From assembly GCF_003663945.1 (NCBI RefSeq), contig NZ_RCCH01000006.1:62001-126000 (forward strand): a stretch of 64,000 nucleotides of DNA. Reading direction: 5' to 3'. The DNA comes from Lacinutrix venerupis (GTDB lineage: Bacteria > Bacteroidota > Bacteroidia > Flavobacteriales > Flavobacteriaceae). Position numbers and translations under genes: made by a program. The notes beneath the pieces were generated by a model. That model had not been told where the DNA came from. It ran no database searches and saw only the letters and a list, made by a program, of their open reading frames with translations. Below are positions 1 to 64,000 of this stretch, piece after piece (within the stretch, counting starts at the first letter, position 1; each line of letters starts with the position of its first letter).

Positions 1-168
1 TATTGGGATTTTAAATGGTTTTTCTTTCCGCTTTTTGGTTGGGGATTAGGCTTAAGTATACACGCTTATAAGGTTTTTGTAAACGATGGCGTTTTAGGCA
101 GAAGTTGGGAGGAGCGTAAAATTGAAAAATTCATGAAAGAAGAAGAAGGTAACCAATACAATCTATAA
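1..168 (+). CDS. 2TM domain-containing protein, 3' end only
   Basis: The frame is open from the window edge and encodes the last 55 residues of a small membrane protein. The visible part has the end of a hydrophobic helix (WFFFPLFGWGLGLSIHA), a short loop, then the basic tail SWEERKIEKFMKEEE. The same helix-loop-SWEERKIEK layout recurs in the next two genes, so this is the first of at least three tandem 2TM-domain paralogues. In flavobacteria such proteins often sit next to LytTR-type two-component genes, as here. The function of the 2TM domain is not known to me. The start lies outside the window. Confidence 0.85.
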   Translation, partial: YWDFKWFFFPLFGWGLGLSIHAYKVFVNDGVLGRSWEERKIEKFMKEEEGNQYNL

Positions 169-170
169 TT

Positions 171-515
171 ATGTCTCAAAATATAGATCCATATAACAAC
201 ACTAATTCTCATAAAAATTTTGATAGAGAAGAAGCTTATATAAGAGCTAAAAAAAGAGTTAAAAAAATTCTTGGTTTTTATTGGCACTTAGCATCTTATA
301 TAGTAATTAATATTTTTATTTTATATGTTATTTCTCAAAATTTAAACGGAGAAAAATTTTGGTCGTTTAATGTCTTTTCAACAGTAATTTTTTGGGGAAT
401 TGGATTGTTGTTTCATTTTTTAGGCGTTTTTGGACCAAACTTTTTGTTTGGTAAAGCTTGGGAAAAACGAAAAATAGAAAAGTATTTAAAAGAAGAAAAT
501 AAAAAATGGGAGTAA
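171..515 (+). CDS. 2TM domain-containing membrane protein
   Basis: This 114-residue protein has a charged N-terminus with a KKRVKKILGFYWHL motif, two hydrophobic helices (about residues 44-61 and 71-90) and a basic tail (KAWEKRKIEKYLKEE). That matches the 2TM domain family of Bacteroidetes. The ATG lies 2 nt after the preceding gene's stop, and the next gene begins at or just inside its end, so the three form an operon. It is probably an inner-membrane protein with both ends in the cytoplasm. A sensory or signalling role with the downstream LytTR regulator is inferred from position only. Confidence 0.85.
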   Translation: MSQNIDPYNNTNSHKNFDREEAYIRAKKRVKKILGFYWHLASYIVINIFILYVISQNLNGEKFWSFNVFSTVIFWGIGLLFHFLGVFGPNFLFGKAWEKRKIEKYLKEENKKWE

Positions 516-517
516 AC

Positions 518-829
518 ATGAACACAAATCAAATAGATCAACAACGTTTAGAACGTGCAAAAAAACGTGTAAAAAGAATAAAAGGTTTTTATACACACTT
601 GTTAATTTATATTGTAATTAATACAGTTATTGTGTTTATAAATATTGATAATTTAAAACCCGGACAATCTTATTTTCAATGGTATAATTTTATAACACTA
701 ACCATTTGGGGAATACCATTAATTATTCATGGTCTAACTGTATTTTTACCTAATTTTATATTAGGAACAAATTGGGAAGAACGAAAAATTAAAGAAATTA
801 TGGAAAATGAAAACAATGTGTGGGAGTAA
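518..829 (+). CDS. 2TM domain-containing membrane protein
   Basis: This 103-residue protein is the third tandem 2TM paralogue. It carries RAKKRVKRIKGFYTHL, two hydrophobic helices and the tail TNWEERKIKEIMENE. An in-frame ATG at 506 would overlap the previous gene by 10 nt. I prefer the ATG at 518, which is preceded by a GGGAG purine stretch at suitable spacing and begins MNTNQIDQQ. The LytTR response regulator gene follows after 65 nt and is probably co-transcribed. Membership of the 2TM family is clear from the pattern; the biochemical function is unknown. Confidence 0.83.
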   Translation: MNTNQIDQQRLERAKKRVKRIKGFYTHLLIYIVINTVIVFINIDNLKPGQSYFQWYNFITLTIWGIPLIIHGLTVFLPNFILGTNWEERKIKEIMENENNVWE

Positions 830-894
830 TTATCTTTAAATTAAAGCGCTAAAAACTATTAAGTAATTTTTTAAATTTTCACCAACCTATAATT

Positions 895-1650
895 ATGAAA
901 GTAATAATAATAGAAGACGAAAAACCTTCTGCCAGACGTTTACAACGCATGTTAAAAGCGCTAGATATTGAGGTAGATACGATGTTACACTCTGTAGAAG
1001 AATCTATCCAATGGTTTCAAAATAACGAGCATCCAGATTTAATATTTTTAGATATACAGTTAAGTGATGGTCTATCTTTTGAAATTTTTGATGCAATAGA
1101 TATAACTTCAGCTATAATATTTACAACTGCTTACGATGAGTATGCGCTTCAAGCATTTAAATTAAATAGTATTGATTATTTACTTAAACCTATTGATGAT
1201 GAAGAGTTAGAAGCAGCGGTATCTAAATTTAAAATACGCTTACCCAAAAAACAAACAGTTTCTTTAGACTTTAATGAAATTAAAAAACTTTTAATTAATC
1301 CTATAGAGCGTGAGTATAAAAAACGTTTTTCGGTAAAAGTAGGTCAGCATTTAAAATTAGTTAATATAGAAGATATAGAATGTTTTTATAGTGAAAATAA
1401 AGGCACTTATTTACATACAAATCAAGGCAGAAGTTATTTGTTAGATACTACTTTAGATAGTTTAGAAGAAGAGTTAGCTCCAGAACATTTTTTTAGAATA
1501 AACAGAAAATTTATTGTAAATATTCAAGCAATAGAAGATATGGTAAGTTATACAAATTCAAGATTACAAATAAAACTAAAAACTTATAAAGGAGAAGAAG
1601 TTATTGTAGCTCGTGAACGTGTTAAAAAATTTAAGTCTTGGTTAGAATAG
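895..1650 (+). CDS. LytTR-family response regulator transcription factor
   Basis: This 251-residue protein has two domains. Residues 1-120 are a receiver domain with the acidic pocket E7-D8-E9, the phospho-acceptor D53 (FLDIQLSDG), a T/A pair (FTTAYDEYA) and K98 (YLLKPID). Residues about 145-250 form a LytTR DNA-binding domain (FSVKVGQHLKLV, ECFYSENKGTYLHT, FFRINRKFIVN). It belongs to the LytR/AlgR group and normally receives phosphate from a LytS-type membrane histidine kinase, which is not in this window and may lie upstream of the 2TM genes. The stop is TAG. The next gene is convergent and its stop abuts this one directly. Confidence 0.95.
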   Translation: MKVIIIEDEKPSARRLQRMLKALDIEVDTMLHSVEESIQWFQNNEHPDLIFLDIQLSDGLSFEIFDAIDITSAIIFTTAYDEYALQAFKLNSIDYLLKPIDDEELEAAVSKFKIRLPKKQTVSLDFNEIKKLLINPIEREYKKRFSVKVGQHLKLVNIEDIECFYSENKGTYLHTNQGRSYLLDTTLDSLEEELAPEHFFRINRKFIVNIQAIEDMVSYTNSRLQIKLKTYKGEEVIVARERVKKFKSWLE

Positions 1651-2823
1651 TTAATCTTCAATTCTATTATCATCAAAAGCAGATGGTAATAATTTAGGAA
1701 TAAATTTAATAACTAACGGAAGTAATAGTGCGCCTCCAGGTAATATAAAAATAGCGAGACTTGGTATGGCTTTAAAAATATCTAATAATTGCTCGTTTAC
1801 TTTTTTTTGTTCTTCCTTAGAGAGGTCCTTAACTGTTGATTTTGTTAATAAAATCATTAACTCTTTACTTTGAGAGAGTTCTTTTAATAAACGTTTACTA
1901 TTTCTAGAGATTAGTTTAATTACAATTTTACTTGAGTTATCATAAAAAGATTTTACAATATTTTTAGAACCTAATAATACAATATCTTTTTTATGTGTTT
2001 CATAAAAAGTAGAAATAGACTGCATGGCAGTTGTTACATCTGTATTTTTTAGCTTTAGATCTTTACCTAAATTAAATAAAAAGTAACGCTCTTTATCATC
2101 AATAGTTTTATCTGTCCAAGTTGCCATACATGCTAAATCTAGTATGTATTGCTTTTCTAAAGGTGTTTTTAAATATTTAATAGCTTGAGCATAAGTAAGC
2201 TGGTTCGTTTGCTGGTAACGTAAAGACTGCTCAAATAGATTAATAAGGCTATAATCGTACTTAGTTTTTTCGGTTTTAGCATTTAAAGTTTTTAAAACTA
2301 TGGTTTCTATTGCACTTTCTTCGTTAATAATAGAGGCTTCGGTAATATGTCCTGAAATTAAATATTCTTTATAAGCCAATACATCTATAAATAACAATGC
2401 ATTTGTAATAAAATAGTTAAAGCTTTTATTAATAAGGTTGCTATCTATTTGAATACGCTTATGGATTATTTTTTCTAAAGCTTCAGTACTATTATTCTTC
2501 TTTATAATCTCAGATAGAAAATGCGTTTTATGTGCATTAATTTTTTTGTAAAATAAAACGGTATCTTCTATAAAATTTTCATTTGCTTTAAGAGATTGAT
2601 GTACAACTATTAAAGCAGTAAGATGATTGATTTTACATATTTCTTCAGAAGAAAAATCTGCCTTATCAATGTAAGATAATGCTATATCCGTATTGCTACC
2701 ATATATATAACCACAAGTTATTAATTCTTGATAAAGACTTATAAGTGTCAAAGCTTTGTTAGAGAAAACCTTATTAAATATTAAAGTTTGCTTATTTATC
2801 CAGCCAAATGAAGATGGGTTCAC
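1651..2823 (-). CDS. LETM1-related biofilm-associated protein
   Basis: This 390-residue protein is mostly helical and soluble-looking. Near the C-terminus (about 350-380) it has a hydrophobic block with the LETM1-type signature IPSLAIFILPGGALLLP followed by LVIKFIPKLLPSAF. The N-terminal MNPSSFGWINK is typical of the flavobacterial family annotated as LETM1-related biofilm-associated protein. The start is GTG (2821-2823), preceded immediately by an in-frame stop, so no longer start is available. The actual activity is unknown: the name rests on the C-terminal motif, and the biofilm link is family annotation rather than anything visible here. Confidence 0.8.
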   Translation of the reverse strand: MNPSSFGWINKQTLIFNKVFSNKALTLISLYQELITCGYIYGSNTDIALSYIDKADFSSEEICKINHLTALIVVHQSLKANENFIEDTVLFYKKINAHKTHFLSEIIKKNNSTEALEKIIHKRIQIDSNLINKSFNYFITNALLFIDVLAYKEYLISGHITEASIINEESAIETIVLKTLNAKTEKTKYDYSLINLFEQSLRYQQTNQLTYAQAIKYLKTPLEKQYILDLACMATWTDKTIDDKERYFLFNLGKDLKLKNTDVTTAMQSISTFYETHKKDIVLLGSKNIVKSFYDNSSKIVIKLISRNSKRLLKELSQSKELMILLTKSTVKDLSKEEQKKVNEQLLDIFKAIPSLAIFILPGGALLLPLVIKFIPKLLPSAFDDNRIED

Positions 2824-2983
2824 TTATTATTAGTTTTTAGCCGCTAAGTTACTTATACTAAATGAAACTTATAGACTATAAGTGGTTCAAGTTGTTAACA
2901 CAAGTTTAACAAAACCGACTTCTGCATTTTCTCGTATGTAGACTGAGAACCAAAAAATTAATTAACAAAAATCTCATTAAATT

Positions 2984-3643
2984 ATGAAAAAATTAAAAAT
3001 TTTATTAGGAATTTCAGCTATTGCAGTTGCAGGTTTCTTTATGGTAGCAGCCGATCACATTGACGCACCAGCAGTTGCAGGTGGAACAAGTGACATTACA
3101 GATTTCTATGCTTTTAGAGCACAAGATCAAGACAACATTGCATTTGTTGCAAATGTGCAAGGTTTATTAAGTCCAACAGCATCAGCTTCAGCACAGTTTG
3201 ATGAGAATGTATTAGTAGAAATTAACATTGATACAGATGCAGATACTGTTGAAGACTTATTAATTCAAGCAGTAGCAAGAGATGGAAAAATGTATGTATT
3301 TGGACCATTTGCAGCTGGATCTTCAGCAGGATTAAATAGTACAATTAACACATCTGCTCCATTAACAGTAGTAGATATTACAGGTTACAATGATTCAGCA
3401 ATTACAGCAACTAACGCTTCTAATGGAGTTAAAGCATTTGCAGGACCTAGAGATGATCCATTTTATTTTGATTTCGATCAGTATAATGAAATCTTAGCTG
3501 GTAATGCTCCAGGAGGATTTAACAACCCAGGAACAGATAAGTTTGCTGGTACAAATGTACTGTCAATAGTTGTAGAAGTACCAAAAACTTTAATTGGTGG
3601 AACTGGTACAATTAATACTTGGTTAGAAACTAAGTCTAAATAA
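2984..3643 (+). CDS. DUF4331 family secreted protein
   Basis: This 219-residue protein begins with a signal peptide (MKKLKILLGISAIAVAGFFMVA) followed directly by ADHIDAP, the hallmark opening of DUF4331 proteins, and then SDITDFYAFRAQ and IEINPR-like strand-rich segments. It is short for the family. It is probably exported to the periplasm or cell surface. The next gene follows after 29 nt, and a TPR lipoprotein and TonB receptor lie further downstream, so it may belong to a nutrient or stress locus. The role of DUF4331 is not known. The upstream 160 nt contain no gene and may hold an alternative-sigma promoter (see findings). Confidence 0.88.
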   Translation: MKKLKILLGISAIAVAGFFMVAADHIDAPAVAGGTSDITDFYAFRAQDQDNIAFVANVQGLLSPTASASAQFDENVLVEINIDTDADTVEDLLIQAVARDGKMYVFGPFAAGSSAGLNSTINTSAPLTVVDITGYNDSAITATNASNGVKAFAGPRDDPFYFDFDQYNEILAGNAPGGFNNPGTDKFAGTNVLSIVVEVPKTLIGGTGTINTWLETKSK

Positions 3644-3672
3644 TAATAATCAACCTAAAAACATATATAATT

Positions 3673-4227
3673 ATGAAAAATATAAAAACATTAATGATAG
3701 CATTATTAATTTCTGGAGCAGCATTTAATTGCTCTGATGATGATGATAATGCAGTAACACCAATAGGAGAAGCTACTATAGATTTCTCAGGTACTTACAC
3801 ACAAGACGACCAAATGGGTAGACCTGCTATAAACACTGTGTTTAGTGTAGGCGATAGCCAGAAAAATACATTTAATACAACAGTGCCTTCTGCACAAGGA
3901 CCAGCTTTTCAATCAAGTTTCGAAACTAGATTATTAGCTTTAAACGGAGCTTATACTACTAATGCTTTAGGATTAAATGCAGAAGATTTTACAGGCGTTT
4001 TAGCTACAGATGTTTTAAGTGTAGATTTAGATGGTGTTACCACTTTTTTCGACGGTACTAACGTTTTAACAGGAAGAACTCTTGCAGACGATGTTATTGA
4101 TACAGAATTGTTATTAATCTTTGGTGGACCAATGGGTACAGATAATCCTACTTTAACAACGGATTATGTTGCAGGAAACGATAAAGATTTCTTAACATCT
4201 TTCCCTTATTTAGCAACACCTCACTAA
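3673..4227 (+). CDS. Lipoprotein of the DUF4331 operon, function unknown
   Basis: This 184-residue protein has a lipoprotein signal peptide (MKNIKTLMIALLISGAAFNC) with the lipobox cysteine at residue 20, followed by an acidic DDDD stretch typical of surface-exposed Bacteroidetes lipoproteins. The rest is strand-rich, with repeated GRxA/LA and NTxF motifs and no domain I recognise. It starts 29 nt after the DUF4331 gene and is followed by a good rho-independent terminator, so the two form a bicistronic unit. Such small lipoproteins commonly partner DUF4331 proteins in flavobacteria, but I cannot assign a function. Confidence 0.8.
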   Translation: MKNIKTLMIALLISGAAFNCSDDDDNAVTPIGEATIDFSGTYTQDDQMGRPAINTVFSVGDSQKNTFNTTVPSAQGPAFQSSFETRLLALNGAYTTNALGLNAEDFTGVLATDVLSVDLDGVTTFFDGTNVLTGRTLADDVIDTELLLIFGGPMGTDNPTLTTDYVAGNDKDFLTSFPYLATPH

Positions 4228-4239
4228 ATAATATATTAA

Positions 4240-4275
4240 ACCAGAGTGCTTTTTTTAGTGCTCTGGTTTTTTTAT
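4240..4275 (+). terminator. Rho-independent terminator after DUF4331/lipoprotein pair
   Basis: A stem ACCAGAG / CTCTGGT encloses an AT-rich loop and runs into T7. It lies 12 nt after the lipoprotein stop. Confidence 0.8.
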
Positions 4276-4306
4276 ATAATAAACTTACCAACAAACACAA
4301 ACAGAC

Positions 4307-5590
4307 ATGAAAACATATTTATACTTCCTATTCTTTTTAACTTTGTTTTTTAGTTGCGAAGAAAAAGCCAAAACAATTACAAATTCTGAAAATTATGATG
4401 GATATCTAATTGCAGAAAATAAAAAATTAGAGAATGCAACCGAAGAATATAAATTTTGGTCTGCAAAACAAGAAAAAACACCACATCCTGTAAGTTATTT
4501 TTCCCAACTTGCAAATGCTCAAAACCAATTGTTTGATGCCACAGGAAATATTGAAAATCTTAAAAAATCTGAAGATTATTTATTAGAACTAAATACTAAA
4601 AATAATTTTGAAAAATGTGGAGAATTAAGAGCTTTAGCAAGAAATTACATTTCTCAACATCGCTTTAAAGAATCTTTAGAACTTTTAAAAAAAGCCGAAA
4701 CTATTGGTGATGAGTTAGAAAGCACTCAAAAAATGATGTTTGATGTGCATATGGAACTTGGCAACTTTGATACAGCTAAATCCTACCTAGAAAAAGTAGT
4801 AGATTTAAACAGTTTCGATTATTTAATTAGAACAGCAAAATGGAATGACCATATAGGAAACCTTGATGCTGCTATTAAATATATGGAAATGGCTATGATT
4901 AAAGCAGAGTCTTCAAATCTTAAAAATTTAAAAATTTGGTCTTATACTAATATTGCCGATTTTTATGGGCACGATGGGCAAATAAATAAATCTTATAAAT
5001 ACTATTTAAAGGCTTTAGAATTAGATCCTAATAATGCATATGCAAAAAAAGGAATCGCTTGGATTATCTACTCTCACGAGCGTAATCCAGAAGAAGCTCT
5101 TAGAATTTTAACAGCAATTACTAAAGAATATAGTGCGCCAGATTACTTACTGTTAAAAGCAGAAATATCAGAGTTTTTAAAGGATCAAAATTCCAAAAAT
5201 AATTATATTGCGGCTTATAAAAAAGCAATTAAAAACACACAATACGGCGAGATGTATAATGCCTATAATGCTAAGTTATTTGCAGAAGACACAACGCTTA
5301 TTGACTCTGCAATTACAATTTCTAAAAAAGAAATAGAAAATAGAGCAACACCTCAATCTTACGATTTATTGGCTTGGGCTTATTATAACAAAGGAGATTA
5401 TAAAAAGGCGTTAGACATTGCAAATAATCATATAATAAATAAAACTTTTGAACCAGAAGTATTATACCATGTTGCCGAGATATATAAGGCAAATAATATG
5501 AATGATGAACTACAACCATTAAAAAAAGAACTACTTGGTGCAACATACGAGTTAGGACCTGTAACCGAAATTAAAATTAACCAACTATAA
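4307..5590 (+). CDS. Tetratricopeptide-repeat lipoprotein
   Basis: This 427-residue protein has a lipoprotein signal peptide (MKTYLYFLFFLTLFFSC) and a long array of helical repeats from about residue 80 to 400. Clear TPR consensus occurs around SYKYYLKALELDPNNAYAKKGIAWI and AYYNKGDYKKALDIANNHI. It probably sits in the periplasm or outer membrane as a scaffold. The TonB receptor starts only 7 nt after its stop, so the two are co-transcribed and may act together. A divergent-family TPR protein in this position usually lacks a catalytic domain, and I see none. Confidence 0.88.
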   Translation: MKTYLYFLFFLTLFFSCEEKAKTITNSENYDGYLIAENKKLENATEEYKFWSAKQEKTPHPVSYFSQLANAQNQLFDATGNIENLKKSEDYLLELNTKNNFEKCGELRALARNYISQHRFKESLELLKKAETIGDELESTQKMMFDVHMELGNFDTAKSYLEKVVDLNSFDYLIRTAKWNDHIGNLDAAIKYMEMAMIKAESSNLKNLKIWSYTNIADFYGHDGQINKSYKYYLKALELDPNNAYAKKGIAWIIYSHERNPEEALRILTAITKEYSAPDYLLLKAEISEFLKDQNSKNNYIAAYKKAIKNTQYGEMYNAYNAKLFAEDTTLIDSAITISKKEIENRATPQSYDLLAWAYYNKGDYKKALDIANNHIINKTFEPEVLYHVAEIYKANNMNDELQPLKKELLGATYELGPVTEIKINQL

Positions 5591-5597
5591 ATAAAAA

Positions 5598-7844
5598 ATG
5601 AAAAACCCAAAAAGTATTCTGCGCATTGCATTATTCTTTATCTTTTTTCTAAGTTTCAAAATTCTTACTGCACAACAAGTAAAAGGATATGTTTTAAATA
5701 ATAAACAGCCTTTAGCTACCGCTTATATCTATAATTTAGATACAAAGTCGCACTCTCACACTGCAGATAATGGATATTTTGTTTTAGAAAACAATAAAGT
5801 AAACGACACAATAACTATAAGTTTATTAGGCTTTAAAAAGAAAAACATAGTTCTTAAAGAAGAAGATTTTAATACTACAATTAGTATAAATCTAGAACGT
5901 AAAATTTTTCAATTAGATGAATTGGTTTTATCCGAACAAGAAAATGTATTAAATACATTAACAAAAATAGATGTACAAACTTCACCTATAAATTCTTCTC
6001 AAGAAATATTAAGAAAAATACCAGGATTAATAATAGGGCAGCATGCTGGTGGAGGTAAAGCCGAACAGATTTTTTTAAGAGGTTTCGATATCGATCATGG
6101 TACAGATATTTCTATAAATGTGGATGGAATTCCGGTAAACAATGTATCTCATGCACATGGTCAAGGTTACAGCGATTTACACTTTGTTATTCCAGAAACT
6201 ATCGAGAGTATTAACTTTGGTAAAGGACCATATTATGCTAATGCTAGAGATTTTACAACAGCAGGTTATGTAGATTTTAAAACTAAAAGTAGTATAGAAA
6301 ATAATACTATTAAATTATCTTATGGAGATTTTAATACCATTAGAACATTAGGTCTTTTTAATTTAACAGATAACAATAAAAATTCTAATGCCTATGCAGG
6401 TATAGAATATATTGAAACCGATGGCCCATTTAATAGCTCTCAAAACTTCAACAGACTTAATCTTATTGGTAAGTATTCTACTTTATTACAAAATAGAAAT
6501 AAAATTACAGCAACTGTTACTCACTTTAATAGTCGTTGGGATGCTTCTGGACAAATACCAAATCGTGCTGTTGAAAGCGGATTGATAGACCGTTTTGGTG
6601 CTATTGATGATACCGAAGGAGGCAATACAAGTAGAACAAACATAAACTTAGAACACAAGTTTTTTGCAAGTGATGATACCACAGTAAAGTCTAATGCATT
6701 TTATTCTCATTACGATTTTGAACTGTATTCTAACTTTACCTTTTTTCTTGACGACCCTATTAATGGAGACCAGATAAAACAAAAAGAAGACCGCTCTATT
6801 TTTGGTTTTAATACCGAAATAAAAGAACAAAACGCCTTTAATAATGAAATTATTGAGACTACTAGCGGAATTGGGTTAAGATATGATAAGGTTAATGATG
6901 TAGAGTTATCTCATACACTAAATAGAAATACCACCTTAGAGTTTATACAACTTGGCGATATAAACCAAACCAATGCGTTTGCTTATTATAAAGCTGGATT
7001 CGATTTAGGAAAAGTTAAAATTACTCCAGGATTAAGACTAGAATATTTTAAATTTTTATATAATGATGCTTTAAGCGAAGATTATGAAACGCAATCTGAA
7101 ACTAAAACAGCATTATTGCCAAAGCTTAACATACAATTCAATCAAAACAATAATCTACAATGGTTTTTAAAGTCTGGAATTGGTTTTCATTCTAACGATG
7201 CAAGAGTAGTAGTAAGCCAACAAGGAAGAGATATTTTACCAAAAGCTTATGGAGTAGATTTAGGTAATGTATGGAAACCAACTAAAAATTTAGTGATTAA
7301 TACTACAGCATGGTATTTGTTTTTAGAACAAGAATTTGTTTACGTTGGAGATGCTGGAATTGTAGAACCTAGCGGAGAAACAGAACGTCTAGGTTTAGAT
7401 TTAGGATTAAGATACCAATTAAACAATTATTTATATTTTAATACAGATGCAACATTAACAAAAGCTAGAAGTATTGAAGAAAATGATGGTGAAGATTATA
7501 TTCCATTAGCACCAAGTTTTACTATGGTTGGAGGATTAGCTTTAAATAATTATGAAGGTTTTTCTGGAGCTTTAAGTTATAGATTTTTAGATGATAGAGC
7601 TGCAAACGAAGACTATTCAGTTACAGCAGAAGGTTATTTTGTAACAGATTTTAATCTTAATTATAAGTTTAATAAAAATCTAACATTAGGTATTTCAATA
7701 GAAAATATATTTGATACAGAATGGAACGAAACTCAATTCTTAACAGAGTCTAGACTACAAAATGAAATTGATTCTACAGAAGAAATTCATTTTACACCAG
7801 GAACTCCATTTAATGCTAAAGCAACTTTAACTTATAATTTTTAA
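5598..7844 (+). CDS. TonB-dependent outer-membrane receptor
   Basis: This 748-residue receptor has a signal peptide (about 1-25), a carboxypeptidase-like regulatory domain (about 26-105: VKGYVLNNKQPLATAYIYN, ISLLGFKKKNIVL), a plug domain (about 120-225: SSQEILRKIPGLII, IFLRGFDIDHGTDI, VDGIPVN) and a 22-strand barrel ending in an aromatic residue (KATLTYNF), as expected for BamA-dependent insertion. The plug resembles receptors for small ligands such as metal chelates rather than SusC, since it lacks the long SusC-type sequence and there is no SusD gene nearby. The substrate is unknown. It forms an operon with the TPR lipoprotein upstream. Confidence 0.93.
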   Translation: MKNPKSILRIALFFIFFLSFKILTAQQVKGYVLNNKQPLATAYIYNLDTKSHSHTADNGYFVLENNKVNDTITISLLGFKKKNIVLKEEDFNTTISINLERKIFQLDELVLSEQENVLNTLTKIDVQTSPINSSQEILRKIPGLIIGQHAGGGKAEQIFLRGFDIDHGTDISINVDGIPVNNVSHAHGQGYSDLHFVIPETIESINFGKGPYYANARDFTTAGYVDFKTKSSIENNTIKLSYGDFNTIRTLGLFNLTDNNKNSNAYAGIEYIETDGPFNSSQNFNRLNLIGKYSTLLQNRNKITATVTHFNSRWDASGQIPNRAVESGLIDRFGAIDDTEGGNTSRTNINLEHKFFASDDTTVKSNAFYSHYDFELYSNFTFFLDDPINGDQIKQKEDRSIFGFNTEIKEQNAFNNEIIETTSGIGLRYDKVNDVELSHTLNRNTTLEFIQLGDINQTNAFAYYKAGFDLGKVKITPGLRLEYFKFLYNDALSEDYETQSETKTALLPKLNIQFNQNNNLQWFLKSGIGFHSNDARVVVSQQGRDILPKAYGVDLGNVWKPTKNLVINTTAWYLFLEQEFVYVGDAGIVEPSGETERLGLDLGLRYQLNNYLYFNTDATLTKARSIEENDGEDYIPLAPSFTMVGGLALNNYEGFSGALSYRFLDDRAANEDYSVTAEGYFVTDFNLNYKFNKNLTLGISIENIFDTEWNETQFLTESRLQNEIDSTEEIHFTPGTPFNAKATLTYNF

Positions 7845-7960
7845 AACCTTATGGATGAATTTTACGTAAGTATTTTAAAATCATCCATTAACATTAAAAT
7901 ATAAGATTTAAAGCTATGAAAAAGATATAAATTTTGTTTGTTTTTTTGTTGGTTGATTTG
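7845..7960 (+). other. Non-coding 3' flank of the TonB receptor gene with one hairpin
   Basis: No gene is seen. At 7851-7888 the arms ATGGATGAATTTT and AAAATCATCCAT form a hairpin just after the TonB receptor stop. It lacks a T run, so it is more likely an mRNA 3'-end stabiliser or processing site than a classical terminator. Confidence 0.45.
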
Positions 7961-8082
7961 GAAAGTGCCTTGCTTATTCCTAACTATATAAGTAAGGACT
8001 TTCTTTATCAAAATAAAGTAATGTAAGGGAAGACAATTACTTTATTAACTAAGCTCAGGTTTTTATCTGAGCTTTTTTATGC
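7961..8082 (+). ncRNA. Candidate structured small RNA with its own terminator
   Basis: Three consecutive hairpins fill a stretch with no open frame. The first pairs GAAAGTGCCTTGCTTAT (7961-7977) with ATAAGTAAGGACTTTC (7988-8003): 16 pairs with one bulge and one G-U pair. The second pairs AATAAAGTAAT (8012-8022) with ATTACTTTATT (8036-8046). The third pairs AAGCTCAG (8051-8058) with CTGAGCTT (8067-8074) and runs into T6, a rho-independent terminator. A TAnnTTTG-like box with one mismatch (7953-7960) lies just upstream. It may instead be the structured 3' UTR of the TonB receptor mRNA. I do not recognise it as a known RNA family. Confidence 0.4.
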
Positions 8083-8128
8083 GTTATTATTAAGTAAATA
8101 TTTAATAGTTTTTATAAAACTATTTTAT

Positions 8129-8165
8129 AAAAAAAAGTCGGCTGTTATAAAATAACAGCCGACTT
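8129..8165 (-). terminator. Strong rho-independent terminator of the SOD/sigma/anti-sigma operon
   Basis: There is a perfect 14-bp stem (AAGTCGGCTGTTAT, 8135-8148, with its complement 8152-8165) and a 3-nt loop. The A run before it on the plus strand becomes a T run on the minus strand. It lies 22 nt after the anti-sigma stop. Confidence 0.88.
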
Positions 8166-8187
8166 AAATAAATATCTAAAATTATAT

Positions 8188-8994
8188 TTAAGAAGTTTTT
8201 TCAACAACTCCTAAAGTATATAATTGTTCAAGCGTTGGAGAAACACTTCCTCCAGCTGGTTCTAAGGTAATACCAAATGCTTGAGACTCGTTTGTGTTTT
8301 CTAAGCTAAATATTTTGTTATCATCAGATATAAAATTATCAATAGTACCTAAACTTGTTGGTGTAAGAGGATTTAAAGTTAAAGACCAAACTTGGTAAAC
8401 TTTACCTTCTGGCGGTTCTGGTAAACCTGCTAAATCTAAGTAAACAGTTTTGTTGTCTTTATTCCAGTATGCTTTTGCATAAGCTTCAGGAAAAACAGCT
8501 TGTCCTGCAAGAGGAACACTAATTACATCTTTATCCCTAAAGACATTAATTATTTGTTTAGAGTCTGCTAAATCACTGTTTAAATCTTCTATTTGTGTTT
8601 CAAAGAAATCTTTTTCAGTTTGTATTTCAGTAATTTTATTTTCTAATGTATTATTTTGATTATTCATCCATAATAATCCACCACCTAAAATAAGTGCAGC
8701 AGCCCAACCAGTATAATTATACCAATTGTTTTTAGGTTTATTGTTTAAAGTTACTACGTTATTTTGGCTATCTGTTCCTTTTAATTTATCAAGGATCGTT
8801 TTAAATGAAATCTTATTTTTTGGAGCTGCAGCTTTAGTTAATTTAATTACAGCAGCTTCAATATCTAAAACTTCTTGAAGAACTTCAGGATGTTTTTGCA
8901 TCATACTAAGTACCTCTTCGTTTTCTGCTTCGGTTAGCGAACCAGCAACATAGAGTTCTAGTATTCCAGATGCTATGTATTGTTCTTTTTCCAT
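8188..8994 (-). CDS. RskA-like anti-sigma factor
   Basis: This 268-residue protein has a cytoplasmic N-terminal helical domain (about 1-75: SGILELYVAGSLTEAENEEV), one membrane helix (about 93-110, TGWAAALILGGGLLWM), a coiled-coil linker (about 112-150) and a periplasmic RskA C-terminal domain (about 155-265: KAYWNKDNKTVYLDLAGLP, KVYQVWSLTL, FGITLEPAGGS). This is the layout of membrane anti-sigma factors that are degraded by regulated proteolysis to free their sigma. It has no zinc-binding HxxxCxxC motif. It begins 1 nt after the ECF sigma gene, its presumed partner. Confidence 0.93.
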   Translation of the reverse strand: MEKEQYIASGILELYVAGSLTEAENEEVLSMMQKHPEVLQEVLDIEAAVIKLTKAAAPKNKISFKTILDKLKGTDSQNNVVTLNNKPKNNWYNYTGWAAALILGGGLLWMNNQNNTLENKITEIQTEKDFFETQIEDLNSDLADSKQIINVFRDKDVISVPLAGQAVFPEAYAKAYWNKDNKTVYLDLAGLPEPPEGKVYQVWSLTLNPLTPTSLGTIDNFISDDNKIFSLENTNESQAFGITLEPAGGSVSPTLEQLYTLGVVEKTS

Positions 8995-8995
8995 A

Positions 8996-9526
8996 TTAAT
9001 TTAATACCAATTCTCTTAATTCTTTAATACAATTTCTATTGTGAGTTTTTATTGTCCCAATAGGAATTTCTAATGTTTCAGATGCTTCTTTTTGCGTATA
9101 ACCTTTAAAGTAAAGTAGGTCTATTACTTTTTTACACTTTTCGGCTAACTTCCCAACATATTTTGCAATGCCTATAGCATCGGTAGAAGTGTTGAGGTCA
9201 TCTTGAGTTGGTATGATATCTACGAAATAATCAGAGCTAAGGTTTTTAGAACTGTTTTTAAAACTTTTAGAGCGTGTTTTATCTATTGCTGCATTTCTCG
9301 AAATATTAAGAATCCAAGTAAAAAAACGTCCTTTTTTAGAGTTATAAGAGTCCGATTTATGCCATGCTTTTATAAAAACATCCTGCATAACTTCTTGTGC
9401 AATGTCATGATCTCTAACGATATTATATATAACACCATGCATGCTTTCGCTATACATATTGTATAATTTCTCAAAGGCTTTCTCATCCTTTTCTTGAAAT
9501 TTAAGTACTAATGTTTCTAATTGCAT
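8996..9526 (-). CDS. ECF RNA polymerase sigma factor (partner of the RskA-like protein)
   Basis: This 176-residue sigma-70 protein has region 2 at about 20-90 (LYNMYSESMHGVIYNI, DIAQEVMQDVFIKAWHKSD, GRFFTWILNISRNAAID) and region 4 at about 115-170 (KLAEKCKKVIDLLYFKGYTQKEASE, IPIGTIKTHNRNCIKELRELV). These features fit ECF sigmas paired with RskA-type anti-sigmas, which typically control oxidative or envelope stress genes. It lies 15 nt after the superoxide dismutase gene and directly before its anti-sigma, so all three are probably on one transcript. Confidence 0.94.
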   Translation of the reverse strand: MQLETLVLKFQEKDEKAFEKLYNMYSESMHGVIYNIVRDHDIAQEVMQDVFIKAWHKSDSYNSKKGRFFTWILNISRNAAIDKTRSKSFKNSSKNLSSDYFVDIIPTQDDLNTSTDAIGIAKYVGKLAEKCKKVIDLLYFKGYTQKEASETLEIPIGTIKTHNRNCIKELRELVLN

Positions 9527-9541
9527 ATACTTTTATAAAAT

Positions 9542-10099
9542 TTATTGAATTATACCACCACAGCTAATTCTGCTACCTGCAGCACCACTTGGCTGAGAAG
9601 TAAAATCATCTGTACCTTGGTGTACAATAATGGCTTTTCCTAAAATGTCTTTTGTGTCGTCTCCACAACCTATACACCATTCGTTTGTAGAAAAGTTTAC
9701 AGCAGCAAAACCTTTTTCGTCTGCATTAAAATTTCCTATATCACCTTTATGGTATCCTGCAGCGTCTCCCCATTTTCCATGTGGTTCTGCAGTTGGGTTC
9801 CAGTGACCTCCAGTAGATGTTCCATCGGTAGAAGAACAATCTGCTTTTTCATGAATATGTATTGCATGTTCACCAGGATCTAAACCTTCTAAAATGGCTG
9901 TCATTTCTACTGTACCGTCTTCTTGTGTAAAAACAACATTACCTTTTACATTACTGTCGCTTTTTGGTGATAAAGCGAACTTAACTTTTACAGCTTTTTC
10001 TGCTTCTGTAACTGGTTCAACTTTATCTTTTGCATCTTTTTTACAACTGGTAAGACTTGTAAATGCACCTAAAAGTGCTAATAATACTATTTTTTTCAT
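9542..10099 (-). CDS. Cu/Zn superoxide dismutase family lipoprotein
   Basis: I chose the ATG at 10097-10099, which gives a lipoprotein signal peptide (MKKIVLLALLGAFTSLTSC) and a 185-residue protein; the longer frame to 10159 adds 20 residues that would spoil the signal. Metal ligands are visible: HIHE (about 81-84), GGHWNP, a further histidine in AEPHG, GYHKGDIGN and IIVHQGTDD. The disulfide cysteines (ADCSS and RISCGG) and the active-site arginine (SRISCG) are also present. It should dismutate superoxide in the periplasm or at the outer membrane. Its position as first gene of a sigma/anti-sigma operon suggests stress regulation. Confidence 0.93.
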   Translation of the reverse strand: MKKIVLLALLGAFTSLTSCKKDAKDKVEPVTEAEKAVKVKFALSPKSDSNVKGNVVFTQEDGTVEMTAILEGLDPGEHAIHIHEKADCSSTDGTSTGGHWNPTAEPHGKWGDAAGYHKGDIGNFNADEKGFAAVNFSTNEWCIGCGDDTKDILGKAIIVHQGTDDFTSQPSGAAGSRISCGGIIQ

Positions 10100-10249
10100 T
10101 GGATTAGTTTTTTTAATTATCATTATAGGGAATTTAAGGTTATTAATAGTTTTTTGCAAGTATCTTTTAATTATTTATGTTTTAAGATTAAATTTAAATT
10201 TTATATCTCACATTTTTAGTTCTTTACTCATCAAAAAATAATTTTTTCT

Positions 10250-13200
10250 TTAATCTATAGAAAAATTTTCAATGGCTTTAAATTCAGAAATGTCTAAGTT
10301 TTCAATAGTGTTTCTATAGTTTTTCCAATCTGTATTAAAAAAGGTGTTTGTTTCTTTTAAAGCTTCTTTTAAGGCAGTTTTTGTATGGTTTAGTAGTATT
10401 GTTTCTGTACTTGTTAAACCGTTTTGTCTTGAGCTTATATAACTACTTGCATTTCCTATTCTAGAATTAACGGTTGGTATGTTACTACGCGTTATACCTT
10501 GTCTGTCGTCTTCTTTACCAAAATAAACAGCAAATTGTTCGTCTATTTTTTTAATTATTTCTTTAGATGCTTTTATCTCTTCTCTGTATTTCTTTTTGTC
10601 TAAACTGCTAAGGTTTTTCTTAAATTTTTCGGCTGTTTTTTTACTTTCGGCTAATTGCTTTGTAGCATCTGCCATGGTTTGTCTTAAATCTTCAATAGCT
10701 TTTAAAGCTGTATAGATTTCGTTTGTATTTTGAGTAGAAACTTCTATTCTAGGATCTTCTTCTACAGTAATTAATTCTTCCGAAGTTAAATTACCATAAT
10801 GCATTACAGCTTTGTAAGTTCCAGGTTTCACTGTCACGCCTCCTGGTTCGCTTGATCTTTTTCGTAGTGATTTTGATGGCCTATCTTTTCCGCTTTCACG
10901 CATATACCAAGTCCAGTTATATATACCTGTTGTATCTGGAGTTTTTCGTTTTAAAGTTCTAATAAGCCTATTGTTATCGTAAATTTTAAGGCTTATAGAA
11001 TCCCATTTCACTATATTTTCATCTAATTCGTTTTCCTCTTTTTCCGATTCTTTTTTATCTTCTTTAACTGGTTTGTCTACTTTAACAAAGTATCTAAATC
11101 TTGCACCAGAACCTCTATTTTCGCCATTATACATAGCGTCTGCACCAAAACGACTACCAGTTGGTTGTTGGTAAGCTGCTTTGTAGGCTGTTGGAGGTGA
11201 AAATAATTCTAATTTGGTATTAAAAATTTCGTTTTTAGCAATAGCTCTTAATGGTCTAATGTCATCTAAAATCCATGCAGCACGACCAAATGTACCAATA
11301 ACTAAATCGTGTTCTCTTGGGTGAATTACTAAATCTTTTACAGGAACTGTTGGGAAACCTTCTGTCCATTTTGTCCATTTATTTCCTGCGTTTGTAGATA
11401 TGTACAATCCGTCATCTGTACCTAAAAACATAAGGTTTGGTTCTTCGATATCTTCTACAATTGAAAGCGCGTAGCTTTCAACATCATTACTATCTACAAT
11501 ACGTTGCCATGTTTTACCATAATTTTTTGTTCTGTATGCATAAGGTTCATAATTAAACCTTCTATAATCATTTGCAACTAAAAGAGCTTCACCTTTATTT
11601 TTATTACTTGCTTTTATTTGTACTATCCAGCTGCCTTTTGGTAAACCACTAAGGTTTTTACTTACGTCTTCCCAAGTATCGCCACCGTTTTTTGTAATGT
11701 GTACACGTCCATCATCTGTACCAACCCATAGCATATTTTTTTCTACCGGCGATGGTTCAATAACTAATATTGTACAATGGTTTTCTGCACCTGTAGCATC
11801 AATTGTTAATCCGCCACTATCGCGTTGTTTTTGTTTTTCAGGATCATTAGTTGTTAAGTCTGGCGAAATAATTTTCCAAGTATCACCTTTATCTGTAGAT
11901 TTATGTACAAATTGGCTTCCAAAGTAAACGGTGCTATTGTTAAAGGGATCTATATTTATTGCAGAATTCCAATTAAAACGTAATAGTACATTAGCATCTG
12001 GATGTGTTGGTCTAACCATATAATTATTACCTGTTAGCCAATCGTAACGGCTTACATAACCTTGTTGGCTCATTGTCCAACCGTAACGTGAGTTGTCACG
12101 ATCTGGAATAACATCAAAACCATCACCAAAGCTTATTTCTTGCCAATAGCTATTTCTAATACCTTGAGCTCTCCAAACATAAGCAGGGCCACGCCATGAA
12201 CCATTATCTTGCATACCACCATAAACATTGTATGGGAACTCGTTATCTACATTTATATGGTAAAATTGGGCTACTGGCATGTTGCCAATAAAGCGCCACG
12301 ATTTTCCGCCATCTTTTGTAATATTCATTCCGCCATCGTTACCATCAATCATAAAATTTCCGTTTTCAGGATGTATCCACCAGGCGTGATGATCTGGGTG
12401 TACACCGTTGTTTGCACCATAAGCAGGCATAAGTTGTTTAAAGCTTTTTCCACCATCTTCACTTACATTAATATAAGTGAATACAGAGTACACGCGATTT
12501 TCGTTTTGTGGATCTACATAAATTTCAGAATAGTAAAACGGCCTGTTTCCAATATCACTTTTATCGTTTATTTTTTTCCATGAAAATCCGCCATCTTCAC
12601 TTTTGTAAAGGGCATTTTTTTTAGCTTCAACTAAAGCATAAATTATATTTGGTTTATTTCTAGCAATTGCTACACCAATTCTACCTAAATTACCTTTTGG
12701 AAAACCATCTTTTTCTGTAATTTTTTTCCATGTTTTTCCTCCATCGTGAGTTATATGTAATCCAGAGCCTTCACCACCAGAATTAAAAAACCATGGATCA
12801 CGTTTGTGTTCCCACATTGCAGCAATTAATTTGTTAGGGTTTGTAGGATCCATTACTAAATCTGCAGCTCCAGTTTTATTATTTGCAAATAATATATTTT
12901 TCCATGTTTTACCACCATCTGTAGTTTTGTAAACGCCACGCTCACTGTGTTCTCCCCAAGGACTACCAATAGCAGCAGCATAAACAATATCTGGATTTGT
13001 TGGGTCTATTACAACTCTATGAATATGTCGTGTTTTTTCTAAACCCATAGATTTCCAGCTTTTTCCAGCGTCTAAAGATTTATAAATACCATAACCACCA
13101 TTTAAACTATTTCTTGGGTTGCCTTCTCCAGTTCCTACCCAAATAACACTTGGGTTAGATTGTTGTATAGCAACAGCACCAATAGATGCGGTAACTTCAT

Positions 13201-13441
13201 TATCAAAAATAGGATCCCATTTAATACCTCCAGAAGTAGATTTCCATAAACCACCAGAAGCTGTACCAACATACATAATATCTGGATTTGTATGTACAGC
13301 GTCAATTGCTGTAACACGTCCAGACATACCGCCAGGACCAATATTTCTTGGTGTCATGTTTTTAACCAAATCCATAGAAAAATCTTGCGAAAAGGCTGAA
13401 ATAGAAAAGAGTAATAGTAGTAAAATGTAAAGTTTTTTCAT
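10250..13441 (-). CDS. Large secreted BNR/VPS10-like beta-propeller protein
   Basis: This protein of about 1063 residues starts at the ATG at 13439-13441, which gives a clean signal peptide (MKKLYILLLLLFSISAFSQ). Residues about 30-760 contain many BNR/Asp-box repeats (SxDGGKTWK forms such as TTDGGKTWKNI, HDGGKTWKKI, TKNGGDTWEDV, STNAGNKWTKW), as in sortilin-type ten-bladed propellers. A strand-rich module and a long helical, lysine-rich segment (about 935-1010) follow. Proteins of this type are annotated as glycosyl hydrolases or VPS10 proteins, but I see no catalytic residues that prove an enzyme. Binding or scaffolding outside the cell is the safer reading. Confidence 0.85.
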   Translation of the reverse strand: MKKLYILLLLLFSISAFSQDFSMDLVKNMTPRNIGPGGMSGRVTAIDAVHTNPDIMYVGTASGGLWKSTSGGIKWDPIFDNEVTASIGAVAIQQSNPSVIWVGTGEGNPRNSLNGGYGIYKSLDAGKSWKSMGLEKTRHIHRVVIDPTNPDIVYAAAIGSPWGEHSERGVYKTTDGGKTWKNILFANNKTGAADLVMDPTNPNKLIAAMWEHKRDPWFFNSGGEGSGLHITHDGGKTWKKITEKDGFPKGNLGRIGVAIARNKPNIIYALVEAKKNALYKSEDGGFSWKKINDKSDIGNRPFYYSEIYVDPQNENRVYSVFTYINVSEDGGKSFKQLMPAYGANNGVHPDHHAWWIHPENGNFMIDGNDGGMNITKDGGKSWRFIGNMPVAQFYHINVDNEFPYNVYGGMQDNGSWRGPAYVWRAQGIRNSYWQEISFGDGFDVIPDRDNSRYGWTMSQQGYVSRYDWLTGNNYMVRPTHPDANVLLRFNWNSAINIDPFNNSTVYFGSQFVHKSTDKGDTWKIISPDLTTNDPEKQKQRDSGGLTIDATGAENHCTILVIEPSPVEKNMLWVGTDDGRVHITKNGGDTWEDVSKNLSGLPKGSWIVQIKASNKNKGEALLVANDYRRFNYEPYAYRTKNYGKTWQRIVDSNDVESYALSIVEDIEEPNLMFLGTDDGLYISTNAGNKWTKWTEGFPTVPVKDLVIHPREHDLVIGTFGRAAWILDDIRPLRAIAKNEIFNTKLELFSPPTAYKAAYQQPTGSRFGADAMYNGENRGSGARFRYFVKVDKPVKEDKKESEKEENELDENIVKWDSISLKIYDNNRLIRTLKRKTPDTTGIYNWTWYMRESGKDRPSKSLRKRSSEPGGVTVKPGTYKAVMHYGNLTSEELITVEEDPRIEVSTQNTNEIYTALKAIEDLRQTMADATKQLAESKKTAEKFKKNLSSLDKKKYREEIKASKEIIKKIDEQFAVYFGKEDDRQGITRSNIPTVNSRIGNASSYISSRQNGLTSTETILLNHTKTALKEALKETNTFFNTDWKNYRNTIENLDISEFKAIENFSID

Positions 13442-13538
13442 TTTTAGTAGATTAGTTTGCATAAAGTTAAGCAACATAATCTTAAAAAGGTGTTAAGAGG
13501 TATATTTTGATGGCATTTTGTTGTATTTTTATAATGCA

Positions 13539-14666
13539 ATGAAAGAAAATAATATACAGAAAAAGGGCTTTGTTTTTAAAAATTATGAAGCACCTTCGCA
13601 ATCACCTTTCGATAAACTTTTTGATATTTTTAAAGAGTTAATCACACATACTTCTGGAGATTTTGACGAAGCTATAGATTGGCTTAGAGAATTAGATAAA
13701 GAATATAAACTTACCACGCCAGATTATACAATAGACGATTTTATTGAAGATTTAAAAGCAAAAGGTTTTATAAGAGAAGAAATAAAACCAGATGGCAAAA
13801 AAGGAATTGGCATTACAGCAAAAACAGAACGTGCAATTCGTCAGGCTGCTTTAGATCAAATTTTTGGAAAAATTAAACGAAGTGGAAGCGGAAACCATAA
13901 AAGTAAAGGTATTGGAATAGGAGATGAGCATACCGGAGATTTTAGAAATTACCAATATGGTGACGGCTTGGATAAAGTCTCTATGACAGAAAGCCTTAGA
14001 AATGCTCAAATAAATAATGGAATTGGTGACTTTACTATTACCGAAGACGATTTGGTAGTCGAAGAAACAAGACACAAATCTCAAATGAGTACAGTGTTGA
14101 TGATAGATATTAGCCATAGTATGATTTTGTATGGTGAAGATAGAATTACTCCTGCAAAAAAAGTAGCTATGGCTTTAGCCGAATTAATTACAACACGTTA
14201 CCCAAAAGATACTTTAGATATTTTGGTTTTTGGTAATGATGCTTGGCCAATAAAAATTAAAGATTTACCATATTTAAACGTTGGTCCATACCACACAAAC
14301 ACAGTAGCAGGATTACAATTAGCCATGGATTTGTTAAGAAGAAAACGTAACACCAATAAACAAATATTTATGATAACCGATGGAAAACCAAGTTGTTTGC
14401 GTTTGCCAGATGGTACTTATTATAAAGATAGTAACGGTTTAAACCCACACATTACAAACAAATGTTATGCTATGGCGCAACAAGCTAGAAAATTACACAT
14501 ACCAATAACAACATTCATGATTGCTCAAGATAATTATTTGATGCAGTTTGTTCAAGAATTTACAAGAGCTAATCAAGGTAAAGCATTTTATACAGGATTA
14601 AAAGGATTGGGAGAAATGATATTTGAAGATTATGAAACCAATAGAAAAAAACGAATTAAAGGATAA
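13539..14666 (+). CDS. VWA domain-containing protein (partner of the MoxR-like ATPase)
   Basis: This 375-residue cytoplasmic protein starts at ATG 13539; a TTG-initiated frame 21 nt longer is less likely. The C-terminal half (about 180-370) is a von Willebrand A domain with the MIDAS motif DISHSM, a conserved threonine region and ITDGKPS. The N-terminal half is helical and charged, with a KGIGIGDEHTGDFR segment. The MoxR/magnesium-chelatase-type ATPase gene follows after 71 nt on the same strand. This is the usual AAA+/VWA partnership, like BchI/BchD or MoxR/VWA systems that insert metals or mature protein complexes. The client is unknown. Confidence 0.88.
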   Translation: MKENNIQKKGFVFKNYEAPSQSPFDKLFDIFKELITHTSGDFDEAIDWLRELDKEYKLTTPDYTIDDFIEDLKAKGFIREEIKPDGKKGIGITAKTERAIRQAALDQIFGKIKRSGSGNHKSKGIGIGDEHTGDFRNYQYGDGLDKVSMTESLRNAQINNGIGDFTITEDDLVVEETRHKSQMSTVLMIDISHSMILYGEDRITPAKKVAMALAELITTRYPKDTLDILVFGNDAWPIKIKDLPYLNVGPYHTNTVAGLQLAMDLLRRKRNTNKQIFMITDGKPSCLRLPDGTYYKDSNGLNPHITNKCYAMAQQARKLHIPITTFMIAQDNYLMQFVQEFTRANQGKAFYTGLKGLGEMIFEDYETNRKKRIKG

Positions 14667-14737
14667 AACAAGTAAAAATTATAGGGCTATAAAGTGAAAA
14701 GTTTTAATCACTAAATGAAAAAGATTTAAAAAAAACT

Positions 14738-16204
14738 ATGGAAGTAAAAAATATAAAAACTTTAGGCGAATTAAAAAAAGCTGGATATAAAAGTAAGTCT
14801 ATAAAAGATGAGTTAAGAGATAATTTAATTGAAAAAATAAAAAATAAAGAAACCACCTTTAAAGGCGTTCATGGTTATGAAAATACTGTAATTCCAGAGT
14901 TAGAGCGTGCTATTTTATCTAGACATAATATTAACTTATTAGGATTACGCGGTCAAGCAAAAACACGTTTAGCACGTTTAATGTTAAATTTGTTAGACAA
15001 GTATATTCCTGTAGTTGAAGGCAGCGAAATTAATGACGACCCATTACAACCAATCTCTCGTTTTGCTATAGAATTAATAAAAGAAAAAGGAGATAATACA
15101 CCAATAGTATGGTTACATAGAAGCGAACGTTTTGCCGAAAAACTAGCAACGCCAGATGTAACTGTTGCCGATTTAATAGGTGATGTAGACCCAATAAAAG
15201 CAGCCAATTTAAAACTAAGTTATGCAGACGATCGTGTAATTCATTACGGTATGATTCCGCGTGCCAACCGTTGTATTTTTGTTATAAATGAATTACCAGA
15301 TTTACAAGCCAGAATTCAAGTGGCTTTATTTAATATTCTACAAGAAGGCGATATACAAATTCGAGGTTTTAAACTTAGGTTAAACTTAGATATGCAGTTT
15401 ATATTTACTGCAAATCCTGAAGATTATACCAATCGTGGTAGTATTGTAACGCCTTTAAAAGATAGAATTGGTTCTCAAATTTTAACGCATTATCCAGAAG
15501 ATATTGAAACTGCAAAAATAATTACAGAACAAGAAGCAAAACTAGATAAAAGACAAACAAATACGGTTGCCATTCCAGAATTGGCTAAAGATTTATTAGA
15601 GCAAATTGTTTTTGAAGCCAGAGAAAGCGAATATATAGATGCTAAAAGCGGTGTAAGTGCAAGATTAAGTATTACAGCTTTTGAAAATTTATTGAGTACA
15701 GCAGAACTTCGTGCTTTAAAAACAGGAGACACAAAAACAATGGTACGTTTAAGTGACTTTTTAGGTATTATTCCTGCAATTACAGGAAAAGTAGAATTAG
15801 TTTACGAAGGAGAACAAGAAGGAGCTGCAAAAGTTGCATTTAATTTAATAGGTGAAGCCGTAAAAAGCTTATTTCCAGAGTTTTTTCCTAAAATTGAAAA
15901 GCTACAAAAACAAGGCGACGAAAGTTCGTATGACGATGTAGTATCATGGTTTTTTAATAATCGTGATGGTTTTGAACTTTTAGACGATTTAAGAGATAAA
16001 GAGTACAAACATTTATTAGATGCTATTACTCCATTAGATGATTTACTTGGAGAATACCAACCAAATTTAGATAAAACTGAAAGCTATTTTGTAAAAGAAT
16101 TTGTTTTATGGGCTTTAGTAGAATATAAACAACTAAGTAAATACCGTTATACCGAAGGTATCCAGTTTAAAGATCCATACGGAAGTTTTATAAGCGGTTT
16201 ATAA
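14738..16204 (+). CDS. MoxR/ChlI-like AAA+ ATPase
   Basis: This 488-residue AAA+ protein has Walker A LLGLRGQAKTRLARLM (about 70-85), Walker B with FVINELPDL (about 185), sensor 1 FIFTANPEDYTNRG and an arginine-finger region LKDRIGSQILTHYP, all characteristic of the magnesium chelatase I subunit group. A helical C-terminal extension (about 330-488) is longer than in BchI. Together with the VWA gene just upstream it should form an ATP-driven remodelling complex; no chlorophyll or cobalamin genes are nearby, so chelation of magnesium or cobalt is unlikely. A strong terminator follows. Confidence 0.88.
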   Translation: MEVKNIKTLGELKKAGYKSKSIKDELRDNLIEKIKNKETTFKGVHGYENTVIPELERAILSRHNINLLGLRGQAKTRLARLMLNLLDKYIPVVEGSEINDDPLQPISRFAIELIKEKGDNTPIVWLHRSERFAEKLATPDVTVADLIGDVDPIKAANLKLSYADDRVIHYGMIPRANRCIFVINELPDLQARIQVALFNILQEGDIQIRGFKLRLNLDMQFIFTANPEDYTNRGSIVTPLKDRIGSQILTHYPEDIETAKIITEQEAKLDKRQTNTVAIPELAKDLLEQIVFEARESEYIDAKSGVSARLSITAFENLLSTAELRALKTGDTKTMVRLSDFLGIIPAITGKVELVYEGEQEGAAKVAFNLIGEAVKSLFPEFFPKIEKLQKQGDESSYDDVVSWFFNNRDGFELLDDLRDKEYKHLLDAITPLDDLLGEYQPNLDKTESYFVKEFVLWALVEYKQLSKYRYTEGIQFKDPYGSFISGL

Positions 16205-16215
16205 ATATTAAATAC

Positions 16216-16250
16216 AAAAGCGCAGTTAATTTTAATTGCGCTTTTTTTTT
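16216..16250 (+). terminator. Bidirectional terminator after the MoxR-like gene
   Basis: The stem AAAAGCGCAGTTAA / TTAATTGCGCTTTT (one G-U pair) has a 2-nt loop and is followed by a long T run. It separates convergent genes. Confidence 0.85.
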
Positions 16251-16263
16251 ATATAAAATGTAT

Positions 16264-17475
16264 TTAAATTAACTTAGTAATAACCTGTGTTTCGCTATGT
16301 AATGTTTTATGAACAGGACATTTATCTGCAATTTGAAGTACACGTTTTATTTGTTTTTCATCTAGATTACCAATAAGTTTTATTTCTCTATGAAAAGTAT
16401 CAATTTCTGCTGAAGTAGATTCACAATCTTTACAATCTTCAGCATGTGTTTTTGAGTATTTGGTATGAACTTCAACATTTTCAATATCCCAACCTTTACG
16501 TTTAGCATACATTTGTATAGTCATAGCAGTACAAGCCGATAATCCTGCCGATACAAGCTCGTATGGTGAAGGGCCAAAATCATTTCCACCAAAACTAGTT
16601 GGTTCATCTGCGGTTAGGTAATGATTGCCTACTTTCATTTTAGTTGTAAATCCTTCAGAAGCATCTAAACTTGCAACCACATCATGTTGTGTATTAATAA
16701 TTTCAGTTTCAGGAATATTTACATAACGTGTAGCCCAACTAGAAATAATTTTTCCAACATAGTTAGAATCTTCTTTGTTTGATAATAAATGGTCTGCACC
16801 ATCTATAGAAACAAAACTTTTTGGATGTCTTGCTGCAACATAAATATCTTCGGCATTTTGAATGCATACCGTTGTATCTTGTGGCGAGTGTATAACCAAC
16901 AATGCTTTACGAAGTTTTTGTGCAACATCTGGTAAAGATTTAGTTTCAATATCGTCTAAAAATTGTTTTTTAATAGTAAAAGGTCTACCGCCAATATTAA
17001 CATTTGCTATTCCTGTAGTTTTAATTTCTTCAACGCTACTTTGTATTAAATGCTGAACATGTTTAGGATTTGAAGGTGCGCCAATAGTAGCAACAGCCTT
17101 AATAGATTCTATTTTTGAAGCTGTAAAAATTGCAGCAGCTCCACCTAATGAATGACCTATTATTAAGCTTGGAGCATTATATTGTTCTTTTAAAAAATTT
17201 GAAGCATGAATTAAATCTTTAACATTACCAGAAAAATTAGTGTTTTCAAAATCACCTTCGCTATCACCTAAACCTGTAAAATCGAAGCGTAATACTCCAA
17301 AACCATTAGCTGTAAGTTCTCTACTTATATTTTTTACCGCAGATAAGTTTTTATTACATGTAAAACAATGTGCAAATATTACAAAGTTATGAGGATGTTG
17401 ATTAACAGGCAGCTCTAAACGTCCAACTAATGTTTCGTTTTTAGTATTCTTGAAAGTTACTTTTTGAATGTTCAT
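16264..17475 (-). CDS. Fused alpha/beta hydrolase and OsmC-family protein
   Basis: This 403-residue protein joins two enzymes. Residues 1-255 form an alpha/beta hydrolase with HCFTCNKN, the nucleophile elbow GHSLGG (Ser about 109), an aspartate in HSPQDTTV and the histidine in DGADHLL. Residues about 270-403 form an OsmC domain with the two redox cysteines in LSACTAMTIQ and ADKCPVHKTL, as in organic hydroperoxide reductases. The fused form is known in Bacteroidetes and proteobacteria. It probably detoxifies hydroperoxides or removes a thiol-reactive ester; the substrate is not known. It is transcribed alone from a 58-nt gap. Confidence 0.93.
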   Translation of the reverse strand: MNIQKVTFKNTKNETLVGRLELPVNQHPHNFVIFAHCFTCNKNLSAVKNISRELTANGFGVLRFDFTGLGDSEGDFENTNFSGNVKDLIHASNFLKEQYNAPSLIIGHSLGGAAAIFTASKIESIKAVATIGAPSNPKHVQHLIQSSVEEIKTTGIANVNIGGRPFTIKKQFLDDIETKSLPDVAQKLRKALLVIHSPQDTTVCIQNAEDIYVAARHPKSFVSIDGADHLLSNKEDSNYVGKIISSWATRYVNIPETEIINTQHDVVASLDASEGFTTKMKVGNHYLTADEPTSFGGNDFGPSPYELVSAGLSACTAMTIQMYAKRKGWDIENVEVHTKYSKTHAEDCKDCESTSAEIDTFHREIKLIGNLDEKQIKRVLQIADKCPVHKTLHSETQVITKLI

Positions 17476-17533
17476 TTGCTTTAGTTTTTATAATCAGTCG
17501 TAAAAAAGAATTAGCCTTTCAAAAATAGAAGGT

Positions 17534-18106
17534 TTACCAATTTCCGCGTGACTTAATATTAGCTTCGCATAATTTTATAATTTCGTCAACTCTTTTTTGT
17601 TTTGTGGTTTCTCGTTTGGCTTGATTTACCCAATATAAATAGCTTTTTCTGTAAGAAGGAGCAAAGTTTTTATAGTTTTTAAATGCTTTTGGGTTTACAT
17701 TAAATGCTGTTTGTAATAGTTCTGGAATTATTCCTTTTTCAACAGCGTCAAGCGCTGTCCAACTGCCATTTTGCTTTGCTATTTCAATACTGTCAATTCC
17801 TTTTTTATGCATTAAATTTTCAGCAATTAAAACTTCTATGTGTTTTTTATTTACAGCACTCCATACACTTTTGGGTTTACGTTTGCAAAAATATTGTCTG
17901 CGTTTTCCATTACCTAAACTTTTAACAGTACTATCTATCCAACCATAACATAAAGCAACTTTTACGGCTTCTTCCCAACGCATGCTTTGTTTTTCGTGGT
18001 CAACTTTGTAAAAGATAAGGTAAATGCCATTATCGTTTTCATGATTTTCATGTAACCATTCTCGCCATTCTTTATCTGTTTTAAAATAGAGCTCTTCTTG
18101 ATTCAT
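17534..18106 (-). CDS. YdeI/OmpD-associated family protein
   Basis: This 190-residue soluble protein opens with a DUF1801/YdeI-type domain: EWREWLHENHENDNGIYLIFYK, then EEAVKVALCYGWIDS, KRKPKSVWSAVNKKH and a C-terminal PSYRKSYLYWVNQAKRETTKQKRV block. This pattern defines the YdeI family, which includes proteins linked to bacteriocin or antimicrobial peptide tolerance. The molecular function is unclear. Its stop lies 58 nt before the hydrolase-OsmC gene and its start is 1 nt after the M1 peptidase stop, so it may be translationally coupled to the peptidase gene. Confidence 0.88.
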   Translation of the reverse strand: MNQEELYFKTDKEWREWLHENHENDNGIYLIFYKVDHEKQSMRWEEAVKVALCYGWIDSTVKSLGNGKRRQYFCKRKPKSVWSAVNKKHIEVLIAENLMHKKGIDSIEIAKQNGSWTALDAVEKGIIPELLQTAFNVNPKAFKNYKNFAPSYRKSYLYWVNQAKRETTKQKRVDEIIKLCEANIKSRGNW

Positions 18107-18107
18107 T

Positions 18108-19757
18108 TTAAAGCGCTTTAGTTTTAATATAGAAATCTCTATCCACTACAATTTTTGGTTTTTTAGTTTTTAATTTTAAGGTTTGGTTTTTTAGAGTAGG
18201 TGAAATCCATTGTGAAATACCATTAACTTCAATTTGAATTGGCATTACAAAGTTTTTAACTGCATTATTCCATTTGTAAGTTAATTTTTTTCCATTAATG
18301 GTATACTGTAGTTCAGGAATTTTTGTAGTGCGTAAATATTGGTCAAAAAAGCCTTGTAAATTTAAACCAGATTCTTGTGCTAAATAGTGTTCAATTTGTT
18401 GCGTTGTAACGGTTTGATGATAAAAAGTTTTATTTAAACCACGTAGTATTTGTCTCCATTTTTCGTCGTTATTTATAAGTTGGCGTAAGGTGTGTAACAT
18501 ATTTGCACCTTTATAATACATATCTCCAGAACCTTCATTGTTTACATTGTATTTTCCAATTAATGGTCTATCGTTTTGAATGCTTTGTCTTGTACCAATA
18601 ACATAATCTGCAGAGGCTTGAGTACCATAATAATAGTCTAAAAATAAACTTTCGGAATATGCTGTGAAACTTTCATGTATCCACATGTCTGCAATATCTA
18701 CGTTAGTTATATTGTTAGCAAACCATTCGTGTCCTGCTTCATGTATTATAATAAAATCAAATTTTAATCCCCAACCAGTACCAGATAAATCGTTGCCTAA
18801 ATAACCTTTAAGATATTGGTTTCCATAAGTTACAGAGCTTTGGTGCTCCATACCTAAATATGGTACTTCTACAAGTTTAAAACTGTCTTCGTAAAATGGA
18901 TATGGACCAAACCAATGCTCAAAAGCCTTCATCATTTTTGGTGCGTCTTTAAAGTGTTTTTTTGCTTTGTCAAGGTTGTCTTTTAGTACATAATAGTTCA
19001 TGTCTAAATCTCCTTTTTCGCCTTTGTAAACTTCAGAGAAATTAACATAATCACCAATATTAATATTTACACCATAGTTATTAATTGGGTTTGAAACATG
19101 CCAATGGGTTGTAATGGTTTCATTTTTATTATCTACAATACTTTTAAGTCTTCCATTAGAAACATTCATTAATCCTTTTGGTATTGTAACGCTAATATCC
19201 ATGCTGTCTACTTCATCATACATATGGTCTTTATTTGGCCACCAAACACTAGCGCCTAAACCTTGACAAGATGAAGCAATAAAATGTTTTCCGTTTTTGT
19301 CTTTTTTCCAAGAAATTCCGCCGTCCCAAGGTGCGCGTACAGCTTCACGTGGTTTACCTTTGTAATATGCAACAACACTATTAATGTCTCCTACGTTTTG
19401 TTGATTTTTAAGTGTTACAAAATGTGCGTTGCCATCGTGTTTTATCTCTAATTCTTTATCGTTTTGAGTTACTTTGGTTAACGTTAATGGTTCTTGTAAA
19501 TCTATTTGTAAAACCTGATAAGGCTTTAAAACTTTATAGGTTATTGTGTTTTTTCCAGCAATAGTTTTCTCTTCTGGATTAACCTTAATGTCTAAATGGT
19601 AATACGTTAAATCCCACCATTCGCGCTCAGGTGTTATGCTACCACGAAGCGTGTCTTGATGTGTAAAATTATTTTTTTCTTCTAATAAACCTTGAGAAAA
19701 CGAAAATGAAGTTATAAATAAAGTAAATAGTAATACAAGGAATTTATTATTTTTCAT
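18108..19757 (-). CDS. M1 family metallopeptidase, secreted
   Basis: This 549-residue aminopeptidase-like protein has a signal peptide (1-21), an N-terminal beta-sandwich (about 40-240) and a thermolysin-like catalytic domain. It carries GMEHQ (about 302-306) in place of GAMEN, the zinc motif HEAGH (339-343) with the third ligand E362 (WIHESF), and the family tyrosine region (DMYYKGANML). The C-terminal HEAT-like domain of larger M1 enzymes is missing; a short beta domain ends the protein. It should trim N-terminal residues from peptides in the periplasm or outside the cell. Confidence 0.93.
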   Translation of the reverse strand: MKNNKFLVLLFTLFITSFSFSQGLLEEKNNFTHQDTLRGSITPEREWWDLTYYHLDIKVNPEEKTIAGKNTITYKVLKPYQVLQIDLQEPLTLTKVTQNDKELEIKHDGNAHFVTLKNQQNVGDINSVVAYYKGKPREAVRAPWDGGISWKKDKNGKHFIASSCQGLGASVWWPNKDHMYDEVDSMDISVTIPKGLMNVSNGRLKSIVDNKNETITTHWHVSNPINNYGVNINIGDYVNFSEVYKGEKGDLDMNYYVLKDNLDKAKKHFKDAPKMMKAFEHWFGPYPFYEDSFKLVEVPYLGMEHQSSVTYGNQYLKGYLGNDLSGTGWGLKFDFIIIHEAGHEWFANNITNVDIADMWIHESFTAYSESLFLDYYYGTQASADYVIGTRQSIQNDRPLIGKYNVNNEGSGDMYYKGANMLHTLRQLINNDEKWRQILRGLNKTFYHQTVTTQQIEHYLAQESGLNLQGFFDQYLRTTKIPELQYTINGKKLTYKWNNAVKNFVMPIQIEVNGISQWISPTLKNQTLKLKTKKPKIVVDRDFYIKTKAL

Positions 19758-19852
19758 ATATAAAATTTTAGCTAAAAATAGTAAAAAATAAAAAGTTGTC
19801 TTTTGATTAAATAACTTATTTAAATATTTTAAAACTTTAAAATATAATATTT

Positions 19853-20380
19853 TTATGGTGTTTTTCTAACTCCTAAAAGTAATTCTTTATTAAATTTCTC
19901 GTCGCTATTTTCTGTTTTATGAAGTACTGAAATAGCACCAGTAGATTCTAAAACTACTGCCACAACTTGATTGTAGTTTAATACATTTGCTTCTCTAAGT
20001 TTAGCTATAAGTTGGTTTTTTTCAATTCTGGCATGTTTTAAATTATCTTCTAAAATAGTATTGCCATCCATTAATAGTATTGGTGCGTTAGATATTAATT
20101 TACTTAAAGGTTGTATTTTACGTTGTAATACAGAGAAAATATAAGTAAGTATTAGTAAACCAGCTATAGCGGTAAATCCATGAGCGATAGATGTTGAAGA
20201 GGTAAGGGTAGAAGAGATTATACTACCTATGGCAATTGTAAAAGCAAAATCGTATGCTGTAAATTTTGCAAATGATCTTAAACCAATAATTCTTGTAAGA
20301 AATATAATTATTATAAAAAGTAGAAAACAACCTACTAAGGTTTGTAAGATTGGGTCACTATTACTATATATCCATTCCAT
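19853..20380 (-). CDS. DUF421 (YetF-like) membrane protein
   Basis: This 175-residue protein has three membrane helices in the first 80 residues, including RIIGLRSFAKFTAYDFAFTIAIGS, the DUF421 core. A soluble C-terminal domain follows with PILLMDGNTILEDNLKHARI and LREANVLNYNQVVAVVLESTGAISVL, where the YetF family binds an unknown partner. It is monocistronic with a TAAATTTG -7-like box upstream on the minus strand. DUF421 proteins occur widely in bacteria with no settled function; some are reported near stress or spore genes. Confidence 0.9.
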   Translation of the reverse strand: MEWIYSNSDPILQTLVGCFLLFIIIIFLTRIIGLRSFAKFTAYDFAFTIAIGSIISSTLTSSTSIAHGFTAIAGLLILTYIFSVLQRKIQPLSKLISNAPILLMDGNTILEDNLKHARIEKNQLIAKLREANVLNYNQVVAVVLESTGAISVLHKTENSDEKFNKELLLGVRKTP

Positions 20381-20483
20381 AAAAAAGTGTTTTTAAAATA
20401 TTAGTGAAAATGTTGCGGTATATTCAAATTTACAATTTTGATTACTTAAAAGCACTTGATAAAAACTAAAGTTTAGTTAATAA

Positions 20484-20518
20484 AAAAAGCCAATACTCTA
20501 TGAGTATTGACTTTTTTT
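20484..20518 (-). terminator. Terminator after the acyl-CoA dehydrogenase gene
   Basis: The stem CAATACTC / GAGTATTG is extended by AGC/GACT and flanked by A and T runs on both sides. It lies 22 nt after the dehydrogenase stop and works for the minus-strand operon. Confidence 0.82.
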
Positions 20519-20540
20519 CTACTAAAAAATTAAAACTAGA

Positions 20541-22349
20541 TTAAAAACAGTATTTATTTTCTGCTTTTACTTTTTCCGCGATTTCGTTACGTAAATCAAC
20601 AATATCAGGGTAATTTGTATATTTTGTAAAACGTTTAAGTCCCATTAACATCATGCGTTGTTCATCGCCTTCAGCAAAAGAAATGATACTTTCTTTTCCT
20701 TTACCTTCAACAATACTTACTGCATTGTATAAGTATAATTTAGACATGGCAATTTGTACAGCTTGTTCTTTTTCACTTGTACGTTTAGCGTTTTTCTCAG
20801 TTCTTAAAATTGTAGATTCTGCCATGTAGATTTCAATTAAAATATCAGCAGCTGCAATTAATAACTGTTGGTGCTCTTCTAAATCTGGTCCAAATTTTTG
20901 AACAGCAGCACCAGCAACCATTAAGAATACTTTTTTAAGTTTAGCTATCATTGCCTTCTCCTCAGAGAATAACTCAGAGTAATCTGGTGTTTCAAAAGAA
21001 GGAATACCCATTAATTCTTGCTGTACAGCTTGTGCAGGATTTAATAAATCTACATGACCTTTCATTGCTTTTTTAACAAGCATACCAACAGAAAGCATTC
21101 TATTAATTTCGTTTGTTCCTTCGTAAATACGAGCAATTCTAGCATCTCTCCAGGCAGCTTCCATTGGAGTTTCTTCTGAGAATCCCATACCACCAAAGAT
21201 TTGAATACCTTCATCTGCACAACTTTGTACATCTTCAGATACAGCAACTTTTAAAATAGAACACTCAATTGCATATTCTTCTACACCTTTAAGCTCTGCT
21301 TCTTGGTGCGTATTTCCTGCAGCTTCACGCAATGCAATACGATCTTCAATATTTTTAGCAGCTCTATATGTTGCAGATTCTCCAGCATAAGCATTAGTTG
21401 CCATTTCGGCTAACTTAACTTTAATTGCACCAAAGTCTGAAATAGGTGTTTTAAATTGTTTTCTTTCGTTTGCATATTGTACTCCTGTAGTTAATATTCT
21501 TCTTTGAGAATCTAAACAAGCAGCAGCTAATTTAATACGTCCAACGTTTAATGCATTCATTGCGATTTTAAAACCTTCACCACGACCAGCTAACATATTT
21601 TCTACTGGTACTGTAGTATCGTTAAAAAATACCTGACGCGTAGAACTTGCACGAATACCTAATTTATGTTCTTCTTCGCCCAATGTTATTCCATTAGCAT
21701 TTTCAGGATCGTATTCAACTATAAAACCAGTAATATTTTTATCGTCTTCAATACGAGCAAAAACAATCATCACACTACAGAAACCTGCATTTGAGATCCA
21801 CATTTTTTGACCATTAATTTTGTAAGACTTACCATCTTCTGTAAGTTCTGCTGTAGTTTTTCCAGAGTTAGCATCAGATCCTGCACCTGGCTCTGTTAAA
21901 CAATAAGCACCAAACCATTCTCCAGAGGCTAATTTAGGAACGTATTTTTGTTTTTGAGCTTCTGTTCCATATAAAGTAATTGGCATAGTACCAATACCTG
22001 TATGCGCTCCAAAAGCAGTACTAAAAGATCCTGTACCAGAAGAAATATAATCACAAGTTAAACAGGTAGAAACAAAGCTCATTCCTAATCCGCCATAAGC
22101 TTCAGGTACGGCCACGCCTAAAAATCCCATTTCTCCAGCTTTACGCATAACTTCTTCGGTTAAAGCATAATCTTTAGCTTCAAATCTTGGTTTGTGAGCA
22201 ATAATTTCACGTTCGTTGAATTCCATTACGGATTCTTTCATCATGTTTTGCTCTTCTGAAAAATCTTCAGGAGTAAAAACATCTTCGCATTTTGTTTCTT
22301 TTACTAAGAATTGACCTCCACGTAGGATATCTTTTTCTGTATCTGCCAT
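20541..22349 (-). CDS. Acyl-CoA dehydrogenase family protein
   Basis: This 602-residue protein has the acyl-CoA dehydrogenase fold: FAD-binding motifs YCLTEPGAGSDA and KMWISNAG in the middle domain, then the C-terminal helical bundle with IFGGMGFSEETPMEA and the catalytic glutamate segment RIYEGTNEINR (about 415). About 170 extra C-terminal residues follow, as in very-long-chain or ACAD9-like enzymes. It should catalyse the first oxidation step of fatty acid beta-oxidation. It is the last gene of the MarR-controlled operon, 28 nt after the thiolase gene. Confidence 0.94.
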   Translation of the reverse strand: MADTEKDILRGGQFLVKETKCEDVFTPEDFSEEQNMMKESVMEFNEREIIAHKPRFEAKDYALTEEVMRKAGEMGFLGVAVPEAYGGLGMSFVSTCLTCDYISSGTGSFSTAFGAHTGIGTMPITLYGTEAQKQKYVPKLASGEWFGAYCLTEPGAGSDANSGKTTAELTEDGKSYKINGQKMWISNAGFCSVMIVFARIEDDKNITGFIVEYDPENANGITLGEEEHKLGIRASSTRQVFFNDTTVPVENMLAGRGEGFKIAMNALNVGRIKLAAACLDSQRRILTTGVQYANERKQFKTPISDFGAIKVKLAEMATNAYAGESATYRAAKNIEDRIALREAAGNTHQEAELKGVEEYAIECSILKVAVSEDVQSCADEGIQIFGGMGFSEETPMEAAWRDARIARIYEGTNEINRMLSVGMLVKKAMKGHVDLLNPAQAVQQELMGIPSFETPDYSELFSEEKAMIAKLKKVFLMVAGAAVQKFGPDLEEHQQLLIAAADILIEIYMAESTILRTEKNAKRTSEKEQAVQIAMSKLYLYNAVSIVEGKGKESIISFAEGDEQRMMLMGLKRFTKYTNYPDIVDLRNEIAEKVKAENKYCF

Positions 22350-22377
22350 TTTATAGTATTGTATTAAGTTCTTTTAA

Positions 22378-23571
22378 TTAATTTAAAAATTCGAATATTC
22401 CACAAGCACCTTGACCTGTACCAACACACATCGTTACTGCTCCATATTTTCCTTTCATGTCGCGCTTACGCATTTCATCAAAAAGTTGAACAGAAAGTTT
22501 TGCTCCAGTACATCCTAATGGGTGACCAAGTGCAATAGCTCCTCCATTTACATTTATAATATCTTGGTTAAGGTCTAATTCGCGAATTACTGCTAAAGAT
22601 TGAGAAGCAAAAGCTTCGTTTAACTCTATTAATGCTAAATCGTCTTGTTTTAAACCAGCTTGTTTTAATGCTTTTGGAATTGCTTTTACTGGTCCAATTC
22701 CCATGATACGAGGTTCAACTCCTGCAGCGGCATAATTTACCATTCTTGCTACTGGTTCAAGGCCTAACTCTTTAACCATATCTTCGCTCATAACCATTAC
22801 AAATGCAGCGCCATCACTCATTTGAGATGAGTTTCCGGCAGTTACACTTCCTCCAGCAGCAAATACAGCTCTTAGTTTTGCTAGTGCTTCTTTGTTTGTT
22901 CCTGCACGTGGACCTTCGTCTTTAGTTACAGTATAAGATTTTGTTGCTTTTTTACCGTTAGCATCAATATATGTTTGTTCTACATCTATAGGTACAATTT
23001 GATCTTGAAAACGGTCTTCGGCTAAAGCTCTTAATGCTTTCATGTGAGAATTATATGCGAACTCATCTTGGTCTTCACGAGAGACATTAAATTGTTTTGC
23101 TACAGCTTCTGCCGTATTTCCCATTCCCCAATAGTAATCTTCATGACCTGATTTTACAATGGTATCGTAATTTAATTCTGGCTTAAAACCTGTCATTGGT
23201 ACGCTACTCATACTTTCTGCTCCACCAGCAATAATACAATCTGCCATTCCAGCTTGTATTTTTGCTGTTGCCATACCAATAGTTTCTACTCCAGAAGAGC
23301 AAAAACGGTTTACAGTCACTCCAGGAACATCTACAACATCTAATCCCATTAAAGAGATTAAACGAGCCATATTTAATCCTTGAGAACCTTCTGGCATTGC
23401 ATTACCAACAATAACATCGTCAATGCGTTTTGGGTCTAAGTTTGGCAATTCTTTCATCATATATTTGATGGTTTCTGCTGCCAATTCATCTGTTCTTTTA
23501 AAACGGAACACGCCTTTTGGTGCTTTACCAACTGCTGTTCTATATGCTTTTACTATATATGCTGTTTTCAT
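22378..23571 (-). CDS. fadA: Acetyl-CoA C-acyltransferase (3-ketoacyl-CoA thiolase)
   Basis: This 397-residue thiolase has the acyl-accepting cysteine in NRFCSSGVETIGMA (about residue 90), IALGHPLGCTGAKLS (catalytic His) and CVGTGQGACG (catalytic Cys) near the C-terminus. It cleaves 3-ketoacyl-CoA to acetyl-CoA and a shortened acyl-CoA, the last beta-oxidation step. It lies 7 nt downstream of the multifunctional hydratase/dehydrogenase gene in the same operon, the usual FadB-FadA pairing. The length and motifs are normal. Confidence 0.95.
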   Translation of the reverse strand: MKTAYIVKAYRTAVGKAPKGVFRFKRTDELAAETIKYMMKELPNLDPKRIDDVIVGNAMPEGSQGLNMARLISLMGLDVVDVPGVTVNRFCSSGVETIGMATAKIQAGMADCIIAGGAESMSSVPMTGFKPELNYDTIVKSGHEDYYWGMGNTAEAVAKQFNVSREDQDEFAYNSHMKALRALAEDRFQDQIVPIDVEQTYIDANGKKATKSYTVTKDEGPRAGTNKEALAKLRAVFAAGGSVTAGNSSQMSDGAAFVMVMSEDMVKELGLEPVARMVNYAAAGVEPRIMGIGPVKAIPKALKQAGLKQDDLALIELNEAFASQSLAVIRELDLNQDIINVNGGAIALGHPLGCTGAKLSVQLFDEMRKRDMKGKYGAVTMCVGTGQGACGIFEFLN

Positions 23572-23578
23572 CTTTTTC

Positions 23579-25987
23579 TTAGTTTCTTAAAGGTTTACCT
23601 TTTGTTAACATGTGTTGAATTCTTTCTAATGTTTTACGTTCTGTACAAAGCGAAAGGAATGCTTCACGTTCTAAGTCTAATAAATATTGTTCGCTTACTT
23701 TAGTTGGTTCAGATAAATCTCCACCAGCCATAACGTAAGCTAATTTATTTGCAATTTTCATGTCATGCTCACTAATGTAATTAGAATCTTTCATAGAATC
23801 TGTTCCTACTAAAAACATACCTAATGCTTGTTTACCAAGTACTAATACATCGTTTCTTTTTACTGGTTGTGTGTATCCAGCGTCTGCCATTATTTTTGCA
23901 TGTGCTTTTGCTGTTGCTATTTGGCGATCTTTATTTACTACAACCACGTCTTTACCTTCTTGCATGATGCCTAAATCGAAAGCTTCGTAGGCTGAAGTTG
24001 ATACTTTTGCCATACCAATAGTTAAAAAGTATTCTTGAAGTGTATTTAATTGTACATCTCCTTTTTTGAAGGTGTCTGATGCTCTTAAAGCCATTTCTTT
24101 AGAACCTCCACCACCAGGAATAACACCAACACCAAACTCTACAAGTCCCATATAAGTTTCTGCTGCTGCTACAATTTTATCTGCATGTAATGAAATTTCA
24201 CAACCACCACCAAGTGCCATACCGTGAGGTGCAGAAATTGTTGGTATTGCAGAATAACGCATACGCATCATTGTGTCTTGGAAATACTTAATAGCCATAT
24301 TTAGCTCATCGTATTCTTGTTCTGCAGCCATCATGAAAATCATACCAATATTTGCTCCTACAGAGAAATTTGGTCCTTGATTACCTACTACTAAACCTGC
24401 AAAATCTTTTTCTGCCATATCAATGGCTTTATTAATTCCTGCTAAAACATCGCCACCAATAGTGTTCATTTTAGATTGGAATTCTAGGTTTAATATACCA
24501 TCTCCTAAATCTTGTACAGATACTCCAGAGTTTTTAAAGACTTCGGTAGTTTTTCTAATATTATCTAATATGATAAAGCTATCTTGTCCTGGTATTTTTT
24601 CTTGTTCTTTTTTAGGAATATCGTAAAAGTAGGTTGCTCCATCTTTAATAGAGTAGAAGCTATCGCTACCAGATTCTAACATATCTGCAACCCAATCTGC
24701 AGGTTTTAAACCTTCAGCTTGCATCATTTCGATTCCTTTTTCAACACCTATAGCATCCCAAATTTGGAATGGTCCATGTTCCCAACCAAAACCAGCTTTC
24801 ATGGCGTCGTCAATTTTGTATAGCTCGTCTGTAATTTCTGGAATACGGTTTGAAACGTATGCGAATAGTGCAGAGAAACTTTTTCTGTAAAATTCTCCTG
24901 CTTTATCTTTTCCTTTTATTAATACTTTAAAACGATCTGCGACTTTATCAATCGTTTTTGTAAGTTCTAAGGTTGCAAATTTTGCTTTTTGAGCAGATCT
25001 ATATTCTAATGTGTTTAGGTCTAATGATAAAATTTCTTTTTTACCATCAGCCGACACTTGCTTTTTGTAGAAACCTTGACCTGTTTTACTTCCTAGCCAT
25101 TTGTTTTTCATCATGGTGTTGATGAAATCTGGTAATTCAAATAACTCTAAACGTTCGTCTTTTGGGCAGTTTTCTCTAATTCCGTTTGCTACGTGAACTA
25201 AAGTGTCTAATCCTACAACATCTACCGTACGGAAGGTTGCCGATTTTGGTCTACCTATTACTGGTCCAGATAATTTATCTACTTCTTCTATTGTTAAATC
25301 TAAATCTTTAACTGTGTGAAATAAACTTTGAATGCTAAATATACCAATACGGTTTCCAATAAATGCTGGTGTATCTTTAGCTATAACCGAAGTTTTACCT
25401 AGGAATTTTTCACCATAACCATTTAAGAATTCTAAAACAGAAGCATCTGTTTTTGGTCCTGGAATAATTTCAAATAATTTTAAGTAACGTGCTGGATTAA
25501 AAAAGTGTGTTCCGCAGAAGTGTTTTTGGAAATCTTCACTTCTTCCTTCACTCATAAATTTAATTGGAATACCAGAAGTGTTAGAGGTAATTAATGTTCC
25601 TGGTGTTCTATACTTTTCTAGTTTTTCGAATACTTGTTGTTTAATATCAAGTCTTTCTACTACAACTTCCATAATCCAATCTACATCTGCTACTTTAGCG
25701 ATGTCATCTTCTAAGTTACCAGTAGTAATTCTATTGGCAAATGATGGATGATAAATTGGTGATGGTTTAGATTTTAAAGATGCTGTTAAGGCATCGTTTA
25801 CTAAGCGGTTTCTTACCACTTTGTCTTCTAATGTTAAGCCTTTAGCTTTTTCTTTTTCATTTAGTTCTCTTGGTACAATATCTAATAGTAAGACATCAAC
25901 ACCAATGTTTGCGAAATGACATGCAATACCAGATCCCATGATACCAGAACCTATAATTGCTATTTTTTTAATTCTACGTGTGCTCAT
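23579..25987 (-). CDS. 3-hydroxyacyl-CoA dehydrogenase / enoyl-CoA hydratase
   Basis: This 802-residue bifunctional enzyme has the NAD-binding motif IGSGIMGSGIACHFANIG at residues about 11-28, the dehydrogenase C-terminal domains (FFNPARYLKLFEII, DTPAFIGNRIG, GRPKSATFRTVDVVGLDTL), then an enoyl-CoA hydratase domain at about 500-690 (SVGANIGMIFMM, PHGMALGGGCEISLHADKI). The dehydrogenase-first order is the reverse of E. coli FadB. It performs hydration and the second oxidation of beta-oxidation. It starts 4 nt after the MarR gene, so regulator and enzymes share a transcript. Confidence 0.95.
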   Translation of the reverse strand: MSTRRIKKIAIIGSGIMGSGIACHFANIGVDVLLLDIVPRELNEKEKAKGLTLEDKVVRNRLVNDALTASLKSKPSPIYHPSFANRITTGNLEDDIAKVADVDWIMEVVVERLDIKQQVFEKLEKYRTPGTLITSNTSGIPIKFMSEGRSEDFQKHFCGTHFFNPARYLKLFEIIPGPKTDASVLEFLNGYGEKFLGKTSVIAKDTPAFIGNRIGIFSIQSLFHTVKDLDLTIEEVDKLSGPVIGRPKSATFRTVDVVGLDTLVHVANGIRENCPKDERLELFELPDFINTMMKNKWLGSKTGQGFYKKQVSADGKKEILSLDLNTLEYRSAQKAKFATLELTKTIDKVADRFKVLIKGKDKAGEFYRKSFSALFAYVSNRIPEITDELYKIDDAMKAGFGWEHGPFQIWDAIGVEKGIEMMQAEGLKPADWVADMLESGSDSFYSIKDGATYFYDIPKKEQEKIPGQDSFIILDNIRKTTEVFKNSGVSVQDLGDGILNLEFQSKMNTIGGDVLAGINKAIDMAEKDFAGLVVGNQGPNFSVGANIGMIFMMAAEQEYDELNMAIKYFQDTMMRMRYSAIPTISAPHGMALGGGCEISLHADKIVAAAETYMGLVEFGVGVIPGGGGSKEMALRASDTFKKGDVQLNTLQEYFLTIGMAKVSTSAYEAFDLGIMQEGKDVVVVNKDRQIATAKAHAKIMADAGYTQPVKRNDVLVLGKQALGMFLVGTDSMKDSNYISEHDMKIANKLAYVMAGGDLSEPTKVSEQYLLDLEREAFLSLCTERKTLERIQHMLTKGKPLRN

Positions 25988-25991
25988 TATA

Positions 25992-26441
25992 TTAAACAGA
26001 TTGTTTTTGATTGTATATTTTTTTGTTTGAAATCATATTGTTAATGATTTCTGCTACTCTATGAAAATTTTCGAGTTCTTCTTGAGTTACATTTGCTTTA
26101 ATAGTTTCATTAAAAGTGAGTACTTTTTCTTTTGAATAATTACGTTTTTCTTTTCCAAAATCGGTTAGAAATATAAGTACACCACGTCCATCTTCAGGAT
26201 TTGGTTTTCTAATTATTAATCCTCTATTTTCCATATTTTTTAAAGTACGCGAAAGACTAGTTGCTTCCATACCCATTTTTGGACCAAGAGAAGTAGAAGG
26301 CGTACCATTTACAGGATCTATACTTAGTAGGGCAAAACCTGTAGCCATAGTGCTATCAAATTTAGCGGCTTCTTCGTTATACATTTTGGTTACCGCTAAC
26401 CATGTAGTCCTAAGTACATAATCTATAGTGGCATCTTTCAT
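25992..26441 (-). CDS. MarR-family transcriptional regulator of the beta-oxidation operon
   Basis: This 149-residue protein has a winged helix at about 50-115 (TSLSRTLKNMENRGLIIRKPN, DGRGVLIFLTDFGKEK) flanked by dimerisation helices, the MarR layout. It is the first gene of an operon with the hydroxyacyl-CoA dehydrogenase, thiolase and acyl-CoA dehydrogenase. A 41-nt palindrome lies over its promoter, so it probably represses its own operon and is released by an acyl-CoA or related ligand, comparable in role to FadR or PsrA but from another family. The ligand is inferred. Confidence 0.92.
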   Translation of the reverse strand: MKDATIDYVLRTTWLAVTKMYNEEAAKFDSTMATGFALLSIDPVNGTPSTSLGPKMGMEATSLSRTLKNMENRGLIIRKPNPEDGRGVLIFLTDFGKEKRNYSKEKVLTFNETIKANVTQEELENFHRVAEIINNMISNKKIYNQKQSV

Positions 26442-26482
26442 ATAGTAAATTTTTGATATTCAAATATACAAAAATTTACTAT
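26442..26482 (-). promoter_or_regulatory. Candidate MarR operator overlapping the operon promoter
   Basis: The arms ATAGTAAATTTTTG (26442-26455) and CAAAAATTTACTAT (26469-26482) are perfect complements, and the 13-nt centre is itself nearly symmetrical. On the minus strand the centre contains TATATTTG (26461-26468), a perfect TAnnTTTG -7 box, placing transcription start about 13 nt before the MarR ATG. A dimeric repressor bound here would block RNA polymerase, so autoregulation is likely. No TTG is seen at the usual -33 distance. Confidence 0.7.
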
Positions 26483-26519
26483 GCACGCATAATAAATTAA
26501 GAAAATATTGTTTATAAAA

Positions 26520-26550
26520 TGAAAAACTCCTAATTAAAGGAGCTTTTTTT
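26520..26550 (-). terminator. Weak terminator after the acyl-CoA synthetase gene
   Basis: A short stem CTCCT / AGGAG with a 6-nt loop is flanked by A5 on the plus strand, which is T5 on the minus strand. It lies just past the synthetase stop. Confidence 0.5.
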
Positions 26551-26553
26551 TAT

Positions 26554-28326
26554 TTATCTGTAAATTTTATCGTAAAGATTTTGATGAATCTCTTTTATGA
26601 CGCTTCGCTTCATTTTCATGGTAGGAGTAAGATGTCCAGATTCTATAGACCAAACTTCTGAAGTAAGTTCGAATCGTTTTATTCGTTCCCACTTACCAAA
26701 ATGATTGTTACAAATATCTAATTCTTTTTGAATTCTATCTATAACTTCTTGAGATTCTGTTATCTCTTGGTTTGAGGTACCAATGTTTTTTTTCTTTTTT
26801 TGAATCCATTCCTTTATAAATTCAAAATTAGGTTGAATTATAGCTGCTGGCATTTTTTCTCCTTCTCCAACAACCATTACTTGCTCTATAAAACGAGATT
26901 GTTTTAACTCGTTTTCTAGAAGTGTTGGTATAACATACTTTCCACCAGAGGTTTTAAACATTTCTTTTTTACGCCCAGTAATTTTTAAAAAACCGTCTGT
27001 ATCTATCTCGCCTTTGTCTCCTGTGTGGAAGTAGTCTCCTGTCATTACACTTGTGGTTTTTTCAGGATCTTTATAATAGCCCAACATTACGTTAGGTCCT
27101 TTAACAAGTATTTCTCCATCTTCGGCAATTTTTACTTCAACATTTTTTATAGGTTTACCAACGGTTCCTAATCTAAAATGATTATTTCGGTACATTTCTA
27201 CCGAGATTACAGGAGATGTTTCTGTTAAACCATAGCCTTGCATAACCTGCATTCCTGCTGCAGAAAATATTCTAGAAAGTCTTACTTGTAAAGCTGCAGA
27301 ACCAGATACCATTGTATTAAGTTCTCCACCAAGTGCTTCACGCCATTTGCTAAAAATAAGTTTATTAGCAATTTTTAGTTTAAATTCGTACCAAGCACCA
27401 TTGGCTCCATAAGGTTGCCATTGCTCACCTAAATTAACGGCCCAAAAGAATAGTGCTTTTTTAACACCAGATAACTCTTCTGCTTTAGCCATGATTTTAT
27501 CGTAAACTTTTTCAAGTAACCTAGGTACAACACTCATTAAATGAGGTTTTATTTCTTTTGCGTTATCACCAATTTTATCGATGCCTTCTGCAAAGTAAAT
27601 TGAAGCTCCTGCGTATTGGTACAAATAAATAAGTACACGCTCGAATACATGACAAATAGGGAGGAAGCTTAAAATTCTATTTTCTTCACTATTCATAAAA
27701 GGTAAACGTTCCGATGCGTCTAAAGCATTGCTTGTTATATTATTATGAGATAACATAACACCTTTTGGTTTGCCTGTTGTTCCAGAAGTATAAATAATGG
27801 TTGCTAAATCGTGTGGAGAAACCGCATCCATTCTTGCTTGCACTTCGTTTTGATTACTTTTATCCTTACCAAGTTCAAATAATTCTGAATAATGTTTGCA
27901 ACCTTCAATATGATTAAAAGAGTATACTTCTTTAAGTTTTGTATTAGTTTTTATTTTATTGACTTTGGCTAAAACTTCTTCATCGCTAACAAAACAGTAT
28001 ATAGATTCACTATGATTTAAAACATACTCATAGTCTTCTGATGAAATTGTTGGATATATTGGAATATTTTGTGCTCCCAATTGCAGAATTCCTATATCCA
28101 TAATATTCCATTCGGTTCTATTAGTAGATGAAATTACAGCAATTTTATCATTTTTTTGAATTCCCATTCTTAGTAAAGCACGACTAACCGCGTTTGCTTT
28201 ATCCACATATTCTTTTGTAGACATAGGAGTCCATATACCGTCGTATTTAGTTACTAAAGCGGCTTCGAGATTATATTTTTCAAGTTGATAATATGGAAAA
28301 TCGAAAAGGCGTGTGATTTCTGTCAT
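26554..28326 (-). CDS. Long-chain fatty acid-CoA ligase (AMP-forming)
   Basis: This 590-residue AMP-binding enzyme has the P-loop TIIYTSGTTGKPKGVMLSH (about 177-195), the A5 motif GYGLTETSPV, the A7/A8 region YFHTGDKGEIDTDGFLKITGRKKEM and the C-terminal domain with LTPTMKMKRSV (lysine about 573). This is the FadD/FAA type of long-chain acyl-CoA synthetase, which activates fatty acids for beta-oxidation or lipid synthesis. It lies directly upstream of the MarR/beta-oxidation operon in the same direction but has its own terminator, so it is a separate transcript with a related function. Confidence 0.94.
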   Translation of the reverse strand: MTEITRLFDFPYYQLEKYNLEAALVTKYDGIWTPMSTKEYVDKANAVSRALLRMGIQKNDKIAVISSTNRTEWNIMDIGILQLGAQNIPIYPTISSEDYEYVLNHSESIYCFVSDEEVLAKVNKIKTNTKLKEVYSFNHIEGCKHYSELFELGKDKSNQNEVQARMDAVSPHDLATIIYTSGTTGKPKGVMLSHNNITSNALDASERLPFMNSEENRILSFLPICHVFERVLIYLYQYAGASIYFAEGIDKIGDNAKEIKPHLMSVVPRLLEKVYDKIMAKAEELSGVKKALFFWAVNLGEQWQPYGANGAWYEFKLKIANKLIFSKWREALGGELNTMVSGSAALQVRLSRIFSAAGMQVMQGYGLTETSPVISVEMYRNNHFRLGTVGKPIKNVEVKIAEDGEILVKGPNVMLGYYKDPEKTTSVMTGDYFHTGDKGEIDTDGFLKITGRKKEMFKTSGGKYVIPTLLENELKQSRFIEQVMVVGEGEKMPAAIIQPNFEFIKEWIQKKKKNIGTSNQEITESQEVIDRIQKELDICNNHFGKWERIKRFELTSEVWSIESGHLTPTMKMKRSVIKEIHQNLYDKIYR

Positions 28327-28353
28327 TCTTTTTATTGGAAGTTAAAAGTCTTG

Positions 28354-28383
28354 CAAAGTATGAATTTTTAAGTGCATTTCAAA
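28354..28383 (-). promoter_or_regulatory. Possible promoter of the acyl-CoA synthetase gene
   Basis: On the minus strand TTTG (plus-strand CAAA at 28380-28383) lies 18 nt from ATACTTTG (28354-28361), close to the Bacteroidetes TTTG / TAnnTTTG consensus. It lies about 30-60 nt before the synthetase ATG. The sequence CATACT occurs just before both boxes on the minus strand and could be a regulator site. Confidence 0.4.
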
Positions 28384-28390
28384 TAGTATG

Positions 28391-28420
28391 AAAAAAAAGG
28401 AGCTGTTAAAAACAGCTCCT
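28391..28420 (-). terminator. Terminator downstream of the AraC-family gene
   Basis: The perfect stem AGGAGCTGTT / AACAGCTCCT has a 2-3 nt loop and is followed by T8 on the minus strand. About 165 nt of gene-free, AT-rich sequence separates it from the AraC stop, with no open frame beyond seven codons. Confidence 0.85.
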
Positions 28421-28586
28421 CAGCTAATAGATTGATAGCAAGAATTTATGTTTTAATTTTGTTTATTTAATAACTAACTATTTTTAAATGAATCCCTTAA
28501 CTTTCATTTAATTAAATAAATTTTACATAAATTCTTCGTAAAGATAAACAGTTATATTAAAAAAAAAATGTAAAAAATCGTAATGT

Positions 28587-29390
28587 TTAGGGTTTTAAAT
28601 ACTTTTTTATAAAATCACTCTCATTTTTATAGTAAGATTTTGGAGATTGGTTCATAAAAAACCTAAATTCTTTAAAAAAGTGTGAGCTATCATGAAGATT
28701 ATACATTTCTATTAAATCTTTAAAACTTAATTCTTTTTCATTGCATTTTCTCATTAACAAACCAAATCTATATAGTCTAGCATATTTTTTTGGAGTTAAA
28801 CCTACCATGAGTTTAAATTTGGTTTCTAGTGTTTTTTGAGAAACTGGTATTTGCTCTAAAAGGTTATTAATAGAAATTTTACCTTCCTTTTTATTAATTA
28901 TAGCTAAGGCTTTATCTACGTTTTTAGTGTGATTATTTAGTGTAAGTGGTTGCTTTTTAATAATATCTTCTAAAACTTTAAGAGCATTATCACCATTCAT
29001 TTTTTTTACAAAAAATGGATTTAATATGTTGTGGAGTGATTGAGAAAAAACACTTAAAGGTATGTGTTTATCATTTAAAGTGGAAACATCTAATTTTGTT
29101 AATTTATAAAGTGTTGTTGGGTGAAGCAATATGCCTTTACAATGAGTTTCTTCATCAACATTTAATAAATAAGATTTTTTTATTTGTCCAGAAACAATAA
29201 GTTCTTTTCCTTTAAACACTTTGTCTCCTACAGTAATTTTGTGTAAACCTTTATATGTATAAGCCATAGAGTGCTTGCCAAGAGGAAGTACTTTACTTTG
29301 AAAAGGTAATGCGGATTTTGTTATTTTTAATTCAAAAAACTCGTCTATTAAATTACAAGAGTCTGTACTCTTGTAAACTTTATAAATCAT
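28587..29390 (-). CDS. AraC-family transcriptional regulator
   Basis: This 267-residue protein has a strand-rich N-terminal domain (about 1-130) of the cupin-like type and a C-terminal double helix-turn-helix (about 165-262): INNLLEQIPVSQKTLETKFKLMVGLTPKKYARLYRF and FKDLIEMYNLHDSSHFFKEFRFFMNQSPKSYYK, the second matching the AraC signature. The target is unknown. It stands alone between purL and the fatty-acid genes; position allows, but does not prove, a role in controlling the adjacent acyl-CoA synthetase gene. A TATTTTTG -7-like box lies upstream of its start. Confidence 0.9.
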   Translation of the reverse strand: MIYKVYKSTDSCNLIDEFFELKITKSALPFQSKVLPLGKHSMAYTYKGLHKITVGDKVFKGKELIVSGQIKKSYLLNVDEETHCKGILLHPTTLYKLTKLDVSTLNDKHIPLSVFSQSLHNILNPFFVKKMNGDNALKVLEDIIKKQPLTLNNHTKNVDKALAIINKKEGKISINNLLEQIPVSQKTLETKFKLMVGLTPKKYARLYRFGLLMRKCNEKELSFKDLIEMYNLHDSSHFFKEFRFFMNQSPKSYYKNESDFIKKYLKP

Positions 29391-29557
29391 ATGGTTGGTT
29401 GTAATTTATCAATTAAGTAGCATTACAAAAATACGATTTTTCTTATTAAAATTAGTGCATTTTTGTAGCTTAATAAATTTCAAATTGAAATCAATTACAT
29501 ATTAAAGCGTCTTATATTTATAAAATAGCTTGAGACTGTTAAAAATGTATAATTGTA

Positions 29558-32500
29558 TTAATTATTCTCAATCCATAATCTTGCGTTTACAAAAGCTTCT
29601 AACCAAGGTGACACTTCGTCTTTTCTACCTTCAGGATAGTTTGCCCAATTCCATTGGAAAGTAGAACGTTCAATATGTGGCATAGTTACTAAATGTCTTC
29701 CTGTTTTATCGCATAGCATTGCGGTGTTAAAGTCAGATCCGTTAGGATTGTTTGGGTAACCTTCATAACCATATTTAGCTACAATATTGTATTGCTGTTC
29801 GGTTTTTGGTAAGTTAAATTTACCTTCGCCATGCGAAATCCAAACACCTAATTCTGTACCTTCTAATGAAGAAAGCATTACAGAATTGTTTTCTTGAATT
29901 TTTACAGAAGTAAACGAGCTTTCGTGTTTTTTAGAATCGTTATGAATCATTTTCCCATGCACATCATGTTCAGGATTTATAAGGTCTAATTCCATAAATA
30001 ATTGGCAACCATTACAAATACCAACCGAAAGTGTGTCTTCTCTATTAAAGAAATCGTTGATAACTTTATTCGCTTTGTCGTTGTACTTAATGGCTCCAGC
30101 CCAACCTTTTGCAGAGCCTAAAACATCACTGTTAGAGAAACCACCAACTGCACCTAAAAACTGTATGTCTTTTAAATCCTCACGACCAGAAATTAAATCG
30201 GTCATGTGTACATCTTTAACATCAAAACCAGCTAAATACATTGCATTTGCCATTTCGCGTTCAGAGTTAGATCCTTTTTCACGTAGTATTGCGGCTTTTG
30301 GTCTTGGTTTATTAGCATCAAATACTGGTAGTTTTCCAGTAAAATGTTTTGGGAATGTATATTTTAAAGGCTGAACAGCATAGTTTTTATAACGTGCTTC
30401 AGCAAGATTATTTGCTGTTTGTTTTTGGTCTAAAAGGAAAGACGTTTTGTACCAAACATCACGTAAACGAGAAACTGTCATGGTAAATACTTCAGCATTA
30501 TTAATAATACTTAAAACATCTGTATCTGTAACTTTTCCTATGTTGAAAAACTCAATATTTGCTTCATTTAAAACAGTTTCTATTGAGGCATCTTTTGACT
30601 GAAAAACAATACCCGCATTTTCAGCAAATAATACTTTATGAGAGTCTTTTTGGTTTAAAGCTGTAATATCTAATTCCGCTCCAATATTAGTGTCTGCAAA
30701 GCATAATTCTAATAGAGTAGTAATTAAACCACCAGAAGCAACATCGTGTCCTGCAACAATTTGCTCGTTTTTAATTAGTTTTTGAATGGTATTAAATACT
30801 GTTTTTACAAATGTAGAATCGTTTACATTTGGCGCATCGTTACCAACTTTATTTAAAATTTGAGCGAAAGAACTTCCTCCTAATTTATAATGATCTTGAG
30901 ATAGATTTATATAATAAATATCTCCAGCATTTTTCTTAAATAAAGGCTCTACAACTTTAGAAATTGCATTACAATTTCCTGCTGCCGAAATAATTACAGT
31001 TCCAGGAGAAATAACCTCTTCGTTAGGATATTTTTGTTTCATAGATAACGAATCTTTTCCTGTTGGAACATTGATTCCTAAATCTATTGCATATTCTGAA
31101 ATGGCTTGTACGGCTTCGTATAATCGTGCATCTTCACCTTCATTTTTACAAGGCCACATCCAGTTTGCAGATAGTGAAACACTTTGTAAACCATCTTTTA
31201 ATGGCGCCCAAATAATATTGGTTAAAGCCTCTGTAATACTATTACGACTTCCTGCTACAGGATTTATTAATCCTGAAATAGGCGAGTGGCCAATAGAGGT
31301 TGCAACACCTTCTTTTCCTTTATAGTCTAAAGCCATTACACCAACATTATTTAGTGGTATTTGTAATGGTCCAATACATTGTTGTTTGGCTACTTTTCCA
31401 CCAACACAACGGTCTACTTTGTTTGTTAACCAATCTTTACAAGCAACAGCTTCTAATTGTAATACTTGATCTAGATAGTTGTAAAAATTATCTGTATTGT
31501 ATGAAATGCCACCATAATTTCTATCTACAGTAACATCGTTCATTATTGTTTTTGGCGAGCTTCCAAACATGTCTTCAAGAGCTAAATCCATAGGTTTGTC
31601 TCCTTTGGTTTTAGACTCGAAAGTAAAACGGTGTTCTCCAGTAACATCACCAACAGTGTACATTGGCGAACGTTCACGATCTGCTATTTTGTTTAAAGCT
31701 TCTAAGTGCTTTTCTGCAATAACTAATCCCATACGTTCTTGAGACTCGTTACCAATAATTTCTTTTGCAGATAATGTTGGGTCGCCAACAGGAAGTTTAT
31801 CTAAATTGATATTTCCACCAGTATCTTCTACAAGTTCGCTTAAACAATTTAAGTGTCCGCCAGCTCCATGATCGTGAATAGAAACAATATAATTTTCATC
31901 GCTTTCTACCATGCCACGTACTGCATTTGCCGCTCTTTTTTGCATTTCCGGATTAGAACGTTGTACCGCATTAAGCTCGATACCAGAAGCAAATTCTCCA
32001 GTATCTGCACTAGATACAGCAGCGCCACCCATACCAATTCGGTAATTTTCACCGCCAAGAATTACAATTTTATCTCCGGCTTCTGGAGTAGCTTTTATGG
32101 CTTGTTCTGCTTTTCCATAACCAATTCCACCGGCTTGCATAATAACTTTATCGAAACCAAGTTTTCTTGCATCTTGCTCGTGCTCGAATGTTAATACCGA
32201 ACCGCAAATTAATGGCTGGCCAAATTTGTTTCCAAAGTCTGAAGCTCCATTACTTGCTTTTATTAAAATATCTACAGGCGTTTGGTATAACCAATCTCTA
32301 GCTTCCATTTTTTGTTCCCAAGGTCTGTTTTCCTCCAAACGAGAATACGAGGTCATGTAAACAGCAGTTCCTGCTAAAGGCAAAGATCCTTTTCCACCAG
32401 CTAATCTATCTCTTATTTCTCCACCAGAACCTGTTGCAGCACCATTAAAAGGCTCTACAGTTGTAGGGAAATTATGTGTTTCGGCTTTTAAAGATATTAC

Positions 32501-33220
32501 AGAATCGAAATCTTTAGTTTCATAAAAATCTGGTTTATCTGCAGTTTTAGGCGCAAATTGCTCTACTTTTGGGCCTTTAATAAACGCTACGTTATCTTTA
32601 TATGCCGAAACAATATCGTTAGGATGTTGCTTTGAGGTTTCTTTTATTAATTTAAAAAGAGAAGTTTCTTTTTCTTCTCCATCTATAATAAAAGTACCAT
32701 TGAAAATTTTATGTCGACAGTGTTCTGAATTTACTTGAGAAAATCCAAAAACTTCAGAGTCTGTTAATGGTCTTCCTATTTTTTTTGAAACACCTTCTAA
32801 GTATTCAATCTCTTCATCGTTTAAAGCTAAACCTTCTTGTTGGTTGTATGCCGAAATATCTTCGATGTTAAGAATAGATTCTGGTTTAATTTCAATAGTA
32901 AACGATTCTTGATTTAAACCGTTATATTTTTCTGAAATCATAGGATCGTAATCCTTGAAATCTTTAGTTGAAGCGATAAATTCTTCAATTCTAATGATAC
33001 CTTCAATACCCATATTTTGAGTAATCTCAACAGCATTTGTACTCCAAGGCGTTATCATTGCTGCTCTTGGTCCAACAAAAAAAGCATCCAATGATGCTTG
33101 TTCTATTTTTGGCTGGTTGCCAAATAACCATGTCAATTTTGAAACGGTTTGGGTTGATAATTCTTTTGTTGCTTGAACAGTAAAAACTTTACTGTTTTGG
33201 TTTCCGAAGAAATGAATCAT
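29558..33220 (-). CDS. purL: Phosphoribosylformylglycinamidine synthase, single-chain
   Basis: This 1220-residue enzyme catalyses the fourth step of purine synthesis, FGAR to FGAM with glutamine and ATP. It carries the FGAM synthase linker (about 150-210, SEVFGFSQVNSEHCRHKIFNG), the ATP-binding AIRS-like halves (KAETHNFPTTVEPFNGAATGSGG, GGIGYGKAEQ, HDHGAGGHLNCLSE) and a C-terminal glutaminase with the nucleophile in GICNGCQLFMELDLI and the His-Glu pair near PHIERSTF. It is the large single-chain form, slightly shorter than the E. coli enzyme. A TAAATTTG box upstream may be its -7 element. Confidence 0.96.
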   Translation of the reverse strand: MIHFFGNQNSKVFTVQATKELSTQTVSKLTWLFGNQPKIEQASLDAFFVGPRAAMITPWSTNAVEITQNMGIEGIIRIEEFIASTKDFKDYDPMISEKYNGLNQESFTIEIKPESILNIEDISAYNQQEGLALNDEEIEYLEGVSKKIGRPLTDSEVFGFSQVNSEHCRHKIFNGTFIIDGEEKETSLFKLIKETSKQHPNDIVSAYKDNVAFIKGPKVEQFAPKTADKPDFYETKDFDSVISLKAETHNFPTTVEPFNGAATGSGGEIRDRLAGGKGSLPLAGTAVYMTSYSRLEENRPWEQKMEARDWLYQTPVDILIKASNGASDFGNKFGQPLICGSVLTFEHEQDARKLGFDKVIMQAGGIGYGKAEQAIKATPEAGDKIVILGGENYRIGMGGAAVSSADTGEFASGIELNAVQRSNPEMQKRAANAVRGMVESDENYIVSIHDHGAGGHLNCLSELVEDTGGNINLDKLPVGDPTLSAKEIIGNESQERMGLVIAEKHLEALNKIADRERSPMYTVGDVTGEHRFTFESKTKGDKPMDLALEDMFGSSPKTIMNDVTVDRNYGGISYNTDNFYNYLDQVLQLEAVACKDWLTNKVDRCVGGKVAKQQCIGPLQIPLNNVGVMALDYKGKEGVATSIGHSPISGLINPVAGSRNSITEALTNIIWAPLKDGLQSVSLSANWMWPCKNEGEDARLYEAVQAISEYAIDLGINVPTGKDSLSMKQKYPNEEVISPGTVIISAAGNCNAISKVVEPLFKKNAGDIYYINLSQDHYKLGGSSFAQILNKVGNDAPNVNDSTFVKTVFNTIQKLIKNEQIVAGHDVASGGLITTLLELCFADTNIGAELDITALNQKDSHKVLFAENAGIVFQSKDASIETVLNEANIEFFNIGKVTDTDVLSIINNAEVFTMTVSRLRDVWYKTSFLLDQKQTANNLAEARYKNYAVQPLKYTFPKHFTGKLPVFDANKPRPKAAILREKGSNSEREMANAMYLAGFDVKDVHMTDLISGREDLKDIQFLGAVGGFSNSDVLGSAKGWAGAIKYNDKANKVINDFFNREDTLSVGICNGCQLFMELDLINPEHDVHGKMIHNDSKKHESSFTSVKIQENNSVMLSSLEGTELGVWISHGEGKFNLPKTEQQYNIVAKYGYEGYPNNPNGSDFNTAMLCDKTGRHLVTMPHIERSTFQWNWANYPEGRKDEVSPWLEAFVNARLWIENN

Positions 33221-33330
33221 TATATAATTAGTTTGAAGTTGTTTTTAAAAGCACAAATTTAGTTTTTTTAGCGGAATAGTTTTAGTAAAAATGCATCTAA
33301 ATTTTATAGTTATTCACGTGGTTATTAACC

Positions 33331-33360
33331 AAAAAAAAAGCGATTCTTATTGAATCGCTT
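33331..33360 (-). terminator. Terminator after the secreted nuclease gene
   Basis: The stem AAGCGATTC / GAATCGCTT with a TTATT loop is followed on the minus strand by T9. It lies 24 nt past the nuclease stop. Confidence 0.87.
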
Positions 33361-33383
33361 TTAAAATTATATGTTTTTAAAAA

Positions 33384-35243
33384 TTAACTTTTAATTAATT
33401 TCTTAGTTATACTTCCGTTAGGTGTATTAAGTTTTAAAATATAAACACCTTTATTTAATGTTGAAACACTTACTTTACTATTTGTTGGTGTTACATTTCC
33501 TTTTAAAATTTTCTTTCCTAAAATATCATAAATTTCAAAACGAGTGTTTTGTTTTACTTCAATATTTAAAAGATTTCCTTTTATAGGATTTGGGTATATT
33601 TTAAATTCAGAAAGGTTTATTTCGTTTACGCTTAAGGTTGTAGAATGAGATCCTAAGTATGTACAAGTATCTGATGGGAATTGATCCCACTCGTTAATAT
33701 TGAAAGAAGTATTTCCGCTATCAATATTATTTTTTCTAACTAAGGTGGTGTTTTGGGCAAAATTTGAAGATCCACCACCAAAAGTTCCTATAATATCTAT
33801 TAAGGTTCCATTATTAAAAAGTCCGATAGGATCATTGCCATTATAGTTAGTAGGAGTATTACTTTGTGGTATCGAAAGATCGATTGTAGTTGAACCTTGA
33901 CATGAAGCGTCTATTGATGCGTTAGCAATAACATATACTTGTCCACTTGCAAGCGATCCAGATAGTGTTATACCTAAATCCCAAGTGCCACTACCATTTC
34001 CATCACGAAGAATAGTATAGTTTGAAAGGTCTATTGTGCTTCCAGTAAAGTTCGCAATTTCTAAGGCTTTATTAAAGCTAGAACCCTCAATATATTCTGA
34101 AAAGAATAAATCATTTGCACTAGAGCTTCCTGCTAATGTAGTTTCATTGGCAGAAGCACTTTGTGTTGACGCGTTTCCAGAATCATCATTTGCTAAAACT
34201 GTAAATGTATAATTTGTTTCTGGAGATAAACCTGTAACTGTAAAAGTTGTTGAATTTGAGTTTGTAGAAACATAAAATGTTCCATCTACATAAATATCAT
34301 AACTTGTAACTGCTACATTATCTGTAGATGCTGTCCAGCTTAAATCTACAGAATTTGATGTAGGATTAGATGCTGTTAAATTTGTTGGCACTGTTGGTGC
34401 TTGTATATCTGGATTTGGATTCCAAATTAAATTAGCATATTCTGGATGATCTACAAACGGATTTGCATTACCTTGAAAGTTATAAGCTGCATTATTTCTA
34501 TCAATTTCTTTTTGACTAACCGGATCAACATTATAGTGCCAATCTAATAATAAATCTATTGCCCAATCTTGAAAAACTTGGTCATTTGAACCGTTAAACA
34601 TATCGAAACTAGTATAATTGTCTACATTATTTTCGTATCGAGTAGCAAAATATAGTAATGCTCTTGCAATATCTCCTTTAAATTCATCAATAGGTTCAAA
34701 AACTGTTCCTGAGTAACCAGAAACTAAGCTACTACCTCTTTTAGATCCGTTTGTATAAGTAGTTCCTCCAGAAGCGGCTATGCCAAAAGGAAAGCTACCG
34801 CGTCCACCATTAACGTATCCATCTGTAGGATAGACATGATGTACATCGTTTTTCATTGGTGAAGCTTCACCAAAACTAGATTGTGGTACAAGATGCTCTC
34901 TATTGTAGCAATCACCTTCGCTGTTGTAACTTCCACATTGGTCTGAACCGTATGTAAAATTTAGATATGTAGGTTCTGGGTTATCTGGATCTTCAGAATA
35001 AATATCTAATATAAAACCATCATTATCATACTGGTTTGTATTATCAATATCTGTGGTCTGGTAAGCAATCCATAGTCCTCCATAACCTTGGTCGGTGTGT
35101 CCAGAAGTTATAATGTTTTTTAATTCTGTTTTTAAAGTATATCCATCCAAACCATTAGCACTATCATAATAATTTGCAGGAATTTGCGCAAACCCTATAA
35201 AAGTTACTAATAAAAAAGATATAGTTAAGTAATTATGTTTCAT
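33384..35243 (-). CDS. Secreted endonuclease I with FN3, lamin-tail and T9SS sorting domains
   Basis: This 619-residue protein has a signal peptide (1-19), an endonuclease I domain (about 20-270) with REHLVPQSSFGEA and HHVYPTDGYVNGGRGS, a fibronectin III domain (about 285-370), a lamin-tail-like domain (about 375-535: DLFFSEYIEGSSFNKALEIAN) and a type IX secretion sorting tail (about 550-619: FKIYPNPIKGN, YDILGKKIL, KGVYILKL). It should be exported through T9SS and may stay at the surface or be released to degrade extracellular DNA or RNA for nutrients. Its order of domains is common in marine flavobacteria. Confidence 0.94.
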   Translation of the reverse strand: MKHNYLTISFLLVTFIGFAQIPANYYDSANGLDGYTLKTELKNIITSGHTDQGYGGLWIAYQTTDIDNTNQYDNDGFILDIYSEDPDNPEPTYLNFTYGSDQCGSYNSEGDCYNREHLVPQSSFGEASPMKNDVHHVYPTDGYVNGGRGSFPFGIAASGGTTYTNGSKRGSSLVSGYSGTVFEPIDEFKGDIARALLYFATRYENNVDNYTSFDMFNGSNDQVFQDWAIDLLLDWHYNVDPVSQKEIDRNNAAYNFQGNANPFVDHPEYANLIWNPNPDIQAPTVPTNLTASNPTSNSVDLSWTASTDNVAVTSYDIYVDGTFYVSTNSNSTTFTVTGLSPETNYTFTVLANDDSGNASTQSASANETTLAGSSSANDLFFSEYIEGSSFNKALEIANFTGSTIDLSNYTILRDGNGSGTWDLGITLSGSLASGQVYVIANASIDASCQGSTTIDLSIPQSNTPTNYNGNDPIGLFNNGTLIDIIGTFGGGSSNFAQNTTLVRKNNIDSGNTSFNINEWDQFPSDTCTYLGSHSTTLSVNEINLSEFKIYPNPIKGNLLNIEVKQNTRFEIYDILGKKILKGNVTPTNSKVSVSTLNKGVYILKLNTPNGSITKKLIKS

Positions 35244-35253
35244 GAAAATAAGA

Positions 35254-36474
35254 TTATTTTGTGTTTTTTCTTTCTAATAATGCCATGTAAAATCCGTCGA
35301 AACCAGATTCGTGCGATAGTATTTTTTTCTCTTTAACAAAAGTAAACTCTTTTCCAGATTCTGATGTTAAAAAATGTTTAACTTGTTCTTGGTTTTCTGA
35401 TGGTAATATAGAACATGTTGCATAAACCAGTTTTCCTCCAGGTTTTACCATTCTAGAGTAGCTACTTAAAATTTCGCGTTGTGTGGTTTTAATTCTTTCT
35501 AAAAAAGAAGCTTCAAGTTTCCATTTAGCATCTGGATTTCTACGTAAAACGCCTAAGCCAGAACATGGTGCATCTATAAGTACACGATCTGCTTTATCGT
35601 AAAGTTTTTTAATTGGTTTTGTAGAGTCTATGGTTCTCATTTCTATGTTATGAGCACCAGCACGTTTTGCACGTCGTTTTAGTTCTCTTAATTTATTTTC
35701 ATAAATATCCATAGCAATTACTTGACCTTTATTTTCCATTAAAGCAGCAATGTGTAATGTTTTACCACCAGCACCTGCACAAGTATCTACAACTTTTATG
35801 CCTGGTTTTACATCAAGAAACTCTGCGACTAATTGAGATGATGCATCTTGTACTTCAAACCATCCTTTTTTAAAGGCTTCTGTAGTAAAAACATTAGCTC
35901 TTTCTTTAAGTTTTAAAGCGTCTGGATAACCTTTAATTTCTTCGGTAACAAAATCTAAATCAAATAATTCTGATTTTAATTTTTCTTTTGTAGTTTTAAG
36001 CGTATTTGCTCTTAAAATAACATCTGCTTGTTCGTTAAGTGCAGCAGCTTCTTTGTTCCATACGGTTTCACCTAATTCTTTTTCGGCTAACTCATCTATC
36101 CAATCTGGAAACGATTCTTTAATTTTTCTAATTTGAGAAAGCTCATCAAAACGACCTTTAATTTTTCTTGTAGGTGTATTTTCAAAGTACTTCCAATCTG
36201 GTAATTTTATACCTTTTAAAGTTGCCCAAACAGCAAATAAACGCCAGATATCGTCTCTAGAAAAAGGTTCTTTTACGTTTGCAATTTCAGCATATAAACG
36301 TTTCCATCGTACAATGTCGTAAGTTGTTTCGGCAACGAAACCTCTATCTCGGCTTCCCCAACGTTTGTCGCGTTTTAGTAGTTGTTGCACTACTTTATCT
36401 GCATAATTACCTTCGTTAAAGATTAGTAGTAATCCATCAACTGTGGCAAAGCATAAATTTCTATGTAATCTCAT
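35254..36474 (-). CDS. RsmB/NOP-family RNA m5C methyltransferase
   Basis: This 406-residue protein has an N-terminal NusB-like RNA-binding region (about 1-140) and a class I methyltransferase domain (about 160-400) with the SAM motif VVDTCAGAGGKTLHIAALM, the motif DAPCSGLGVLRRNPDAKW and the catalytic cysteine in VYATCSILPSENQEQV. These define RsmB/NOP2 rRNA cytosine-C5 methyltransferases. The exact target base is not deducible here; the closest functional model is E. coli RsmB, which modifies 16S rRNA. It begins 10 nt upstream of the nuclease gene on the same strand. Confidence 0.92.
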   Translation of the reverse strand: MRLHRNLCFATVDGLLLIFNEGNYADKVVQQLLKRDKRWGSRDRGFVAETTYDIVRWKRLYAEIANVKEPFSRDDIWRLFAVWATLKGIKLPDWKYFENTPTRKIKGRFDELSQIRKIKESFPDWIDELAEKELGETVWNKEAAALNEQADVILRANTLKTTKEKLKSELFDLDFVTEEIKGYPDALKLKERANVFTTEAFKKGWFEVQDASSQLVAEFLDVKPGIKVVDTCAGAGGKTLHIAALMENKGQVIAMDIYENKLRELKRRAKRAGAHNIEMRTIDSTKPIKKLYDKADRVLIDAPCSGLGVLRRNPDAKWKLEASFLERIKTTQREILSSYSRMVKPGGKLVYATCSILPSENQEQVKHFLTSESGKEFTFVKEKKILSHESGFDGFYMALLERKNTK

Positions 36475-36631
36475 TTTTTGTATTTAATTGAATTATAAAT
36501 CAACTTATTATGACCCATAATTCGGCGTGCAAAGGTACGGTTTTATATAGAATAATTTGGTATAAATAAGGTGAGATATTTATTTGTTAATAGTAAAATG
36601 CTATCTTTTCAAAATTATTTAAAATTTCCCG
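36475..36631 (+). other. Intergenic region between divergent transcripts
   Basis: No gene is seen. On the minus strand TACCTTTG (plus-strand CAAAGGTA at 36530-36537) is a possible -7 box for the methyltransferase gene. The plus strand leads into the first CAAGTT-N14-CATCTAA site. Confidence 0.4.
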
Positions 36632-36658
36632 CAAGTTTTAATTAAAAACTGCATCTAA
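36632..36658 (+). promoter_or_regulatory. ECF-type promoter motif, site 1 (before the decayed sigma gene)
   Basis: CAAGTT at 36632-36637 and CATCTAA at 36652-36658 are separated by exactly 14 nt. The same two boxes with the same spacing occur three more times within 2.1 kb, each before a gene. They resemble the -35/-10 pair of an ECF sigma rather than the housekeeping TTTG/TAnnTTTG type. The site lies 25 nt before the apparent sigma start, so the sigma would be autoregulated. Confidence 0.78.
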
Positions 36659-36683
36659 ATTATATTACAATAAAATTTAATTT

Positions 36684-37262
36684 TTGACTGAAACCAAATT
36701 TATAGAAGCGCTAAAGAGCAAAAGCGAGCAGGCGTAAAGTAAGCTTTTAGATGACTACTAGCAAAAGGTATATGCTACTTGTATCTCTTTTGTGCCAAAT
36801 ACAGAGGATGCCGAAGATATTGCGCAAGAGGTTTTTGTTGAAGTATTTAATGCTATACATAAATTTAAAGGGCAGTCTAAACTATCTACCTGGATTTATA
36901 AAGTAACTACTAATAAATGTTTAGAATTTATACGTAAAAAAAACACTAAAAAGCGTTTTGCTTTTTTATAGTCTATAACAGGAAATGCAATTCCTGTTGA
37001 TATGACAAACTATTTTACAGAGATGAATCATCCTGGAATAGTTTTAGAAAACAAAGAAACTAGCAAGGTGTTATTTGCTGCTATAAACCAATTGCCAGAT
37101 GCACAGCGTATTGTTTTTACGTTGCATAAAATAGATGGTAAAAGTTATAATGAAATAAGTGAAATTGTAGATAAAAGTTTATCGTCTGTAGAGTCTTTAA
37201 TGTTTAGGTCTAAAAAAAACTTACAGAAGGTATTAGAAAATTTTTATGAAAATAATAGATAG
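36684..37262 (+). pseudogene. Decayed ECF sigma factor gene with three in-frame stops
   Basis: One reading frame from TTG 36684 to the stop at 37260-37262 encodes a complete ECF sigma factor of about 190 residues, interrupted by TAA (36735-36737), TAG (36759-36761) and TAG (36969-36971). Region 2 (NTEDAEDIAQEVFVEVFNAI, GQSKLSTWIYKVTTNKC) and region 4 (QLPDAQRIVFTLHKIDGKSY, SLSSVESLMFRSKKNLQKVL) are otherwise well preserved, with no frameshift. At least the second and third stops fit C-to-T changes from glutamine codons (CAG). Neighbouring genes use TAG as a normal stop, so read-through by recoding is unlikely. The part after the last stop (ATG 37002) could still give an isolated region 4 fragment. 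Confidence 0.88.
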
Positions 37263-37264
37263 CG

Positions 37265-37291
37265 CAAGTTTTTTTACGCTTGTGCATCTAA
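37265..37291 (+). promoter_or_regulatory. ECF-type promoter motif, site 2 (before the decayed anti-sigma-like gene)
   Basis: CAAGTT (37265-37270), 14 nt, CATCTAA (37285-37291), ending 13 nt before the next ATG. It begins within 3 nt of the sigma stop. An independent promoter for the downstream pair would allow separate expression of regulator and sigma. Confidence 0.75.
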
Positions 37292-37304
37292 AAAAATATA
37301 GATT

Positions 37305-37625
37305 ATGAAAACAAATATGAATATAGAAGAAAAGGTAACAAAGACTTTAGAAGTATTTGATACAATTGACACTGTAAAAGCACCACCTTTTTTTAAGGAT
37401 AAAACCATGCAGCTTTTATTTGCTGAAAAAGAAGAAAAAGTTACACCATTATTTTGGAGCTAGTTTACACCACAATTACAATTAGCTACCTTAGTATGTG
37501 TTGTATTGGTTAATTTTTATGCCATTAAAGAAATAAATAATTCTGAATACGAATCATCAATTTCAAGTTTTGCTTCAGATTATGGAATTGCAAGAGAACA
37601 AGAATCATCAATTTTCAATTTTTAA
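37305..37625 (+). pseudogene. Decayed one-TM anti-sigma-like gene with an in-frame TAG
   Basis: From ATG 37305 the frame runs to TAA 37623-37625 and would give 106 residues, but TAG at 37461-37463 stops it after residue 52. The change fits TGG to TAG (WS-stop-FTPQLQLA, where the stop replaces a likely tryptophan). The N-terminal half is charged and cytoplasmic-looking; just after the stop comes a single membrane helix (QLQLATLVCVVLVNFYAI), then a short periplasmic tail. The topology matches CnrY-type anti-sigma factors. Truncation removes the anchor, so any product would be soluble. I do not recognise its family by sequence. Confidence 0.75.
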
Positions 37626-37652
37626 AAAATAAAAAAAAACACAGTTTTATAT

Positions 37653-38114
37653 GTGCTGCTTATTGTATTAATAATAATGAATGGTTTTTTTCTATTCAAT
37701 TACTTAGGTAGGCCGCAGCATAAAGGAGTAAAAGAGTCAAGTGCTTTTATTGTAAAAGAATTAAATTTTAATGCTTCTCAACTAGAAAAATTTAAACAAC
37801 TAGAAGAAAATCATCATTTTACAATGCAAAAAAATGGAGATGATATTAAAGTAAATAAAGACAAATTATTCAAAAAAATTACAGCACCTACAATAGATAG
37901 AAATAAAGTAGATAGTTTAATAATTGAAATTTCTAAAGCAGATTTATTAAAAGAAAAAGAACTTTTTAATAAGCTTCGAGGCATTTATGAGATTTGTGAC
38001 GAAAATCAAAAAAAACGATTTAGTGCTATTTTAAAAAAAGCGAGACGTTTTAATGGTAATGGACCCGAAAGATCAAGAAGACCCGAAAGATCAAGTAGGC
38101 CAGAAAGACCTTAA
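37653..38114 (+). CDS. Periplasmic heavy-metal-sensor-like protein (Spy/CnrX type), ATG start apparently lost
   Basis: This protein of up to 153 residues has an N-terminal membrane anchor (VLLIVLIIMNGFFLFNYL), then a helical hairpin domain (about 25-135) with ELNFNASQLEKFKQLEENHH and KKITAPTIDRNKVDSLIIEIS, as in Spy/CpxP/ZraP/CnrX-like periplasmic proteins. An Arg-Pro-rich tail (PERSRRPERSSRPERP) ends it. The natural start seems to have been at 37629, where the codon is now ATA: it is followed by KKNTVLYVLLIV and lies 3 nt after the preceding stop. Translation might use GTG 37653 or ATG 37677. It may sense metal or misfolded protein for the neighbouring sigma. Confidence 0.72.
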   Translation: MLLIVLIIMNGFFLFNYLGRPQHKGVKESSAFIVKELNFNASQLEKFKQLEENHHFTMQKNGDDIKVNKDKLFKKITAPTIDRNKVDSLIIEISKADLLKEKELFNKLRGIYEICDENQKKRFSAILKKARRFNGNGPERSRRPERSSRPERP

Positions 38115-38135
38115 AAATGAATAATCGTATTTACA

Positions 38136-38167
38136 AAAAGACCTTAACTAATTAAGGTCTTTTTTTT
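38136..38167 (+). terminator. Terminator after the metal-sensor-like gene
   Basis: The 10-bp stem AAAGACCTTA / TAAGGTCTTT with a 6-nt loop is followed by T8. It separates the sigma module from the EF-hand gene. Confidence 0.88.
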
Positions 38168-38192
38168 GTGTTTTATTTAACAAAATAAAACA

Positions 38193-38219
38193 CAAGTTAT
38201 TTTCAATTACATCATCTAA
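38193..38219 (+). promoter_or_regulatory. ECF-type promoter motif, site 3 (before the EF-hand gene)
   Basis: CAAGTT (38193-38198), 14 nt, CATCTAA (38213-38219), 34 nt before the EF-hand ATG. It lies after a terminator, so the EF-hand gene is a separate transcript sharing the control. Confidence 0.77.
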
Positions 38220-38253
38220 ACTTATATAACAAAACAATTATAAAGAATAGATT

Positions 38254-38538
38254 ATGAATAATAGCACATTTAAAAAAACAATATTAACGTTTGGAATAGC
38301 AGTATTAGTTTTAAATAGTTCATTTGGTCAATCTGAAAAAAGAGAACAAAAAACGCCGCCAACATTTAGTGAGTTATTAAAAGAACTAGATAAGGATGAA
38401 GATGGCTTACTTTCTAAAACAGAAGTTAAAGGTCCATTGAAAGAAGGTTTTTCTGAAATTGATACAGATGAAGATAGTTTTATTTCTGAAGAAGAATTAA
38501 AAAAAGTACCAAAGCCTAAAAGAAGAAAAAGAGATTAG
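38254..38538 (+). CDS. Small secreted EF-hand protein
   Basis: This 94-residue protein has a signal peptide (about 1-24, ending SSFGQS) and a pair of calcium-binding loops: DKDEDGLLSKTE (about 49-60) and DTDEDSFISEEE (about 70-81). Both have acidic residues at positions 1, 3, 5 and 12, so calcium binding is plausible. The C-terminus is basic (KPKRRKRD). It should act in the periplasm or outside the cell as a calcium or metal buffer or sensor. It is monocistronic between a terminator upstream and a wobble-rich terminator downstream, under promoter site 3. Confidence 0.88.
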   Translation: MNNSTFKKTILTFGIAVLVLNSSFGQSEKREQKTPPTFSELLKELDKDEDGLLSKTEVKGPLKEGFSEIDTDEDSFISEEELKKVPKPKRRKRD

Positions 38539-38564
38539 AATAGTATTTTGGTTGGTTAGTAGTT

Positions 38565-38600
38565 AAAAGCTTTGTGATGTAAAAGTCATGAGGCTTTTTT
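38565..38600 (+). terminator. Wobble-rich terminator after the EF-hand gene
   Basis: AAGCTTTGTGATG pairs with GTCATGAGGCTT over 12 positions, four of them G-U, and runs into T6. A closely similar hairpin closes the SCO gene unit (40804-40837). Confidence 0.7.
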
Positions 38601-38672
38601 CAAGTTTCAAACTTTAAAAACGCAAGTATTTATAAAAAAAACCACCAAAACATAATTAATTTAAAAAAAGCG

Positions 38673-38699
38673 CAAGTTTATTTTTTATTAGGCATCTAA
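38673..38699 (+). promoter_or_regulatory. ECF-type promoter motif, site 4 (before the YHYH/MORN/SCO genes)
   Basis: CAAGTT (38673-38678), 14 nt, CATCTAA (38693-38699), 28 nt before the YHYH ATG. Sites 1, 2 and 4 also share CGCAAGTTT at the -35 side and all four have CATCTAAA-like A-rich ends. Confidence 0.78.
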
Positions 38700-38727
38700 A
38701 GAGATAAACACATTAAAAATATAAAAA

Positions 38728-39486
38728 ATGAAAAACCTATTTAAACTAATATTATTAATGGTAGCGGTGTTTACATTAAGTATCGCTTGTACTTCAAATG
38801 ATGATGCTGCAAGCACAACAACTGTTACAGAAGACGAAGTTGTAACAGAGCTTCATGCAGCATACTCGGCTTTTAATACAGATGCTACAACAATTTATAT
38901 AGACAATACGGGAACAAATGTTGTAATAGAAACTACAGGTTTACCAGATCACCAAACCGTTTATTGGGGAGAAGGACATCCGCTTTACATAGAAGAGCCA
39001 GATGTACAAGTAACACCTAGTATAATGTCTAGTAACAATAATGCTGTAACTATCACAGTAGATGCTACACCAAATTTAACAGGAAATACTGTATCTACAA
39101 CATTTAATACTATTGGTATAGCAGTTAGTGGCGCTTCAATTTTTAATGATCAAGAAGGTGGCGGACCTTTAGACCAAGCAGCAGCAAGTTTAGATTATAC
39201 AGGTGCACATATTGGGCCAGGTGTCTATCACTATCATTTAGAGCCCAAAGCTTTTTCTAATGATGATGATGCCTTAGTAGGTGTACTATTAGATGGTGTT
39301 TTCCTTTACGGAAGAAAATGTAGTGCTACAGGTTCTTACCCAGAAGATTTAGATGTTTCAGGCGGACATACATCTATAACACAATATACAGATGGAGAAG
39401 AAGAATACCACTATCATATAATAAACGAAGTATATTCTAATACAGGATCTTACTTAGCATTCGCAGGACCTTACCAAGGATATTAA
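38728..39486 (+). CDS. YHYH domain-containing lipoprotein
   Basis: This 252-residue protein has a lipoprotein signal peptide (MKNLFKLILLMVAVFTLSIAC) and then an extracytoplasmic domain with two copies of the naming motif: GVYHYHLEPKAF (about 170-180) and EEYHYHIINEVY (about 230-240), plus GVLLDGVFLYGRKCS. The histidine-rich motifs could bind metal, for which the YHYH family is a candidate, but its function is not settled. It is the first gene of a run with a MORN-type lipoprotein (4 nt after) and a SCO protein (overlapping that), under promoter site 4. Confidence 0.92.
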   Translation: MKNLFKLILLMVAVFTLSIACTSNDDAASTTTVTEDEVVTELHAAYSAFNTDATTIYIDNTGTNVVIETTGLPDHQTVYWGEGHPLYIEEPDVQVTPSIMSSNNNAVTITVDATPNLTGNTVSTTFNTIGIAVSGASIFNDQEGGGPLDQAAASLDYTGAHIGPGVYHYHLEPKAFSNDDDALVGVLLDGVFLYGRKCSATGSYPEDLDVSGGHTSITQYTDGEEEYHYHIINEVYSNTGSYLAFAGPYQGY

Positions 39487-39490
39487 AGTA

Positions 39491-40111
39491 ATGAAAACAT
39501 TTTTTACAGTTATACTTGTTCTGTCTTTTTTGAGTTGTAAGCAATCAACAGAAAACAATTTTTCTGAAGAAAATAATACAATTAAAAGTGAAAATATTAT
39601 AACAATTAAAGATGTTGAAGTTCTTAAATCAGAATTAATTTTAAACCAACTACAAGGCGTTTGGTATTATAAAGAAGAACCTTACAATGGCTACTCTTTA
39701 AAGTATCACGAAAATAATACTATAAAAGAAAAGCTTGGTTTCTATAGCGGAAAACGTCAAGGTATTGCTCAAACATGGTCAGAGCATGGAGTACTTCGTA
39801 TAGAGTCTTATTACAACCAAAACAAGTTGGTTGGTGTTTATAAAAGTTTTTGGGAAAATGGTAACCTAGCCTTAGAAGTTAATTATGTAAACGGAAAAAA
39901 GCAAGGAGAAGAAAAACAATGGTATTCTAACGGAAAACTATCAAAATTAAGGTTGTTAAAAGACGGTAAAGAAAACGGCATTCAAAAAGCTTGGTTACCA
40001 ACAGGACAACTTTATGTTAATTATGAAGCAAAAAACGGTAGAACCTTTGGTTTAATGCGAGCAAACTCATGTTATAAATTAGAAAATGAAAAAGTTATTA
40101 TTTCAAAATAG
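39491..40111 (+). CDS. MORN/YwqK-type repeat lipoprotein
   Basis: This 206-residue protein has a lipoprotein signal peptide (MKTFFTVILVLSFLSC) and a repeat region (about 70-190) of MORN_2-like units: GKRQGIAQTWSEHGVLRIESYY, GVYKSFWENGNLALEVNYVNGKKQGEEKQWYSNGKLSK and GIQKAWLPTGQLYVNY. Such repeats form beta hairpin stacks for protein or lipid contact. The name YwqK-family antitoxin is often applied but toxin-antitoxin activity is not supported here. It ends 26 nt inside the SCO gene, so the two are translationally coupled. Confidence 0.85.
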   Translation: MKTFFTVILVLSFLSCKQSTENNFSEENNTIKSENIITIKDVEVLKSELILNQLQGVWYYKEEPYNGYSLKYHENNTIKEKLGFYSGKRQGIAQTWSEHGVLRIESYYNQNKLVGVYKSFWENGNLALEVNYVNGKKQGEEKQWYSNGKLSKLRLLKDGKENGIQKAWLPTGQLYVNYEAKNGRTFGLMRANSCYKLENEKVIISK

Positions 40112-40781
40112 TCTGCTATTACTTTTACTAAGTTTAACCTTATTAGTAATAGGTTGTAAAAAAACTGTAAAAAAGGAAATTAGTAAAGCCGAAGAAACCA
40201 GTAGAGTAGCGTATTTACCATATTATAACGAAGCATCTTTTACACCAAAATGGTTGACGCCAGAAACAGAAGAAGAGCAAATTTTTCATAAAATACCAGA
40301 CTTTTCATTAACAAACCAATTGGGAGAAGAAGTGTCTCAAAAAACGTTTGAAAATAAAATTTATATAACCGATTTCTTTTTTGCTAGCTGTCCTGGTATT
40401 TGCCCGCAAATGACGGGAAACATGTTTCAATTACAAGAAGCATTTTTAAACGATGATGAGGTGTTATTTTTATCTCATACCGTAACACCAACAAAAGATT
40501 CTGTTCCCGTTTTAAAAAATTATGCCCAAAAACATGGTGTAATAGATAATAAATGGCATTTAGTAACAGGAGATAAACAAGTTATTTATAATCTTGGTAG
40601 AGCTCAATATTTTATAGAAAACGATTTAGGAGCACCTAAAACCATGGACGATTTTTTGCACACAGAGAATTTTTTGTTAATAGACAAGAATAAACATATA
40701 AGAGGTATTTATAATGGTTTAAATAGAGCCTCAATGGCACAATTAATAGTAGATGTTAAAGCCTTGAAGAAACAAGGTTAA
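40086..40781 (+). CDS. SCO1/SenC family copper chaperone-like lipoprotein
   Basis: This 231-residue protein has a lipoprotein signal peptide (about 1-24, LLLLLLSLTLLVIGC) and a thioredoxin fold with the SCO copper motif CPGIC (in FFASCPGICPQMTGN, about residue 105) and the histidine ligand in FLHTENFLLIDK (about 195). SCO proteins deliver copper to the CuA site of cytochrome oxidase or act in periplasmic thiol redox. Its ATG lies inside the preceding gene in another frame; this start is needed for the signal peptide, so the 26-nt overlap is real. No oxidase genes are nearby. It is followed by a good terminator. Confidence 0.94.
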   Translation: MKKLLFQNSLLLLLLSLTLLVIGCKKTVKKEISKAEETSRVAYLPYYNEASFTPKWLTPETEEEQIFHKIPDFSLTNQLGEEVSQKTFENKIYITDFFFASCPGICPQMTGNMFQLQEAFLNDDEVLFLSHTVTPTKDSVPVLKNYAQKHGVIDNKWHLVTGDKQVIYNLGRAQYFIENDLGAPKTMDDFLHTENFLLIDKNKHIRGIYNGLNRASMAQLIVDVKALKKQG

Positions 40782-40803
40782 ATTAGTTTTTTGATTGATT
40801 GGT

Positions 40804-40837
40804 AAAAAGCTTTGCGATTATGTCGTAAAGCTTTTTT
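40804..40837 (+). terminator. Terminator after the SCO gene
   Basis: AAAAAGCTTTGCGA (40804-40817) pairs with TCGTAAAGCTTTTT (40823-40836), one G-U pair, then a T run. Its stem resembles that of the hairpin at 38565-38600. Confidence 0.85.
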
Positions 40838-40863
40838 ACATTTATAGAAATTTACAATTAAAT

Positions 40864-41955
40864 ATGAAAAAACTAATCACCATAATTTGTATTGCTTTAG
40901 CTATTGTTTCTTGTAAAAAAGATACAGAAAAAAAAGATATTGATGTTGAAGAAGAAATAACAGAACCAAGAGCGTTTAAAGAAGTTGAAATAGGTATGTT
41001 ATTGAGAGATTCTATTTTAAATGTAAGAGCTATAGAAATCCTTGAGAAGGATGAAATGTTATATGGAAATGCTAGCGGTGGTCATGGTAGTTATAGTTAT
41101 GACTCAGATAGAAATAGTTATTGGATAACACCACCTTATAACATTAATATAGATTCACTCAAATTCAATTTTAGAGCAGTATCAAGTACAGATAATACAG
41201 CGTTTTTCCTTTCAATAGGTTCGCCAGCTTACCTCGTTAAACAAGGTGCTTCAGGTAAAAAAATAGTTTATCAAGAAAATCATGAAAAAGCATTCTACGA
41301 TTCTATCGATTTTTGGAACAACCAAGAAGGTATTGCAATTGGTGATCCCACAGAAAATTGTATGAGTATAATAATTACTCGCGATGGAGGAGAAACATGG
41401 AACAAGCTATCTTGCGACGTGTTACCAAAAACAAAAGAAGGTGAAGCAGCTTTTGCAGCAAGCGATACAAATATTGCTATAGTTGGAGATAATACATGGG
41501 TAGCCACAGGCGGAAAGGCAAGTAGAATATTATTTTCTCCAGATAAAGGTAAAACTTGGGAGGTTTTCGAGACTCCAATTGTGCAAGGTAAAGAAACTAC
41601 AGGTATTTACTCGCTAGATTTTTATGATGATAAAAATGGTTTTGCTATTGGTGGAGACTACACAAAAGCAGGAGATAGCACAGCAAATAAAATAAGAACA
41701 CAAGATGGAGGAAAAACATGGCAATTAGTTGCGCAAAATCAAAGTCCAGGTTACAGAAGTTGTGTGCAATATATTCCTGGTCGAGATGCAAAAGAGTTAG
41801 TTGCTGTTGGTTTTAAAGGTATAGATTATTCTAACAATGCTGGCGAAAGCTGGACGCATTTAAGCGATGAAGGTTTTTATACTTTACGTTTTATAAATGA
41901 TAGTGTTGCTTATGCTGGAGGAAGCAAAAGGATTGCAAAATTAACTTTTAGATAA
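40864..41955 (+). CDS. BNR-repeat (YCF48-like) lipoprotein
   Basis: This 363-residue protein starts at ATG 40864, giving the lipoprotein signal MKKLITIICIALAIVSC; an earlier in-frame ATG at 40795 is spurious and lies in the terminator. BNR/Asp-box repeats run through the mature part: TRDGGETWNKLSCDV, SPDKGKTWEVFE, TQDGGKTWQLVAQN and NNAGESWTHLSDEGFY, in a beta-propeller like the photosystem II assembly factor YCF48 group. No catalytic residues are seen; it may bind proteins or sugars. Whether it shares the ECF control of the upstream genes is unclear because a terminator intervenes. Confidence 0.88.
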   Translation: MKKLITIICIALAIVSCKKDTEKKDIDVEEEITEPRAFKEVEIGMLLRDSILNVRAIEILEKDEMLYGNASGGHGSYSYDSDRNSYWITPPYNINIDSLKFNFRAVSSTDNTAFFLSIGSPAYLVKQGASGKKIVYQENHEKAFYDSIDFWNNQEGIAIGDPTENCMSIIITRDGGETWNKLSCDVLPKTKEGEAAFAASDTNIAIVGDNTWVATGGKASRILFSPDKGKTWEVFETPIVQGKETTGIYSLDFYDDKNGFAIGGDYTKAGDSTANKIRTQDGGKTWQLVAQNQSPGYRSCVQYIPGRDAKELVAVGFKGIDYSNNAGESWTHLSDEGFYTLRFINDSVAYAGGSKRIAKLTFR

Positions 41956-41957
41956 TA

Positions 41958-41987
41958 AAAAAGGCAGCTTAATTAGCTGCCTTTTTT
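41958..41987 (+). terminator. Bidirectional terminator between convergent genes
   Basis: The stem AAAAGGCAGCT / AGCTGCCTTTT is flanked by A6 and T6 and serves both the BNR lipoprotein gene and the convergent Spy-like gene. Confidence 0.88.
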
Positions 41988-41988
41988 A

Positions 41989-42435
41989 TTATTTTTTAGA
42001 TTTATCTGCTTGATGTCTCTGTCTGTATTCTTGAATCATTTTCTTTTTAAAAGAATGATCGGCTTGCATTAATGCAATTATTTTTTTTGCTGGTAGAATA
42101 TTAAGTAAATCGGTTATAAATTTTGAATGTAATTCTTGTTTTTTATTCTCAATTTCAACCATTTCTAAAAGAAGGGCTTTAGCTTCAGTCTCAGATAAAT
42201 TTTCTACTTTCTTATCTTTTCGTCTTTTCGAAGATTGTTCTCTTAATTTATTTTCTGCTTCTTCCTTTGTGTTATAAACTGGCCAAAAAGCTTGCGCTTC
42301 TTTTGCAGATAAATCCATTTGCTCTGTAATATGTGCTATTTTTAAAGCTTTAATTTTTTCTCTGTCAAGTTTTTGTGCATAACTACTTATGGATAGTAGT
42401 AAAGCAAAAACCGGTATTAATATTATTTTTTTCAT
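41989..42435 (-). CDS. Spy/CpxP-like periplasmic protein of an ECF sigma operon
   Basis: This 148-residue protein has a signal peptide (about 1-20, LLLSISSYAQ) and an all-helical, highly charged mature part: LKIAHITEQMDLSAKEAQAFWPVY and LEMVEIENKKQELHSKFITDLLNILPAKKIIALMQ, typical of the Spy/CpxP/LTXXQ group, which bind unfolded protein or metal. It is the third gene of the sigma/one-TM/Spy-like operon and probably the periplasmic sensor. The same three-part layout is seen in the decayed module at 36684-38114. Confidence 0.83.
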   Translation of the reverse strand: MKKIILIPVFALLLSISSYAQKLDREKIKALKIAHITEQMDLSAKEAQAFWPVYNTKEEAENKLREQSSKRRKDKKVENLSETEAKALLLEMVEIENKKQELHSKFITDLLNILPAKKIIALMQADHSFKKKMIQEYRQRHQADKSKK

Positions 42436-42449
42436 TATTTTTATTTTTT

Positions 42450-42926
42450 TTATTCTGAATATAAGTCGTTAAAATCTATATTTTCTATATAGTTATCTAG
42501 AGCTTCGTCACTTAAAGAGTAATCTATAAATTGATTTTCGCTTAACTCGTTATCTTGAAATAAATATGTTAAATCACCAATTTCGGTTTCATTTAAAATA
42601 TAATTATCTACTGTTGTTGTATCTAAATCATCAAAAGATAGTGGTGAATTATCAAACACATTTAAACTAAAAAATAGAACTATAGCTGCAGCAATACTTG
42701 AAACTAATAGCATATTTTTTTTACTAAAAATAGAAATAACTTTTGTTTCTTTTTCAATAGGAACACTAAAGTTATCTAAGTAGCCTTCTGGAGCTTTAAA
42801 TCCAGAATCGATTACTAAGTTTTTAAGTTTAGCTTCGGTTAAAATTGAATTTTCAAACTCTTCAAAATAATTTTGAGGGACTTTAAATCCAGTTTTTTTT
42901 ACGTTATTTAAATTTTCATTTTTCAT
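42450..42926 (-). CDS. One-TM anti-sigma-like protein
   Basis: This protein of about 158 residues (start ATG 42926; an ATG 12 nt earlier is possible) has a cytoplasmic N-terminus with two related motifs, GFKVPQNYFEEF and GFKAPEGYLDNF, one membrane helix (about 85-105, MLLVSSIAAAIVLFFSLNVF) and a short acidic periplasmic tail. Proteins of this type are encoded after ECF sigma genes in flavobacteria and are taken to be anti-sigma factors. It begins 65 nt after the sigma gene and ends 14 nt before the Spy-like gene. The assignment rests on context and topology. Confidence 0.75.
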   Translation of the reverse strand: MKNENLNNVKKTGFKVPQNYFEEFENSILTEAKLKNLVIDSGFKAPEGYLDNFSVPIEKETKVISIFSKKNMLLVSSIAAAIVLFFSLNVFDNSPLSFDDLDTTTVDNYILNETEIGDLTYLFQDNELSENQFIDYSLSDEALDNYIENIDFNDLYSE

Positions 42927-42990
42927 GTTTCTTTCCAAATATGGAAACTCTTTTGTTTCTATTAATAAGACTCTATATTTATTAAATAGT

Positions 42991-43533
42991 TTAATTGTTT
43001 TTTAAATAGGCTTCAATTTTCTTTGCTGCTATATGGTAAGAAGCTTTTAAAGCGCCTTCACTTGTTTCTAAAATTTGAGACATTTCATTATATTTTAATT
43101 CTTGAAAATATTTCATATTAAAAACTAATTGTTGTTTTTCTGGTAATGTTGCAATTGCTTTTTGAAGTTTTAGCTGGATGGCGTCTCCTTCAAAATATAC
43201 ATCAGATTCCAAATTGTTTAATGCTAAATTTTGTGCCTCTTCATTTGTAATCTGTAATAGTTTTGCGTTTTTGTTTATTAGTGTAATAGCTTCGTTTATT
43301 GCTATTCTATATAACCAAGAATAAAGTTTGCTTTCTCCCTTAAATTTCTCGATATTTTTATAAACCTTTATAAATGTATTTTGCAATACATCGTCTGCAT
43401 CGTCGTGCGATTTTACAATATTTCTAATATGCCAGTATAATCGCTCTTTATATTGCGCAACAAGTACTCTAAATGCAGCATCTTTGTTGCCTTTAGATTG
43501 TAATTGAGATATGAGTTCTAGTTCTTCTGTCAC
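42991..43533 (-). CDS. ECF RNA polymerase sigma factor (intact)
   Basis: This 180-residue sigma has region 2 (about 18-88: AAFRVLVAQYKERLYWHIRNI, HDDADDVLQNTFIKVYKN, KLYSWLYRIAINEAI) and region 4 (about 120-175: LPEKQQLVFNMKYFQELKYNEMSQ, TSEGALKASYHIAAKKIEAYL). It starts with GTG (43531-43533), as an in-frame stop lies directly before. The operon continues with a one-TM protein and a Spy-like periplasmic protein. I do not find the CAAGTT-N14-CATCTAA motif upstream of this operon, so it probably recognises a different promoter, or is not autoregulated. Confidence 0.94.
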   Translation of the reverse strand: MTEELELISQLQSKGNKDAAFRVLVAQYKERLYWHIRNIVKSHDDADDVLQNTFIKVYKNIEKFKGESKLYSWLYRIAINEAITLINKNAKLLQITNEEAQNLALNNLESDVYFEGDAIQLKLQKAIATLPEKQQLVFNMKYFQELKYNEMSQILETSEGALKASYHIAAKKIEAYLKNN

Positions 43534-43780
43534 TTAAGCTATTTTCTTTTAGACTGCAGAATTTTAATTTGGTTTAAATATAATTTGATTTTTTTTTTAA
43601 AGAAAGACATGTTATTTAACAGCTTTCTGTTTAATCTGATTTTTAACTAAAAACACGATTAAAAGATGTTTTTTATCGATTAAAAGACAAAATATTTGTT
43701 TTCTAACATTTTTTAAATTATGTTTACATTAGAAAATAATACTTATGTTTTAGAGCCCCAATTCTATACATAAACAAAAA

Positions 43781-43808
43781 AAAGGATAAACATTTGTTTA
43801 TCCTTTTT
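43781..43808 (-). terminator. Terminator after the ABC exporter gene
   Basis: The stem AAAGGATAAAC / GTTTATCCTTT with a 5-nt loop is flanked by A and T runs, 20 nt past the exporter stop. The 43534-43780 stretch beyond it is AT-rich and I see no gene in it. Confidence 0.87.
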
Positions 43809-43827
43809 AATTTTATAATAATAGTAA

Positions 43828-45657
43828 TTATTCAAAACTCTGCATATCTACCAGTTTTTTATAAATACCATCTAAGGCTATAAGTTCGTTATGCTTGCCT
43901 TGTTCTGCAATTTCACCTTTATGCATCACTATTATCTCATCTGCATTTTGTATTGTAGATAACCTATGTGCGATAACAATTGAGGTTCTGTTTTTCATCA
44001 TATTTTCTAATGCTAATTGTACTAGGCGTTCGCTTTCTGTATCTAGAGCAGAGGTAGCTTCATCTAGAACCATTATTGGAGGATTTTTTAATACTGCTCT
44101 AGCAATACTTAAGCGTTGTTTTTGCCCACCAGAGAAATTGTTTCCAGCATCACCTACATTAGTTTCTATCCCTTTTGGTAAGTTTTGTATAAATTCCCAT
44201 GCGTTTGCAATTTTAAGGGCATCAATTATTTCTTCTTCTGTAGCGTCTTCTTTACCTATTAATAAATTGTTTTTAATAGTGTCGTTAAATAGTATAGAGT
44301 CTTGTGTTACCAATCCCATTAAAGCTCGTAAAGATTTTTTTGTAACATGTTTTATATTGTTACCATCAATAGATATGTTACCGTTGTTAACATCGTAAAA
44401 TCGTGTTAGTAAGTTTGCAATAGTACTTTTTCCACTTCCAGATTGTCCTACTAATGCTACAGTTTTTCCTTTAGGCACTTTTATAGAAAAGTTTTTTAAT
44501 ACTAAGTCATTTTCATATTTAAAGGAAATGTTGTTAATGGTAATTTCGTTATTAAATGATGTTAACTCTTTTGCATCTGGTAAATCTGGCATCTCATTTT
44601 TATGATGCAAAATTTCAAAAACACGATCTGCAGCAGACATTCCGTTTTTTACACGATATGATGCTTTACTAATAGCTTTAGCAGGTGTTAAAATACCATA
44701 TGCAAGAAGCATAAAGCCAATAAATGTTGTACCTTCTATAACTTGATCTATTAATACTAATTTACCACCATACCATAATAAAATGGCTATTGTAGTTATT
44801 CCTAAAATTTCACTAACTGGTCCAGCTAGGTTGTTTTTTAAGCCTATACTATTAGAAAGTTTTAATAATCTGTTTGCAGAATTTTTAAAACTGTTTTTAA
44901 ACACAGATTCTGCATTATAACTTTTAACAATTTTTAAACCTGTTAGTGTTTCTTCTACTGTAGAAATTAATCTACCAGATTCTTGTTGAGCTGTTAAAGA
45001 TTGACTTTTAAGTCTCTTTCCTATTCTTGATATAATAAATCCGGCTGTTGGAATAAATACTAATACAAAAATTGATAGTTTCCAATTTATGTAAAACATA
45101 GTTCCTAATGCAAAGAGAATATTTAAAGGCTCTCTAACTATTAACTCTAGAACTATAAATAAAGAATTTTGCATTTCGGCAATATCTCCTAATATTCTAG
45201 CCATTACATCTCCTTTTTGTCTTTTAGAATAAAAGCTTAATGGAAGATTAATAATGTTATCGTACATATCATTACGTAAATCTGTTAAGACTCCGTTTTT
45301 TAAATACATAACATGTTGGTTTGCTAGATAGCCAAATAAGTTTTTTAATGCAAAGGTTATAATTACTATGGCAATAACTATAATTAAAGCCATTTGGGCA
45401 TTATTGTTATCTAAATAACTACTTACTTTATAATTAAGTAAATCGTTACCATAATCTTTTAAACCACCAATTCCAGTCCATTCTGGTTCCTTGGTAACTC
45501 TATTTGTTTTGTCAAACAAAACATTTAGCATTGGAATTAGAGCAACAAATGAAAGTGTTGTAAATAAGGCATTTAAAATATTAAAAACTACATTTAAAAT
45601 AACGTGTTTTTTATAGTTTTTAATAAAAGGTAATAATTGATTTAATATTTTTTTCAT
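43828..45657 (-). CDS. MsbA-like ABC exporter (fused membrane and ATPase domains)
   Basis: This 609-residue half-transporter has about six membrane helices (about 15-335) and a C-terminal ATPase domain with Walker A GQSGSGKST (about 404-412), Q-loop VTQDSILF, signature NFSGGQKQRLSIARA, Walker B PIMVLDEATSALD and the switch histidine in VIAHRLSTI. It probably acts as a homodimer exporting lipid A-linked lipid or another hydrophobic compound across the inner membrane. The ATG directly follows the stop of a 96-nt phosphohexomutase relic, which shows that the two genes were once immediate neighbours. Confidence 0.95.
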   Translation of the reverse strand: MKKILNQLLPFIKNYKKHVILNVVFNILNALFTTLSFVALIPMLNVLFDKTNRVTKEPEWTGIGGLKDYGNDLLNYKVSSYLDNNNAQMALIIVIAIVIITFALKNLFGYLANQHVMYLKNGVLTDLRNDMYDNIINLPLSFYSKRQKGDVMARILGDIAEMQNSLFIVLELIVREPLNILFALGTMFYINWKLSIFVLVFIPTAGFIISRIGKRLKSQSLTAQQESGRLISTVEETLTGLKIVKSYNAESVFKNSFKNSANRLLKLSNSIGLKNNLAGPVSEILGITTIAILLWYGGKLVLIDQVIEGTTFIGFMLLAYGILTPAKAISKASYRVKNGMSAADRVFEILHHKNEMPDLPDAKELTSFNNEITINNISFKYENDLVLKNFSIKVPKGKTVALVGQSGSGKSTIANLLTRFYDVNNGNISIDGNNIKHVTKKSLRALMGLVTQDSILFNDTIKNNLLIGKEDATEEEIIDALKIANAWEFIQNLPKGIETNVGDAGNNFSGGQKQRLSIARAVLKNPPIMVLDEATSALDTESERLVQLALENMMKNRTSIVIAHRLSTIQNADEIIVMHKGEIAEQGKHNELIALDGIYKKLVDMQSFE

Positions 45658-45753
45658 CTAATTTAGCTGCATGTCTTTTAAAATGGCATCAATCTTAGCT
45701 TCCAATTGTTGTTCCGTTTCTTTAAAAGCAGACACATTGTCTAAGTTTGTATT
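45658..45753 (-). pseudogene. Relic of a phosphohexomutase 3' end
   Basis: On the minus strand this encodes [20 protein letters not shown] then IDAILKDMQLN and a TAG stop that abuts the exporter ATG. It matches the last 31 residues of the intact phosphohexomutase gene ([20 protein letters not shown]...) at 25 positions, including a 40-nt identical stretch. Just before it the frame meets a TAA. It is the left-over end of the gene from before the IPT/TIG lipoprotein gene came to lie between mutase and exporter. Confidence 0.85.
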
Positions 45754-45770
45754 TTATGTAATTTGAAATT

Positions 45771-47000
45771 TTAATTTAGTTCTTTTAAAATTTTAGTACC
45801 ATAGCCTAAATCTTGGTTTTCTAAATATACCTTATATAATGTATTATCTTGTAAATTATATTTATAAAGTCCGTTATTAGTAAATCCATTATTGTTGTTT
45901 GAAACAATTGTAAAATCTATAAACTCGTTTTGCGTATTTATAAAACCAGATCCAGACGGGTTTAAAAAGCCTAAAGTATTATTAGAAATATCTGTTAAAT
46001 TTCCAGATGATGTTTCCAGACTCGTTAAGGTAGCTTCAATTTGAGAAGGGTTTTTATATATACCGTATAGTAAATTGTTATATTTAAACGTTTTATGTAA
46101 TGGTTTATTAATTAGTTGAGACGATGTTGTACTAGATTGTAAGTCTATATTTATTATTAAGCCATTATTAGAAGATAAATACCAAGTGTTATTAGATATG
46201 TATGTAGAACGTATTATATCTAAATTAAAACTTAAGTTAGCGTTTAAAAATTCTTCAGTTTGTGGATTAAATGTATATAAATAATATGGAAAACTTTCAT
46301 TTGCTTGATCGTCACCGGCAAATAATAAATATAATAATCCATCACTTATATTAAAATTAATAGCTGTTATTGCTGGGAAATTTGTGCTTGTAAGTTCAGG
46401 AATATTACTAAAAGTATTTGAAGTAGTTTCTAAAGTATTTGTACTTAGGTTATATTGTAGTATTCTAAATTCTGATGAAGAAAAATCGGCAATGTATAAA
46501 ATGTCTTCAGAAAAATCTATAACATTTAAATTTCCTTGACTCCAAAAATCATAATTAATGGTATTTATTAAATTGCATTCTCCAGATCCAGTATATACTT
46601 CATGTATTTGCCCTAATGGAGAGTATACAAGAATTTTAGAGTTATCAAGTATTTCAAAATTTCCAATTGTAAAAATTTCATCATTTACATTTAAAGAAAT
46701 ATTATAATTTCCTGCAGGTTCATTTGGAATTTCAGCTTTTATTTGGGTTGTAGTAATAGACGTAATATTTGCAATAACATTATTAAATAAAAGCGTATTA
46801 TTGGAAATTAGAGTATTAAAATTTTCTCCATTAATTGTTATTACGTCATTGGGAAAACCTTGATTGGGAGTGTATGAATTTATTAATATTTGCGAAATTT
46901 GCTCAGTCTCTTCTTGTACGATAGTGCTAGAATCATCGCTAGTGCACGATATAATTAATATAGTAAAAAAAAAAGTTTTAAATAGTGTAAGAGTTTTCAT
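45771..47000 (-). CDS. IPT/TIG-domain lipoprotein, probably a recent insertion
   Basis: This 409-residue lipoprotein has a signal peptide with lipobox (MKTLTLFKTFFFTILIISC) and an IPT/TIG immunoglobulin-like domain at about 38-125 (YTPNQGFPNDVITINGENF, LLFNNVIANITSITTTQIKAEIP). The rest (about 130-409) is an irregular strand-rich, propeller-like region (ILVYSPLGQIHEVYTGSGEC, LYIADFSSSEFRILQYNL). It is probably a surface-exposed binding protein. Its ATG abuts the mutase stop and its 3' side carries the mutase relic, so it appears inserted between mutase and exporter genes. No enzyme motif is seen. Confidence 0.85.
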   Translation of the reverse strand: MKTLTLFKTFFFTILIISCTSDDSSTIVQEETEQISQILINSYTPNQGFPNDVITINGENFNTLISNNTLLFNNVIANITSITTTQIKAEIPNEPAGNYNISLNVNDEIFTIGNFEILDNSKILVYSPLGQIHEVYTGSGECNLINTINYDFWSQGNLNVIDFSEDILYIADFSSSEFRILQYNLSTNTLETTSNTFSNIPELTSTNFPAITAINFNISDGLLYLLFAGDDQANESFPYYLYTFNPQTEEFLNANLSFNLDIIRSTYISNNTWYLSSNNGLIINIDLQSSTTSSQLINKPLHKTFKYNNLLYGIYKNPSQIEATLTSLETSSGNLTDISNNTLGFLNPSGSGFINTQNEFIDFTIVSNNNNGFTNNGLYKYNLQDNTLYKVYLENQDLGYGTKILKELN

Positions 47001-48731
47001 TTAATTTAATTTCAAATCTTTAATGATAGCATCAATCTTGTTTTCCAATTGTTGTTCCGTTTCTTTAAAAGCAGACACATTGTTTAAAGAAGTATTAACA
47101 CTAATGTAGAATTTTATTTTAGGTTCTGTACCACTTGGTCTTAGAGCAATTTTACTACCATCTTCTGTGTGGTAAATTAATACATTAGATTTTGGAATAT
47201 CTATTACAGTAGTTTCTCCTGTAACTGTATTTTTTGAAGTTGATAATTGGTAATCCTCAATTAAAACAACTTTAGAATTGTTTAATTCTGTAAGCGGATT
47301 TTTACGAGCATCAATCATCATTTGTTTTATTTCTTGAGCACCTTCAATTCCTTTTTTGGTTAAAGAAATTAAGCGTTCTTTATATAAACCATGTTTTACA
47401 TATAATTTGACTAATTCTTGATATAAGCTGCTGCCTTTTGCTTTTGCTTGAGCTGCAATTTCGCAAGCGAGTAGAGTAGAAGTAACAGCGTCTTTATCGC
47501 GAACAAAATCGCCTACCATAAAGCCAAAACTTTCTTCGCCACCACCAATAAAGTCTTGGTTTGGAAAATCTTTTATCATTTTAGCAATCCATTTAAAGCC
47601 TGTTAAGCCTATTTTGCATTCTACATTGTATGCTTTGGCTAAAACACTCATCATAGGTGTAGAAACGATAGTGCTTCCTATAAATTGATTGCCATTAATT
47701 TTGTTTTCACTTTGCCATTGTTTTAATAGAAAGTCCGTCATTAAAATCATGGCTTGATTACCGTTAAGTATAACAAGATTGTTTTCTAAATCTCTAACAA
47801 CTACGCCTAATCTGTCGCAATCTGGATCTGTACCAATAACTATGTCTCCTTCAACTTTATTAGCTAATGCCATAGCCATTTTTAAAGCCTCTGGTTCTTC
47901 TGGGTTTGGCGATACTACAGTTGGAAAATCACCATTTGGTTCGCGTTGTTCTTCAACTATATTTACGTTTGTGTAGCCGGCTCGATTTAACGTTTCTGGT
48001 ATTGCTGTTATAGATGTGCCATGTAAAGAAGTAAATACAATATTTAAGTTTTCTTTAGCTTCTTTTAATGTGTTAAAACTTCCATTTTTAACTGATGCAT
48101 TAATAAAAACATCATCAACTTCTTTACCTATATAGTTAATTAGTTTCTCATTAGCATTAAATTTAATATCAGCATAATCTAACTTATTAATAAGTGAAAT
48201 TACTTCACCATCTTGAGGAGGTACTAATTGTCCTCCATCTTGCCAATATACTTTGTAACCATTATATTCTGGTGGGTTATGGGATGCTGTTAATACAATA
48301 CCACAGTGGCAATTTAAATGTTTTAATGTAAAAGATAGCTCAGGAGTTGGACGAAGATCTTCAAACAAATAAACTTCAATATTATTTGCAGAAAACACAT
48401 CTGCAACAACCTTTGCTAAGGTTTTACTGTTGTGTCTACAATCAAAAGCTATTGCTACTTTTAAATTCTCGTTAGGAAACACTTTGTGCATATAATCACT
48501 AAGACCTTGAGTGTTTTTTCCTAAAGTATATTTATTAATTCTATTAGTGCCAATACCCATAACACCACGCATACCGCCAGTACCAAACTCTAAGTCTTTA
48601 TAAAAAGATTCTTTAAGTTCTTTAGGATTGCTACCTATAAGATCTTTTATATATAATTGTGTTTCATTATCGAAAGTAGGAGTTAACCAAGTATTAACTC
48701 TATTTAGCAATTCTGGCTCTATATGTATCAT
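47001..48731 (-). CDS. Phosphoglucomutase/phosphomannomutase family enzyme
   Basis: This 576-residue alpha-D-phosphohexomutase has all four signatures: the phosphoserine loop [20 protein letters not shown] (Ser about 146), the metal loop [13 protein letters not shown] (about 302), the sugar-specificity loop GGEESFGFM (about 396) and the phosphate-binding loop [14 protein letters not shown] (about 533). It interconverts hexose 1- and 6-phosphates for polysaccharide precursors; the exact sugar cannot be told from sequence, though this long form is often a phosphoglucomutase. The glycosyltransferase gene ends 5 nt before its start. Its last about 30 codons have a diverged twin at 45658-45753. 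Confidence 0.94.
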
Positions 48732-48736
48732 AGTGG

Positions 48737-49702
48737 TTAGTTAATTACAGTGTTGTTTAAATTTAATTCTTCTTTTACTAAATATCGTTTTTTGTTTTGT
48801 TTAGAACGTAAAATTATTTCGCCTAAAAAACCAGCAATAAAAAACTGTGTACCAATAATCATTGTTGTTAGCGCAATAAAAAATTGCGGTCTTTCTGTTA
48901 TTAATCTTCCAGTTTTATGAAAAAATAACTTATCTATTCCTAAATATACAGAAAAAACAAAGCCAATAGCAAACATAATAACACCCAATGCACCAAATAA
49001 ATGCATTGGTCTTTTTCCAAAACGAGAAATAAACCAAATGGTAATTAAATCTAAAAAGCCATTAATAAAACGCTCCATTCCAAATTTAGTTTCACCATAT
49101 TTTCTAGCTTGATGCTGCACAACTTGCTCTCCAATTTTAGTAAAACCTGCATTTTTTGCTAAAACAGGAATGTAGCGGTGCATCTCACCATTTACATCAA
49201 TATTTTTAACAACAACATTTTTGTAGGCTTTGAGGCCACAATTAAAATCGTTTAGTTTTACACCAGATGTTTTTCTGGCCGCCCAATTAAAGAGTTTTGA
49301 AGGTAAATTTTTTGTAAATTTATTATCGTAGCGTTTCTTTTTCCATCCTGAAACAAGATCGAAATTATCTTTTGTAATTTTGTTATAAAGAGCAGGTATT
49401 TCTTCAGGATTGTCTTGTAAATCGGCATCCATAGTAATAATAACGTCTCCTTTGGCTTTTTCAAATCCAGCATGAAGTGCTTGCGATTTACCAAAATTTT
49501 TAAGAAAACGTATGCCTTTTACATTTGCATTAGCTTTAGATAATGTTTCTATAGTTTTCCAAGACTCATCAGTAGAGCCATCGTCTATAAAGAGAATTTC
49601 ATAAGAAAAACGATTGGATTGCATAACTTTAGCAATCCAATCGTGTAATTCTGTAAGAGATTCTTGTTCGTTAAGTAGTGGTATGACTACAGATATATTC
49701 AT
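48737..49702 (-). CDS. Glycosyltransferase family 2 (DPM1/GtrB-like)
   Basis: This 321-residue enzyme has a GT-A domain (about 1-230) with [16 protein letters not shown], the DDGSTDESW loop, the DAD metal motif [12 protein letters not shown] and a GLKAYKN segment. Two membrane helices at about 230-300 ([22 protein letters not shown] and [24 protein letters not shown]) follow. It resembles polyprenyl-phosphate mannose or glucose synthases (DPM1, GtrB), which make lipid-linked sugars at the inner membrane. The phosphohexomutase downstream could supply its sugar donor route, and the ABC exporter next door could move the product. The donor is unknown. Confidence 0.93.
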
Positions 49703-49739
49703 GTATTATTTCGAAATTAATACTTCAAATATAAAACTA

Positions 49740-50270
49740 TTATGCGTTTTCAGGCTTTCTTTTCATTATTAAAGAAATAATAAGTCCAATAATGCTATAA
49801 AATATAATGTATCCAATTAAAGATGTAAATACATTTTGAATAGAAAATAAGTTGCCTTGTTTCTCTGAAGCTTCAACTACCATTTCAATAGATTCTTCTG
49901 GCTGATTAAAGTTTCTTAACATTTCTACTTGAGATTCTAATGCTATTTCTTTTAATGTTTCTGCAGCTTCTGGGTCAACAAAATTAAAAATTATAAAAGA
50001 AATTAAAGAACTAATTACAATACCTATAAGCACTGTTATAAAGTAAGATGTAAAAGCTTCTTTAAAGCTAATAAAACCATTTTGTATTTTTTTAGCTTTA
50101 ATAATTGAAATTACTCCAAAGGTTAATGTTATTACAAAAAGAATAATTCCTAATGTTATACTTGCAAAAAGCTCAAGCTTTAAAGCATAAACTAATATTG
50201 TTGCAAGAGCTAATACTCCACCTAAATATAACCCATAATTAGTAGCAGATGATTTTGTTGTAGTTTCCAT
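49740..50270 (-). CDS. DUF4199 family membrane protein
   Basis: This 176-residue protein has four hydrophobic helices (about 10-30, 32-52, 72-97, 145-168), with the FISFKEAFTSYFITVLIGI region after helix 2 and a helical cytoplasmic or periplasmic segment (about 100-140) before the last helix. This is the DUF4199 pattern of Bacteroidetes. The function is unknown. It begins the minus-strand run that includes the glycosyltransferase, 37 nt away, so they may be co-transcribed. Confidence 0.88.
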   Translation of the reverse strand: METTTKSSATNYGLYLGGVLALATILVYALKLELFASITLGIILFVITLTFGVISIIKAKKIQNGFISFKEAFTSYFITVLIGIVISSLISFIIFNFVDPEAAETLKEIALESQVEMLRNFNQPEESIEMVVEASEKQGNLFSIQNVFTSLIGYIIFYSIIGLIISLIMKRKPENA

Positions 50271-50382
50271 ATTTTTGTGTTTTTTTGTTGATTATAGTAG
50301 TTAGTAGTCAAAGATAAAAAAACGTTACAGAAATAAGTTTAAATTATTTTTAAAAAAATAGTGTAGAATTATAAAAAATGAT

Positions 50383-50390
50383 TAAATTTG
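50383..50390 (+). promoter_or_regulatory. Probable -7 box of the L31 gene
   Basis: TAAATTTG fits TAnnTTTG exactly, 36 nt before the L31 ATG. No TTG is seen at the ideal -33 distance, so support is partial. Confidence 0.4.
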
Positions 50391-50426
50391 CACCTCGAAT
50401 TTAGAATACAATAAAAGCATTTAGCG

Positions 50427-50678
50427 ATGAAAAAAGATATACATCCAGAAAATTATAGAGTAGTGGCATTTAAAGATATGTCTAACGAAGACGTTTTTTT
50501 AACAAAATCTACAGCTAACACAAGCGAAACTTTAGAAGTTGATGGTGTTGAGTACCCATTAGTAAAAATGGAAATCTCTAGAACATCTCACCCTTTTTAT
50601 ACAGGTAAATCTAAATTAATTGATACGGCTGGTCGTATTGACAAGTTTAAAAACAAATACGCTAAATTTAAAAAATAA
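50427..50678 (+). CDS. rpmE: 50S ribosomal protein L31, type B (zinc-free)
   Basis: This 83-residue protein has the L31 signature ([51 protein letters not shown]) but no CxxC zinc-ligand pair, so it is the type B form used in Bacteroidetes. It contributes to the large ribosomal subunit near the central protuberance and bridges to the small subunit. It is monocistronic, with a TAAATTTG box upstream and a strong terminator. Confidence 0.96.
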
Positions 50679-50697
50679 TTTAGCTTGCAATATATTT

Positions 50698-50729
50698 AAA
50701 AGCCTTTCATAATTATGAAAGGCTTTTTT
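50698..50729 (+). terminator. Terminator after the L31 gene
   Basis: A 12-bp stem AAAGCCTTTCAT / ATGAAAGGCTTT followed by T6, 20 nt past the stop. Confidence 0.88.
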
Positions 50730-50822
50730 GTTTTCGGTATTTAAGCTACTTTTGTTTTAATCTTTAGTTTAAGTTAATGGTAAAGCTTTTAACTTATAAT
50801 TCTTAAACCTTTCAATTTACTT

Positions 50823-51998
50823 ATGAATTATATTCTTTTTGATGGTCCAGCAAGAAACCAATTGCTACCATTTACGTACACAAGACCAGTTGCAGACATT
50901 AGAGTTGGTATTTTAACCATTCGAGAAAAATGGGAAAAGCATTTGCAAACTACTACAACTACAGTTACTGAAGATTATTTGTCTGAAAAATGGCCAATGG
51001 TTGAGTTGGAAACAAATGTGATGATTAATTCGTCGTTTTGTCCAACAGAGGCTTTAGTTGAAAAAATTAAAGATTTAAAGGAAAATCAAGCCATTTTTAA
51101 AGATGAAGAAGTTATTGCCTTTTTTACGAAAGAAGGACAAGAAGATATAGATTTGTCTACTTTTGAAGCTATCGAATTTGAAGATGAAACTATAACAATA
51201 GAGCATACTTGGGATATTTTTTCAAAAAACGCCGAGGCAATTACTCAAGATTTTAAATTAATTACTCAAGATAGAACGTCTCAACCAATTCCAAAATCTA
51301 ATAATATAATTGGTGCAGAACATATTTTTATAGAAGAAGGTGCTAAGTTAGAATTTACAACACTTAATGCAAATACAGGACCTATTTACATTGGAAAAAA
51401 TGCAGAAATTATGGAAGGTTCTGTGGTGCGTGGTCCATTAGCTTTATGTGATAATGCTACCTTAAAATTAGCAACAAAAATATATGGAGCAACAACAGTT
51501 GGACCGCATAGTAAAGTTGGAGGAGAAGTTAATAATTCAGTTTTGTTTGGATATTCCAATAAAGGTCATGATGGTTTTTTAGGGAATTCAGTTTTAGGAG
51601 AATGGTGTAATTTAGGAGCAGATACTAACAATTCTAATTTAAAAAATAACTATGCAGAAGTAAGACTTTGGGATTATGAAACTGAAGGTTTTGCTAAAAC
51701 AGGATTGCAGTTTTGTGGATTAATGATGGGAGACCATAGTAAATGTGGTATTAATACTATGTTTAATACAGGAACTGTAGTTGGTGTGAATGCAAATATT
51801 TTTGGTAGTGGTTTTCCTAGAAATTTTGTCCCAAGTTATAGTTGGGGAGGAAGTGGAGGCTTTACAACATATTTAACTAAAAAGGCTTTTGAAGTGTGTA
51901 AAGTAGTAATGTCTAGAAGAGCATTAGAGTTTACAGATATTGATCAATCTATTTTAGAACATGTTTTTGAAGAGACTAAAAAGTTTAGAAGAGACTAA
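50823..51998 (+). CDS. GlmU-like sugar nucleotidyltransferase family protein
   Basis: This 391-residue protein opens with NYILFDGPARNQLLPFTYTRPVADIRVGILTIREKWE, typical of the flavobacterial GlmU family. A left-handed parallel beta helix of hexapeptide repeats follows in about 180-350 (GPIYIGKNAEIMEGSVVRGPLALCDNATLKLATKIYG, GLMMGDHSKCGINTMFNTGTVV). The N-terminal part replaces the standard GlmU uridylyltransferase motif LAAGxGTRM, which is absent. It may make or modify a nucleotide sugar such as UDP-GlcNAc or transfer an acyl group; the reaction is not proven by sequence. It is monocistronic. Confidence 0.85.
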   Translation: MNYILFDGPARNQLLPFTYTRPVADIRVGILTIREKWEKHLQTTTTTVTEDYLSEKWPMVELETNVMINSSFCPTEALVEKIKDLKENQAIFKDEEVIAFFTKEGQEDIDLSTFEAIEFEDETITIEHTWDIFSKNAEAITQDFKLITQDRTSQPIPKSNNIIGAEHIFIEEGAKLEFTTLNANTGPIYIGKNAEIMEGSVVRGPLALCDNATLKLATKIYGATTVGPHSKVGGEVNNSVLFGYSNKGHDGFLGNSVLGEWCNLGADTNNSNLKNNYAEVRLWDYETEGFAKTGLQFCGLMMGDHSKCGINTMFNTGTVVGVNANIFGSGFPRNFVPSYSWGGSGGFTTYLTKKAFEVCKVVMSRRALEFTDIDQSILEHVFEETKKFRRD

Positions 51999-52098
51999 AC
52001 TTTAATAGTTGAAAATGAGTATTTAAAGATTTTTTTTGTGCGTATTTTTTTGTTAAAATTAAATTAAAAATTTTATATTCGATATTCCAAATGCGAAT

Positions 52099-52791
52099 AT
52101 GAAATTTATTTTTAAATATCCATTTAGGTTTACAATTATATATCTTATTTTATATATTCTAGACGCCTTTTTTAAGAATAGCGATGTTTTATACTCTTGT
52201 AGGTATGTTTCAAAAATATTGTTAAGCTCAAGTTTGCTTGTGTTTTATCTTTATAATACTAAACAAAAAGACGCTAATAAAAAGAAACTTGTAATTACAG
52301 CATTAAGTCTATTTATTTTAGGAGACTTTTTTTTTATAAGAGGTAACGATAATAATATTATACATTTTGTTATTGCAGGAATATTATTTGCTATTGCAAA
52401 AATATTTTACTCTATACGGTTTTTAAATAATAAAGATTTTAAAATATCTAAATTAATTCCGTTTTTACTGTTCTGTTTTACTTATATGAGTGTAATTATG
52501 TTTCTTGTATACAGTAATTTAGGTGGTTTTTTTATACCATTTCTTATCTATTTGTTTGTAGCAATGTTATTGATGCAATTTGCTTTTTTAAGAAAAGAAG
52601 AAGTGAATTCTAAAAGTTTTTGGTTAGTAATGGTGGGAGTTGTAGCATTTATGTTTGCAGATAGTATTAATATGCTTAAGATGTTTTATAATCCATTAAT
52701 AGCATACAATAAACTAACAATAATGTTTTTTTATTGTTTAGCGCAATATCTTATTGTGTTTGGAATTTTAAAAGAAGTAGATAATAAATAA
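52099..52791 (+). CDS. YhhN-like (lysoplasmalogenase family) membrane protein
   Basis: This 230-residue protein has about eight membrane helices and little else. Motifs such as LFILGDFFF, FVIAGILFAIAKIFYSIRF and the C-terminal FADSINMLKMF and FFYCLAQYLIVFGILKE fit the YhhN family, which includes lysoplasmalogenases that cleave the vinyl-ether bond of plasmalogen lysolipids. In bacteria the substrate is not settled. It stands alone, with 184 nt of gene-free AT-rich DNA after it and a convergent oligopeptide-binding lipoprotein gene beyond. Confidence 0.7.
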   Translation: MKFIFKYPFRFTIIYLILYILDAFFKNSDVLYSCRYVSKILLSSSLLVFYLYNTKQKDANKKKLVITALSLFILGDFFFIRGNDNNIIHFVIAGILFAIAKIFYSIRFLNNKDFKISKLIPFLLFCFTYMSVIMFLVYSNLGGFFIPFLIYLFVAMLLMQFAFLRKEEVNSKSFWLVMVGVVAFMFADSINMLKMFYNPLIAYNKLTIMFFYCLAQYLIVFGILKEVDNK

Positions 52792-52975
52792 TTGTAATAC
52801 TAAATGTTAAAAGCAATTTTTGAAATTAAAAAACCTTATTTTATAATTGTGTATGGTATTTTAATAGAGGTTAAGATAAAAGAAAAATTGGTGTAGATAT
52901 TTTGCAATCTAATTATCTTTTTTGTTGTAATGACTTAATTTAATTACTTGGTTATATATAAAAATAGATTTATAG

Positions 52976-54613
52976 CTAATGAATATTTGCTTTAGAGACT
53001 TGTTTTAAATCTAGCATATTTATTGGATTTATACCTAAGTTTCTTACATCTTGCCTAGTAAACCTAACTACTTCATCATAATACAGAGGAACTATAGGAG
53101 CTTCTTGCATAATTAAACTATCTAATTTAGTATACAATATTTCTCTTGCTTTATTATTAGTCTCTGTAAAAGATTGTGAGTACCAAGTGTTAAAATTTTC
53201 ATTTTTAAAATGAGTATAATTCGGACCGTTTGGTGCAAAATTTTTGCTGTAATATAGTGATAAGTAATTTTGAGCATCTGGATAATCGGCAACCCAACTA
53301 GCTCTAAAAAAATCTAATTTACCATTAGCTTTAGCGCTTTTTAAAGTAGAAGCAGGTATAACATCTATATTAACTATAAGTCCTATTTTTTGTAATTCAC
53401 GTTGTATATATTCACAAAAATTAAGGTAATTGCTAGTTGTAGTTATAGTAATTTCTGGCGTATTATTACCAGTTTCTTTTTTAAATAAATTTATAAGTGT
53501 TTTGGCTTTTTCAGGATTAAAAGAATATCCTATTTCTGCATTATAACCTGGTAGACCTTTGGGTATAAAACCACCATTTGCAGGAATGCCAATGCCATTA
53601 CGTAAATAAGTCATCATTTTTTTTCTATCAAAACCATAATTTACAGCTTTTCTTATGTATTCCGATTGTATTTCAGGAATTTCAGAATCCATATAAAAAC
53701 CTAAATACTCTGTATTTAGATATGGACCTCGAATCATATTAACAGCAGATTTGTATTTTGATCTTAACTCGCCTTTGCTGGTTAAAATATCATCTTGGTA
53801 CGAAGCATCTAATGAGTTTAAAAAATCTAAATTACCTTGAATAAATTGTAAAAACTCACTTTGTTTGTCTGGTAAAAAAGTAATAGCAATAGCTTCTAAA
53901 TAAGGCAAACTATTTCCATTAGAATCTTTTTCAAAATAATTATTATTCTTTCTAAAAACTAACTTAATATTTTCTTCCCAACGTTTAAATTTAAAAGGAC
54001 CTGTGCCAATTGGGTTCGCTCTAAATTCTGTACCATAATGTTCAACAATCTCTTTTGGTACTACAGAGCAATATTTCATGGTTAATAAACCTAAAAATGC
54101 CGGAAATGGTTGTTTTAGTTTAATGTTAAAAGTACTATCATTTTCTGCATAAAAATGCTCTACTTTATTTAAAACCCAACGTCCAGAAGACGCTATTTCT
54201 TTGTCAATAAGTCTATTAAAACTATACTCGAAATCTAAAGCTTTTACAGTGCGTGTAGAATCTTTACCAAACAGCTTGTGTTTATGAAAATAAACATTAT
54301 CTCTAAGAGTAAAAGAGTAGGTAAGTGCATCTTTGGAAATAGACCAATTTTTTGCAATACTAGGTTTTACATTTAAGTTGCTATCCATTTGCACTAAACC
54401 ATTAAATAGTTGATTTACAGCCCAAATATCTGCATTGTCCTTAGCAAAAGCAGGATCTAAAGACCCTATATTTTTATGCTCGTTATATCTAAAAACAAGA
54501 GTATTGTCTATGGTGTTATGCTTATTATTACAAGAAAAAAATAAAAAGAAAAGGCAAGTTGCTGTTAAGTAGTTAATTAAACTAAAATATTGCTTGTTTT
54601 TCAATTTTATCAT
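52976..54613 (-). CDS. Peptide/oligopeptide ABC transporter substrate-binding lipoprotein
   Basis: This 545-residue protein starts at ATG 54611-54613, giving a lipoprotein signal ending FFLFFSC; a frame reaching 54730 would overlap the divergent mtaB start and is not used. It is a family 5 solute-binding protein: SLDPAFAKDNADIWAVNQLFNGLVQMD, KNWSISKDALTYSFTLRDNVYFH, NPIGTGPFKFKRWEENIKLVFRKN, and the C-terminal LDFFRASWVADYPDAQNYLSLYYS. It captures oligopeptides or other small molecules for import. No permease or ATPase genes are adjacent, so it must work with distant partners. Confidence 0.92.
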   Translation of the reverse strand: MIKLKNKQYFSLINYLTATCLFFLFFSCNNKHNTIDNTLVFRYNEHKNIGSLDPAFAKDNADIWAVNQLFNGLVQMDSNLNVKPSIAKNWSISKDALTYSFTLRDNVYFHKHKLFGKDSTRTVKALDFEYSFNRLIDKEIASSGRWVLNKVEHFYAENDSTFNIKLKQPFPAFLGLLTMKYCSVVPKEIVEHYGTEFRANPIGTGPFKFKRWEENIKLVFRKNNNYFEKDSNGNSLPYLEAIAITFLPDKQSEFLQFIQGNLDFLNSLDASYQDDILTSKGELRSKYKSAVNMIRGPYLNTEYLGFYMDSEIPEIQSEYIRKAVNYGFDRKKMMTYLRNGIGIPANGGFIPKGLPGYNAEIGYSFNPEKAKTLINLFKKETGNNTPEITITTTSNYLNFCEYIQRELQKIGLIVNIDVIPASTLKSAKANGKLDFFRASWVADYPDAQNYLSLYYSKNFAPNGPNYTHFKNENFNTWYSQSFTETNNKAREILYTKLDSLIMQEAPIVPLYYDEVVRFTRQDVRNLGINPINMLDLKQVSKANIH

Positions 54614-54711
54614 TTTGTAATTTAATTGTAAATTTGCGCTTCCTTTAAAACGAGAGTTAATTGGTAAATATAATGAGATTTCTTTCTGTAAGGAAAAGAT
54701 AAAACTATAAA

Positions 54712-56034
54712 ATGAATAAAAAAGTCGCATTTTACACTTTAGGCTGCAAGCTTAATTTTTCTGAAACATCTACAATTGCTAGGAGTTTTAAAGATGAAGG
54801 ATTTGAGCGCGTAGATTTTTCTGAAACCGCAGATATTTATGTAATAAATACTTGCTCTGTAACCGAGAATGCCGATAAACGTTTTAAAACTATAGTTAAG
54901 CAAGCTCAAAAAGCAAATCCAGAAGCTTTTGTAGCTGCAGTTGGTTGTTATGCGCAATTAAAACCAGAGGAATTAGCAGATGTTAATGGTGTAGATTTGG
55001 TTTTAGGTGCTACAGAAAAATTTAAAATTACAGATTACCTTAACGATCTTACTAAAAATGATTTTGGAGAAGTACATTCTTGCGATATAAATGATGCCGA
55101 TTTTTATGTAGGTAGCTATTCTATAGGAGATAGAACACGTGCTTTTTTAAAAGTACAAGATGGTTGCGATTATAAATGTACCTATTGTACTATTCCTTTA
55201 GCTAGAGGGATTTCGCGAAGCGATGAATTAGCAAATGTTATAAAAAATGCTCAAGAAATTTCAGCAAAAGGTATTAAGGAAATTGTATTAACAGGAGTTA
55301 ATATTGGTGATTATGGAAAAGGTGAATTTGGTAATAAAAAACACGAACATACTTTTTTAGAATTAGTTCAAGAATTAGATCAAGTAGAAGGTATCGAGCG
55401 ATTACGTATCTCGTCTATAGAACCTAATTTATTAAAAAATGAAACAATAGATGTTGTAAGTAAGTCTAGAGCATTTGTACCACATTTTCATATACCATTA
55501 CAAAGTGGACATAATGATATTTTAAAATTAATGAAACGTCGTTATATGCGAGAACTATATGTAGATCGTGTAGCAAAAATTAACGAGGTCATGCCTCATG
55601 CTTGCATAGGTGTAGATGTTATTGTTGGTTTTCCGGGAGAAACCGAAGAGCATTTTTTAGAAACATATAATTTTTTAAATGCACTTGATATTTCATATTT
55701 ACACGTGTTTACGTATTCCGAAAGAGATAATACGGAAGCTGCAAGTTTTAAAAATGTTGTGCCAAAAAATATAAGAAGTAAGCGAAGTAAAATGTTACGC
55801 GGTTTAAGTGCAAAAAAACGCCGTGCTTTTTATGAAAAGCAAATAAACACTTCAAGAAGTGTATTGTTTGAAAGCGAAAACAAAGAAGGTTATATACATG
55901 GTTTTACAGAAAATTATGTAAAAGTAAAAGCACCTTGGGATCCATATTTAGTAAATACTATCCATCAAGTAAAGCTTACAAGTATAGATGATGATGGCTT
56001 GGTAAGATTTGAATTTGAAAACATTTTGGTATAA
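54712..56034 (+). CDS. mtaB: tRNA t6A37 C2-methylthiotransferase MtaB
   Basis: This 440-residue radical-SAM enzyme has the N-terminal MTTase domain with three iron-sulfur cysteines (GCKLNFSE, NTCSVTENADKRF, GCYAQLKPEE), the radical-SAM triad CDYKCTYCTIP (about 148-158), and a C-terminal TRAM-like domain (about 370-440). It converts N6-threonylcarbamoyladenosine at tRNA position 37 to the 2-methylthio form. It is divergent from the oligopeptide-binding gene, with 98 nt between starts, and closed by a terminator. Confidence 0.93.
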   Translation: MNKKVAFYTLGCKLNFSETSTIARSFKDEGFERVDFSETADIYVINTCSVTENADKRFKTIVKQAQKANPEAFVAAVGCYAQLKPEELADVNGVDLVLGATEKFKITDYLNDLTKNDFGEVHSCDINDADFYVGSYSIGDRTRAFLKVQDGCDYKCTYCTIPLARGISRSDELANVIKNAQEISAKGIKEIVLTGVNIGDYGKGEFGNKKHEHTFLELVQELDQVEGIERLRISSIEPNLLKNETIDVVSKSRAFVPHFHIPLQSGHNDILKLMKRRYMRELYVDRVAKINEVMPHACIGVDVIVGFPGETEEHFLETYNFLNALDISYLHVFTYSERDNTEAASFKNVVPKNIRSKRSKMLRGLSAKKRRAFYEKQINTSRSVLFESENKEGYIHGFTENYVKVKAPWDPYLVNTIHQVKLTSIDDDGLVRFEFENILV

Positions 56035-56037
56035 AAA

Positions 56038-56065
56038 AAAACTGAAACGTTAATTTCAGTTTTAA
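56038..56065 (+). terminator. Bidirectional terminator after mtaB
   Basis: The stem AAAACTGAAA / TTTCAGTTTT with a 6-nt loop separates mtaB from the convergent acetyltransferase-like gene. Confidence 0.75.
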
Positions 56066-56082
56066 TTTTGTTTATTTATAAA

Positions 56083-56379
56083 TTATATTCTTAATCCAAC
56101 AGGTAGTAATTTTTTATACTGCCTATTACGCCTAATAAACTTAGCAATTTCAGGACTTGTAGGTACAACACTTAGGTTGCGTTCTTCAACATTTTCAAAA
56201 ACCAATTTTAAAAAATCTCCGGCAAAGTTTTGGTCTGTAACTTCTTCAGGAATAATTAATTTTGTTAAAAATATCTTTCGCTCTTGTAAAGAATATTCAA
56301 TTTTAGCAAAATCATTCCCGGTTTTTAATTCGAATTGACGTAGAAAATCATTGTCAACTAGTTCAGCAGCAGCAGTCAT
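56083..56379 (-). CDS. Small GNAT-like N-acetyltransferase (NATD1/YidJ type)
   Basis: This 98-residue protein has the compact GNAT pattern: an N-terminal helix, IEYSLQERKIFLTKLIIPEEV, FAGDFLKLVFENVEERNLSVVPTSPEIAKFIRRNRQYKKLL. The last stretch matches the C-terminal part of NATD1/YjdJ-type small acetyltransferases (VVPxSPxxAxFIRRxxxY). The acetyl-CoA-binding Q/RxxGxG/A loop is degenerate (EEVTDQNFAG), so catalytic activity is uncertain. Its substrate is unknown. It is convergent with mtaB and 122 nt upstream of a divergent hydrolase gene. Confidence 0.8.
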   Translation of the reverse strand: MTAAAELVDNDFLRQFELKTGNDFAKIEYSLQERKIFLTKLIIPEEVTDQNFAGDFLKLVFENVEERNLSVVPTSPEIAKFIRRNRQYKKLLPVGLRI

Positions 56380-56501
56380 ATTATAATAAGTTTAATTTAT
56401 TGTTAAGGGAACAAAAATAGTGCCATCTATTTTATAGCTTTACGCATTACAAAAATACGTAAAATTATCCTTAAGTGATTATTAATAACTGTTAAAAGCT
56501 T

Positions 56502-57173
56502 ATGAGTCAAGATATAATACATGTTTATTTAATGCCTGGTATGGCGGCTAATCCTTCAATTTTTGATAATATTTCGCTTCCCAAAGATCAGTTTCAATTA
56601 CATAAACTTACATGGGAAATTCCTATTAAAAATGAAACATTAAGTAATTATGCTTTAAGAATGATTAATAATATTAAACATGAAAATATTGTACTATTAG
56701 GCGTTTCTTTTGGAGGTATTTTAGTGCAAGAGATGAGTAAACATGTTAAATTAAGGAAATTGTTTGTAGTCTCTAGTGTAAAAACTAAGCATGAGCTTCC
56801 TAATAGATTTAAAATTTTAAAAACGACTAAAGCATATAAGTTATTACCAACACAATTAGCAAGTAACCTCGATTTATTGGCAAAATTTTCGTTTGGAGAT
56901 TTAATTAAAAAACGTATAGATTTATATAAAAAATATCTTTCTGTTAATGATAAATATTATTTAGATTGGTCTATAGAGCAAGTTATTAATTGGGAGCAAG
57001 ATAAAGTCATTCCAGAAGCCATTCATATTCATGGAGAAAAAGACAAAGTGTTTCCGCACAATTGCATAACAAATTGTATTACTGTAAAAAATGGAACACA
57101 TATTATGATAATAGATAAATACAAGTGGTTTAACGAAAATTTACCAAAGTTAATTTTAGGTGAAAAAGAATAA
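56502..57173 (+). CDS. Alpha/beta hydrolase family protein
   Basis: This 223-residue protein has an oxyanion region HVYLMPGMAANPSIF, the nucleophile elbow GVSFGG (Ser about 70), and a late Asp/His pair around HIHGEKDKVFPH and KNGTHIMI. It is a compact alpha/beta hydrolase, perhaps an esterase or thioesterase; the substrate is unknown. No signal peptide is seen, so it is cytoplasmic. It is followed after 37 nt by a lytic transglycosylase gene on the same strand and may share its transcript. Confidence 0.88.
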   Translation: MSQDIIHVYLMPGMAANPSIFDNISLPKDQFQLHKLTWEIPIKNETLSNYALRMINNIKHENIVLLGVSFGGILVQEMSKHVKLRKLFVVSSVKTKHELPNRFKILKTTKAYKLLPTQLASNLDLLAKFSFGDLIKKRIDLYKKYLSVNDKYYLDWSIEQVINWEQDKVIPEAIHIHGEKDKVFPHNCITNCITVKNGTHIMIIDKYKWFNENLPKLILGEKE

Positions 57174-57210
57174 TTTTTAATTAAATTATTATAAATTTAT
57201 AAAAAACGAA

Positions 57211-58146
57211 ATGATGATGAAAATTGCACAAAAAGTATTGGCAGGTATTGGTCTTGTATGCTTAGGATTATTGTTTATTAATGCTTTACAAGAAGCACCA
57301 ACAGATGAGAATTTAGAAAAGAAAATTATTAACGATTATAATGTTTATGCCTTACAAGTACCAGATTATTTAGATTTTGCAGGAGAGCGCGTACCTTTAG
57401 AAAATCCGGATATATTAGAACGTATGGATAAAGAGTTGTTAGTAAACACCTATTGGCAATCTAATGGTTTGTTAATGTTTAAACGTGCTCAAAAATATTT
57501 TCCTATTATAGAACCTATTTTAGCTAAAAACGGTATTCCAGATGATTTTAAATACTTAGCAGTAATAGAAAGCGGATTAACAAATGCACGTTCTCCTGCC
57601 GGAGCAAGTGGTTTTTGGCAAATTATGAAAGCTACTGGTAAAGAAAATGGATTAGAAGTAAATAGTAATGTAGATGAGCGTTACAATTTAGAAATGGCAA
57701 CCCAAGTAGCTTGCGATTATTTAAAAAAATCTAAAGAACGTTTAGGTTCTTGGACAAATGCTGCTGCTGCTTACAATGCCGGAAATTATGGTGTTTCAAG
57801 ACGATTAGAAGAGCAAAAAGTAGATAATTACTACGATTTGCTTTTAGGTGAAGAAACCGGACGTTATGTTTTTAGAATAATAGCTTTAAAAGAGATTTTA
57901 TCTAATCCTGCAAAATATGGTTTTAACTTTAGAACTAAAGATTTGTATTCTGCTATACCAACATATAAAGTGGCTGTAGATACTGCTGTTACAGATTTTG
58001 CTCAGTTTGCAAAAGATATGGGAATTAACTATAAAATATTAAAAATTCATAATCCTTGGTTACGAGAAAACAAACTTAATAATGCGTCTAGAAAACAATA
58101 TTTTATAGATATACCTGAAAAAGGTTATTATTCTACAACTCCATAA
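57211..58146 (+). CDS. Lytic transglycosylase (SLT domain, MltD-like)
   Basis: This 311-residue protein has an N-terminal membrane signal segment (about 5-25) and an SLT domain (about 95-215) with the catalytic glutamate in LAVIESGLTNARSPAGASGFWQIM, then AAAAYNAGNYGVSRRL. It cleaves peptidoglycan between N-acetylmuramic acid and N-acetylglucosamine to make 1,6-anhydro ends. It lacks the LysM repeats of E. coli MltD. Several in-frame ATGs at its start (MMMK) make the exact start uncertain by a few codons. The cardiolipin synthase gene starts at the next base after its stop, so the two are an operon. Confidence 0.9.
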   Translation: MMMKIAQKVLAGIGLVCLGLLFINALQEAPTDENLEKKIINDYNVYALQVPDYLDFAGERVPLENPDILERMDKELLVNTYWQSNGLLMFKRAQKYFPIIEPILAKNGIPDDFKYLAVIESGLTNARSPAGASGFWQIMKATGKENGLEVNSNVDERYNLEMATQVACDYLKKSKERLGSWTNAAAAYNAGNYGVSRRLEEQKVDNYYDLLLGEETGRYVFRIIALKEILSNPAKYGFNFRTKDLYSAIPTYKVAVDTAVTDFAQFAKDMGINYKILKIHNPWLRENKLNNASRKQYFIDIPEKGYYSTTP

Positions 58147-59607
58147 ATGATAGAGTTTTTAAAAAATAATTGGTTTGTAATAATAATTTCAATTAATTAT
58201 TTACTTGCAATTTCTGCAGTAATTACAATACTTTTTAGAAATTTAAATCCAACAAAAACACTAACATATATTATTGTGTTAGTGTTTTTTCCTTTTTTAG
58301 GACTTTTGGTTTATTATTTATTTGGTCAAGAATATAGAAAGAATAAAATATTTAACCGTAAAAATGTTTTAAATCAAAAAATTATAAAATCTTTAAATGA
58401 AGATTTAGAACAAAATAATAAGCAGTTAAAAGAACTACAAGACGATTTTCTTGAAGATAAAATTCGTTTAGCACAATTACTCCAAAAAAGCGATAAAGCA
58501 CCATTAACAAGATGCAATAGTGTAGAAATTATTAAAAATGGTGAAAATAAGTTTAAACGATTATTTGAGGATATAAAAAAAGCAAAACACCATTTACATA
58601 TAGAATATTACATTGTTAAAGACGACGACATTGGTACACAGCTATTAAATTTATTATGTGAAAAAGCAAAAGAAGGTTTAGAAGTACGTTTAAGTGTAGA
58701 TGATGTTGGTGCAAGTATTTCTCGAAAAATGAAACACCAATTAAAAAGCGCAGGTGTCGAGTTTTATTCTTTTATGCCAGTTTTATTTCCAAAATTTACA
58801 GGTAGAATGAATTACCGTAACCATAGAAAAATTGCCATAATCGATGGTGCTATAGGTTATGTGGGAGGTATAAATGTTGCAGACGATTATGTAAATAAAC
58901 CAGGTAAAAAATTATATTGGAGAGATACACATATTCGATTAGAAGGTGAGGCAGTAATAACTTTGCAAGTACAGTTTTTAACCAATTGGCAGTTTGTGTC
59001 AGACTCTAAAATAGAAGATCTCTCAAAAGAATATTTTCCAAATAAAAAATGTGAAGATACAGTAGCGGTGCAAATTGCTGCTAGTGGTCCAGATACAGAT
59101 TGGTCTAATATTATGGATGTTATTTTCTTTGCAATTACCACTGCAGACGATTATGTTTATTTAACAACACCTTACTTTATTCCAAACGATGAGATTATTA
59201 TGGCATTACAAATTGCTTCTCGTAGTGGTATAGATGTTAGACTACTTATTCCAGACGAAAGCGATTCTATTATTGCTAAACATGCTACAAACTCTTATTT
59301 ACAACGTTTGTTTAACGCAAATATTAAAGTATATCGTTATACAAAAGGATTTATTCATGCAAAAACAATGGTTGTAGATAATGTGTTTTCTACAATAGGA
59401 ACTTCAAACTTAGATTATAGAAGTTTTAATATCAATTTCGAAATTAACGCTGTTATTTACGATAAAGATAAAAGTAAAGAGTTAAAATTTATTTTTATGG
59501 AAGATTTAAAAGATGCAATAGAAATGAATCCTGAAGAATGGAAAAATAGATCTAAAATTCAAAAATTAAAAGAAGCTTATTGTAAGCTTTGGGCGCCATT
59601 ATTATAA
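58147..59607 (+). CDS. cls: Cardiolipin synthase
   Basis: This 486-residue enzyme has two N-terminal membrane helices (about 5-30 and 38-58), a PLD-N region, and two HKD catalytic motifs: NHRKIAIIDGAIGYVGGINV (about 225) and IHAKTMVVDNVFSTIGTSNLD (about 400). It condenses phosphatidyl groups to make cardiolipin at the inner membrane. ATG 58147 directly follows the transglycosylase stop, implying coupled translation. A clear terminator follows. The product assignment among ClsA/B/C types is not attempted. Confidence 0.94.
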   Translation: MIEFLKNNWFVIIISINYLLAISAVITILFRNLNPTKTLTYIIVLVFFPFLGLLVYYLFGQEYRKNKIFNRKNVLNQKIIKSLNEDLEQNNKQLKELQDDFLEDKIRLAQLLQKSDKAPLTRCNSVEIIKNGENKFKRLFEDIKKAKHHLHIEYYIVKDDDIGTQLLNLLCEKAKEGLEVRLSVDDVGASISRKMKHQLKSAGVEFYSFMPVLFPKFTGRMNYRNHRKIAIIDGAIGYVGGINVADDYVNKPGKKLYWRDTHIRLEGEAVITLQVQFLTNWQFVSDSKIEDLSKEYFPNKKCEDTVAVQIAASGPDTDWSNIMDVIFFAITTADDYVYLTTPYFIPNDEIIMALQIASRSGIDVRLLIPDESDSIIAKHATNSYLQRLFNANIKVYRYTKGFIHAKTMVVDNVFSTIGTSNLDYRSFNINFEINAVIYDKDKSKELKFIFMEDLKDAIEMNPEEWKNRSKIQKLKEAYCKLWAPLL

Positions 59608-59610
59608 AAT

Positions 59611-59640
59611 AAAAAAAGCTCACAAACGTGAGCTTTTAGT
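59611..59640 (+). terminator. Bidirectional terminator after the cardiolipin synthase gene
   Basis: The stem AAAAGCTCAC / GTGAGCTTTT with a 4-nt loop lies between convergent genes, 20 nt before the TPR-protein stop. Confidence 0.85.
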
Positions 59641-59659
59641 AAAAATATTTTAATAAAAC

Positions 59660-60244
59660 TTATCTGCGCGATGCTCTACGCTGCGCTCTCATAGAGCCAC
59701 CTTGTCCAAAATGTTGGTTTGGTGCTCCTTGTGCACGTTTCATGTTTGCTTTCATTTCTTTAATTTGCTCTTTTAACATGTTATTTTTGTCTAGTTTTTG
59801 AGCTTCATTAATTAATATAGTAGCTTCTTGTTTTCTTCTTTTAGAAAAAGCTATTCCGGCTAAGTTTAATTTTGCCATTGCCATATCTTGGTCCATACTT
59901 AAACCTAAATTTACAGCTTTTTTAAAGTGTTTTTCAGCAAGATTCATATCGGTTTGAGAAACCATAATACCTTGCAAATAATTAAAGTAACCTTGTTGTT
60001 TAGTTACTAAGGCTGCTTCTGGATTTTTAATTTTATTAAGCCATTTTTGAGCACCAGGAAAATCTTGTTTACGTAATTTTAAAAAGGCAAGTAAAATAAA
60101 TTCATTTTTAAAATATAGAAACACAAAAATTAAAGCTAAAAAAATAAGCATGATACCGTTTCCAATACCACCTTCTGTAAACTGCCAAATAGCAGTAGCT
60201 AAAATTAAACCTGCAATTATTAATTTAAATACTTTATTATACAT
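59660..60244 (-). CDS. Membrane-anchored TPR protein
   Basis: This 194-residue protein has two short N-terminal hydrophobic stretches (about 6-20 and 24-50, GIMLIFLALIFVFLYF), then TPR-like helices (about 70-160: AQKWLNKIKNPEAALVTKQQ, LAEKHFKKAVNLGLSMDQDMAMAKLNLAGIA, ATILINEAQKLDKNN) and a basic, arginine-rich tail (MRAQRRASRR). It probably scaffolds other proteins at the membrane. No enzymatic motif is seen. It is monocistronic; a 9-bp hairpin sits in its leader (60265-60294). Confidence 0.82.
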   Translation of the reverse strand: MYNKVFKLIIAGLILATAIWQFTEGGIGNGIMLIFLALIFVFLYFKNEFILLAFLKLRKQDFPGAQKWLNKIKNPEAALVTKQQGYFNYLQGIMVSQTDMNLAEKHFKKAVNLGLSMDQDMAMAKLNLAGIAFSKRRKQEATILINEAQKLDKNNMLKEQIKEMKANMKRAQGAPNQHFGQGGSMRAQRRASRR

Positions 60245-60444
60245 TGTTATATATTTATTGTTTTAATAACGCTCTACATATTTCTAGCGTTATTTTTCTG
60301 TTTTAAGACTGCAAAGAAACTCAATTTTTCTGAAATATCCTTAGTTAAAAAATGTAATTGTACGTTATTATACCCTTATTTTCTTGCAAAAGCCTTTATT
60401 TTTGCTAAGAAAACAAATCATAATAAAATATTTTTTAAATAAGG
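60245..60444 (-). other. Gap between the TPR gene and the L34 promoter
   Basis: No gene is seen. The only marked structure is a perfect 9-bp stem, AATAACGCT (60265-60273) with AGCGTTATT (60286-60294), in the leader region of the TPR gene on the minus strand. The rest is AT-rich. Confidence 0.4.
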
Positions 60445-60475
60445 TTTGCTAAATAAAAAAGTCGTTGTATATTTG
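60445..60475 (+). promoter_or_regulatory. Housekeeping promoter of the L34 gene
   Basis: TTTG (60445-60448), 19 nt, TATATTTG (60468-60475) fits the Bacteroidetes TTTG / TAnnTTTG consensus. The leader is about 65-70 nt and holds a small hairpin (GTTTTG at 60482 with CAAAAC at 60497). Confidence 0.75.
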
Positions 60476-60547
60476 CGCTCAGTTTTGGGGAATGCTCAAA
60501 ACAAAAATGAGATAGATTTTACAATTCAGATTTAAAAAAATAAGACA

Positions 60548-60709
60548 ATGCCAAAAAGAACGTTTCAGCCATCGAAAAGAAAGAGAAGAAATAAACATGG
60601 TTTTAGAGAAAGAATGGCTTCTGCTAATGGTAGAAAGGTATTAGCTCGTAGAAGAGCAAAAGGAAGAAAGAAATTATCTGTTTCAACTGAAACTAGACAT
60701 AAAAAATAA
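60548..60709 (+). CDS. rpmH: 50S ribosomal protein L34
   Basis: This 53-residue basic protein ([20 protein letters not shown], then [33 protein letters not shown]) is a full-length L34. It binds 23S rRNA in the large subunit. Unlike in many bacteria, it is not followed by rnpA but by carB after a strong terminator. It is preceded by a good TTTG-N19-TAnnTTTG promoter. Confidence 0.97.
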
Positions 60710-60732
60710 TGATTAACAATTGTTAATATATT

Positions 60733-60765
60733 AAAGGCGTTACTTAGGTGTAACGCCTTTTTTTA
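60733..60765 (+). terminator. Terminator after the L34 gene
   Basis: AAAGGCGTTAC pairs with GTAACGCCTTT across a short loop and runs into T7. Confidence 0.9.
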
Positions 60766-60779
60766 TATCTAAGTTTTAC

Positions 60780-60787
60780 TATTTTTG
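60780..60787 (+). promoter_or_regulatory. Probable -7 box of carB
   Basis: TATTTTTG matches TAnnTTTG exactly, 22 nt before the carB ATG. No TTG is seen at the usual -33 position. Confidence 0.45.
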
Positions 60788-60809
60788 CACCACATAATAA
60801 TTAATAACA

Positions 60810-63662
60810 ATGCCAAAGAACTCTAAATTAAAATCAATACTTATTATTGGCTCAGGTCCTATTATAATTGGACAAGCCTGTGAATTCGACTACTCTGGAA
60901 CTCAAGCTTTACGCTCGTTAAGAGAAGACGGAATAGAAACTATTTTAATAAATTCTAACCCAGCAACTATCATGACGGATCCTTCAATGGCAGATCATGT
61001 ATATTTGTTACCTCTTACTACAAAATCTCTAATAGAAATACTTAAAAAGCATCCACAAATTGATGCTGTTTTACCTACTATGGGAGGACAAACTGCTTTA
61101 AATTTATGTATTGAAGCAGATGAAAAAGGTATCTGGAAAGATTTTGATGTAGAAATTATTGGTGTTAATATCGATGCCATAAATATTACCGAAGATAGAG
61201 AGAAGTTTAGAGAGTTAATGCTTGATATTGGTATTCCTATGGCGCCACAAGCTACAGCAACCTCTTATTTAAAAGGAAAAGAAATTGCTCAAGAATTTGG
61301 TTTCCCATTAATTATTAGAGCATCTTTTACTTTAGGTGGAGCAGGAGCTTCTTTTGTATATAAAGAAGAAGATTTTGATGAACTTTTAACTCGTGGTTTA
61401 GAGATTTCTCCAATTCACGAAGTTATGATAGATAAGGCCTTAATTGGCTGGAAAGAATACGAGTTAGAGTTACTTAGAGACTCTAATGATAACGTTGTTA
61501 TTATTTGTGCTATTGAAAATATGGATCCTATTGGTATTCATACAGGAGACTCAATTACGGTTGCTCCAGCAATGACTTTAAGTGATAAAACATACCAAAA
61601 AATGCGTGATATGGCTATCCATATGATGCGTAATATTGGAGACTTTGCAGGTGGTTGTAATGTACAATTTGCTGTAAGTCCAGATGAAAATGAAGACATT
61701 ATTGCTATCGAGATAAATCCGCGTGTATCACGTTCTTCTGCTTTAGCAAGTAAGGCAACAGGATATCCTATTGCAAAAGTTGCTGCTAAATTAGCGTTAG
61801 GCTATCATTTAGATGAATTAGAAAACCAAATTACTAAATCTACATCTGCTTTATTCGAGCCAACTTTAGATTACGTAATTGTAAAAATACCACGTTGGAA
61901 TTTTGATAAATTTGAAGGATCAGACAGAACTTTAGGTTTACAAATGAAATCTGTTGGAGAAGTAATGGGAATTGGACGAAGTTTCCAAGAGGCCTTACAC
62001 AAAGCAACACAATCGCTAGAAATTAAGCGTAATGGTTTAGGTGCAGATGGTAAAGGTTATAAAAACTACGACCAGATTATAGATAAATTAACACATGCTA
62101 GTTGGGATCGTGTATTTGCTATTTATGATGCCATTCAAATGGGAATTCCATTAAGTCGTATTCATGAAATCACTAAAATTGATATGTGGTTTTTAAAGCA
62201 ATACGAAGAGCTATACTTTATCGAAAAAGAAATTTCAACCTTTACAATAGATACTATACAAAAAGATTTATTACTAGAAGCAAAACAAAAAGGTTACGGA
62301 GACAGACAAATAGCTCACATGTTAGGCTGTTTAGAAAGTGAAGTATATAATAAACGTGAAGAATTAAATATTAATCGTGTTTATAAACTGGTAGATACCT
62401 GTGCAGCAGAGTTTGAAGCAAAAACACCTTATTATTACTCAACATTTGAAAACGATGTTGAAACAGTAGATGGTGTACGTCAAGCAGAAAACGAGAGTAT
62501 TGTTACAGATAAGAAAAAAGTTATTGTTTTAGGATCTGGTCCAAACCGTATTGGGCAAGGTATCGAGTTCGATTACTGTTGTGTTCATGGTGTATTAGCT
62601 GCTGCAGAATGTGGCTACGAAACCATCATGATTAACTGTAATCCAGAAACTGTTTCTACAGATTTTGATACAGCAGATAAATTATATTTTGAACCAGTAT
62701 TCTGGGAACATATTTACGATATAATTAAGCATGAAAAACCAGAAGGTGTAATAGTACAACTTGGTGGACAAACCGCTTTAAAATTAGCCGAAAAACTAGA
62801 ACGTTACGGTGTGAAAATATTAGGTACTAGTTTTGAAGCATTAGATTTAGCCGAAGATAGAGGTCGTTTTTCTACTTTATTAAAAGAATTAGAAATTCCT
62901 TATCCAGAATTTGATATTGCTACAACAGCAGACGAAGCTTCTGCAATAGCAGATGTTTTAGATTTTCCAATTCTAGTAAGGCCATCATACGTACTTGGAG
63001 GTCAAGGCATGAAAATTGTTATTAATAAAGAAGAACTTGAAAAACATGTTGTAGACTTATTAAGCCGTATGCCAGGAAACCAACTGTTGTTAGACCATTA
63101 TTTAGATGGTGCCATTGAAGCTGAAGCAGATGCCATTTGCGATGGTGAAAATGTTTACATTATTGGTATCATGGAGCATATTGAACCATGTGGAATACAC
63201 TCTGGTGATAGTAACTCTTTATTACCTCCTTTTAACTTAGGAGATTTAGTAATGCAACAAATTAAAGACCATACAAAAAAGATTGCTTTAGCATTAAATA
63301 CAGTAGGTTTAATAAACATACAATTTGCTGTAAAAGACGATAAAGTTTATATTATTGAAGCCAACCCAAGAGCTTCTAGAACGGTACCTTTTATAGCTAA
63401 AGCTTATGGAGAACCTTATGTTAACTTTGCAACTAAAGTAATGTTAGGTGAGAAAAAAATTACTGATTTTAACTTTAATCCAAAGTTAAATGGATATGCA
63501 ATTAAGCAACCAGTATTCTCTTTTAATAAGTTTCATAATGTAAATAAAAAACTAGGCCCAGAAATGAAAAGTACTGGAGAAAGCATCTTATTTATAGACG
63601 ATTTAAAAGACGATGAATTCTACAATTTATACTCAAGACGTAAAATGTATTTAAGTAAATAA
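60810..63662 (+). CDS. carB: Carbamoyl-phosphate synthase large subunit, short form
   Basis: This 950-residue enzyme makes carbamoyl phosphate for pyrimidine and arginine synthesis. Both homologous ATP-grasp halves are present: the first (about 1-400) with ILIIGSGPIIIGQACEFDYSG, RASFTLGGAGASFVY and EINPRVSRSSALASKATGYP; the second (about 570-945) with VIVLGSGPNRIGQGIEFDYC, VRPSYVLGGQGMKIV and EANPRASRTVPFIAKAYG. It ends soon after the second half (FYNLYSRRKMYLSK), about 120 residues short of E. coli CarB (1073), so the C-terminal MGS-like allosteric domain is absent. A partner glutaminase gene (carA) is not in the window. Confidence 0.96.
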   Translation: MPKNSKLKSILIIGSGPIIIGQACEFDYSGTQALRSLREDGIETILINSNPATIMTDPSMADHVYLLPLTTKSLIEILKKHPQIDAVLPTMGGQTALNLCIEADEKGIWKDFDVEIIGVNIDAINITEDREKFRELMLDIGIPMAPQATATSYLKGKEIAQEFGFPLIIRASFTLGGAGASFVYKEEDFDELLTRGLEISPIHEVMIDKALIGWKEYELELLRDSNDNVVIICAIENMDPIGIHTGDSITVAPAMTLSDKTYQKMRDMAIHMMRNIGDFAGGCNVQFAVSPDENEDIIAIEINPRVSRSSALASKATGYPIAKVAAKLALGYHLDELENQITKSTSALFEPTLDYVIVKIPRWNFDKFEGSDRTLGLQMKSVGEVMGIGRSFQEALHKATQSLEIKRNGLGADGKGYKNYDQIIDKLTHASWDRVFAIYDAIQMGIPLSRIHEITKIDMWFLKQYEELYFIEKEISTFTIDTIQKDLLLEAKQKGYGDRQIAHMLGCLESEVYNKREELNINRVYKLVDTCAAEFEAKTPYYYSTFENDVETVDGVRQAENESIVTDKKKVIVLGSGPNRIGQGIEFDYCCVHGVLAAAECGYETIMINCNPETVSTDFDTADKLYFEPVFWEHIYDIIKHEKPEGVIVQLGGQTALKLAEKLERYGVKILGTSFEALDLAEDRGRFSTLLKELEIPYPEFDIATTADEASAIADVLDFPILVRPSYVLGGQGMKIVINKEELEKHVVDLLSRMPGNQLLLDHYLDGAIEAEADAICDGENVYIIGIMEHIEPCGIHSGDSNSLLPPFNLGDLVMQQIKDHTKKIALALNTVGLINIQFAVKDDKVYIIEANPRASRTVPFIAKAYGEPYVNFATKVMLGEKKITDFNFNPKLNGYAIKQPVFSFNKFHNVNKKLGPEMKSTGESILFIDDLKDDEFYNLYSRRKMYLSK

Positions 63663-63688
63663 GCTTATTGATTTTTTTTAATTAACTG

Positions 63689-63727
63689 AAGCACAGTTTT
63701 TTATTTTTAAAATCTGTGCTTTTTTTA
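63689..63727 (+). terminator. Terminator after carB
   Basis: AAGCACAG pairs with CTGTGCTT across an AT-rich loop and runs into a T run, 27 nt past the carB stop. Confidence 0.78.
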
Positions 63728-63766
63728 TTATTTTTTTGTACTTTTAGATAATTAAATGTACTTAAT

Positions 63767-64000
63767 ATGATGAAAAAATTACTCTTTATTTTAAGCATAA
63801 CTATGTCTCTAAGTTTAGCGGCACAAGTTGAAACCGTTACAATAGATTGGAGCTTTGGATCAAATCCAACTGCATCAGGAAATGCAAATACAAATAGAAC
63901 TATAGAAGTAGGAGATACGGTAGAGTGGAATTGGTATGCTTCAGGTACTCACAATGTTGCTTCTACAGGAGGAACCGAAACCTTTAACAGTGGAGCTCCA
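63767..64000 (+). CDS. Secreted plastocyanin-like protein, 5' end only
   Basis: The first 78 residues are visible. A signal peptide (MMKKLLFILSITMSLSLAAQ) precedes a strand-rich domain with IEVGDTVEWNWYASGTHNVAS, the cupredoxin pattern in which the histidine is the first copper ligand and the preceding V-x-W segment forms a core strand. Proteins of this type in flavobacteria often end in a T9SS sorting domain, but the C-terminus is beyond the window, so ligands further on cannot be checked. Either of two consecutive ATGs may be the start. Confidence 0.8.
   Translation, partial: MMKKLLFILSITMSLSLAAQVETVTIDWSFGSNPTASGNANTNRTIEVGDTVEWNWYASGTHNVASTGGTETFNSGAP

Follow-up and report, generated by a model that had tools for sequence, protein, structure and literature searches.

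A conserved promoter motif of a putative dedicated ECF sigma factor in Flavobacteriaceae-like bacteria and its probable orphaning in Lacinutrix venerupis

Introduction

Previous work has established ECF sigma factors, local regulons of small size and modules of the CnrYXH type, and the described systems closest to the locus presented here come from Cupriavidus metallidurans and Flavobacterium psychrophilum. The target of the Cnr system is a metal efflux pump. The system of C. metallidurans is built from the sigma factor CnrH, the anti-sigma factor CnrY and the metal sensor CnrX, and metal-bound CnrX is proposed to switch CnrY, thereby releasing CnrH (PMC4598750). In F. psychrophilum, the SM6 ECF promoters display a CGT -10 box and belong to type IX secretion genes (PMC9723704). 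In general, an AAC -35 element together with a CGT -10 element has served as a hallmark of such promoters, yet later ECF classifications no longer require it (PMC8103513). Class I anti-sigma factors are reported to accompany only 6% of Bacteroidetes ECF sigma factors (PMC7406223), and the presence of another anti-sigma class at a locus of this phylum would therefore not be odd.

Here, we describe a locus within a window of 64,000 nucleotides, i.e., the whole stretch of L. venerupis DNA that was analysed. It carries four copies of a two-box motif, of which, as of the regulon, no published description was found in the literature searched, the coverage of which was partial. Very probably, a single dedicated ECF sigma factor, which some members of the Flavobacteriaceae-like family searched possess, uses the motif as its promoter, the regulator having been lost in this genome and its promoters most likely orphaned.

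Promoter sites and genes of the locus

The motif consists of CAAGTT and CATCTAA separated by 14 nt, and all four exact copies listed in a preliminary description, at 36632, 37265, 38193 and 38673 on the forward strand, were recovered. A chance origin, which that description considered unlikely, found no support, as none of 100 dinucleotide-shuffled versions of the window produced a site (mean 0.00, largest 0). The sites were also correctly placed 13-34 nt ahead of start codons, the gaps measured from CATCTAA being 25 nt (TTG 36684), 13 nt (ATG 37305), 34 nt (ATG 38254) and 28 nt (ATG 38728). Frequent random occurrence in the genome had been named as an observation that would speak against the motif; yet the genome (3.12 Mb in 19 contigs, 99.98% complete) holds only these four exact copies, all at this locus, and no match to the pattern read backwards. 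Allowing up to two mismatches adds one match in the window, which is within chance (5 found against 4.12 expected). The extended form CRCAAGTT-N14-CATCTAAA occurs in the genome four times perfectly, never with one mismatch and seven times with two, while its backward control gives 3 matches at up to two mismatches.

All features of the locus lie on the forward strand. Site 1 (36632-36658, extended 36630-36659), which aligns with six same-genus relatives and shows one mismatch in relative G011, precedes a frame with a TTG start (36684-37262). The preliminary description had an ECF sigma gene at this position, but no open gene exists in this genome, as the frame is interrupted by TAA at 36735-36737 and TAG at 36759-36761 and 36969-36971. 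With the stops replaced by X, Pfam nevertheless identifies Sigma70_r2 (4.8e-17) and Sigma70_r4_2 (2e-14), and the 192-residue frame of eight relatives comprises a sigma2 and a sigma4 domain joined by a short linker and nothing else, which is the make-up of an ECF sigma factor. Site 2 (37265-37291) begins two nucleotides past the sigma stop and lies ahead of the anti-sigma pseudogene (37305-37625), which was assigned by family alignment, displays one hydrophobic stretch by eye and carries a TAG at 37461-37463 where eight relatives encode Trp. It is followed by a periplasmic sensor with a hydrophobic N-terminus (37629-38114), assigned to the LTXXQ/Metal_resist sequence class by an LTXXQ match of 26.1 bits against the Pfam cut-off of 24.3; its ATG has become ATA at 37629-37631, and a GTG at 37653 could serve instead.

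The remaining two sites lie ahead of target genes. Site 3 (38193-38219), all 27 nt of which are identical in relative G009, precedes a gene for a small EF-hand protein with a signal-like N-terminus (38254-38538; Pfam EF-hand). Site 4 (38673-38699) precedes a gene for a YHYH lipoprotein-like protein (38728-39486; Pfam YHYH), the family alignment of which shows an invariant Cys21 and two YHYH motifs. Genes for a MORN-variant lipoprotein-like protein (39491-40111; Pfam MORN_2) and an SCO1/SenC protein (40086-40781; Pfam SCO1-SenC) are likely co-transcribed with it, as relatives also have the MORN gene behind the YHYH gene and the SCO1/SenC gene behind the MORN gene. The syntenic locus is found in six same-genus relatives (G002, G005, G006, G009, G011 and G012) as well as in G029 and G031, which belong to two other genera, and in these genomes it contains additional genes and, in several cases, additional sites. 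A second, different ECF operon, encoding a sigma factor, a second reading frame and a small secreted protein, is located at 43533-41989 on the reverse strand and is likewise adjacent in relatives. Upstream of this operon, an alignment of seven loci shows two conserved boxes, TTAAAC and GTCTAAA, which are unlike CAAGTT and CATCTAA.

Co-occurrence of the sites with the sigma factor

Among 60 genomes, including that of the window, the same nine hold both an ortholog of the sigma factor (E<=1e-114) and at least two exact sites, the next best sigma match beyond the nine being 1.8e-42. Three of the other 51 genomes (G014, G015 and G025) have one exact site each, all inside open reading frames (ORFs) and taken as chance. 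A wider set of 397 family genomes, again including the window genome, gave at least two exact sites in 38 of the 48 with the sigma (E<=1e-60) versus 3 of the 349 without it. At least one site was present in 42 of 48 versus 36 of 349, leaving six sigma-bearing genomes with none, though the backward control also matches in many of these genomes, and single 13-base matches mean little. The scan of relatives proposed in the preliminary description was also run with the extended 16-base motif on 40 sigma-bearing and 40 sigma-less genomes, seven further sigma-bearing genomes being left out: it occurs in 33 of 40 versus 0 of 40, with 98 sites in total against 1 for the backward control, and is absent from seven of the sigma-bearing genomes.

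Loci of named species were fetched using peptide patterns of the sigma factor and not the motif, and the best 80 of 91 relatives were analysed. Eight relatives that carry the motif supplied the query alignment, and their genomes are also the source of at least six of the 80 loci, which are therefore not independent. These best 80 of 91 loci span 20 named genera, e.g., Lacinutrix, Winogradskyella, Algibacter, Psychroserpens, Hyunsoonleella, Flavivirga, Kordia and Olleya. All 257 of their exact sites lie on the sigma strand and the opposite strand has none, 79 loci having at least one, and the spacing is nearly fixed, with two sites at 13 nt and three at 15 nt beside the 257 at 14 nt. The flanks are conserved as well across these 80 of 91 loci: CAAGTT is preceded by C (94%) and R (100%) and followed by T (90%), and CATCTAA is followed by A (93%). 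The full promoter form is CRCAAGTTT-N13-CATCTAAA. In addition, 77% of the sites have an A seven nucleotides past CATCTAA, which is the likely start point of transcription.

Co-occurrence, strand bias and fixed spacing in relatives strongly support the part of the preliminary description that read the sites as a local ECF regulon; the autoregulation that it also proposed probably does not operate in this genome, where the sigma and anti-sigma frames are broken. While the sites and the company they keep are observed directly, binding of the sites by the sigma factor is what we infer from their pattern. It could be argued that a conventional repressor or activator binds the sites and the sigma factor is a bystander, as short conserved boxes with a constant spacer might be the two halves of an operator. 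Yet the boxes form neither a palindrome nor a direct repeat, all 257 exact sites in the best 80 of 91 loci are on the sigma strand at a median of 27 nt before a start, and no classical regulator was found among the part of the cluster genes put to Pfam. Moreover, TCTAA as the -10 element at a 16-nt gap from CAAGTT resembles RpoE-type promoters. A bystander role of the sigma is accordingly considered highly improbable, and the sites are read as sigma-dependent promoters in what follows.

Circuit layout and target genes

Within the best 80 of 91 loci, a site with at most two mismatches lies behind the sigma stop in all 80, and in 67 of them CAAGTT has the same two-nucleotide offset from that stop, while a control stretch of similar length inside the sigma gene never comes closer than four mismatches. 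Ahead of the sigma gene, such a site is found in 41 of 80 loci, and two more (L060 and L062) show by eye a site with a 13-nt spacer; in a quick sigma tree, this upstream site switches state at least six times. Since site 2 is present at every locus and site 1 at 41 of 80, the output to anti-sigma and sensor appears constant and self-activation optional. The autoregulation by the adjacent sigma proposed in the preliminary description thus fits the lineage as an optional feature, but probably not this genome, given its broken frames. Of the best 80 of 91 loci, 75 have a TTG where the sigma match begins, as at 36684 in the window, and 69 of these lack any in-frame ATG or GTG upstream, which suggests that selection may favour low translation of the sigma factor.

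An ORF of at least 60 codons follows within 120 nt of 241 of the 257 sites in these 80 of 91 loci (median distance 27 nt), 16 sites having none. Clustering of the 241 first ORFs gave anti-sigma (72), EF-hand (55), YHYH (52), sigma (30), CotH (16), Cthe_2159 (6), VTC (3) and others (3), with four further sigma sites falling on a shadow frame; the EF-hand, YHYH, CotH, Cthe_2159 and VTC groups were checked with Pfam on one or two representatives each. Of the 98 extended sites, nine are remote from the sigma gene, either on a different contig or at a distance of 79 kb or more. The first ORFs behind them encode two YHYH proteins, two sulfatases, one protein each of the Cthe_2159, VTC and CotH families, a di-haem peroxidase and a protein without assignment. 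Five of these nine distal sites thus precede the same families as the local targets, and a trans-acting regulator is the natural reading. To our knowledge, little is known about the function of YHYH, CotH, VTC and Cthe_2159 proteins in these bacteria.

Together, the layout suggests a circuit in which the short anti-sigma factor with its one membrane stretch would hold the sigma factor, while the membrane-anchored, Spy/CnrX-like periplasmic sensor would relay an envelope signal, perhaps metal or calcium. The freed sigma may then drive its own inhibitor and the sensor from site 2, as at every locus seen, itself from site 1 in about half of the loci, and a few exported proteins of the EF-hand, YHYH, CotH, VTC and Cthe_2159 families. 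From the EF-hand, Cthe_2159 and YHYH targets, it could be speculated that the signal is a surface metal, calcium or a different one, which is a guess.

Loss of the regulator in the window genome

The three stops in the sigma frame, the one in the anti-sigma frame and the lost ATG of the sensor have no counterpart in the eight relatives compared, which are all intact at these positions, and none of the 47 other sigma-bearing family genomes (E<=1e-60) has a stop in the sigma. All four stops are substitutions, and no frameshift is present. As the sigma and anti-sigma frames are broken, the reader of these promoters is probably not made. General genome decay was rejected as a cause: 48 of the 73 ORFs of at least 80 codons in G009 match the window at 60% identity or more, and among the 48 window genes so matched, only sigma and anti-sigma contain internal stops. 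Three other G009 alignments with a stop are two N-terminal overextensions of open frames (609 and 584 aa) and one short secondary alignment.

Sequencing or assembly errors in an intact strain could also produce such stops, and with one genome of the species seen and four substitutions without a frameshift, this explanation has some appeal. However, the four stops and the altered start codon cluster in three neighbouring genes, none of the 46 other G009-matched window genes has an internal stop, and this genome also lacks two regulon genes that G009 and G011 possess, making an error very unlikely. These two genes, for an EF-hand protein and a YHYH-EF-hand fusion, would lie at 38538-38673 between the EF-hand and YHYH genes. 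With both missing, the regulon itself has shrunk in this genome.

Substitutions were counted on the branch of the window and on its sister branch, dropping ambiguous positions in sigma, anti-sigma and sensor. For the sigma, the window branch shows 3 nonsense changes besides 14 nonsynonymous and 18 synonymous ones, and the sister branch 7 nonsynonymous and 24 synonymous, a pattern that fits a late loss. Neither the anti-sigma (4 nonsynonymous, 3 synonymous and 1 nonsense versus 7 nonsynonymous and 9 synonymous) nor the sensor (13 nonsynonymous and 18 synonymous versus 16 and 14) displays a surplus of amino-acid changes on the window branch. In the EF-hand target, nonsynonymous changes outnumber synonymous ones by 10 to 1 on the window branch and equal them at 2 each on the sister branch, which may reflect relaxed selection after loss of the sigma. 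At sigma columns conserved at 95%, the window has three missense changes besides the stops, and 81 other sequences have a median of 1 and a maximum of 4; at 90%, the values are seven for the window and a median of 2 and a maximum of 8 for the others. The missense load is hence inside the range of the relatives, at its high end.

The four perfect promoters sit uneasily beside a dead sigma factor. In a rough neutral model, the divergence of ~10% suggested by the four stops gives a P of 0.006 for 52 intact promoter bases, and the best product of both probabilities (four stops and 52 intact bases) is ~0.01, which leaves some tension with decay. Readthrough of the four stops might still yield sigma and anti-sigma, so that the module would work with lower output and the promoters would have stayed under selection after the stops arose, yet we consider this very unlikely, slightly more so as the sigma missense load is at the high end of its range. 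Recoding of TAG and TAA was rejected as a simple reading, the relatives carrying Tyr, Gln, Gln and Trp at the four stops and the 35 tRNAs found in the genome having sense anticodons; no suppressor tRNA is among these 35, in a search that scored 150 of 300 candidates and that an unusual tRNA could escape. Alternatively, the promoters may still be used through another ECF sigma factor, as their perfect state despite the broken cognate frame and the second sigma operon at 43533-41989 would allow. This is unlikely, since the genome contains no further match to the sigma at E<=1e-30, and the neighbouring sigma is only 26-29% identical and has its own boxes. Orphaning thus remains the preferred reading: point mutations would have removed the sigma, the anti-sigma and the sensor start, while the promoters and remaining targets survive, the promoters being most likely weak or silent.

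Implications

A sigma-promoter pair can now be called from sequence alone across 20 named genera, and the YHYH, CotH, VTC and Cthe_2159 families appear as one response. The constant promoter of the anti-sigma and the labile promoter of the sigma open the feedback design to comparative study, while the window species offers a natural loss of the regulator with the promoters left in place and thus a view of how a regulon ends. Finally, the 16-base signal, being specific, could also be put to use as an orthogonal promoter.

Comparison with known systems

The best matches of the sigma factor are SigW and RpoE (NCBIfam and PDB sequences), and it falls below every equivalog cut-off among the 25 NCBIfam matches listed. 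Its promoter deviates from the AAC/CGT hallmark (PMC8103513), having CAAGTT and CATCTAA instead. Like the SM6 promoters, it is an ECF-type promoter in Flavobacteriaceae, one SM6 promoter likewise lying ahead of a sigma/anti-sigma pair (PMC9723704), but it differs in its CATCTAA box and its targets.

The locus shares the three-part make-up of CnrYXH, namely an ECF sigma factor, a very short anti-sigma factor with one membrane stretch and a membrane-anchored periplasmic sensor. Of the 75 sensors found in the best 80 of 91 loci, 42 were searched for domains; at E<=0.01, 24 of these match LTXXQ and 22 match Metal_resist. The sensor profile reaches Spy at an E of 2.6e-4, and NccX (0.31) and the nickel-cobalt protein CnrR, taken as CnrX (0.43), give alignments that cover most of each protein but are no better than noise, unrelated chains ranking above them at 0.13. 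The anti-sigma factor (~104 aa, the median of the 75 found in the best 80 of 91 loci) has the consensus SPFFKDKTM and one hydrophobic stretch by eye. Its profile gave no CnrY match at E<=5, its length fits, and anti-sigma classes share little sequence (PMC7406223). By analogy, we infer a CnrYXH-like logic for the module, which differs from CnrYXH in that its anti-sigma gene bears its own copy of the promoter and in its targets, the EF-hand, YHYH, CotH, VTC and Cthe_2159 proteins.
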